A DNA stretch of 64,000 nt from Omphiscola glabra (lineage: Eukaryota > Mollusca > Gastropoda > Lymnaeidae): assembly GCA_964017045.1 (NCBI GenBank), contig OZ024807.1, positions 14,082,941 through 14,146,940 of the forward strand. The letters run 5' to 3'. A program made the position numbers and the translations under genes. Shown here one piece after another: positions 1 to 64,000 of the stretch. The notes under the pieces are model-generated. The model saw only the letters and a list, made by a program, of their open reading frames with translations. It was not told the origin of the DNA and ran no database searches. The first letter of the stretch is position 1. Each line of letters starts with the position of its first letter.

Positions 1-279
1 GGACCGCCCCTTTCATTCGTGGATCCGTCCTTTTGTGTGTCATATGTGAAGTAGTCCAGTAAGGGAAAACCCCGTCAGACAGCCCGTGTGGGCCTCGTGT
101 GTGAAGCGTGTTTCTACTCTTTATGTTTATTACCCCCCCCCCCCCACCTTTTTTTTCTCCCCTCCCCCGTCCCGGCCTTTACTCCACTTGACCCGAGTTC
201 TACTTTTGTTTTATTTGGTCCACTTTTTAGAGGTCATTAAAAAAAAAAAGCAAAGTTCCAGACATATAACAGAACGTTG

Positions 280-383
280 AAATTTGAAGGCGACTTTATT
301 TTTGGGTCGGAAAATGTCCATTGTCAAATTTGAAGGCGACTTTATTTTTGGGTCGGAAAATGTCCATTGTCAAATTTAAAGCA
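280..383. repeat. Direct repeat, 2 copies of about 52 bp
   Basis: A unit containing GAAGGCGACTTTATTTTTGG and GTCGGAAAATGTCCATTGTC occurs twice in tandem. Confidence 0.85.
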
Positions 384-477
384 GACAAATATCGGTCGAA
401 GTAATAAAATTCAACATTGCAAGGTCTCAGTTAATGAAATAAACAACATAATAGACATGTGGCTAGTAATACATAAA

Positions 478-890
478 AGCATTGACACAGTGCTAACAAA
501 GGCTGGGCCTGGGACAAAGCCTAAATTTAGGTGCCCTCTTCCCCAAAGGAATATATATAAAGCATAGACTCAGTGCTAACAAAGGCTGGGCCTGGGACAA
601 AGCCTAAATTTAGGTGCCCTCTTCCCCAAAGGAATATATATAAAGCATAGACTCAGTGCTAACAAAGGCTTGGGCCTGGGACAAAGCCTAAATTTAGGTG
701 CCCTCTTCCCCAAAGGAATATATATAAAGCATAGACTCAGTGCTAACAAAGGCTGGGCCTGTCACAAAGCCTAAATTTAGGTGCCCTCTTCCCCAAAGGA
801 ATATAAAGCATAGACACAGCGCTAACAAAGGCTGGGCCTGGGACAAAGCCTAAATTTAGGTGCCCTCTTCCCTAAAAGAATATATTAACA
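478..890. repeat. Minisatellite, about 85-bp unit, 5 copies
   Basis: The unit includes GTGCTAACAAAGGCTGGGCC and TAAATTTAGGTGCCCTCTTC. Copies differ by single substitutions and by the number of TA pairs. Confidence 0.9.
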
Positions 891-939
891 CACATTTTTG
901 AAGGCAAAATGACGATTTCGGAGATCTATGACGATTCGC

Positions 940-1295
940 CGCCACTTCGCCACCACCACTTTGCCGCCGCCACCTCGCCAACACCACTTCGCCACCACCA
1001 CTTTGCCGCCGCCACTTCGCCACCACCACTTTGCCGCCGCCACCTCGCCAACACCACTTCGCCACCACCACTTTGCCGCCGCCACTTAGCCACCACCACT
1101 TTTCCGCCGCAACTTCGCCACCACCACTTTGCCGCCGCCACCTCGCCAACACCACTTTGCCGCCGCCACTTCGCCACCACCACTTCGCCTCCGCCACTTC
1201 GCCACCACCACTTTGCCGCCGCCACTTTGCCACCACCACTTTTCCGCCGCAACTTCGCCACCACCACTTTGCCACCGCCACTTCGCCGACGATGA
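940..1295. repeat. GC-rich minisatellite of GCCGCCACTTCGCCACCACC type
   Basis: A degenerate array built on CGCCACCACCACTTTGCCGC. Its even codon-like composition opens frames on both strands, which are not genes. Confidence 0.9.
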
Positions 1296-1639
1296 TGAAG
1301 AAATTATGTAAATAAAAATGTGATAATTTTTATACACAGGTGATCGCAAAGAATGTTTGACGTCATAAGAACACATATCTATTGAAAGTTAGCTTGCTTT
1401 GTGTGTTTTTGTTAGTACGCTGCTCGTTAGTTCTACACAATTGGTGGAATGATCTTCATATATTGAATCGGATTAAACGTTTTAGTTTTTAATTGATATT
1501 TTTAACATTTTAAAAAGACAGCGCTAAAAAATCCCCCCTCCCCCCAACCCATTTTTTCCCTCCCCTTATAAGGGACTGCAGCTTACTGAAAAAGGAGGGG
1601 TTTTCGCCCTTGTTAATCTTTTTCGCCTAGAAATTAGAA

Positions 1640-1868
1640 ACATGTCTCAGATACATACGTTTTTCCCCCCTAAAATTCGCAAAGCTACACAGCCGCGTGC
1701 CCGATCTACAAGTTCTGCTTTATTTCCAGATACCGGCTGATGCAATTCCCGTAAAAATTTCTTAATTTCTTCAACTCGCCAGGTCTCAAATGCTGTTTTC
1801 GCCATGTGAGCAGCCATCTTTGTACGTTCTTTGTACTCCCCGGTATGAACGATAACTCTGGGTGACAA
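1640..1868 (-). CDS. SAP-domain-like coding fragment
   Basis: The minus strand encodes about 73 residues. The best internal start is the Met at about 1817, in AAAGATGGCTGC context. From there the frame gives a helix-extended-helix pattern with TWRVEEIKKFL, then VSGNKAELVDRARG. This matches the SAP nucleic-acid-binding fold: hydrophobic helix 1, a G-K/N turn, and the KxELVxR helix 2. After RARG (about 1690) the translation loses similarity, so the reading probably ends at a splice donor or a break there. It resembles first exons of SAP-bearing, often transposon-related, invertebrate proteins. No continuation was found toward position 1, where the sequence is minisatellite. It is probably a first exon or an orphan fragment. 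Confidence 0.4.
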
Positions 1869-2002
1869 GGAAAGTTGCAGTCTCCTTATAGGTCACTTCA
1901 TTTCTTACGCATCAACCTTGAACTTTTAAATAAAGCGCGCATTTGGATTGGTTACAATTGTGGAAAATTTACGTGTGATCGGTTATCCTTTTGTGAAATT
2001 CG

Positions 2003-2074
2003 GTTAGCCCGAGCAGTGTGTGCTCTGTTAGCCCGAGCAGTGTGTGCTCTGTTAGCCCGAGCAGTGTGTGCTCT
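2003..2074. repeat. 24-bp tandem repeat, 3 copies
   Basis: GTTAGCCCGAGCAGTGTGTG plus CTCT occurs three times without change. Confidence 0.9.
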
Positions 2075-2094
2075 TTAAATATGCAATTTTTTCA

Positions 2095-2450
2095 ATTTTG
2101 TGCCACCCCCTGAGATGGTGTCGCACAGTGTGTTCCGCAACCCACCCCCCTCCAACTTCCCCCTTGCTGCGCAACTGGACATACCCCAAAACCTTAAAAT
2201 AACGCAGGACAAATCAGATCCAACTGTCGCCCTACAATTCCAAAGAACCATTACAAATGTGTAAACCAAAAGAGTTACAGTTCGTGTGGGAGCAATCAAA
2301 CTCTCAAGCTTCCTTTCTCTCCCCCCCCCCAAAACCCTCCCCTTCCCCAACCCCCATAGTAACCCAATTCGACTCTGTAACCTAGAGTTCTAAACCATTG
2401 TTTATTACCCGCAATATTTACAGACCCCTATCGTTGTGTTGTAATTGTCT
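2095..2450. other. Intergenic stretch with C-runs
   Basis: Pyrimidine and C-run rich sequence upstream of the carboxypeptidase promoter. I see no gene or clear element. Confidence 0.4.
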
Positions 2451-2473
2451 GAGTCTCATGACACCTGCTTTAT

Positions 2474-2543
2474 AGCCAATGACAGTATCTATATAAGACG
2501 AAGCAAAGACGTCTGAGACATCATTCTTGGGTTCATCTTCTAG
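2474..2543 (+). promoter_or_regulatory. Probable carboxypeptidase core promoter and short 5' UTR exon
   Basis: An AGCCAAT box (2474-2480) and a TATATAAG box (2490-2497) are followed, about 25-30 bp on, by an initiator-like CATCATTC (2518-2525). A strong splice donor follows (TAG|GTAAGG, GT at 2544-2545). A matching acceptor (TTTTAACTACAG) ends at 3585, one base before the carboxypeptidase ATG at 3587. The simplest reading is a short noncoding first exon, about 2520-2543, spliced over a 1.04-kb intron. The TATA-driven start fits a strongly expressed tissue-specific secreted enzyme. The transcription start itself is inferred. Confidence 0.6.
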
Positions 2544-3586
2544 GTAAGGTTATGCTAGTTACGTTTCTGTGCTCGTAACCGTGAAGTTACCCTTCTGCAA
2601 TACATCAACATGATATAGCAGATTTTAAAAAAGAAGGTTAATCCATTTTGAAGACTTACTATAGGATTGACGTCTAATGGATTGTTTAATTGATTGTGTT
2701 GCTTGTTGACTTCCTAAAATAGGGATTGAAATTAACAAAAACTATTTTTTTTTAAAAAGGAAAATTTTTTTTGAAAATATGGACAATTTAAATAAAAATA
2801 GTTAAAAATTTTAGTTTTATGTTATTGTAGATGAGAGGAAAGACGAAAAACTTGGAGAGAGAGTTGTTTTGAAACGTGGTACCCAGTACATAAAGCTAGA
2901 AATGTACAGATGTGTAGAAAAAAACACATACCTTTGAAACATAACTCACTCCAATATACTCCCAAGAGACTTGATTTATTTTACTGATACTATTCAATAT
3001 TTTTTTCGCATTTCATGGTATGTATGCATCAAATAAATTCTGTAATAAATAATTCATAATATTATACATATAGAAAAAAAAACGTTATGCGCCCCTTCAT
3101 TCCCAGCGCTGTTTTTCGCTACAAGGCTCTTTTTTTAGTAATTTCCAAACGGTGCATTTCGGGTCAAAATATTCAATAATTTATGCCAAAGCCAGCTGTG
3201 AGACAAAACTATTTAGCCACCTGTAAAACTTTATGAGAACCGCTGGCCCCTAGATTTGTTTGAGCTGATCGACGACTGTCTTCAGTTAAATGAATTCCGA
3301 GAGAGCGCTGATTTATAGAGAGATGCAACTTGCATTTCCTATATCAACTTTATGACGGTATGTGTGATGGGATTTAAGCATGCGCTTTCTCCCATGTACG
3401 TGGTCAAGGTCTGGTAACCGTTCAAGTATGAGATTACCGTAATCATTAGAAAAAAACCCACCCACATTATAACTAGAAGTGTGTGCCGATATCATGCGGT
3501 CAAGATTTTCATTATTTGAACAATTTAAATTTTTTAAAAAAGGGGGGTCTTGAGTTAACTCCACGTTTTGATGTTTTAACTACAGC

Positions 3587-6500
3587 ATGGCTCGAGTTAC
3601 GTCCCCTCTGTTCCTGCTGCTCAGCATAGCATTTGGCGTGTTGGCCGAGCAACAACTGCGCTTTGAAGGGTAAGTGTTGCCGTCTGCGTTTTGAAGGGTA
3701 AGTGTTGACGTCTGGGTTATAGCTAACGTACATTTTACTTTCCTTCACAGGCGATACAATTCAAATATGCTTTAAAAAATTTTTTGTAATCCAATTTAAA
3801 TGAATATAATATATGTTTATTAATATATACAGTTGTATACATAAAATCAGGGCCGTGGAGAGGATTTTTGGGCCCCAAGCATAGCTTCAATATTTTGAAA
3901 TGAATTGGGAAAAGTTTTCAAGGGAAGAGGTGCACCATAAGGGGTCCAATGAAAGGGGTGCAATGATAGGGGTGCAATGATAGGGGTGCAAGGAAAGGGG
4001 TGCAATGAAAGGGTTGCAAGGGAAAGGGGGCAAGGGAATGGTTGCAATGAAAGGGTTGGAAGGAGAGGGCTGCAATGAAAGGGGTTCAAAGAAAGAGGTG
4101 CAATCAAAGGTTTGCAATGACATGGGTGCAATGAAAAGAGTACAAGTCAATGGGTGCAATGAAAAGAGTACAAGTTATGGGTGCAATGAAAATAGTACAA
4201 GTCAATGGGTGCAATGAAAAGAGTACAAGTCAATGGTTGCAAAGAAAAGAGTACAAGAGGATGGGAGCAAGGAAAGGGGTGCAAGAAAAGGGGTCAATGG
4301 AAGAGGGTGCAAGCGAAGGGGTCAACGGAAGGGGGGCAACCGAAGGGGTCAACGGAAAGGGGTGCAAGAGAAGGGGTGCAAGAGAAGGGGTTAACGGAAG
4401 AGGGTGCAAGAGAAGGGGTCAACGGAAGGAGGTGAAAGAGAAGGGGTCAACGGAAGGGGGTGCAAGAGAAGGGGTCAACGGAAGGGAATGCAAGAGCAGG
4501 GGTAAACGGAAGAGGGTGCAATAGAAGGGGTCAACGGAAGGAGGTGCAAGAGAAGGGGTCAACGGAAAGGGGTGCAAGAGACGGGTTGAACGGAAGGGGG
4601 TGCAAGAGAAGGGGTTTATTCAAAATAAGATTAAAACAAAAACAATGGGGGTAAAAGATGTTTATTCAAATTGTATTGATGTAAAAGTTTCATGATTCTA
4701 ACTTATATTTGATAAGTTGTCTTTACAGCGAAGCAGTTCTTTTCTTCACCATCTCTTCTCCATGAGGATATTCTATTAATCGAGCCCCATTATTGAACTT
4801 CATAAATACTAAGTCAGCTTCATATCCACTTTGTTTACACATTTACAAAGGCGGCCATCCTTAACTGATATAATTTTAAAACGGATGCAACTGGCTCCCA
4901 CCCTTCTCGAATCCGACTTTGAAAATTAACTTAATCATAATGTTTTTTTAAAGACTTATTCATATTGTTTTTTTTAAATATTTAATCACACTATTTTTAA
5001 ATATATACACGCTGCCGAGGCCAATGTTAGCTCGAATAAAGGTCCTTACGTTGAAGGAGTAACTATTGTAATATTTATAATACGTTCAACACTTAGGCCT
5101 CTCACTCATTGAAAGTTGATGTCTTTACCTCCTCTCTGATATCAACTTTTGGCCTTGTTCTGCATGCCCCTCTCTAAATGAATCTCTCAATTTTCCCACA
5201 GCTATCAGCTTCTGGCAGTGTTCTCTAGAGACCACGAGGATGTGAAATTCCTTAACGATCTTGGCGAGACCTATGTTGATGTAAGTGAACCTGAATTATT
5301 AGACTTCCCCCCCCACTTTCCTGTATTACGATACATCATACATGTCGTTATGTTCATCTGACGACATATTGGGGGATTACCAACAATCTGTATCCTTAAA
5401 CCGGTATCGTTTACTGTATATTGCAGCTGGACTTCTGGAGAGACCCCGTCCCCCAACAAAACGCAACTGTTCTGGTGCCACCAACCCTGCTGGGTCCAGT
5501 GAAAACCAAATTGACCAGTCGCGGAATCACCTTTGTAATCATGTCTGATGACGTGCAGAGGTCAGTACTATAGCTACCGATTAAAGGGAGGAAACATCTT
5601 TTAGAGAAATTAAATAAAGGGAGAAAACCCCTATTAATTAAAGGTAGAGAATCTGAGAAATACGGAAATTAAATTAAAGGGAGAAAACACTTAAATTAAA
5701 AAAAATCATACATATATTTACACACACACACACATATATATATATATTTATAAATATAAACTGGATACCTTGCGTGCGAGAATATTTTTTTTTCTTTTTT
5801 TAAGGGACGTTTATTACGTCAGGTTCCATCATTCAGCATCACCACCTCCACAAACACAATTCTCAACCCACGCGAGACTCGCAGCACGTACATTATGTTT
5901 TAAAGAAAATGTAGCTTCTTAATTATATTACGAATTTCACACACGCTAAATTGGTCCCAGACTACTCTTAAACTAAGACCCATTCACTGTCTTACATTTT
6001 AAGTACGTGCTGAATCAGCAAAGAGAAATTTATCCGGAGTTATCAAATTAAAATAAGTTCCTCTGATTTAGATGTCATGTGGGAGAGATTTGGTAAACAT
6101 GTACTCACGAAGCCATCTTTAAAATCGGTTAAAAAAAAATATATATAACATGGTTGTAAACCAGGCCTGCAAAGCTCAAAATGTAAGACGGGCCGTAATA
6201 CTTTATGAAAAACTTGCGCGGGCAGAAAGAAAATAGGACAGGCGGAAAGCTATTAAAAAAAACATAATAATATTTCGTTTCTTCGCGGGCCGTATGTTGT
6301 GCATGCCTGGTCTAAACTGATACTTTTCAAACGCACAAAATACAATTTCAAAAGCATGCAATTGGGGGGGGGGGGGGGGGGGAAATTGATATTAAAAATA
6401 ATTTAATTCACAAATATATTTTATTCAGTGGTCATCAGCCAGGAGTTGGTTAAATAATTTGTTGATAATAAGTTTTTTAAAAAGTGCCATTTTCGCTTAG

Positions 6501-9500
6501 TTTTAACTTATTTATATCACATACCACACGGAAGTCAGCCTCAATTTGGAAACTTATCATGGAGAGGGCGTGGTTTAGCCAAGTGGTTAATTCAAATACT
6601 TGTAGTTTGTAGTACAGCGTAAAGCTTAAGTGACACTACATGGTACACATTTACAATCATTTACTATTCATTACGATCTAGCAAAAAGAAAACACATTTT
6701 GTTTTAAGGAGAATAGAGTAAAGATGGAATGCAAAAATACTGTTGGTAAGGTTCGGGGGTTAAAAAAAAAAAAAAAAAAAAAGGTCAATGTAAATTTTGG
6801 TTTCAGTATCGTGGACGCTGGCTCAGCCCGCACTCCCCAAGAGGAAGTGAACAGAAAACGTCAGATATCAAATGCCGTCATCGACCACTACAACTACCAC
6901 ACCTACAACACGGTATGTCCGCTCCACAGTTCTGGCCCAGAATGCGCTTGTTTCTAATGGGCGTGTCTGGTATCAGTGGCGTACCATTGGGAGGGGGGGG
7001 GGTTGGCTGGGAAGGGGTTTGTATTACATTATAAAAAAGACGTGTGTCTGTGATAATAATATGATCATTTTTAAATTTAAAAATTTATATTTTATTTTCA
7101 TCAGCATCACCTTCCTGCCATATAAAGGAAAAAAAATAGTTATCATTAAAAAAAAAATTAGCAATACTATAATTGTTTTTTCTCCAATCACAGATTCTCG
7201 GTTACCTCCAAGCACTGAAGAACAGATACACGAACAATGTTGAGCTGTCCAACCTTAACTACGTCACACACGAGGGCAGAGTTGTCGCCCTGGTCAAGGT
7301 AACGCCATTGCGGGTCATTCCATTCCATTAGATAAGAAGATCTGAGGTTAAGACTCGTGGCCAAGTGGAACTGTTGTCTGCCCCCGAGTTTGTAAAAAAA
7401 AAAGTAGGGGTGGGGGATGTCGCTCAATGTCGTAAAACAAATTAGCCTGACAGAACGCGGGAGAGTCAGTCGAGAAAGGGAATAATCTTTACCCCACAGC
7501 CACAGTTGTGGAATTATAGGGAAAATTGTGGAATTATAGGGAAAGTTGTAGCATTATGGGGAAAATTGGCTTGCTAAAGTCAGGAAGTCAGGAGAAGTTG
7601 GCTTTACTGGCTTTTACGGTTACTTTGACAATTGAATGCAACGTTTCGAGGTCAGTTACAGCTTCAGAATGATAAGCCATGATACAGAACGTCACCTTCC
7701 GACTGCATCTAAAATGGTAGCCATATTATAGATTAAAGGGGTGGGGGGTGGGTGACTTTTTAAAATAACAACTCTAGTGAAACAATTAATAAATTGTTGG
7801 GTGTTTTTTTCCACTCGAGTTGCGTATAAAGATAATGATTCCTTGTGTCAGTGGCACATTAAAACAATTGTCCTATTTCATCAACAGTTGGTTGGCAGAG
7901 CAAGTTCCGAGAAGAAGCCCGCCATCTTGGTTGAGGCAGGTATCCACGCCAGAGAGTGGGTCTCCCCGGCCGCCAACCTGTGGGCCATTGAGAAGGTGGG
8001 ACAAAATACATACTGCTTACGGAATCCTCTAAAACTGCCCGACTCAATCCTCTAACTACCTTATAACTTCTAACTATACCTTACTTAAACCTCTAACTAC
8101 CTTTCTTAATCCTTTAACTACCTTACTTAATCCCCTAACTACCTTACTTAATCCTCTAACTACCTTACTTAATCCTCTAACAATACTTACTTAATCCCCT
8201 AACTACCTTACTTAATCCTCTAACTATACTTACTTAATCCTCTAACCACCTTAATTAATCCCCTAACTACCTTACTTAATCCCCTAACTACCCATTCAAT
8301 CCTCTAACTACGTCATTCAATCCTCAAACTACTGCCTCAATCCACTAACATATAATACCTTACTAGATTCGCGTCGTTGCCTTCTTGTCACATTCCTCTG
8401 CCTGTGTAATGACATTTTAGCACGCGCTGTCACATCCTATTGAAATGCTCTTACTACGTTGTCGTGTACACTCTCCAGCTACTGTCCGACTACGCCAGCG
8501 GCGTCGCCACAGCTGTCCAAATCTTAGACAAGTATGATTGGTACTTCGTGCCGGTGGCCAACCCTGACGGTTATGAGTACACCCACACCACAGTAAGTTC
8601 TTAAACCAGTACCCAAAGTCACTAGACTAACGAGGTGATACAATCGGTTAACTCTAACACCTAAAAATATGTGTGGGGAGAAAATATTACGCACCAAACG
8701 CACTTGCGACTGTTTTTTTTTTTTATTTAGAGACTCTCGCTTAGCGCGCAGTTATCGGTAATCATCTGAAAATATTTTCATTATATTCGTATTGAAAAAC
8801 AGGAAAAACTCATTTATTGGGGGTTGGGGCTGAAAATTTGATAGAATGTGTTGTCATTGGCAACGAGTCTTTGTGCCAAATTTTAGCTCGATAGGTTGAG
8901 GGAAGTGGGTCAGCCAGCCATAAATAAAATCGAAATTAATGTAAAGGACCTAAAAAATGGAAGAATCGTATAAATGAGTGCAATTTTAAATCCTGAATGT
9001 CTTATGTTGTGTGTTCCTTAGAACCGTATGTGGAGAAAGAACAAACGCTACGTCAGTGCCAGGTGTACCGGTGTGGACCTCAACAGGAACTTTGACGCCA
9101 TGTGGGGAAGTAAGTCTCTCCTTGTAATCCAGTCCTAGCGGTTCAATAAGAAGTCACCCAATGAGTTTTGGGGCAGTCGTGATTACTAGTTTAACGCTCC
9201 CGAAACTTTTACGTTTTCTGTTTTTCTCCACCATGTATCACAGCGTCTGTGGTGCTAGGTTTACGCATCCCCACTAAATAGGGTTTGTCATCTCTTAGAC
9301 CGGAAACGTCACACATTACGTAATTTTAATATTTCAATACAATTTTTTCGTAAATATAGCTTCTAACAACGTATTTCCCCACATATATAGCAGTAACAAT
9401 TTGTTTATAAAATCTTTCGTAAAATAAAGTTGCACACACGTTTTAGTCTTGGTTTAGACACACTTTGCTGGATCACATTAAGGTAACATAGGAGTACCGT

Positions 9501-12100
9501 ACAGCTGTTGAGAGATTGGCCAAACGTAATACCAGGATGTTGAATTAATATCTTAATGAGATTGGCCAGACTTTACGCCCGGACAGATTTCCGACATTAA
9601 ATGACAAACCCAATTCCTCCCGAATCTTAAACACACGCCAACAAGGGGAAAACAGAACCATGAAGAAACAACCCTTAAATCTGTGTCCAATCCTTTTTCC
9701 CCAGCCACCGGCATCTCCAGGACGTGCTCCAGCGACATCTACCTGGGCGAGGCTCCCTTCTCCGAGCCAGAGACCGCCAACCTGAGGGATCTGTTTGAGA
9801 GTATCATCGGCGAGGTGGTCGCCTACTTGTCCGTGCACTCCTACTCACAGGTAACTGACGTGGGCGCACGCGGCCCGCATTGTTTATCCTTATGTCGGTC
9901 GTCAGAATGTAACGTTATTTAACAAATCCTGGTTTTATCGCAATTAATTCATCTCACTTTGGTGACTTCAATTCCCTTATCACAACATCTAAGTAAAAAC
10001 AAATCAAAAGGTTAAAAAAAAGGAATTGTAAACATGCAAATATGTTGTTTCTTCAAATGAAATGTGTAAAGACTCCCGTCATTTTTTTCAAGAAAAATTT
10101 AGTGAATTTAATATATTTACCTTTATGAGAACAGTTACAAAGAACTGAGAGGAGGAAGGCTAATTTTTTAACTGATTAAACTGAGCCAAATCACCGGGTT
10201 TGTGACTGAGACGCATGTTGGTCAAGTTCTCACGGAGAGAGCTGGTGGAGGCCAGGACAACTCACCAGTTGGTGCATTGCCCAGTTTTGTCTTATCAATA
10301 GCTTCTTTAGTCAGGGCTGCCTTTTCCAGAAATCTGTTGTCCAGAGCAGTGGCGTAGGTGCGGAGGGGCGGCCCTGTCCATGGCTGCAGGATTTTTTTAC
10401 AACAACCACTACAATATTTATTAAAATAATCGTTTAAAATATGCTCTTTCAGTTCCTCCTGGTCCCATGGGGTTACACCGAATATGTGTCCAGACCACCA
10501 AACGCTGCAGAGCTGGTCAGTGACTTTTACTGTTACACTTAAGTTAAACTTATTTACTAGAGCTGGGTCAATGTGTTTCGCTGTTGCACAACTTGTAGCT
10601 ATACACTTATTTATGCAAAGACATTTCAATTTCACACAATGTATACAGGCTTTCTAAACTTATATAGGTCTCAGAATATAATTCGCCCCCCTCCCCCATC
10701 TCTTCTCTACCACGACATATTTTTTTATTATTTTTAAAATCAGGACCGTGTGGCAACTAGGATGACCCAAGCCCTGATCGCGAGATTCGGCACTCAGTAC
10801 TACATGGGAACAGCATGGCAACTGCTCAACTGTAAGTAGCTGACAGACATGTCACCGCAGTAGAGAAGTAAATGGTGTGATCAGGGGCAGGGCAACCTAT
10901 GCGGCCGCAATGGGCCCCGCCCCGAATTTATTTTCGAATACGAAATCTTAATTTTCACGTATTATCCTTATCCTCCACCCAGAATGGGCCCCGCGCAATC
11001 CGTTTCACACAGGGCCCCGCAATTTTTAGGGTCGGCCCTGATCAGGGGTTCTCAAAGTTGAAAAAAATTATCCTTGACTCTAAGATGATAGGATTTTAAG
11101 AATTTTAATATATATATGTACATTTTTCGCAGAAGCTCAAGGAATTAATCTTTCCAAAATTAAAATAAGTGTACAAGTTTAATTAATACTACAATGCCTT
11201 ATAAAACTCTACAACCCAACCCACCCAAAATCCCTCGCTTCCTCCAGTTTCCAAAAGTATTTAGGGTGCTACGTGTTTGGCCATTGACTTCTCAGGTTGC
11301 CTTATTGTTTTTAGTTGTTTTTTTTTAAAGAGACTTAACATTTTGTCTACCAGGCTTCTCAATTTTCATTGAATGAATTTCCATCTGAACGACCGTTTCA
11401 ATTTACCCCAACCTTTCTGACTGATCATTTCAAGTTACAACAACCTCTCGGACTGACCGTTTCAATTTACCCCAACCTTTCTCACTGATCATTTCAATTT
11501 ACAACAACCTCTCGGACTGACCGTTTCAATTTACAACAACCTCTCGGACTGACCGTTTCAATTTACAACATCCTGTTGGACTGACCGTTTCAATTTACAA
11601 CAGCCCCTCGGACTGACGGTTTCAATTTACAACAACCTCTTGGACTGACCGTTTCAATTTACAACAACCTGTTAAACTGACCGTTTCAATTTACAACAAC
11701 CTGTTGGACTAACCGTTTTAATTTACAACAACCTCTTGGACTGACCGTTTCAATTTACAACAACCTGTTAAACTGACCGTTTCAATTTACAACAACCTGT
11801 TGGACTAACCGTTTTAATTTACAACAGCCTCTCGGACTGACCGTTTCAATTTCCTCTAACCTCCCTGACACACGGTTTCAATTTACCCTCACTAACTTCT
11901 CTGACACAGACGCAGCTAGCGGTGCCGCCGAGGACTGGGCGCTGTCCAGGAAGCCAGGTCTTTACGGCATGTGCTACGAACTCAGACCTGGGTACAATGA
12001 TAATCGTGGCTTCATTCTGCCAGCCAATGAAATCATCCCAACTGGCCAAGAATATTACGATAGTCTCGTAGTCTTGGCCAATGAAATGAGAGCTGTTTAA
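3587..12100 (+). CDS. Secreted M14A zinc carboxypeptidase precursor, isoform with terminal exon 12A (12 coding exons)
   Basis: Coding exons, all GT-AG and in phase: 3587-3669, 5202-5280, 5427-5560, 6807-6912, 7194-7298, 7888-7995, 8479-8592, 9022-9109, 9705-9850, 10453-10515, 10744-10831, 11910-12100. They total 1305 nt, or 434 aa, a normal length for a pro-carboxypeptidase A/B. Residues 1-20 form a signal peptide ([20 protein letters not shown]). Residues 21 to about 117 are the inhibitory activation peptide, ending near the basic site RKR at 115-117. The catalytic domain follows. Zinc ligands are His189 and Glu192 (HAREW) and His317 (VHSYSQ). Substrate binding uses Arg248 (MWRK), Asn264-Arg265 (DLNRNF) and Tyr372. 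The catalytic base is Glu395 (YELR). Cys258 and Cys280 match the conserved disulfide. The position equivalent to bovine CPA residue 255 is Glu379, an acidic pocket residue like the Asp of CPB, which suggests a preference for C-terminal Lys/Arg. By family, it trims C-terminal residues from peptides outside the cell, typically in digestion. The specificity is inferred. Confidence 0.95.
3920..4620. repeat. Degenerate minisatellite in carboxypeptidase intron 1
   Basis: About 45 copies of a 14-19 bp unit, first of GGGTGCAATGAAAG type and later of GGTGCAAGAGAAGGGGTCAA type. Just before it, CAGGGCCGTGGAGAGG (3849) resembles the left end of hAT-like elements. Confidence 0.85.
6162..6309. mobile_element. 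Short hAT-like MITE in carboxypeptidase intron 3
   Basis: The termini CAGGCCTGCA and TGCATGCCTG are near-inverted. They enclose 148 bp, with the shared GGGCCGTA motif near both ends in opposite orientation. Flanking 8-mers TTGTAAAC and GTCTAAAC match at 6 of 8 positions, fitting an aged hAT target duplication. It lies between exons 3 and 4. Confidence 0.5.
8041..8350. repeat. 20-bp minisatellite in carboxypeptidase intron 6
   Basis: About 15 degenerate copies of CTCTAACTACCTTACTTAAT. It ends about 130 bp before exon 7. Confidence 0.85.
11385..11890. repeat. 35-bp minisatellite abutting the exon 12A acceptor
   Basis: About 14 copies of a unit containing CTGACCGTTTCAATTTACAA. The final degenerate copies run into the polypyrimidine tract and AG of exon 12A. 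Confidence 0.9.
11910..12100 (+). CDS. Carboxypeptidase alternative terminal exon 12A (Glu at specificity position)
   Basis: This is the last exon of isoform A. It follows an AG acceptor at 11908-11909 and enters with a split codon (T from exon 11 plus AC). It encodes 63 residues with the substrate Tyr372, the pocket residue Glu379, the catalytic Glu395 and the C-terminal helix, then TAA at 12098-12100. Candidate AATAAA signals lie at 12199-12204 and 12312-12317. The acceptor sits at the very end of a minisatellite (about 11385-11890), and the last degenerate repeat units merge into the polypyrimidine tract. Confidence 0.9.
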
Positions 12101-12198
12101 GACATGCGCAAACAGATTTGAATCATTTTTTTGTTGTTGCTGTTTTCTTTCAAGAAGAGTTCTTCGAGTGTTTTTCAGCATTCGTTTAATATGGCTAA

Positions 12199-12317
12199 AA
12201 TAAATTAAGTAAGAAATCAGTTTGTATATGAACTGTTTTTAAAGGAAGCATTTAAAAAAACAACAATTCAGAATCAATCATGAATTGAATATTTTGTATT
12301 CAAGAACCAGAAATAAA
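12199..12317 (+). terminator. Polyadenylation signals after exon 12A
   Basis: AATAAA occurs at 12199-12204, about 100 bp after the exon 12A stop, and at 12312-12317. The second lies in a GAAATAAAAGTTAT context that reappears after exon 12B, so the 3' UTR was probably duplicated with the exon. Confidence 0.55.
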
Positions 12318-12600
12318 AGTTATTCCTCTTTTAAATGTACTTGTTTTCAACATTTCTTTTAAAATTATTTTTATTAACATGTTTTCGTTGAATACAATGC
12401 GGCACCCATTGAACTACATACATTTGACATACAAAGGACACATGGGAATAAACGCATCAAATTTTCACTATATCCGCTAAAAAGTCGAGGTATTCTTATT
12501 TGTGTCTGTGGTTATGTGAACATGAAAACCGAAAATGTTGTAAAATTTTACCAAAAAAATAAAATAAAAATGACCAACTTTCCCTGAATCGATTCTACAG

Positions 12601-12788
12601 ACGCTGCTTCTGGGTCTTCCAAAGATTATGCACTTCGTCGCAAGCCAAATCTCTACGCAATGGCATACGAACTTAGGCCTAGCGCGAGTAGCTCAATAGG
12701 ATTTAACCTTCCAGCCTCTCAAATAGTCCCCACAGGACAAGAGTACCACGATAGCCTGGTAGCTTTGGCTCAGGAAATTAGAGTTTGA
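12601..12788 (+). CDS. Carboxypeptidase alternative terminal exon 12B (Lys at specificity position)
   Basis: This is a second copy of the terminal exon, 500 bp after exon 12A. It has a clean acceptor (ATTCTACAG at 12592-12600), the same split-codon phase, an open frame and TGA at 12786-12788. Joined to exon 11 it gives a 433-aa protein. By my count about 39 of 62 aligned residues match exon 12A. Tyr372 and catalytic Glu395 are kept, but the position equivalent to CPA residue 255 is Lys379 instead of Glu379. Conserved residues often use different synonymous codons (for example the shared PTGQE and the Ser of YAASG), which points to old duplication under purifying selection. Separate AATAAA signals lie at 12872-12877 and 12972-12977. 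No other carboxypeptidase exons lie between or after the two, so I read it as a mutually exclusive 3' exon. A remnant of a duplicated gene is the alternative. Confidence 0.8.
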
Positions 12789-12871
12789 AGGTAGTAATAA
12801 AAAAAATGAAGTAATTATTTTGGCCAGTATCTAATGTGTTCGTCGGAATTAAATAATTTACATTTTTTGTA

Positions 12872-12977
12872 AATAAAGGAAAGAACGACCTGAGCCACAA
12901 AAAGTATTTAGAATAAAAAAAAGTCTATTTTGGACAAAAATACACGTGCAATACATGTTTAAAAAGACGAAAATAAA
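12872..12977 (+). terminator. Polyadenylation signals after exon 12B
   Basis: AATAAA occurs at 12872-12877 and 12972-12977 downstream of the exon 12B stop. The second shares the AAATAAAAGTTAT context with the signal after exon 12A. Each terminal exon therefore appears able to end its own transcript. Confidence 0.55.
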
Positions 12978-13054
12978 AGTTATATAATATTCTTGAATTC
13001 GTGTTTGATTTGTAAATTCTCATTAGCGTAATACATATTCAAAATGTTAAGATA

Positions 13055-13455
13055 CCATTACAATATTGACACACATAGCACACCATTTACACAATAACAC
13101 GACATCGATATACCAGCACAACATTGACATACCCAGCATAACATTGACATACCCAGCACAACATTAACATACCAGCACACCACTGACACACCAGCACAAC
13201 ATTGACAAACCAGCATAACATTGACATACCAGCACAACATTGACATACCAACATAACATTGACATACCAGCACAACATTGACATACCAGCACAACATTGA
13301 CATACCAGCACAACATTGACATACCAGCATAACATTGACATACCAGCACAACATTGACACGCCAGCGCAACATTGACATACCAGCACAACATTGACATAC
13401 CAGCACAACATTGACATACCAGCACAACATTGACACGCCAGCGCAACATTGGAAC
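13055..13455. repeat. 19-bp minisatellite
   Basis: About 20 copies of ACATTGACATACCAGCACA. It lies directly before the 37-bp array. Confidence 0.9.
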
Positions 13456-13496
13456 ACCTGAACAGCATTAAGAGTCAAGCACGACATTGAAGTACG

Positions 13497-15025
13497 TTGG
13501 GCATAAGAGCGGCCCATGGCATGGTGATATAGTGTTGTAACAAGAGCGACCCATGGCATGGTGATATAGTGTTGTAACAAGAGCGACCCATGGCATGGTG
13601 ATATAGTGTTGTAACAAGGGCGACCCATGGCATGGTGATCTAGTGTTGTAACAAGAGCGACCCATGGCATGGTGATATAGTGTTGTAACAAGAGCGACAC
13701 ATGGCATGGTGATATAGTGTTGTAACAAGAGCGACCCATGGCATGGTGATATAGTGTTTTAACAAGGGCGACCCATGGCATGGTTATATAGTGTTGTAAC
13801 AAGAGCGACCCATGGCATGGTGATATAGTGTTGTAACAAGAGCGACCCATGGCATGGTGATATAGTGTTGTAACAAGGGCGACCCATGGCATGGTGATAT
13901 AGTGTTGTAACAAGAGCGACCCATGGCATGGTGATATAGTGTTGTAACAAGAGCGACCCATGGTATGGTGATATAGTGTTGTAACAAGAGCGACCTATGA
14001 CATGGTGATATAGTGTTGTAACAAGAGCGACCCATGGCATGGTGATATAGTGTTGTAACAAGAGCGACCCATGGCATGGTGATATAGTGTTGTAACAAGG
14101 GCGACCCATGGCATGGTGATATAGATATAGTGTTGTAACAAGAGCGACCCTAGGCATGGTGATATAGTGTTGTAACAAGAGCGACCCATGGCATGGTGAT
14201 ATAGTGTTGTAACAAGGACGACCCATGGCATGGTGATATAGATATAGTGTTGTAACAAGAGCGACCCATGGCATGGTGATATAGTGTTGTAACAAGAGCG
14301 ACCCATGGCATGGTGATATAGTGTTGTAACAAGAGCGACCCATGGCATGGTGATATAGTTTTGTAACAAGGGCGACCCATGGCATGGTGATCTAGTGTTG
14401 TAACAAGAGCGACCCATGGCATGGTGATATAGTGTTGTAACAAGAGCGACACATGGCATGGTGATATAGTGTTGTAACAAGAGCGACACATGGCATGGTG
14501 ATATAGTGTTGTAACAAGAGCGACCCATGGCATGGTGATATAGTGTTGTAACAAGAGCGACCCATGGCATGGTGATATAGTGTTGTAACAAGAGCGACCC
14601 ATGGCATGGTGATATAGTGTTGTAACAAGAGCGACCCATGGCATGGTGATATAGTGTTGTAACAAGGGCGACCCATGGCATGGTGATATAGATATAGTGT
14701 TGTAACAAGAGCGACCCATGGCATGGTGATATAGTGTTGTAACAAGAGCGACCCATGGCATGGTGATATAGTGTTGTAACAAGGACGACCAATGGCATGG
14801 TGATATAGATATAGTGTTGTAACAAGAGCGACCCATGGCATGGTGATATAGTGTTGTAACAAGAGCGACCCATGGCATGGTGATATAGTGTTGTAACAAG
14901 GGCGACCCATGGCATGGTGATATAGATATAGTGTTGTAACAAGAGCGACCCATGGCATGGTGATATAGTGTTGTAACAAGAGCGACCCATGGCATGATGA
15001 TATAGTGTTGTAACAAGAGCGACCC
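13497..15025. repeat. 37-bp satellite array, about 41 copies
   Basis: The unit contains GTTGTAACAAGAGCGACCCA and TGGCATGGTGATATA. Because 37 is not a multiple of 3, all three frames interleave and give long false proteins. A 6-bp GATATA insertion recurs about every three units (near 14120, 14238, 14685, 14802 and 14919), forming a 117-bp higher-order repeat. Confidence 0.95.
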
Positions 15026-15159
15026 TCAGTTCAATCCAAGTTGTGATATCAATGGCAAGTCTTGATTTTTAGATTCCTTTTAACTACATTTTTGTGGGTT
15101 TCAGTCGGGTTTTTGACCCCACTACACATCCAGTTTTAATCACAATAGTTTGTTGTGTG

Positions 15160-15390
15160 TAATAGAAACATGAAGACAGCCAACATTGAAATTGGCAAAA
15201 GGGGCGAGCAACGACGATGATCGTCACTGCTGGAGAACAGCGGTGGAAAAAACAAAAGGAAGTCCAAATGGAGCGCGAAACGAAGTCCTTACAGACAAAA
15301 GAGCAATACGGGAGTTCAAAGTAAACCAGCCGTCAAGGATCCCCTGCGAGAAGTGTAGCAAAGATGGTCAAGCCAGGACTGGTTAATAAA
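15160..15390 (+). pseudogene. Possible retrotransposon C-terminal relic
   Basis: A 66-codon frame contains DDRHCWRTAVEK and PCEKCSKDGQART. This is reminiscent of the DR-x-WR and zinc-knuckle tail found at the end of several non-LTR retrotransposon proteins. The match is short, and the His pair of a knuckle is absent because the frame stops at TAA. Treat as tentative. Confidence 0.3.
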
Positions 15391-15554
15391 GTCACTCGCG
15401 GATGTGGCATTAAAAACCGGAAGTTACACCATCGTTTCACCTTCTTTACTTTGTTTCTGTCTAGTTTTTGCGACCACTCCTATTTTTTATTTTTTTTTAG
15501 GAAGGATATATATATATGATGTAAATTTAATTTATAATTATTTACATTTTTTGT

Positions 15555-15660
15555 TGTTGTACTGATGAAGGCAAGTGCCGAAACGTCTACTTATGTATAA
15601 TTAAAATTATCATTAAAGCTTAAAATATATTGTTATATTGACACATATTGTTCGTGTCTA
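15555..15660 (+). ncRNA. Hammerhead-like motif, copy 1
   Basis: TACTGATGA is followed by a GGC/GCC stem with an AAGT loop and then GAAACGTC. This reproduces the CUGAUGA - stem II - GAAAC core of hammerhead ribozymes (CTGATGA at 15562-15568). An unpaired A precedes the stem, and I could not build convincing stems I and III, so activity is uncertain. Downstream TATTGACACATATTGTTCGT is shared with copy 2. Such cores are known in the terminal repeats of Penelope-like elements and retrozymes. Confidence 0.4.
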
Positions 15661-16156
15661 ATTAATCTCACGAAGAACAGAGCTACGAATGTGCCTCGGA
15701 TATTTTAAGGGATCCAATGTTTTGATGTGGGGGGGGGGGGGGAGTAACCATCAACTATGAATGCAAGGGGTACACAGCCGTAAAGTGGAAGGTGCCCTCG
15801 AAAACTCACGCGAAGGCTCCGGAGAACTCGGACGGATGTCAACGAAGAATGATTACGGGTATTATTAAACGTTTCAGTATCGTTTTTTTCTCTTACAATT
15901 ATTATAAACATCCTGACATTTCGCACTTTAAATTTCCATTTAAGTTCCTGTGGTTATTTGAAATCCGGATTATTATTTTTTGTTTTCATTAACCATTTCT
16001 TTTACAAATTAACACATAAATATACACAATATAAGGTAGAAAATATATTACAATTAAAAAATTATGATCCTTACAATCAGAAGAAGATGAAGGATATATG
16101 TTAGCATTAATTTCCCTAATTTGTTACAAGAATGCTGAACAATGAAAAAGTCTCAA

Positions 16157-16286
16157 TTTAATAAATTTATTAAAGCAAGGAAAACACACACACAAATTTC
16201 AATGAATTTAAACTGAGTCCCCCTCCCCCCCCCCCCCACACACACACTATTTTGTCTGTGTTTTCCTTGCTTTAAATTTATTAAAA
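16157..16286. mobile_element. Foldback MITE-like inverted repeat, 130 bp
   Basis: The left arm (about 16157-16187) and right arm (about 16258-16286) share AAAGCAAGGAAAACAC and the adjoining TTTAATAAATTT in inverted orientation, with one 3-base indel. The spacer contains a C-run and a CA microsatellite. Confidence 0.55.
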
Positions 16287-16554
16287 TATCTTAGAATTCG
16301 ACTGCAGTGAAATGTCACAGTAAGGGACTGTTTTTACCGTGTTCCGACACAAGGGACGTTACACCTTAAAAATAAAATTAAAGAAAAGTATGGCAAGAAG
16401 TTGAAGGATTACCTCCCCTTAAATCTGCAAAATAAAATAGTACCGCAGTCCCGGTTACCATGAAACTTCCAAAATAGTAAAATATCGTTTCAAAATAGCT
16501 GGCTACTTCATAGTTTCATTTTTGAAAATTTGATTTATACTTGTTTATATGTCT

Positions 16555-16690
16555 TGTTGTTGCACCGATGAAGGCATTTGCCGAAACGTTGCTTATGTAT
16601 AATGTAAAATTATTATTAAAGCTTATATTATATATATATATATTGTTATATTTATATTGACACATATTGTTCGTGTGTAATTCATCTATT
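16555..16690 (+). ncRNA. Hammerhead-like motif, copy 2 (core mutated)
   Basis: CACCGATGA, a GGC/GCC stem with an ATTT loop and GAAACGTTG align with copy 1, but the conserved U of CUGAUGA is C. The downstream sequence (TTATGTATAAT, ATTAAAGCTT, TATTGACACATATTGTTCGT) is also shared. The two copies lie 1003 bp apart in direct orientation, as terminal repeats of one element would. Confidence 0.35.
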
Positions 16691-16799
16691 TATCTATTTT
16701 AAAGCTTTATCGCAGTCCAACACTTTTATAATTAGTTAATTACATTGGATTACCGTTTAAAATTTAATTGGATAACATTTTGCCCGTATCCGGATTATT

Positions 16800-16945
16800 T
16801 TGTGTTACTGTATAGTATAGTGCGTCCAAAAAGAAATTTGACGCAAAATTTTAAAGTGTGAACTGAAAAAAAAGATTCGACCAAATTTCCGTCGATCAAT
16901 TTTCTGTTGACAAAATTTCTTTCGATCAAATTTCCGGTAACCCAT
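16800..16945. mobile_element. Half-copy of the foldback MITE family
   Basis: This shares CTGTATAGTATAGTGC, CAAAAAGAAATTTGACG, AAATTTCCGTCGATCAA and TTTCGATCAAATTTCCGGTA with the right half of the element at 20090-20350. The left half is absent. Confidence 0.55.
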
Positions 16946-17640
16946 TTTGCCTGTTAGAGTTTTGAAAAGGAAAAAAAAAAAGTGTTTTCAAAATTCAACC
17001 CTCTTTCCCTCCCCACTTCTCTACTTCCCCCCCCCCACCTCACCACTGCCTACACCACTGGGGAAATAAGCTTGATGTGTGTGTTAATTATTGTTGACAC
17101 ACCAAGTTAGAAGCCAGGCTTTGTTGTGAGTTGTTTTTGTGAGTTTTTGGTGGCATTCCTCTAGTGTGTTTAGCTGGTTAATGTTTGTGATCATCAAGTT
17201 AAGTCAATGCTTTTTGTTAACACGCATCTTGGAGTTTTATCAAGTTAAGTATACTGAAAAGACAAACTGTTTAATCGTCTTTATTTATATAAAACTATTT
17301 TAATAAATTTAAATGGGACCACAGTAGTGTATGCCTTTTACTACACATAATACAGAACATTAGAAATGCATAAAATTCAGTAGTGTACAATTTCTATCAC
17401 ATATTGAGCAAACAATTCAAAACTTTTTATCAGCCTTTAGAAATTTAGACGTTTCAGGTAGATTTGGTATTTATATTAATTTTCACAATTATATTTCATT
17501 TCAGACCAAGGCTACATGTTGCATCTTCCCACAACACAAACCCATCATCCTAACAACGCCGCTGGACTGGTTTCTTGCTCCTAGAAAATTTAAAGAAGAC
17601 TGACTTTCTACTACCGGTACCAATTGTATTGGTCATTCGC

Positions 17641-17752
17641 CGATGGCCTTCCAGTTTACAAGATTTTGGGCACTGTGGATGGCCTTCCAGTTTACAAGAT
17701 TGTGGGCACTGTGGATGGCCTTCCAGTTTACAAGATTGTGGGCACCACCAAC
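17641..17752. repeat. 36-bp tandem repeat, 3 copies
   Basis: GATGGCCTTCCAGTTTACAA followed by GATTGTGGGCACTGTG, repeated three times. Confidence 0.85.
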
Positions 17753-17786
17753 GTGTTAGCATGGCAGCATTTAGTTACGCAGCACC

Positions 17787-17925
17787 CTGATTGCTCAAGT
17801 TAAAGCCATTGGACTCAGGACAATCAGGTACCTGACTGCTCAAGTTAAAGCCATTGTACTCAGGACCATCAGGTACGTGATTGCTCAAGCTAAAGCCATT
17901 GGACTCAGGACCACCGGGTACGTGA
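17787..17925. repeat. About 45-bp tandem repeat, 3 copies
   Basis: TTGCTCAAGTTAAAGCCATT and the following CAGGACCATCAGGTAC repeat three times. Confidence 0.85.
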
Positions 17926-18689
17926 AAAATTCAATTTCATTAACTAACAGTTAATTTGAAGACCCATTAAGGGCACAGACCCCTCTTGCCTCCATCTTCT
18001 AAACATACACACAAACAGTAGTGTACACATTCTAATACACCTTGAACATACACACAGTTGGTAGTGTATGCCCTCTACTGACCATTAACATGGACAAAAT
18101 TGTATATTACGCCTTGAATTATACATCATTGAACATGTTCATCAGCTGGTATGCCATATTATACAATGAACATGTACACAATCAGTAGTACATAACTGAA
18201 TTAAGAATTTAACACAATAATTACTAAAAATTACAAATTTAAAAAAAAAAAAACTATTCTTAAAAATTAAATATTTATTCATAAAAAACATTCGATATAA
18301 AATTAACAACATTCTCAGTTTTAAAAGTAATAGTGATAAATATCTTTTAATTTGTATTGAACTTAAGTGTGTCAGATTCATCACTAAATCTTTGCTGACA
18401 ATAATATTCAGTTCACAATTAATATTGCTCCTTCAGGATAGCAATTTTCATAAGTATATCTCCATTTTTTTAACTATGTCATATATCAATTCCATGCATT
18501 CTGGTTCATCTCTGTGCAGGACATAGTGATATTTCTTTCATATCAGTGTATTTGTGTGTGTGGCAGGAATATACCTCCGACTCCATAATAATCATCTCCT
18601 TGTTTCATTATTATTCATTGTTAATCTTATTGTGTGGATGTATGTCTTGCCATAATCAATGATGCACTGCTTACTCTTTTGATGTAAAT

Positions 18690-18749
18690 TTAAATATTAA
18701 GCCTCACGAATCCAGAATTCCAGATAAACCCGGAAAAGTGGAACCCCTG
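18690..18749 (-). mobile_element. Truncated end of the same hAT family
   Basis: Reverse-complemented, this stretch begins CAGGGGTTCCACTTTTCCGG and continues with the same terminal sequence as the left end of the element at 31123 (through the GGATTCGTGAGGCT region). Only about 60 bp of terminal sequence is recognisable, and the other end was not found. Confidence 0.65.
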
Positions 18750-18894
18750 AATTTAATATAAAATGCAAGGTAAATCATTATATGAAAAATTTACGACTAA
18801 TATTAATATGACCATGAATATTCTCATGGAACAAAAATCCCCACTATCAGTGCTTTGTAACAAAAATGTTTCATCATCTCACAGTAATGTATCT

Positions 18895-19795
18895 AATTAA
18901 GGGGTTTAGTATATTAACTGTTGAATGCACCAGTAACTTGGACATAGTGGATTAGTATATTAATTAACTGTTGAATGCACCAGTAACATGGACATGATGG
19001 TTTAGGTTATTATTTAACTGTTAAATGCAACCGTAATATGGACATGGTGGTTTAGGATATTATTTAACTGTTAAATTTAAATGCAACCGTAATATGGACA
19101 TGGTGGTTTAGGATATTATTTAACTGTTAAATGCAACCGTAATATGGACAAGATGGTTTAGTATATTAATTAACTGTTTAATGCACCAGTAACATAGACA
19201 TTGTGGTTTAGAATGCCGGTATTAACTGTTGAATGCACCAGTAACATAGACATGATGGTTTAGGATATTAATTAACTGTTGAATGCACCAGTAACATGGA
19301 CATGGTGGTATAGTATATTAATTAACTGTTAAATGCACCAGTAACATGGACATGGTGGTATAGTATATTAATTAACTGTTAAATGCACCAGTAACATGGA
19401 CATGGTGGTATAGTATATTAATTAACTGTTAAATGCACCAGTAACATGGACATTATGGTTTAGTATATTAATTAACTGTTGAATGCACCAGTAACATGGA
19501 CATGATGGTTTAGTATATTAACTGTTGAATGCACCAGTAACATGGACATGGTGGTATAGTATATTAATTAACTGTTAAATGCACCAGTAACATGGACATG
19601 ATGGTTTAGTATATTAACTGTTGAATGCACCAGTAACATGGACATTATGGTTTAGTATATTAATTAACTGTTAAATGCACCAGTAACATGGACATTATGG
19701 TTTAGTATATTAACTGTTGAATGCACCAGGAACATGGACATGATGGTTTAGTATATTATTTAACTGTTTAAGTTTAATGCACCAGTAACATGGGT
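18895..19795. repeat. About 50-bp minisatellite, about 17 copies
   Basis: The unit contains GAATGCACCAGTAACATGGA and CATGATGGTTTAGTATATTA. Long and short forms differ by one TTAA. Confidence 0.92.
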
Positions 19796-20089
19796 TTCAG
19801 CTTCTCGGACTTCACTTTTGTCAAAATCACAATTTTTTCAAGAATTCTTATTTTTCGCTCGAATAAAGCTAATTTGTGTTAAGAATTTTTCGCTCAGCAT
19901 TCTAGTACCGGTATAACACAAGTTATCCAAAGCCCTATCAACCCTATATTTTCCATGGTTCTTTTCAATTTTTAACCATTTTTAGATGACAAGGTTATGT
20001 TGCTGTTACCGTCAATGAAATTGAAGCATCAGTAGTTCCATGGCAGCAATGCTATGTTGAAATCTTTTGACCTATTCTGTGTCGTATCT

Positions 20090-20350
20090 GGAAATTTGAT
20101 CGAAAGAAATTTGATCGAACGGAAATTTGGTCGAATCTTTTTTTTAGTTTATGCGTTAAAATTTTGCTTCACATTTCTTTTTGAACGCATTATTTTGTTT
20201 TGCTATATAGTATAGTGCATTCAAAAAGAAATTTGACGAAATGTTTAAAGTCTGAATTGAAAAGAAGATTAGAAAAAATTTCCGTTCGATCAAATTTCCA
20301 TTTATCAATTTTCCGTCGACGAAATTTCTTTCGATCAAATTTCCGGTAAC
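20090..20350. mobile_element. Foldback / palindromic MITE
   Basis: The left arm starts GGAAATTTGATCGAAAGAAA and the right arm ends with its inverse, TTTCTTTCGATCAAATTTCC. Sub-repeats such as GATCGAACGGAAATT also occur in both orientations. The centre carries TTTTGAACGCATT and its inverted partner. The whole 260 bp can fold back on itself. A half-copy lies at about 16800-16945 and a short palindromic relative at about 58738-58835. Confidence 0.6.
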
Positions 20351-21419
20351 CATTCTGTGTACCTCTTTCATCAAAGAAGTCCCTCATACCAGAGGTGAAT
20401 AAGTTATTTGTCTTTTAGAAATGTAATAATTGGGCAGATAACACTTGCTCATAAACATTTTATGTCTTCGGCTTAACGCAGTTTTTATACTTTGTGCCAG
20501 TAATAAAATTTGCTGTGCAGCTGGGTTAAGTTTATAGCAGATATCATAGATTGCAACTTTTCATAGTCCATGCCATTGCTCTTCCAGCCTTACAGTCTAT
20601 AATTGATAATGACTTGGTTATCCAGTTGTTAATATGAACAATCTAACCACTCGCAATCTAGTCATTTTTATTTTGGATAGTATTTACTATTTTGTTTTGC
20701 AATGAGCTATAAGTTTTGGCTTCTGCAATTTGTCCATCCCACTGCAGACAGAAGAAAGGTGGTAAAAGGTTTGAAGATCATAGCCAAGTCACTGTTTAGT
20801 AGTCCCTCTGTTGAATTCTTGTCACTGAAGAATTAACGTTTGCTCTGCTCTGTCATACTTAGTGGGGGCTAGAGTGGAATTAAAAAATGAAATAAACATC
20901 AATTAGCAAATAATATATTGACATTGTGCTCAATTAGCCTATCAGTATTATTTAGATGTGTAGGATTGCTGAACTAAATTTTTATTGTATTTTTATTACT
21001 ATTATTATTAGTCTAATTAATTGATTTTACAAATAAGAAAATTGTAGCCATATGGTAGTTCATTAATTATGTCAACAAAAAATGAGGTGGGGGGGGTGTT
21101 TGATGTTAAAGATTGTTGACAAAAAGGGGTTGGGGGGGGGGGTAGATAAGTTGACGTCAACAATCATGTTTTCTCTGTTAAAATTTTAATCTTAAATATT
21201 GACTGGTTATTGCATTATTTTAACAAATTTAATGAGTGTAAATAGTTATATAATTTTTAGGATTTTATAATACAAGATTTATTTAATGTGTGTCTGTCTG
21301 TGCACTGCTCATGGCTGGTCACTTTGTTAGTGCAAGAGAAGTCAAAAGTTGGCCACTCTTCACCTGTAGATTCTGTTTGTTGCAAATGACTAGGGCGGTA
21401 TGTTTGCACTCATGTTGCA

Positions 21420-21925
21420 GGTATGGAGCAAGGACAAGGTTCATGTGTCATGTGTAGTCAAGATAAATGATATTGATAGAGTAGGAATACAATATTTTGA
21501 GAATTAGGGGAAATTAAAGTAACAGTGATAACATCACTGCTTGAACGGATTTGCAAAATCTGTAACATCTATTTTGCATCACAAGTCATGTTGAAATAGC
21601 ATGTTCAACTGCACTGGCAATGCCCATTTGAGTGTAAGAAATTACCACCTGCTCAACAAAAAAGTATTAGACCAATGTGAGTAGCTGCCAGGAGACAGAG
21701 AGAGCTTATGGCAATTACTACTCACACTGACAATGCTTCTATTTTAAGTGCTGAATGGTTAGATGAGGATGATGTTGACTTGTCTGGTATATCAGTTCCG
21801 CAAAATGACAATGATAAATCAGCTACTATGTCCATTGTTATGTTAGAGCAACACCTGGCTACTCCCTGCGAAGATGATAGCAGTAAGAAACTATGCTACA
21901 ATTGTCAGCTATACTGCCAATAATC
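21420..21925 (+). pseudogene. Relic of a C2H2 zinc-finger-like gene
   Basis: Reading the plus strand in pieces recovers a protein-like track. First comes VWSKDKVHVS...DRVGIQYFEN (about 21421-21506), then after a frame break SLLERICKICNIYF with a CxxC-X12-HxxxxH zinc-finger pattern (about 21530-21620). Next are a basic VAARRQREL segment and an acidic tail (AEWLDEDDVDLSG). The track is broken by TAG inside the finger (within MLK-HVQLH), a TGA before VAARRQREL, and at least one frameshift near 21507. An AG acceptor-like TTGCAG precedes it. The composition is clearly protein-coding in origin, but with these breaks I call it a pseudogene. I do not know the family. Confidence 0.5.
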
Positions 21926-22084
21926 ACATCTACACTTCCACAAATAATGTTATTTAGTCTTTAACAACCTTTAATTGATTCTGAATTATAAAATTCAAAT
22001 GTAAAAACTTTTAAACTTGTTAACAAGCTAAAGATGCAATTACCGATTTGGCTGATGTGTAGTTGTGTGTCCGTGGCAAGGGAG

Positions 22085-22160
22085 AGGGTCAAAACCCTGT
22101 TAGGGAGAGGGTCAAAACCCTGTTAGGGAGAGGGTCAAAACCGGGTTAGGGAGGAATTTA
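22085..22160. repeat. 23-bp tandem repeat with TTAGGG core, 3 copies
   Basis: GTTAGGGAGAGGGTCAAAAC occurs three times, followed by loose TTAGGG-like words. It is not a pure telomeric array. Confidence 0.8.
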
Positions 22161-22261
22161 GGGTTCAGGTTAGGGTGAGGGATAGATTTAGATCATTTTT
22201 TCATTTTTAAAAACTTTTTATTCGTAATTTTAGCAAAACACGAGTTATTTTATTTTTCCAC

Positions 22262-22333
22262 GGCCGTCATCTTGGTTGTCCCGACCCGTGAACACGTAAA
22301 AGTTCGCGGGTCGGGGCAACCAAGATGGCGGCC
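22262..22333. repeat. GC-rich 32-bp inverted repeat (hairpin) with YY1-like motifs
   Basis: Left arm 22262-22293 and right arm 22302-22333 are reverse complements with 3 mismatches in 32, separated by an 8-bp loop (ACGTAAAA). The right arm contains CAAGATGGCGGC, the consensus for the YY1 zinc-finger factor; the left arm carries a one-mismatch copy on the other strand. The arms are GC-rich in an AT-rich background. The related sequence at 23895-23930 suggests transposon origin rather than a unique promoter. Confidence 0.7.
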
Positions 22334-23199
22334 ATGGTAAAAGACGCGGCTATCTTTCTAAAAATTTACCCATAATTATATTATTAAAACGGCCTATTGC
22401 CATTGCGATAGTCTTAGACAATTGTCTTAATATCTTAGTCTTAAGCCTTAGCCGGATTCTTGATTGAACACTACTATCGTTCACTCTTAAAGTCTTTACT
22501 CTTTGCCTTGTGCTGTTTTCGTATGGTTGCCGATGTCTAAACTCTAATTGTTAAAGTTTCCGAGTCTACCGTACTATAATATTAATATTCTGTATTGATT
22601 TTCTTTGAGATTTTAAGATTTATGGTCAGTTTATTTATGTTGAGACTGTTTTATGCATTTGATGTACCAGGTCAATTTGATAAACATTCAACATCTTCAA
22701 AATCTTCTAAAAAAAGAGAATTATTAATACCTCACAATATTAACTTTAATTTAAGAAGATTTCTAATTTATGTATGAGTGGTTTTAAAAATTGAAACCAA
22801 AAAAGAATTAAAGCAATTAATTTTTTCCTTGTTACTTTAAAAATTATTTTGCTTTATTTTCACATTAATTTTTATCAAATATATTGTTTGCGTTTTTCGA
22901 AATATGTAAAAAAAAATCTTTCACCTGTTAATATTTCCCAAGGTTTTGCTTGATTTTAAAAATTATTCCCCAGATCCCAATGGGGATCGTGAATTCCCAA
23001 GATATTGGGAAATATCCCAAAGTATGGTAGCCATCATCCAAACTGTCCATAATCTAAGCCTAAAAATAAAACAACCAATCGGTATCTCCCATCTTGGAGG
23101 CGTGTCATTCACTAACTTACTTTTTAAGAATAAATATATATCGTGTGTGTATTTATTTGTGTATTTAGCAGACCCAAGCTTCTGAAGTATTCAGTTCAT

Positions 23200-23290
23200 G
23201 ATTAAAAAGTATAACGTCACGTTTCCGTGTTACGTTGCATTCGTTGCATAAAGCAGTTAGTTCCTGAATTTCTTTACGTCGCACGAGTAA
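23200..23290 (+). promoter_or_regulatory. Possible CBS promoter / first noncoding exon
   Basis: A locally CpG-richer stretch carries AACGTCACG (CRE-like) and several ACGT motifs. It ends in a donor-like GTAAGT at about 23287. A pyrimidine-poor acceptor candidate (TTGATTATAG) ends at 25306, 37 bp before the CBS ATG. This could be the CBS 5' UTR exon, but no TATA box or coding constraint supports it, so it is only a candidate. Confidence 0.22.
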
Positions 23291-23872
23291 GTTACTAAAG
23301 TACTATTTTATTATTATACTAACTATACCGTTGTGTTACGTGTTAGCCGTGTTCGTGTAACTGAGTGATTGTAACTTAGTTTTAACAATTAGAGCTAATT
23401 TAGTACTTTAGTAAGTAAGTGTAGTAGTGTAGTTAAGTTAGCTAAAGTATTAAGTTAAATAAGTCCGATGGTCGTAAACGATAGTCCGTCATTAATTAAT
23501 AACGACAACTTTTGGCCAATTTACGAAGTTTATTTGGACTATTTAACTATTTAAACTATTTACTATTTAGTATTTCGTTTACTTCCTAGCAACCTAGGAC
23601 TAGGACTATGATTCAGATCAGTGGGGAGTAGGCATACTGATCATACTGCCACTGCTGCTTGTACAATGTCAATGAAGTAGCCTACATATTTTTTTCTACT
23701 ACTGAGAAGTACTAGATAATTAGACTAATTAGTGTAGTCAGTATAGGCAGACTTTATTTTCAATTAATAATTAAGGAGGTCTTAGTTACTAGTCTAAGTG
23801 ACTCTAAGGCGACCTTAAACTTAAGTCCTTAGCTTAATGAATGTAACTTTAATGTTAATTTAAGGTTTGGTA

Positions 23873-24021
23873 AATGCGAAGGGATAGCACCATGTTTTTA
23901 CCGTGGCCGCCAACTTGATTGCCGTGACCCATAAAATTAAGAATAAAACGTTTAAAACTAATGACTAATGAAACAATTTCCTAAATGTATCCCTAAACCC
24001 ACTGTGCTATCTCTTCGCATT
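23873..24021. mobile_element. MITE-like element with 18-bp terminal inverted repeats
   Basis: AATGCGAAGGGATAGCAC (23873-23890) and GTGCTATCTCTTCGCATT (24004-24021) are inverted with one mismatch. Inside, TTTTACCGTGGCCGCCAACT is close to the right arm of the hairpin at 22262-22333 read on the other strand. The two are probably relatives of one repeat family. Confidence 0.55.
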
Positions 24022-24609
24022 AGCCTAAGGCTAAGGTTTTAATTAGACTTTAGGCTGAGTACAGGCCTTATTAATAATTAGTAATTATTAGCTACTGTCT
24101 GTTGATACCAAGTCTGGTCAATTTACGAACTTTGTGCCAAAATATCTGTTTTGATCTCTCATCTTTTATAATTTATATGCATCTCACTTAAAAAAAATAA
24201 AAATCTTTTAATTGCAGAAGACTGAAGAAATGCCAAATATTTCAGGGATTACCTATTAATAACAAGAAAATATTATATGAAAATTAATTAAAATAAAAAA
24301 ATAAAAGTGCAAAAATTTTGGTTAAATTTGTTTATTTTATAAATAAGGGCAAATTATTCTCTGACATATCCAGGGTTAGTGCCGCCCAGGGCTGATCAAG
24401 CTTTTTGCCTTCTATGAAAAAAAACTGCTGACAGAAAGTGCAGTCCTTCAATATAAAGAAAAAAAAGAACCACCCAGGGCAGACTGCCCCCCTCCGCACC
24501 CCCTTCCTACACAACTGATTCAGACTCAATTGTTTTGCTTTTTTAAAATTTAAGTATGTAATCCAAGATTTCCCCCCCCCCCTCCCCGATTGCTACTAAG
24601 CATAATCCC

Positions 24610-24774
24610 TAATACTTCATTTTAACTAAAATAAACTGCTACAAATGACATCCGAATAGCATTAGTCAAAATGGACCAGGACACGCAGCGACGCCATTCG
24701 CACCCGGGTACCATTAAGCTCAATGCTTTCGGATGTCATTTGTGGTAGTTTATTTTAGTAAAACTGAAGAATTA
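24610..24774. mobile_element. MITE with about 45-bp terminal inverted repeats and TA ends
   Basis: The left arm 24610-24665 and the right arm 24722-24774 are inverted copies. Both contain ACTAAAATAAACT and AAATGACATCCGAA on their respective strands. The outermost bases are TA on each side, fitting TA target duplication as in Tc1/mariner-type MITEs. The 55-bp core is unrelated to either arm. It lies about 570 bp upstream of the CBS start codon. Confidence 0.7.
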
Positions 24775-25342
24775 ACTTTTCAAACGTATAGTACATTCAA
24801 TTATCTTTCATTTGATACCTCATTTGGTCTTAAAAACCCAACAATAATATTTTAAATCGTTTTTTAATTCCAACCTCTCAATTCTGGTACCCGTGTACCT
24901 ATAGGTGCAGCCTTTATGATTATCAGATCCATTTTTAGTTAGAGGGGTAGGGATGTAAATTTATGTGAAAGCACTTCTTTTTTATCACTTGCATTGATAT
25001 AATTTGCACTGAATGCCTGTCTAAAAACCACTTCAGTATCGTTCATCAATCAGTAAGCTGACAATTTTACTAAATGATTTGACATGCCTCACATACATTA
25101 CAGCCCTGACCTAGATCAGCCTCGGTTATTTTCCACTGCTCATAAACTTATAGTTTATATATTTGGCTGTCAATTGTTTAGCAACTTTTAAGTTATAGAG
25201 TTTATAGTTAAAGTCAAGTAGGCCTAATTAAAATATTTCAGGATCCTCCCAACCTGGGTTTAATGAAAATAATTTATGTTACAGGACTATACTTATTTGA
25301 TTATAGGACATTGCAAACTGGAATTACTTTAAACTACAAACA

Positions 25343-45101
<19,759 letters not shown>

Positions 45102-45671
45102 TGACAAAGATTCCAGACGCAGCAGAGGCTGGGATCTCATGTCAGGACAATTGATCTACACCAGGACATATGTTTTTGTACACCAGGACATATGTTTTTG
45201 TTATCTGTAAAATATGTTTCTTTACACCATGACATAGTTGGGTTTTTTTTTTAAAGTAGTTTTTTAACTCCAGGACATTTTTTTTCCTTACTCCAGGATA
45301 GATGATTATACACTTGAAATGGTGACAACAGCAACACAGTAATATCAGACTAGTTTTTACACCAGGGAAGAGGTCAGATTACTGTTATGCCATAAAAACA
45401 TTGAGAATGTTTTGCACATGTTTTTTGTAATTTTTTTCTTGACCAAAACAAGAAAGAATTTTTTTCCTAGAATTGCTCTTAGCAGTTTGCTGTGCCTCAA
45501 GAGAAATTCTAGAAGATTTAGTATTGTATAGTTGTTTGTTTTTGTTAACTTCATTAATTAGAAAGTGAGCTTCAAATATTGATTTGCCAATACCAAACTT
45601 GAGGTTCTGAAACCCATCAATACAAACAACAAAAAAAAGTTGACTGGCCTAGTTACATTATTTTAAAGAAA

Positions 45672-46090
45672 TGCCTCCTGTTCACAAGTGTGTGTGCTGC
45701 TGTTGCCTGCTGTTCACAAGTGTGTGTGTGCTGCTGTTGCCTGCTGTTCACAAGTGTGTGTGCTGCTGTTGCCTGCTGTTCACAAGTGTGTGTGCTGCTG
45801 TTGCCTGCTGTTCACAAGCGTGTGTGCTGCTGTTGCCTGCTGTTCACAAGTGTGTGTGCTGCTGTTGCCTGCTGTTCACAAGTGTGTGTGCTGCTGTTGC
45901 CTGCTGTTCACAGGTGTGTGTGCTGCTGTTGCCTGCTGTTCACAGGTGTGTGTGCTGCTGTTGCCTGCTGTTCACAGGTGTGTGCGCTGCTGTTGCCTGC
46001 TGTTCACAAGTGTGTGCGCTGCTGTTGCCTGCTGTTCACAGGTGTGTGTGCTGCTGTTGCCTGCTGTTCACAGGTGTGTGTGCTGCTGTG
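45672..46090. repeat. 32-bp minisatellite downstream of the CBS stop
   Basis: About 13 copies of TTGCCTGCTGTTCACAAGTG plus TGTGTGCTGCTG, probably within the CBS 3' UTR. Confidence 0.93.
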
Positions 46091-46182
46091 GTGGCCTTTA
46101 ATGTCTCATTTGCTTAGATATTTTTTTTAAAATACAATTTTGTGTGGGTTTTTTTTTTTTTTTTTCACTTAGTGAAAATATG

Positions 46183-46188
46183 AATAAA
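46183..46188 (+). terminator. Candidate CBS polyadenylation signal
   Basis: This is the first clear AATAAA downstream of the CBS stop at 45101. If used, the 3' UTR is about 1.1 kb and contains the 32-bp minisatellite at 45672-46090. Further AATAAA sites at 47915, 49661 and 50326 are also possible. Confidence 0.35.
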
Positions 46189-46271
46189 TGTTCTGCCATT
46201 GTTTGGTCACTTTGAACATGATTAAGTGTATCATTTCTGAAAGGGTTTTGATGACTGTTTTGTTCAGTTGT

Positions 46272-46390
46272 TAAAGTTCAATGAATCTGTCAAATCAATG
46301 AATCTGTCAAATCAATGAATCTGTCAAATCAATGAATCTGTCAAATCAATGAATCTGTCAAATCAATGAATCTGTCAAATCAATGAATCT
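46272..46390. repeat. 17-bp tandem repeat, 7 copies
   Basis: AATGAATCTGTCAAATC repeated almost without change. Confidence 0.92.
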
Positions 46391-46611
46391 CAGATCGAAT
46401 TAACCAACGATGAAATGAAATTTTAATGATTTTTTTTTTGGGGGGGGGACCACCTATAATATTTTGCCATCCTATTTTGTGTACTTGGTCCTTCCATTTT
46501 TAAATTATGGCTCTCATTCACCATTACCTTTTTTTTTTTTTTTTTTTTTCCTCAATTTTTATTACTATTTTTTTTTTTTTGGTTGCTTTAATTCACATTT
46601 TAGAGGTTTTA

Positions 46612-47715
46612 TGTTGTCAGAAGCTTATATTTTGGTAAGGCCAGAGTCTCATTGTTAACACTGTCAGCATAAGGAATGTGGCATGGCTGTCAGAAGCTTA
46701 TATTTTGGTAAGGCCAGAGTCTCATTGTTAACACTGTCAGCATAAGGAATGTGGCATGGCTGTCAGAAGCTTATATTTTGGTAAGGCCAGAGTCTCATTG
46801 TTAACACTGTCAGCATAAGGAATTTGGCATGGCTGTCAGAAGCTTATATTTTGGTAAGGCCAGAGTCTCATTGTTAACACTGTCAGCATAAGGAATTTGG
46901 CATGGCTGTCAGAAGCTTATATTTTGGTAAGGCCAGAGTCTCATTGTTAACACTGTCAGCATAAGGAATTTGGCATGGCTGTCAGAAGCTTATATTTTGG
47001 TAAGGCCAGAGTCTCATTGTTAACACTGTCAGCATAAGGAATTTGGCATGGCTGTCAGAAGCTTATATTTTGGTAAGGCCAGAGTCTCATTGTTAACACT
47101 GTCAGCATAAGGAATGTGGCATGGCTGTCAGAAGCTTATATTTTGGTAAGGCCAGAGTCTCATTGTTAACACTGTCAGCATAAGGAATGTGGCATGGCTG
47201 TCAGAAGCTTATATTTTGGTAAGGCCAGAGTCTCATTGTTAACACTGTCAGCATAAGGAATTTGGCATGGCTGTCAGAAGCTTATATTTTGGTAAGGCCA
47301 GAGTCTCATTGTTAACACTGTCAGCATAAGGAATGTGGCATGGCTGTCAGAAGCTTATATTTTGGTAAGGCCAGAGTCTCATTGTTAACACTGTCAGCAT
47401 AAGGAATGTGGCATGGCTGTCAGAAGCTTATATTTTGGTAAGGCCAGAGTCTCATTGTTAACACTGTCAGCATAATGAATTTGGCATGGCTGTCAGAAGC
47501 TTATATTTTGGTAAGGCCAGAGTCTCATTGTTAACACTGTCAGCATAATGAATTTGGCATGGCTGTCAGAAGCTTATATTTTGGTAAGGCCAGAGTCTCA
47601 TTGTTAACACTGTCAGCATAATGAATTTGGCATGGCTGTCAGAAGCTTATATTTTGGTAAGGCCAGAGTCTCATTGTTAACACTGTCAGCATAATGAATT
47701 TGGCATGGCTGTCAT
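46612..47715. repeat. 73-bp satellite, 15 copies, nearly identical
   Basis: The unit contains TGTCAGAAGCTTATATTTTG and CCAGAGTCTCATTGTTAACA. The only common variants are AAGGAATGTGG, AAGGAATTTGG and ATGAATTTGG, and like variants cluster, which suggests recent expansion. Confidence 0.95.
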
Positions 47716-47719
47716 ATTT

Positions 47720-48660
47720 TTGTTTGAATTTCTAAGCAATGAAGGATTGAGGGGCCAATGAATGGGTAGAAAAATTCCAACACTGTTCATACATTTTTTT
47801 TAATGGCTAAAACATGCAACATGCATCTCTTGGCAGCTTTAGGATGGTGGGAGAAATGTGACAGGATGGGTGCACCATAAATTACAAGTGTCATCTTATT
47901 ATGAGTTAAAATCAAATAAAGTTTGATTGGTTTAACTGGGTTTTGGCCGTGGGGGGGGGGGGGGGGGGATATGAATTCTGTAGATTTGGCACCATCCAGA
48001 AACAAGGCCAGGGTCATAAAATTTAAAAAAATAACTTCATACTTTGAGTGGGGTTCTTGTCTCACATTAAATTCAGTTGATAGTTAAGTTACAGTTTCAC
48101 AAGGTATTGTGGGAGCGTACCACATTGATGAAACAAACTTCCTTTAAAGAATCTTTCACTTTGTCCATAAAAAAAAAAAAATTAATATGTTTAGATTTGT
48201 TTTATTTGTTCAACTCACCCCCCTCCCCCCCCCCAAACCTCCCCTGTAGTCACACTATCAATCAAACTGTTTGCCTCATCATTTCTGAGCAGCAGTAAAT
48301 TCATCTGTACAATAATCAAGCTGACTGACCTATCATACTTGGGATCTTTTGATTGATTATCCTGTATCACTAGGAAAACTTGTAAAACTGGGGGATGGTA
48401 ATGTTTATTCATAAATTTTATATTTCCATTACATGTTATGGTTATAATTTTATGATCAACTTTGCACAAATGTTATATAGGCTCATCACAGTTTGTGACA
48501 GACTGCCTTACAGAATATTTTCCCCAATGTATCTATTAATATATGCTTGCCATTTTGGTCGGTCAAACCCTACCGGATTTTAGTTATTATTTTTTCTTAT
48601 GTAGATGACTATGTGTGGAATTTTTGTTTGTTTTTAAAATTGTATTTACATTTACAGGAA
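47720..48660. other. Intergenic, no gene recognised
   Basis: AT-rich with G- and C-runs near 47950 and 48222. The short frames are composition only. Confidence 0.4.
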
Positions 48661-48667
48661 TAATAAT

Positions 48668-48880
48668 TCCATTAGAAATAATAAGGATGAAATTATAAGG
48701 ATGAAATAATAAGGATGAAATAATAAGGATGAAATAATAAGGCTGAAATAATAAGGCTGAAATAATAAGGATGAAATTATAAGGCTGAAATAATGATGAC
48801 ATAATAAGGATGACATTATAAGGATGACATAATAAGGATGACATTATAAGGATGACATTATAAGGATGACATAAGGCTGA
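48668..48880. repeat. 13-14-bp minisatellite
   Basis: About 16 copies of ATAAGGATGAAATA, with GATGACAT variants at the right end. Confidence 0.88.
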
Positions 48881-49204
48881 ACAGTTTTGTTCTCATCATC
48901 AAAGAATAAACTGGTCTAGTGTCTTTCAAGAAAAGCTCACTCAGTTTACATCACTATCCCAACAACAAATTTCTATTGAAAGTTTTTGATCTCACGTGGG
49001 CCTGTTGTTTAAAAAAATAAATATATAGTTATAGACGGTTGCTCTGCTTTGCTGAAATAGTCCATTACTTTAATTTTGAATGTTAATCCATTACTAACTG
49101 CAGTCGGGTTACGGAGGTCAGACTGCGGATATGGATCAATGAGCAAATGGTCTGTGAAGATCCCCAAGAGTAACACTGTCTTGTACTGATGGACATGTTA
49201 AACC

Positions 49205-49612
49205 GAACGGTTGTTGTGGTCAGTGTTGACTGAGATGTTGGTTGTTGTGGTCAGTGTTGACTGAGAGGTTGGTTGTTGTGGTCAGTGTTGACTGAGATGT
49301 TGGTTGTTGTGGTCAGTGTTGACTGAGATGTTGGTTGTTGTGGTCAGTGTTGACTGAGATGTTGGTTGTTGTGGTCAGTGTTGACTGAGATGTTGGTTGT
49401 TGTGGTCAGTGTTGACTGAGATGTTGGTTGTTGTGGTCAGTGTTGACTGAGATGTTGGTTGTTGTGGTCAGTGTTGACTGAGAGGTTGGTTGTTGTGGTC
49501 AGTGTTGACTGAGATGTTGGTTGTTGTGGTCAGTGTTGACTGAGATGTTGGTTGTTGTGGTCAGTGTTGACTGAGATGTCGGTTGTTGTGGTCAGTGTTG
49601 ACTGAGATGTTT
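49205..49612. repeat. 31-bp minisatellite, 13 copies
   Basis: GTTGGTTGTTGTGGTCAGTG plus TTGACTGAGAT, highly uniform. Confidence 0.93.
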
Positions 49613-50500
49613 ATGGCAGAACTGGAAGACTTCGGATTTGTTCAGGTTAATTAATGGACAAATAAAGTCATTAGAGAACCAGATAATTTTTTTTTAAATT
49701 GATATTTTCAAACCTTCAAATATTTCTGATCATTTTAATTATTTTACATATCCTCCCCCCCCCCCCCCCCTTCCTCTTTCTCCCACATAACCCCCAAATT
49801 GAGGTAGAATAAATTTCCTGCATCTTGTCAACAAATATTTGGATGAATTAAATATTTTGAGTGTATTTTTTCCTCTTGTGGGACATAATTATTTTGTATC
49901 TGTTGTTGAATCCCCTTGTGGCCGAACGACCTTGTTGCTATCCTATACTCGTAGTATCCCGGTGGTAGTCATTCCTGTCTTTTATAATTCATTGAAACTT
50001 AAACGTACCATCACAAATACAAAAAACTTTTTATACAGAGCTTTTTATGCGCTCCAGTAACTGTTGAACATACCATTGTTGTTTATTTTAATGTATTTTA
50101 TCATTGACTTGGCTATAACTTTTTTGAGCACAATTTTTTACTGCACTCTTTAACTTACATTGTATTTCATGTTTACTACATTATAAATTATACTACATAT
50201 ATTAGAAAAGGTAACGGTAATAATAATCTGTTGGGTGATGTCATTGAGTTTCATAACAACTGTTACACTATTGTTACTGCATCATAACCAGCAGCTTGCA
50301 GGGAAACAGCTGTGATGCAATGGTTAATAAAGGGACTGTCAGGAAAATTTGTTGAATTTTTTATTTGTGTGCTTTCTTTTAAAAAATGTTATTTTTTAGT
50401 TGAACTTCGGAAATGTGGATCAAAATATGGATCAAAGATTTAAATGATTGCATTTTTTTATATGAACATCCCACACCTTTAAGTGATCTCAAATGTACGC
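49613..50500. other. Intergenic, no gene recognised
   Basis: AT-rich with a long C-run at about 49755-49770. A 73-codon frame at 49839-50060 has no recognisable motif. Confidence 0.4.
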
Positions 50501-50509
50501 AGTCTAAAT

Positions 50510-51131
50510 CAGGGGCGGCCAACCCACTGGCCACATCAAATACTGCCAGCCTGATCGCTCACTGACAAACTTATTCCTGCTTTCATTCTGTTGACGGAGA
50601 AGTCCATTTAAAAAATAGTGGCGAGAGAAAAGATCAAATGGTAACACAGATGTTAGTGTTGACCCTTTAAAAAAAAATTACCATTTCATTATGTGCCTTA
50701 GGAATAGGTTAAACATTACTGTACAGAAGTATGTGCCTTAGGAATAGGTTAAACATTACTGTACAGAATTATGTGCATTAGGAATAGGTTAAACATTACT
50801 GTACAGAATTATGTGCATTAGGAATAGGTTAAACATTACTGTACAGAATTATGTGCATTAGGAATAGGTTAAACATTACTGTACAGAATTATGTGCATTA
50901 GGAATAGGTAAAACATTACTGTACATAATTATGTGCATTAGGAATAGGTTAAACATTACTGTACAGAAGTTACTGGGGTTTTCTTGTAATATTATTTAGA
51001 TAAGGTGTCTGACACCCAGACCACGAACAGTTTATTTGCTATCAGAGTGGGCTGTGGAATCACTTTTGGGTTGGCCACCCCCTGATCTAAGTGTAACACC
51101 ATTTTTAACAATGGTCATTTGGCCAGCCCTG
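50510..51131. mobile_element. hAT-like non-autonomous element carrying a minisatellite
   Basis: The left end reads CAGGGGCGGCCAACCC. There are two candidate right ends. GGGTTGGCCACCCCCTG at 51068-51084 is the better inverted match but is followed by an imperfect duplication (ATCTAAGT). TTTGGCCAGCCCTG, ending at 51131, is followed by GTCTAAAT (51132-51139), an exact 8-bp match to the left flank at 50502-50509. The interior contains the 40-bp tandem array at about 50690-50970. No coding capacity is seen. Confidence 0.65.
50690..50970. repeat. 40-bp minisatellite inside the hAT-like element
   Basis: 7 copies of a unit containing ATTAGGAATAGGTTAAACAT and TACTGTACAGAATTATGTGC. Confidence 0.93.
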
Positions 51132-51604
51132 GTCTAAATGCAACAGTATTTTAAGTAACTCAGACCTGTTGACCCGCAAACTCTTAAAATCGTACAATAT
51201 CATCATAAAATCGTTCAACACATTATCTTAATAGTAAAAAAAAAAAACACACACACACGCAGTATATATAATGTATACATCTGAAAACGCCAAAACCGTA
51301 AGAGTGAACAGGTCTGGTAATTGGTCATTTTAAATTGACGCAATGCGTTTCTTCTTCGTGCGTGCCTTGTTTTGGTTGTTGAGATTTCTGGCAGCCATTT
51401 ATCTACTCATCTCATTCTTCCTGTTTCTTGATACTTCGCCACTGCAATGTACTAAGGGCATTATGATTTTTGGACAATCTGATTGTGTTTCTATTTGTTT
51501 GTGGTTGAAAGACCTTTCATCATACCAGCCTCTTTTATATAACTTGACAAACATCTGGACTGGCGTTATCTTGAACAGATGTACCAGTCGGTCGTGTAAC
51601 TAGC

Positions 51605-52275
51605 TACCCGGTGTTCTGTCACACTGCTGTGTAGCTCGTCCACTAGCCGCCTGGTGTTCTGTCACACTGCTGTATAACTCGTCCACCGGCCGCCTGGTGT
51701 TCTGTCCCACTGCTGTGTAACTCGTCCACCGGCTGCCTGGTGTTCTGTCCCACTGCTGTGTAACTCGTCCACTAGCCGCCTGGTGTTCTGTCACACTGCT
51801 GTATAACTCGTCCACCGGCTGCCTGGTATTCTGTTCCACTGCTGTATAACTCGTCCACCGACTGCCTGGTATTCTGTTCCACTGCTGTATAACTCGTCCA
51901 CTAGCCGCCTGGTGTTCTGTCACACTGCTGTATAACTCGTCCACCGGCTGCCAGGTATTCTGTCCCACTGCTGTGTAACTCGTCCACTAGCCGCATGGTG
52001 TTCTGTCACACTGCTGTATAACTCGTCCACCGGCTGCCTGGTATTCTGTCCCACTGCTGTGTAACTCGTCCACTAGCCGCCTGGTGTTCTGTCACTCTGC
52101 TGTATAACTCGTCCACCGGCTGCCTGGTATTCTGTTCCACTGCTGTATAACTCGTCCACCGGCTGCCTGGTATTCTGTCCCACTGCTGTGTAACTCGTCC
52201 ACTAGCCACCTGGTGTTCTGTCACACTGCTGTGTAACTCGTCCACTAGCCACCTGGTGTTCTGTCACACTGCTGT
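51605..52275. repeat. 43-bp minisatellite, about 15 copies
   Basis: The unit contains GCTGTATAACTCGTCCACCG and CTGCCTGGTATTCTGTCC. Two variant classes, CCACCGGCTGCC and CCACTAGCCGCC, alternate. Confidence 0.93.
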
Positions 52276-52435
52276 AAGACTTTACGTACGTTTGTACTTT
52301 CATTTACTCAATGGTTGCCTCTCTTCGTCTCTCTTCTTTGCAAGATTCATTACGTTGAGAGCATCCTCCTATCTAAAAGATGGTTAGCACTTATTTATTG
52401 CTATGGTGTTCTTTACTACATATTCTGGACTTACA

Positions 52436-52905
52436 TTGGCCATCACTCACGTGACTTACAATGGCCATCACTCACGTGACTTACAATGGCCATCACTCAC
52501 GTGACTTACATTGGCCATCACTCACGTGACTTACATTGGCCATCACTCACGTGACTTACATTGGCCATCACTCACGTGACTTACATTGGCCATCACTCAC
52601 GTGACTTACAATGGCCATCACTCACGTGACTTACAATGGCCATCACTCACGTGACTTACAATGGCCATCACTCACGTGACTTACAATGGCCATCACTCAT
52701 GTGACTTACAATGGCCATCACTCACGTGACTTGCAATGGCCATCACTCGCGTGACTTACAATGGCCATCACTCGCGTGACTTACATTGGCCATCACTCAC
52801 GTGACTTACTTTGGCCATCACTCACGTGACTTACTTTGGCCATCACTCACGTGACTTACATTGGCCATCACTCACGTGACTTACATTGGTCATCACTAAC
52901 GTGTA
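52436..52905. repeat. 25-bp minisatellite, about 18 copies
   Basis: CTTACATTGGCCATCACTCA CGTGA. Every unit contains CACGTG, an E-box hexamer. Confidence 0.94.
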
Positions 52906-53196
52906 TTATGTTTTAATATGTCATCGCTACATCCTCTGTAGGACATTCTAATATAGGGTCAAATTTGTTTGAATGTTTGGGCATTACCTCTTAGCTTTAC
53001 AACAATCTGACAATGATTTCAACTCCCTTTACAGAATTTTTTTTTTAGCTTTTTATTATTTTTTTGTTACATTTACATTTGCATTCTTGTATTGGTGACT
53101 TGATGGTATAACAGAGTTATCATTAAAGACGATAAAAGACAAAAAAGAAATATCTTTGGAGTAGTTTTTTTTTTTTTTTGACGATCTGTTTACAAC

Positions 53197-53310
53197 GTAT
53201 GTGTCACACATCAGGGGCGTATGTGTCACACATCAGGAGCGTATGTGTCACACATCAGGAGCGTATGTGTCACACATCAGTAGCGTATGTGTCACACATC
53301 AGGAGCGTTT
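53197..53310. repeat. 22-bp tandem repeat, 5 copies
   Basis: CGTATGTGTCACACATCAGG AG, repeated. Confidence 0.9.
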
Positions 53311-53649
53311 ACTCTATTTGGCTGTAGGGTGCACACGCCATCGTTTCGTACCTACTCATGACTAACTGGCTGGATAGTGGTCATATTTATTTTTATTAAT
53401 TTTACTGAAGTGTTCAAAGTCAGGCTGTTAAACACTCCCCCCCCCCTTTTTTTTCTCCCCCTATATCACGTTTAGCACGTCTTATCCATATCATCAGCTC
53501 CAATTTGTTTGGAAATCTGTTAGGTAAATACGGCTCATAGAAGGGGATATTCATGGCAGCCGCGACGTCATGCCAGCCAATTCACCAAGAATAGAGGCAA
53601 ACACCAGAGGCGGCGAGGCGCTGTTCAATTAACACGGCAAATTATATAC

Positions 53650-56600
53650 ACTCCAACCCTGTGAGATACATTCCAACCTTGTGAGATACATTCCAACCCT
53701 GTGAGATACACCCCAACCCTGTGAGATACATTCCAACCCTGTGAGATACATTCCAACCCTCTGAGATACATTCCAACCTTGTGAGATACATTCCAACCTT
53801 GTGAGATACATTCCAACCTTGTGAGATACATTCCAACCCTGTGAGATACATTCCAACCCTGTGAGATACACCCCAACCCTGTGAGATACATTCCAACCTT
53901 GTGAGATACATTCCAACCTTGTGAGATACATTCCAACCCTGTGAGATACATTCCAACCTTGTGAGATACATTCCAACCCTGTGAGATACATTCCAACCTT
54001 GTGAGATACATTCCAACCTTGTGAGATACATTCCAACCCTGTGAGATACATTCCAACCTTGTGAGATACATTCCAACCCTGTGAGATACATTCCAACCCT
54101 GTGAGATACATTCCAACCTTGTGAGATACATTCCAACCCTGTGAGATACATTCCAACCCTGTGAGATACATTCCAACCCTGTGAGATACATTCCAAACCT
54201 GTGAGATACATTCCAACCCCGTGAGATACATTCCAACCCCATGAGATACACCCCAACCCTGTGAGATACATTCCAACCCTGTGAGATACATTCCAACCTT
54301 GTGAGATACATTCCAACCCTGTGTGATACATTCCAACCCCGTGAGATACATTCCAACCTTGTGAGATACATTCCAACCCTGTGAGATACATTCCAACCCT
54401 GTGAGATACATTCCAACCCTGTGAGATACATTCCAACCCTGTGAGATACATTCCAACCCTGTGAGATACATTCCAACCCTGTGAGATACATTCCAACCCC
54501 GTGAGATACATTCCAACCTTGTGAGATACATTCCAACCTTGTGAGATACATTCCAATCCTGTGAGATACACCCCAACCCTGTGAGATACATTCCAACCCT
54601 GTGAGATACATTCCAACCCTGTGAGATACATTCCAACCCTGTGAGATACATTCCAACCCTGTGAGATACATTCCAACCTTGTGAGATACATTCCAACCCT
54701 GTGAGATACATTCCAACCCTGTGATATATCCTCCAACCCTGTGAGATATATTCCAACCCTGTGAGATACATTCCAACCCTGTGAGATACATTCCAACCCT
54801 GTGAGATACATTCCAACCCTGTGAGATACATTCCAACCCTGTGAGATACATTCCAACCCTGTGAGATACATTCCAACCCTGTGAGATATATTCCAACCTT
54901 GTGAGATACATTCCAACCCTGTGAGATACATTCTAACCTTGTGAGATACATTCCAACCTTGTGAGATACATTCCAACCCTGTGAGATACATTCCAACCTT
55001 GTGAGATACATTCCAACCCTGTGAGATACATTCCAACCTTGTGAGATACATTCCAACCTTGTGAGATACATTCCAACCCTGTGAGATACATTCCAACCTT
55101 GTGAGATACATTCCAACCCTGTGAGATACATTCCAACCTTGTGAGATACATTCCAACCTTGTGAGATACATTCCAACCCTGTGAGATACATTCCAACCTT
55201 GTGAGATACATTCCAACCCCGTGAGATACATTCCAACCCTGTGAGATACATTCCAACCCTCTGAGATACATTCCAACCTTGTGAGATATATTCCAACCTT
55301 GTGAGATACATTCCAACCCTCTGAGATACATTCCAACCTTGTGAGATATATTCCAACCCTGTGAGATACATTCCAACCCTGTGAGATACATTCCAACCCT
55401 GTGAGATACATTCCAACCTTGTGAGATATATTCCAACCCTGTGAGATACATTCCAACCCTGTGAGATACATTCCAACCCCGTGAGATACATTCCAACCAT
55501 GTGAGATACATTCCAACCCTCTGAGATACATTCCAACCCTGTGAGATACATTCCAACCTTGTGAGATACATTCCAACCCTGTGAGATACATTCCAGCCCT
55601 GTGAGATACATTCCAGCCCTGTGAGATACATTCCAACCCTGTGAGATACACCCCAACCCTGTGAGATACATTCCAGCCCTGTGAGATACATTCCAACCCT
55701 GTGAGATACACCCCAACCCTGTGAGATACATTCCAGCCCTGTGAGATACATTCCAACCCTGTGAGATACACCCCAACCCTGTGAGATACATTCCAGCCCT
55801 GTGAGATACATTCCAACCCTGTGAGATACACCCCAACCCTGTGAGATACATTCCAACCCTGTGAGATACATTCCAACCCTGTGAGATACATTCCAACCCT
55901 GTGAGATACATTCCAACCCTGTGAGATACATTCCAACCCTGTGAGATACACCCCAACCCTGTGAGATACATTCCAACCCTGTGAGATACATTCCAACCCT
56001 GTGAGATACATTCCAACCCTGTGAGATACATTCCAGCCCTGTGAGATACATTCGTACCCTGTGAGATACATTCCAACCCTGTGAGATACATTCCAACCCT
56101 GTGAGATACATTCCAACCCTGTGAGATACATTCCACCCCTGTGAGATACATTCCAACCCTTTGAGATGCATTCCAGCCCTGTGAGATACATTCCAGCCCT
56201 GTGAGATACATTCCAACCCTGTGAGATACATTCCAACCCTGTGAGATACATTCCAACCCTGTGAGATACATTCCAACCCTGTGAGATACATTCCAGCCCT
56301 GTGAGATACATTCCAGCCCTGTGAGATACATTCCAGCCCTGTGAGATACATTCCAACCCTGAGAGATACATTCCAACCCTGTGAGATACACCCCAACCCT
56401 GTGAGATACATTCCAACCCTGTGAGATACATTCCAGCCCTGTGAGATACATTCCAGCCCTGTGAGATACATTCCAACCCTGTGAGATACATTCCAACCCT
56501 TTGAGATACATTCCATCCCTGTGAGATACATTCCAACCCCGTGAGATACATTCCAACCCTGTGACCTACATTCCAACCCCGTGAGATACATTCCAACCCC

Positions 56601-57053
56601 GTGAGATACATTCCAACCCCGTGAGATACATTCCAACCCCGTGAGATACATTCCAACCCCGTGAGATACATTCCAACCCTGTGACCTACATTCCAACCCC
56701 TTGAGATACATTCCAACCCTGTGACCTACATTCCAACCCCGTGAGATACATTCCAACCCTGTGACCTACATTCCAACCCTGTGACCTACATTCCAACCCC
56801 GTGAGATACATTCCAACCCTGTGAGATACATTCCAACCCTGTGACCTACATTCCAACCCTGTGAGATACATTCCAACCCTGTGACCTACATTCCAACCCT
56901 GTGAGATACATTCCAACCCTGTGACCTACATTCCAACCCCGTGAGATACATTCCAACCCTGTGACCTACATTCCAACCCCGTGAGATACATTCCAACCCC
57001 GTGAGATACATTCCAACCCTGTGACCTACATTCCAACCCCGTGAGATACATTC
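53650..57053. repeat. 3.4-kb satellite of about 170 20-bp units
   Basis: The unit is GTGAGATACATTCCAACCCT. The period is almost perfectly fixed at 20 bp. Three 20-bp units make 60 bp, or 20 codons, which opens frames of up to 1024 codons on the minus strand; these are artefacts. Variants are zoned: CCTT-ending units to about 55560, a 60-bp higher-order repeat with CCCCAACCCT and TTCCAGCCCT units at 55600-55850, and alternating GTGACCTACA units from 56560. Confidence 0.97.
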
Positions 57054-57486
57054 CAGCTAAAAATATAACATTTAGTATTATTTTACAGATACATTTTGTA
57101 AAAAATAAACGTTGAAATCTAAAGAAAGTAACATATCCATTCAGATACGAATACATCTGTATGACTATGGTTACGAGGCTTGGGGCTATTTAATAACAGT
57201 ATTTTATTGTATAAAACGCTGAAGAAAAGAGATAACTCGGCCGGAAACAGGGCAGACTTAATTTAGTAGTCACAACATATTCAAACAATGAAAACATTAC
57301 AAAAAACAAAGAAGAACATAAATGACACTGTAATAATACCAGTTGTAACATGCAAGGTAAACTTGGATCAAAGCAACAACAACAACAAAAAAAAACCAAA
57401 AAAAAAAAAAAAAAAAATGGCAGAAAACCTTGTAAACACTTGAGAGAGAAAAGTTATCCGGAAAATATATCAGGATCACAGGCTAG

Positions 57487-58085
57487 TAGCAGAAATAAAA
57501 AGGGCAGGCTACGCTGGACGGGACACTAAGAAGAATGCCAAATGACAGAGGGGTGAAGAGGGTACACTACCAAAACCCAAGAGGAAAACGGTTCAAAGGC
57601 AGACCTAGGCTTAGATGGCAGAACTAGGCTTAGACGGCAGACCTAGGCTTAGATGGCACACCTAGGCTTAGATGGCAGACCTAGGCTTAGATGGCAGACC
57701 TAGGCTTAGGTGGCAGACCTACGCTTAGATAGCAGACCTAGGCTTAGATGGCACACCTAGGCTTAGATGGCCGACCTAGGCTTAGATGGCAGACCTAGGC
57801 TTAGGTGGCAGACCTACGCTTAGATAGCAGACCTAGGCTTAGATGGCACACCTAGGCTTAGATGGAAGACCTAGGCTTAGATGGCACACCTAGGCTTAGA
57901 TGGCTCACCTAGGCTTAGATGGATGGATGATGTGGAAAACGATCTACAGCAGCTGGTAATCCAAGCATGGAGAAGACAATCATTAGTTAGGTCTGAGTGG
58001 AAGGAAGTGTTGAGGCAGGTAAAAGCCCTACATGGGCTGTAGCGCCACATAGATGGATGGATGGTTTGAGTGGAAGGAAGTAGTG
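57487..58085 (+). mobile_element. RTE-like non-LTR retrotransposon 3' end, interrupted by a minisatellite
   Basis: Piecewise translation gives RLRWTGH, then after a one-base deletion RRMPNDRGVKRV, RGKRFKGRPRLRW, a tandem array, and then RWMDDVENDLQQ...RRQSLVRSEWKEVLRQV ending in TAG at 58040-58042. This is the conserved C-terminal region of RTE/BovB-like reverse transcriptases. It is followed by GCCACATAGATGGATGGATGG, the usual short tetranucleotide tail. The GRPRLRW codons match the unit of the array at 57599-57925. Confidence 0.75.
57599..57925. repeat. About 19-20-bp minisatellite derived from retrotransposon coding sequence
   Basis: About 17 copies of AGACCTAGGCTTAGATGGC. The unit equals the codons for RPRLRW in the surrounding RTE-like fragment. 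Confidence 0.9.
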
Positions 58086-58194
58086 TGGCAGGCCAAAGCC
58101 CTACTGACAGGTCAGTAGATTTGTATTGACTGTCCGTAAATGAAGGATGTTTGCTAACCCTCACTCTCTATACCCCGCTGGCTCTCACTACCTC

Positions 58195-58460
58195 CGTCTC
58201 TCTCACTCTCCCCCTTTCTCTCACTCTCCCCCCTCTTTTGATCTCTCCCTCTCTCTCACACTCTCTCTCTTTTTCTCATACTCTATCTTCTACTCTCTCT
58301 CACTCTCTTTCACTCTCTCTTTATCCCCCTCTCTCCCTCTCACTCTCTCTCACTCTCTCTCACTCTCTCACATTCATCCACTCTCTCACTCTTACTCTCT
58401 CTCATCCACTCTCTCATTCTCTCTCTTACTCTCTCTCCCTCTTTTTCTCTCCCTCTCTAC
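58195..58460. repeat. Pyrimidine-rich CTCTCACT simple repeat
   Basis: A long (CT)n/(CACTCTCT)n tract on the plus strand. The open frames here, rich in Ser/Leu/His, are compositional. Confidence 0.92.
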
Positions 58461-58469
58461 ACCCCCACC

Positions 58470-59680
58470 CCCATACTCGAACACACACTTGTGTTTCCTC
58501 CCTCAACAAATGTGTACATTAATACAAGTTGTGTAGAGTTCAATTTCACATTTTTTTAACTCTTGTAATTACGTTGAGTTCATATGCATCCACTAAAGGC
58601 ACACGCACACAATACTTTCTGAACCCTGAATCCTGTAAGGTTGAGTAAAAACCCATCCATTGGATGTTAGATTCTGAGTGATTTCTGGATGTGTCATTAA
58701 AAGGCAATCTATTTATTTTAACCTGTAATGCTTAGTTCACACGATCAAATTTTCGTCACATTTCTTTTTGAACGCACTATTTTGCAAAACGAAATAGTGC
58801 GTTCTATAATAAAATTTGAAGTAAATTTGATCGAGTGAAGTGAGAATAACTGTAATGATTGACGTGATGTCAGTCAATAGAATGATGCCAGTCAATAGAA
58901 TGATGCCATTTGTTGGAAGTGGTAGGCTAAACCTACAACCAGCCCCTCATTTCATCAGCATATATAATGAAGTTAGCATCAACGCACCAATCTATCACAC
59001 GCAATCAGTGGCGTGTGAAAGGAAAGCTGCGCCAGGGGCAAAGCCTTAAAATGGCGCCCCCCCCCCAACCCTGTCAGTAATAAGGGATATACGATATGCC
59101 TACTCTCACACACATTTATTTGGACGTTGGCCCAGTGCACAGTTCTAACAAGAGTCGCAATATGTTGTAATAAATATAAGTAAAAAGTAGGATCAATAAA
59201 GATTTAAACAAACAATATCTTTTTATTAAACAACACCACCACATATTCATCATAATTCATGAAATAGTTTTTTTACTGATCCATATTTTTTAAAAAGCTT
59301 CCCCCTCCCCCCTTTTTTTCCAGCTTCAATTACCCACGGGCTATTCACGAATACAAATATTGCTCCAGCCGCTGCCAATGAGAAAAAATTGTCCTTTAAA
59401 ATAAATTACAAATATGGACGTTTTAAAAATTCATAGACCTTGACACAGGGGGAAAAAATATTGGTTTTCATTTGAATGCAGTACACTTATATTTATTTAT
59501 TTGAAGAAAAAAAAAACATTGAACAAATTTGAATGGACGAATTTTATTTTTTTATATATTCCTCTTTTTAAAATTTTTATTTATAGACACGCCCCCAAAA
59601 CAAAATTCACTCAATGTGTCTTCCTAATATTTTGTTTTCAGTTATGTAATGCTTAATCCAAAAGTCTCTCATGGGTCCTG
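58470..59680. other. Intergenic, no gene recognised
   Basis: Apart from the short palindrome at 58738-58835, I see no element or gene. A CAGTGGCGTG word at about 59005 resembles common DNA-transposon ends but has no partner. Confidence 0.4.
58738..58835. mobile_element. Short palindromic relative of the foldback MITE family
   Basis: CACATTTCTTTTTGAACGCA is followed by its near-inverse around CAAAACGAAATAGTGCGTTC, flanked by GATCAAATTTT and AAATTTGATCG. This is a compact palindrome using the same modules as the copy at 20090. Confidence 0.5.
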
Positions 59681-59684
59681 CGAC

Positions 59685-60355
59685 CCCTGCCTCTGCTGGG
59701 AGACCTTGCGTCTGCTGGTAGACCTTGCATCTGCTGGGAGACCTTGCATCTGCTGGGAGACCTTGCGTCTGCTGGGGGGCCTTGCATCTGCTGGGGGGCC
59801 TTGCGTCTGATGGGAGGCCTTGCATCTGCTGGGAGACCTTGCGTCTGCTGGGGGGCCTTGCATCTGCTGGGAGACCTTGCGTCTGCTGGGGGGCCTTGCA
59901 TCTGCTGGGGGGCCTTACGTCTGATGGGAGGCCTTGTGTCTACTGGGAGGGCTTGCGTCTGATGGGGGCCTTGCGTCTGATGGGAGGCCTTGTGTCTGCT
60001 GGGGGCCTTGCGTCTGCTGGGAGACCCTGCGTCTGCTGGGAGACCTTGCGTCTGCTGGGGGGCCTTGCATCTGCTGGGGGGCCTTGCGTCTGATGGGAGG
60101 CCTTGTGTCTGCTGGGGGGGGCTTGCGTCTGATGGGGGCCTTGCGTCTGATGGGAGGCCTTGTGTCTGCTGGGGGCCTTGCGTCTGCTGGGCGCCTTGCG
60201 TCTGCTGGGAGACCTTGCGTCTGCTGGGGGGCCTTGCATCTGCTGAGGGGGCCTTGCATCTGCTGTGGGGGGGCTTGCGTCTGATGGGAGGCCTTGTGTC
60301 TGCTGGGGGCCTTGCGTCTGCTGGGGGCCTTGCGTCTGCTGGGGGCCTTGCAAAT
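59685..60355. repeat. 19-20-bp minisatellite, about 34 copies
   Basis: GGAGGCCTTGCGTCTGCTGG with ATCTGCTG, GTCTGATG and variable G-run variants. It is G-rich on the plus strand. Confidence 0.94.
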
Positions 60356-60584
60356 GAAAGGGGCCATGCGTATAAAAGGGGCCCAAAATTGTGATGAGAA
60401 AAGTTATTAATAGAAAGTTTTTTCTCTAGAGTACTAGTAAGTCATTTAGTACTTTCAGGGATCATCTGATAGACACAACCCATGACCACAAATAGTGCCC
60501 TCAGTTGCCCATGATGGTTTCACGAAAACTTTTTTGGATATAGCGAAAATTTATTATGACATTTTTCCCTTTGAGAAAGTGGCC

Positions 60585-61240
60585 CTGTTGTGTAATGGTT
60601 TGTGAGACATTGACCCTTTGATGTAATGGTTTGTGAGACATTGACCCTTTGATGTAATGGTTTGTGAGACATTTGACCCTTTGATGTAATGGTTTGTGAG
60701 ACATTTGACCCTTGATGTAATGGTTTGTGAGACATTTGACCCTTTGATGTAATGGTATTTGAGACATTTGACCCTTTGATGTAATGGTATTTGAGACATT
60801 TGACCCTTTGATGTAATGGTATTTGAGACATTTGACCCTTTGATGTAATGGTATTTGAGACATTTGACCCTTTTATGTAATGTTATTTGAGACATTTGAC
60901 CCTCTGATGTAATGGTTTGTGAGACATTTGACCCTTTGATGTAATGGTATTTGAGACATTGACCCTTTGATGTAATGGTTTGTGAGACATTTGACCCTTT
61001 GATGTAATGGTTTGTGAGACATTGACCCTTTGATGTAGTGGTTTATGAGAGAATTGCCTTGTGGTGTAATGGTTTAAGAGAGAATTGCCTTGTGGTGTAA
61101 TGGTTTAAGAGAGAATTGCCTTGTGGTGTAATGGTTTAAGAGAGAATTGCCTTGTGGTGTAATGGTTTAAGAGAGAATTGCCTTGTGGTGTAATGGTTTA
61201 AGAGAGAATTGCCTTGTGTTGTAATGGTTCTTGAGACACT
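60585..61240. repeat. 31-32-bp minisatellite in two related blocks
   Basis: Block 1 (to about 61040) repeats TTTGATGTAATGGTTTGTGA with GACATTTGACCC. Block 2 (61043-61230) repeats TTGTGGTGTAATGGTTTAAG with AGAGAATTGCC. They share the TGTAATGGTTT core, so block 2 looks like an offshoot of block 1. Confidence 0.93.
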
Positions 61241-61742
61241 GACGTCCTGATTTGTAATGGTTTACACCCGTGGTGCTCCTGTGAGGTAGGAGTTTGTTGG
61301 TCTATCATGTCTTTGAAAAAAAAATTGAGCACAGAAATTGAAAGAGGAGTGCTGGCAGCAAACGCAGTCCTCTACTGCATAGACCACGTTACTTTGACGC
61401 CAAAGAAGTAGGACGGAGGCCGAAGCCAGGCTGTCGTTATTCCAACTCTTACTTAACATTGTCAAACCTGGGCTTTGAAAACAGCTCTCGAGGAAAAAAC
61501 AACAACACGTCCTTGACCTGAGAGACGTTTTACGACGTTTTAAGCTGGTGAAACGAGAAGAGACCACATTCCTAACCAGGAAATAAGACAAATGTGCCGC
61601 CCCTGGATGGCAAGGTTAAAATGGCAGGCACTCAGGTTCCCGGGCAGAAGGAAGATCACGACGGCGGTGGCCTGATTGTGTTCAAGTTCGTAACATGAAC
61701 CTTCCAGCAGGCCTCACACACCGGTAAAAGCGGACAGCCTCC

Positions 61743-61927
61743 AGAGGCGTAGCTATGGAGGCAGGGGGGACAGATGTCCCCGGGCACCAGACCAATTTGG
61801 GTGCGCCAAAATATGCTTTGATATTATTTTATGGATGAAAATAATGGGTTTGAGAAATTAAAAAAGAAAGGGAGGCTCTTTAAAATAAATCTTGCCCACG
61901 GGCGACAAACACTCTAGCTACGCCTCT
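61743..61927. mobile_element. MITE with perfect 13-bp terminal inverted repeats
   Basis: AGAGGCGTAGCTA (61743-61755) and TAGCTACGCCTCT (61915-61927) are perfect inverted repeats around 159 bp. The flanking sequences are direct near-repeats (CCGGTAAAAGCGGACAGCCTCC before; CCGGTAAAGTGGACAATCTCC after), so the site lies in a short duplication. Confidence 0.6.
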
Positions 61928-62709
61928 TACAACTTCCCCCGGTAAAGTGGACAATCTCCCCCCCCCCCCCCCATTTTGTGAGATAACTTTCTTGACAAGA
62001 GACTAAAAGTGGTATCCGTGGAATCAGTGCGTTCGGATGTCTCCACTAAATGAGAAAGAAATCTGGGATAGGAAATATACAACAACAGAAACAAATATTA
62101 GCCCCCCCCCCCCAGAATCGCAATAGAGACTCATGCCTCCACCTTACAACTTACAGGTACGACCATCTACCAACCTCACTAACTCTATTCTTAGGATGGA
62201 CTAAATTTAGATTCCCAATATATATCTCAGTGGGCCGTCGAGCTTAAAGCTCCTTATGCCCTCCCTGAAATACCACAGGTGGCAGCACTGTAGGAGCCGT
62301 TTATTCCAGCAGTTACCATGCATGCCCTTGTCTGCCACTCGGGACACGCAATGGTGGTAATGTTTCCCGGGTTAACGTCGAAAGGGTAGGTGACCAACAC
62401 TTCCAAGTCGGCAAGCCACCACAGACTTGTCGATCGGAACCCCGGGAGTTCACAATCAAAGTTGCGATCTGAATGATTGGAACTGATGGATGCCAAGTTT
62501 ATTCTGTAATTGAGATTTTCACAACATCTAGTTTGAGATATCTAACATAGTGATCCGGCAAACTTTGGTAGTTATTACAAAATGTCGCCAAGAGTCAATT
62601 GTGTGCTAACTTTCAGCTCTCGAGCAGACGATAAATCTAGAGTGATTGCATCTTTCTAGAACAGTGGTTCTTTAAAACAAGCCTAGAGATCCTTACGACA
62701 AACCAGGAG

Positions 62710-63090
62710 ATCCATAGTCTAAGACAGTCGGAGAGATCGATTAGACAAGAAAGTAGATCCATATTCTAAGACAGGCCGAGATCCATTTGACAATATAGTA
62801 GATCCATATTCTAAGACAGGCCGAGAGATCCATTTGACAAGAGAGTAGATCCATATTCTAAGACAGGCCGAGAGATCCATTTGACAAGAGAGTAGATCCA
62901 TATTCTAAGACAGGCCGAGAGATCCATTTGACAAGAGAGTATATCCATATTCTAAGACAGGCCGAGAGATCCATTTGACAAGAGAGTAGATCCATGTTCT
63001 AAGACAGGCCGAGATATAGATTTGACAAGTGAGTAGATCCATATTCTAAGACAGGCCGAGAGATCCCTTAGACAAGCCAGTAGATCTATA
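62710..63090. repeat. About 47-bp minisatellite, about 8 copies
   Basis: The unit contains CTAAGACAGGCCGAGAGATC and CATTTGACAAGAGAGTAGAT. Confidence 0.9.
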
Positions 63091-63099
63091 TACTAAGAA

Positions 63100-64000
63100 A
63101 TGCCGGGAATACCCTTCTGACAGACCGAGAGGTCCATATGCTGTGACAGGCGTGACAGTTCGATTGGGTCTCGGGGGTAAATGTAAGGTGAACTGAACCG
63201 AGCCTAAGTTTGTGTTACATTCAGCGGCAGACAATAGCCACTAATAGGGGTGTATTGTAAGGCTTGTTTCCCTTGGGCGATTGGTTATTATTCAAGAACT
63301 GGAGCAACGGGTGCTGCGCCAATACGACAAAGTAACGAATGTGTCGTGTCCAGTCTGCAGCGGTCGGTCTACCTACTCGGTATGACATCACTGAGAGTAA
63401 GTAATGAGGGGTTAGTCGGTGCTATAGTTACACCATACACCAAGTGCAGTGGAGTAGCTACAGCTCGTGACGCCTGGAGCGGACCCTTGGATTTGCCACC
63501 TCTTACTCGCAATGCACATCACGCATATAGACGACCTTAGAGGTAAAACTTACGCCAGCTTCCAGTAGCAACAAACAGCAGCTCTATTTCTGCTCGTTTT
63601 TTTTTTTGGCATACGTTAGTACGTCAGCATTCGTTTGTTTCAACTCTCATCCATGTTTCACACCTCCCTTACCCCACCCCGCCCACCTCTTATACAACCA
63701 TAATGTGCGCCCCCATGTCTAAGTTGTGTGCGGCCAAACATTGATTTCATTGGCTTTTATGTTAATATGTTTTACATCAGACACATTCGCGACACACATT
63801 CGCGACATTCGCGACACACATTCGCGCTTTAAAAAAAAAGGGGGGGGGGGGGAAACCAAATTAAAAACTACGTAAGTAAATACGAAGTTTTTCAAATAGA
63901 ACACAAGAGAGCTCATAAATATTCAACCATTGATTGGCTGGGCGAAAGGACGTCACGCATTGCTGGCAGGCATGTTTACCTGCATGGGTGATTTTCAGAG
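63100..64000. other. Window end, no gene recognised
   Basis: Mixed sequence with a small CATTCGCGACA repeat (about 63780-63825) and a G-run at 63840. A 96-codon frame at 63250-63540 shows no known motif. Confidence 0.35.

What the first reader, a model, noticed from the sequence alone, without database searches (positions are those of the whole stretch)
11910..12788. Mutually exclusive terminal exons that swap the specificity residue of a carboxypeptidase (Glu to Lys)
Both exons accept the same splice phase from exon 11, have clean acceptors and intact stops, carry their own polyadenylation signals, and keep Tyr248- and Glu270-equivalents. They differ at the residue equivalent to CPA position 255: Glu379 in 12A, Lys379 in 12B. 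In this family that position sets preference: Ile for hydrophobic (CPA), Asp for basic (CPB), a basic residue for acidic C-termini (CPO). One gene may therefore make a basic-preferring and an acidic-preferring enzyme by choosing its last exon. Other S1' pocket-side positions also differ (Ala-Ala versus Ser-Ser just before 379; Cys versus Ala two residues before the catalytic Glu). Many shared residues use different synonymous codons, so both copies look selected.
Basis: partly seen in the sequence, partly recalled or inferred. Interest (0 to 1): 0.92.

Follow-up and report, generated by a model that had tools for sequence, protein, structure and literature searches.

The report
Snail carboxypeptidase with swappable specificity exon
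A snail digestive-type enzyme gene ends in two alternative final exons that carry opposite charges at the residue that decides which amino acid the enzyme cuts off, so one gene may make two enzymes of opposite taste; a related snail carries the same two endings in two separate genes, but no RNA evidence was available.

Summary
Observation confirmed. Window 3587-12788 (+) holds an intact snail M14A procarboxypeptidase gene: eleven shared exons can join in phase to either of two complete last exons, 12A (11910-12100, Glu379) or 12B (12601-12788, Lys379). Residue 379 is CPA 255, the S1' specificity residue; both products keep the catalytic residues. The exons diverge like coding sequence (37 of 69 differences at third positions) and belong to separate older classes. 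New evidence: Physella acuta has two genes whose bodies are 87% identical but last exons 52%, one 12A-type with Glu255, one 12B-type with Lys255; body and last-exon trees disagree. Simplest reading: an ancestral two-ended gene, kept here, split into two genes in Physella. By analogy with insect CPB (Glu255, Lys-specific) and CPO (Arg255, acidic), the products should prefer basic and acidic C-termini. Untested: splicing to 12B, enzyme activity, relic-exon or assembly artefact. Against: 12B has low GC3; planorbid B-class proteins have Thr/Ile at 255; last-exon tests rest on about 63 sites. New variant of a known kind.

The parts
3587..3669 (+). Exon 1: start codon, signal-peptide-like start
   Evidence: spliced ORF; signal peptide inferred from sequence, no predictor run
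5202..5280 (+). Exon 2: activation peptide (Propep_M14)
   Evidence: PF02244, residues 34-103
5427..5560 (+). Exon 3: activation peptide
6807..6912 (+). Exon 4: end of propeptide and linker to the catalytic domain
7194..7298 (+). Exon 5: catalytic domain
7888..7995 (+). Exon 6: zinc ligands His189, Glu192 (CPA His69, Glu72)
8479..8592 (+). Exon 7: catalytic domain
9022..9109 (+). Exon 8: Arg248, Asn264, Arg265 (CPA Arg127, Asn144, Arg145)
9705..9850 (+). Exon 9: zinc ligand His317 (CPA His196)
10453..10515 (+). Exon 10
10744..10831 (+). Exon 11: last shared exon, donor gtaagt at 10832, phase 1; carries Ala366, aligned with CPA 243
11910..12100 (+). Alternative last exon 12A: Glu379 (CPA 255), Ala377-Ala378, Cys393, Glu395 catalytic, stop TAA
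12199..12323 (+). Candidate poly(A) signals of 12A (AATAAA at 12199 and 12312; shared 13-mer at 12311)
12601..12788 (+). Alternative last exon 12B: Lys379 (CPA 255), Ser377-Ser378, Ala393, Glu395 catalytic, stop TGA
12796..12983 (+). Candidate poly(A) signals of 12B (AATAAA at 12796, 12872, 12912, 12972; shared 13-mer at 12971)

Best explanation
One procarboxypeptidase gene of a snail makes two zymogens by choosing its last exon. Shown from sequence: exons 1-11 (propeptide and most of the catalytic domain, zinc site, Arg127, Arg145) join in the same phase to 12A or 12B, each a complete 62-63 residue end with catalytic Tyr and Glu, its own stop and AATAAA signals, differing at the S1' floor (CPA 253, 254, 255, 268). 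Inferred: if the near 12A acceptor and its poly(A) site are used, the enzyme has Glu255 and prefers C-terminal Lys (a trypsin partner); if 12A is skipped and transcription runs on, exon 11 joins 12B and the enzyme has Lys255 and prefers acidic C-termini, as CPO does. Inferred from trees: the two-ended gene is older than the split from Physella, where it duplicated and each copy now shows one ending.
Against: No transcript, read or proteomic evidence; the best identity was 70%, so no own-species transcript appeared. 12B has low GC3 (24 of 62, against 253 of 371 in exons 1-11 and 33 of 63 in 12A) and codon choice no better than random synonymous codons (P 0.25; 12A P 0.017), as if weakly expressed. 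B-class proteins of planorbids carry Thr/Ile at 255, so the acidic reading rests on Lys alone. In Physella the two endings sit in separate genes, which does not require alternative splicing there. Last-exon trees rest on about 63 sites with modest support (bootstrap 64-77 for the key groups) and the SH p-values are 0.08, 0.10 and 0.03. Tajima counts on 12A versus 12B differ with outgroup (6:7, 1:8, 6:1, 4:11).
Confidence: 0.56

Rival explanations
1. Relic exon: 12B is the last exon of a neighbouring tandem B-type gene whose exons 1-11 were deleted; it stays intact by recency and is not, or hardly, spliced.
For: A- and B-type genes exist separately in Physella and in Biomphalaria, and several seem to lie on one contig in Bulinus and in Biomphalaria (inferred from equal contig lengths). 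12A and 12B are not sister exons. Codon choice in 12B is near random and GC3 low. No homology between intron 11 and the 12A-12B spacer, as if 12B brought its own upstream flank. A young relic would still be intact: at 0.1 neutral substitutions per site half of simulated copies had no stop.
Against: No trace of another exon between 12101 and 12600 (tblastn). 12B is intact in frame, acceptor, catalytic Glu and class residues; at 0.2 neutral substitutions per site 27% of simulated copies stayed stop-free and 23% kept Tyr372, Asp380 and Glu395, indels not counted. Terminal branch of 12B (0.140) is about that of 12A (0.129). Physella also pairs the two endings with closely similar bodies.
Confidence: 0.2
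2. Assembly artefact: two tandem genes, A and B, with similar bodies were collapsed into one.
For: Repeat-rich region: 32-base array in intron 11 up to 11886, 37-base array from 13505; similar genes seem to be clustered in relatives.
Against: 12A, a 500-base AT-rich spacer and 12B are continuous, with no exon fragments between. Spacer shares nothing with intron 11 beyond short AT-rich words. Inference: a collapse of bodies would not by itself place 12B right after the 12A 3' UTR.
Confidence: 0.09
3. Both exons are spliced, but Lys379 does not make an acidic-preferring enzyme: the product takes polar or small residues, or is a weak or inactive decoy.
For: Position 255 is labile in B-like last exons (Lys, Thr, Ile, Ala, Pro); Trp257 is Tyr in 12B; pocket also depends on position 243 (PMC8605224), which aligns with Ala here.
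Against: Catalytic residues kept; Ser-Ser-Lys-Asp of Physella P0004, as in 12B, aligns with Ser-Ser-Arg-Asp of human CPO; Lys255 conserved in Physella P0004 and P0013.
Confidence: 0.15

Closest known systems
Insect digestive CPB of Helicoverpa zea (CPBHz, PDB 2c1c)
   Different: Ser243 there, Ala366 here; no alternative ending mentioned in the passages seen
Human carboxypeptidase O (PDB 5mrv)
   Different: Arg rather than Lys; CPO has no prodomain (start of abstract of PMC6214572), this gene has one
Physella acuta carboxypeptidase B-like P0003 and P0004
   Same: Same Glu/Lys pair of last exons, bodies 87% identical to each other
   Different: Listed as two proteins on contigs of different length (596,556 and 227,265), not one gene with two ends
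Insect serpins with alternative C-terminal exons (PpSerpin-1; PMC10513286, abstract and one section)
   Same: Alternative C-terminal exons; C-terminal splicing and gene duplication are negatively correlated across species
   Different: Protease inhibitors, 21 C-terminal forms in PpSerpin-1; found in transcriptome data
coq-2a/coq-2e splice forms (PMC7434440, abstract)
   Same: Exon choice changes which substrate an enzyme uses
   Different: A prenyltransferase, tested in C. elegans; that its exons are internal is recalled

Membership tests
M14A (A/B) metallocarboxypeptidase | Peptidase_M14 domain with zinc ligands His69, Glu72, His196 | tested here: met
   PF00246 266 bits in both isoforms; His189, Glu192, His317
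M14A (A/B) metallocarboxypeptidase | Substrate-carboxylate and catalytic residues Arg127, Asn144, Arg145, Tyr248, Glu270 | tested here: met
   Arg248, Asn264, Arg265, Tyr372, Glu395 in both isoforms; Tyr372 is made by either splice
M14A (A/B) metallocarboxypeptidase | N-terminal inhibitory propeptide | tested here: met
   PF02244 residues 34-103
Vertebrate-type CPB | Asp255 | tested here: not met
   Glu in 12A, Lys in 12B
Lys-specific CPB of CPBHz type | Glu255 | tested here: met
   12A only; reference in PMC8605224
Lys-specific CPB of CPBHz type | Ser243 | tested here: not met
   Ala366 aligned there; a one-residue insertion lies nearby, but the neighbours Thr365 and Trp367 are not Ser either
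CPO | Arg255 | tested here: not met
   12B has Lys, a conservative replacement
CPO | No prodomain | tested here: not met
   Propeptide present
Alternative-last-exon gene | Two acceptors in the same phase behind one donor, each followed by a stop and a poly(A) signal | tested here: met
   the signals are only moderately above chance
Alternative-last-exon gene | Both junctions seen in RNA | not testable with these tools
   No RNA data at hand

The most novel reading that the evidence does not exclude
A lineage-conserved splicing switch reverses the charge of a protease's specificity pocket: one snail gene makes a Lys-preferring and a Glu/Asp-preferring carboxypeptidase by choosing its last exon, and in Physella the same switch was converted into two genes, so the last exon behaves as an exchangeable specificity cassette.
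Probability: 0.45. Interest if true: 0.82.

Novelty: new variant of a known kind. Interest (0 to 1): 0.64.

Why it matters
Digestive carboxypeptidases with different tastes are known as products of gene duplication. Here the same diversification may be carried by exon choice in one gene, and a relative holds the gene-duplicate version with matching residues. That makes the exchange between alternative splicing and gene duplication directly testable with two recombinant proteins and RNA-seq, and offers a natural two-state swap of an S1' pocket on a fixed enzyme body.

Tried and rejected
Recent exon duplication inside this gene: rejected as origin by AU p 0.03 (SH p 0.08) and by class-diagnostic sites 12:4:0; only about 63 sites. 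Homology of intron 11 with the spacer before 12B: none beyond short AT-rich words. A third ending or a second gene copy in the window: no tblastn match with E below 1; a few chance-level ones between 1 and 10. Region searches for last exons alone gave 3 and 7 proteins, all already. Body-tree tests: not rejected are P0004+P0013 as sisters (0.19), window with Physella (0.35), window with planorbid A (0.08), window+Physella+planorbid A (0.43) and planorbid A+B as one clade (0.36); window+Physella+planorbid B is rejected at 0.04. So the age of the two-ended state relative to planorbids is open. No hit for HaCA42 in the library; its Lys255 is recalled, only the title of its paper was seen in a reference list. 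Literature searches bearing on this arrangement: 9 of 9 listed; 20 of 271; 10 of 109; 15 of 27; 10 of 16; 12 of 18; 12 of 902; the listed titles show nothing on exon choice in a carboxypeptidase, and the library is open-access only. The residue survey used the 120 listed of 3977 proteins found; 2 of 120 had no residue at 255. Trees used 20 rows each; of 27 aligned rows I left out P0005, P0029, P0032, P0037, P0038, P0039, besides 12B from the body set and P0011 from the last-exon set. P0013 lacks most of exon 7.

Full report
What is there. The window holds one complete procarboxypeptidase gene on the + strand. Eleven exons from 3587 to 10831, with GT donors and (exons 2-11) AG acceptors, join into an open frame that continues in phase 1 either into 11910-12100 (12A) or into 12601-12788 (12B), giving 434 or 433 residues. 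Both products have the Propep_M14 and Peptidase_M14 domains, with equal Peptidase_M14 scores (266.0 and 266.1 bits), and both keep His189, Glu192, His317, Arg248, Asn264, Arg265, Tyr372 and Glu395, the equivalents of CPA His69, Glu72, His196, Arg127, Asn144, Arg145, Tyr248 and Glu270 (CPA numbers recalled). The closest proteins are from snails (Bulinus, Physella, Biomphalaria, Bradybaena, Candidula; best identity 70%), so the species is a snail of that group; that it is lymnaeid-like is only my guess from its equal distance to physid and planorbid proteins.

The two endings. They agree at 40 of 62 residues, with 22 of the 40 in different codons; nucleotide differences fall 18/14/37 on codon positions 1/2/3; pS is 0.71 and pN 0.26, with no such excess in the other frames. 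Acceptors are alike: both have 14 pyrimidines in 20, within the range of exons 2-11 (11-16). AATAAA signals are moderately above the shuffle mean (P 0.004 to 0.06 by stretch), and a shared 13-mer around one such signal lies 211 and 183 bases after the stops (18 of 1000 shuffles). Alignment to solved structures puts residue 379 at CPA 255: Glu in 12A, Lys in 12B; the Lys255 protein of Physella aligns its Lys with the Arg of human CPO.

New evidence from relatives. Physella acuta has P0003 (GAAEDW, Glu255) and P0004 (GSSKDW, Lys255). Their exons 1-11 are 87% identical, their last exons 52%. The window's 12A matches P0003 at 48 of 62 and P0004 at 31 of 63; 12B matches P0004 at 41 of 62 and P0003 at 32 of 62. 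In the body tree P0003, P0004 and P0013 form one clade (100); in the last-exon tree P0003 goes with 12A and Biomphalaria P0006, P0004 and P0013 with 12B, with modest support (64-77). AU tests reject 12A+12B as sisters (0.03), Physella last exons as one clade (0.03), P0003+P0004 last exons as sisters (0.01), and three body trees that follow the exon classes (2.5e-5 and below); SH p-values for the last-exon tests are 0.08, 0.10 and 0.03. Site counts are 12, 4 and 0 for the three groupings, 8 of the 12 diagnostic sites lying outside the pocket positions 377-379 and 393, so convergence at the pocket alone does not explain the grouping. One body with two old endings in the window, and two closely similar bodies with the same two endings in Physella, is most simply an ancestral two-ended gene that became two genes in Physella. 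Gene conversion of bodies in Physella is the alternative; it needs Physella DNA, which was not available. For planorbids the body tree is undecided.

Function. Natural Glu255 in CPBHz goes with Lys specificity, and the Asp-to-Glu change in Aedes CPB1 abolishes Arg cleavage but not Lys cleavage, unless the residue equivalent to 243 is also changed from Ser to Gly (PMC8605224, passages). CPA, CPB and CPO have Leu or Val, Asp, and Arg at 255 with aliphatic-aromatic, basic and acidic preferences (PMC9925722, Introduction). CPO cleaves Glu and Asp and some polar residues (PMC6214572, passages). From these I infer 12A = Lys-preferring, 12B = acid-preferring. Lys at 255 is rare, 3 of 118 homologues with a residue there. 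Models of the two Physella proteins are confident over the last exon, block means 93-98 except the final one or two residues; the P0004 model has the normal procarboxypeptidase fold, the P0003 model was not compared.

Against. There is no RNA. 12B has GC3 24 of 62 and near-random codon choice, whereas exons 1-11 have 253 of 371 and 12A 33 of 63; this fits a minor isoform or a relic exon. B-class planorbid proteins have Thr or Ile at 255. Tajima counts change with the outgroup (6:7, 1:8, 6:1, 4:11). A relic of a lost tandem gene remains the main rival, and a young relic would still look intact; an assembly collapse is less likely because spacer and exon are continuous and clean.

Verdict. Observation confirmed; interpretation plausible, strengthened by Physella, and untested at RNA and enzyme level. 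Kind: alternative last exon changing specificity, known for serpins (PMC10513286, abstract and one section), and exon choice changing substrate for coq-2 (PMC7434440, abstract); the listed results show no report for a carboxypeptidase.

Noticed in passing
26269-30570 (+): Pieces that read like a cystathionine beta-synthase gene (that name is recalled from motifs). Pfam PALP, pyridoxal-phosphate enzyme, matches 28233-28523 above and 30367-30567 below its cut-off; two other pieces gave no hit.
   Followed up: partly
37167-37967 (-), 43304-43636 (+): Two related fragments that read like the end of a non-LTR retrotransposon reverse transcriptase (recalled look); no Pfam hit.
   Followed up: partly
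13052-63105: Many tandem arrays (56 rows over the whole window, some overlapping), the largest 53646-57055 with about 170 copies of a 20-base unit.
   Followed up: no
11384-11886: A 32-base array fills the end of intron 11 up to 23 bases before exon 12A; it could affect splicing choice or vary between individuals.
   Followed up: no
Bulinus truncatus P0011: A-type-like body whose listed protein ends in LLNCE, as if read through the exon 11 donor: its last exon was missed, so gene models in relatives may hide endings.
   Followed up: partly
12601-12788: GC3 of 12B (24 of 62) is far below that of exons 1-11 (253 of 371).
   Followed up: partly
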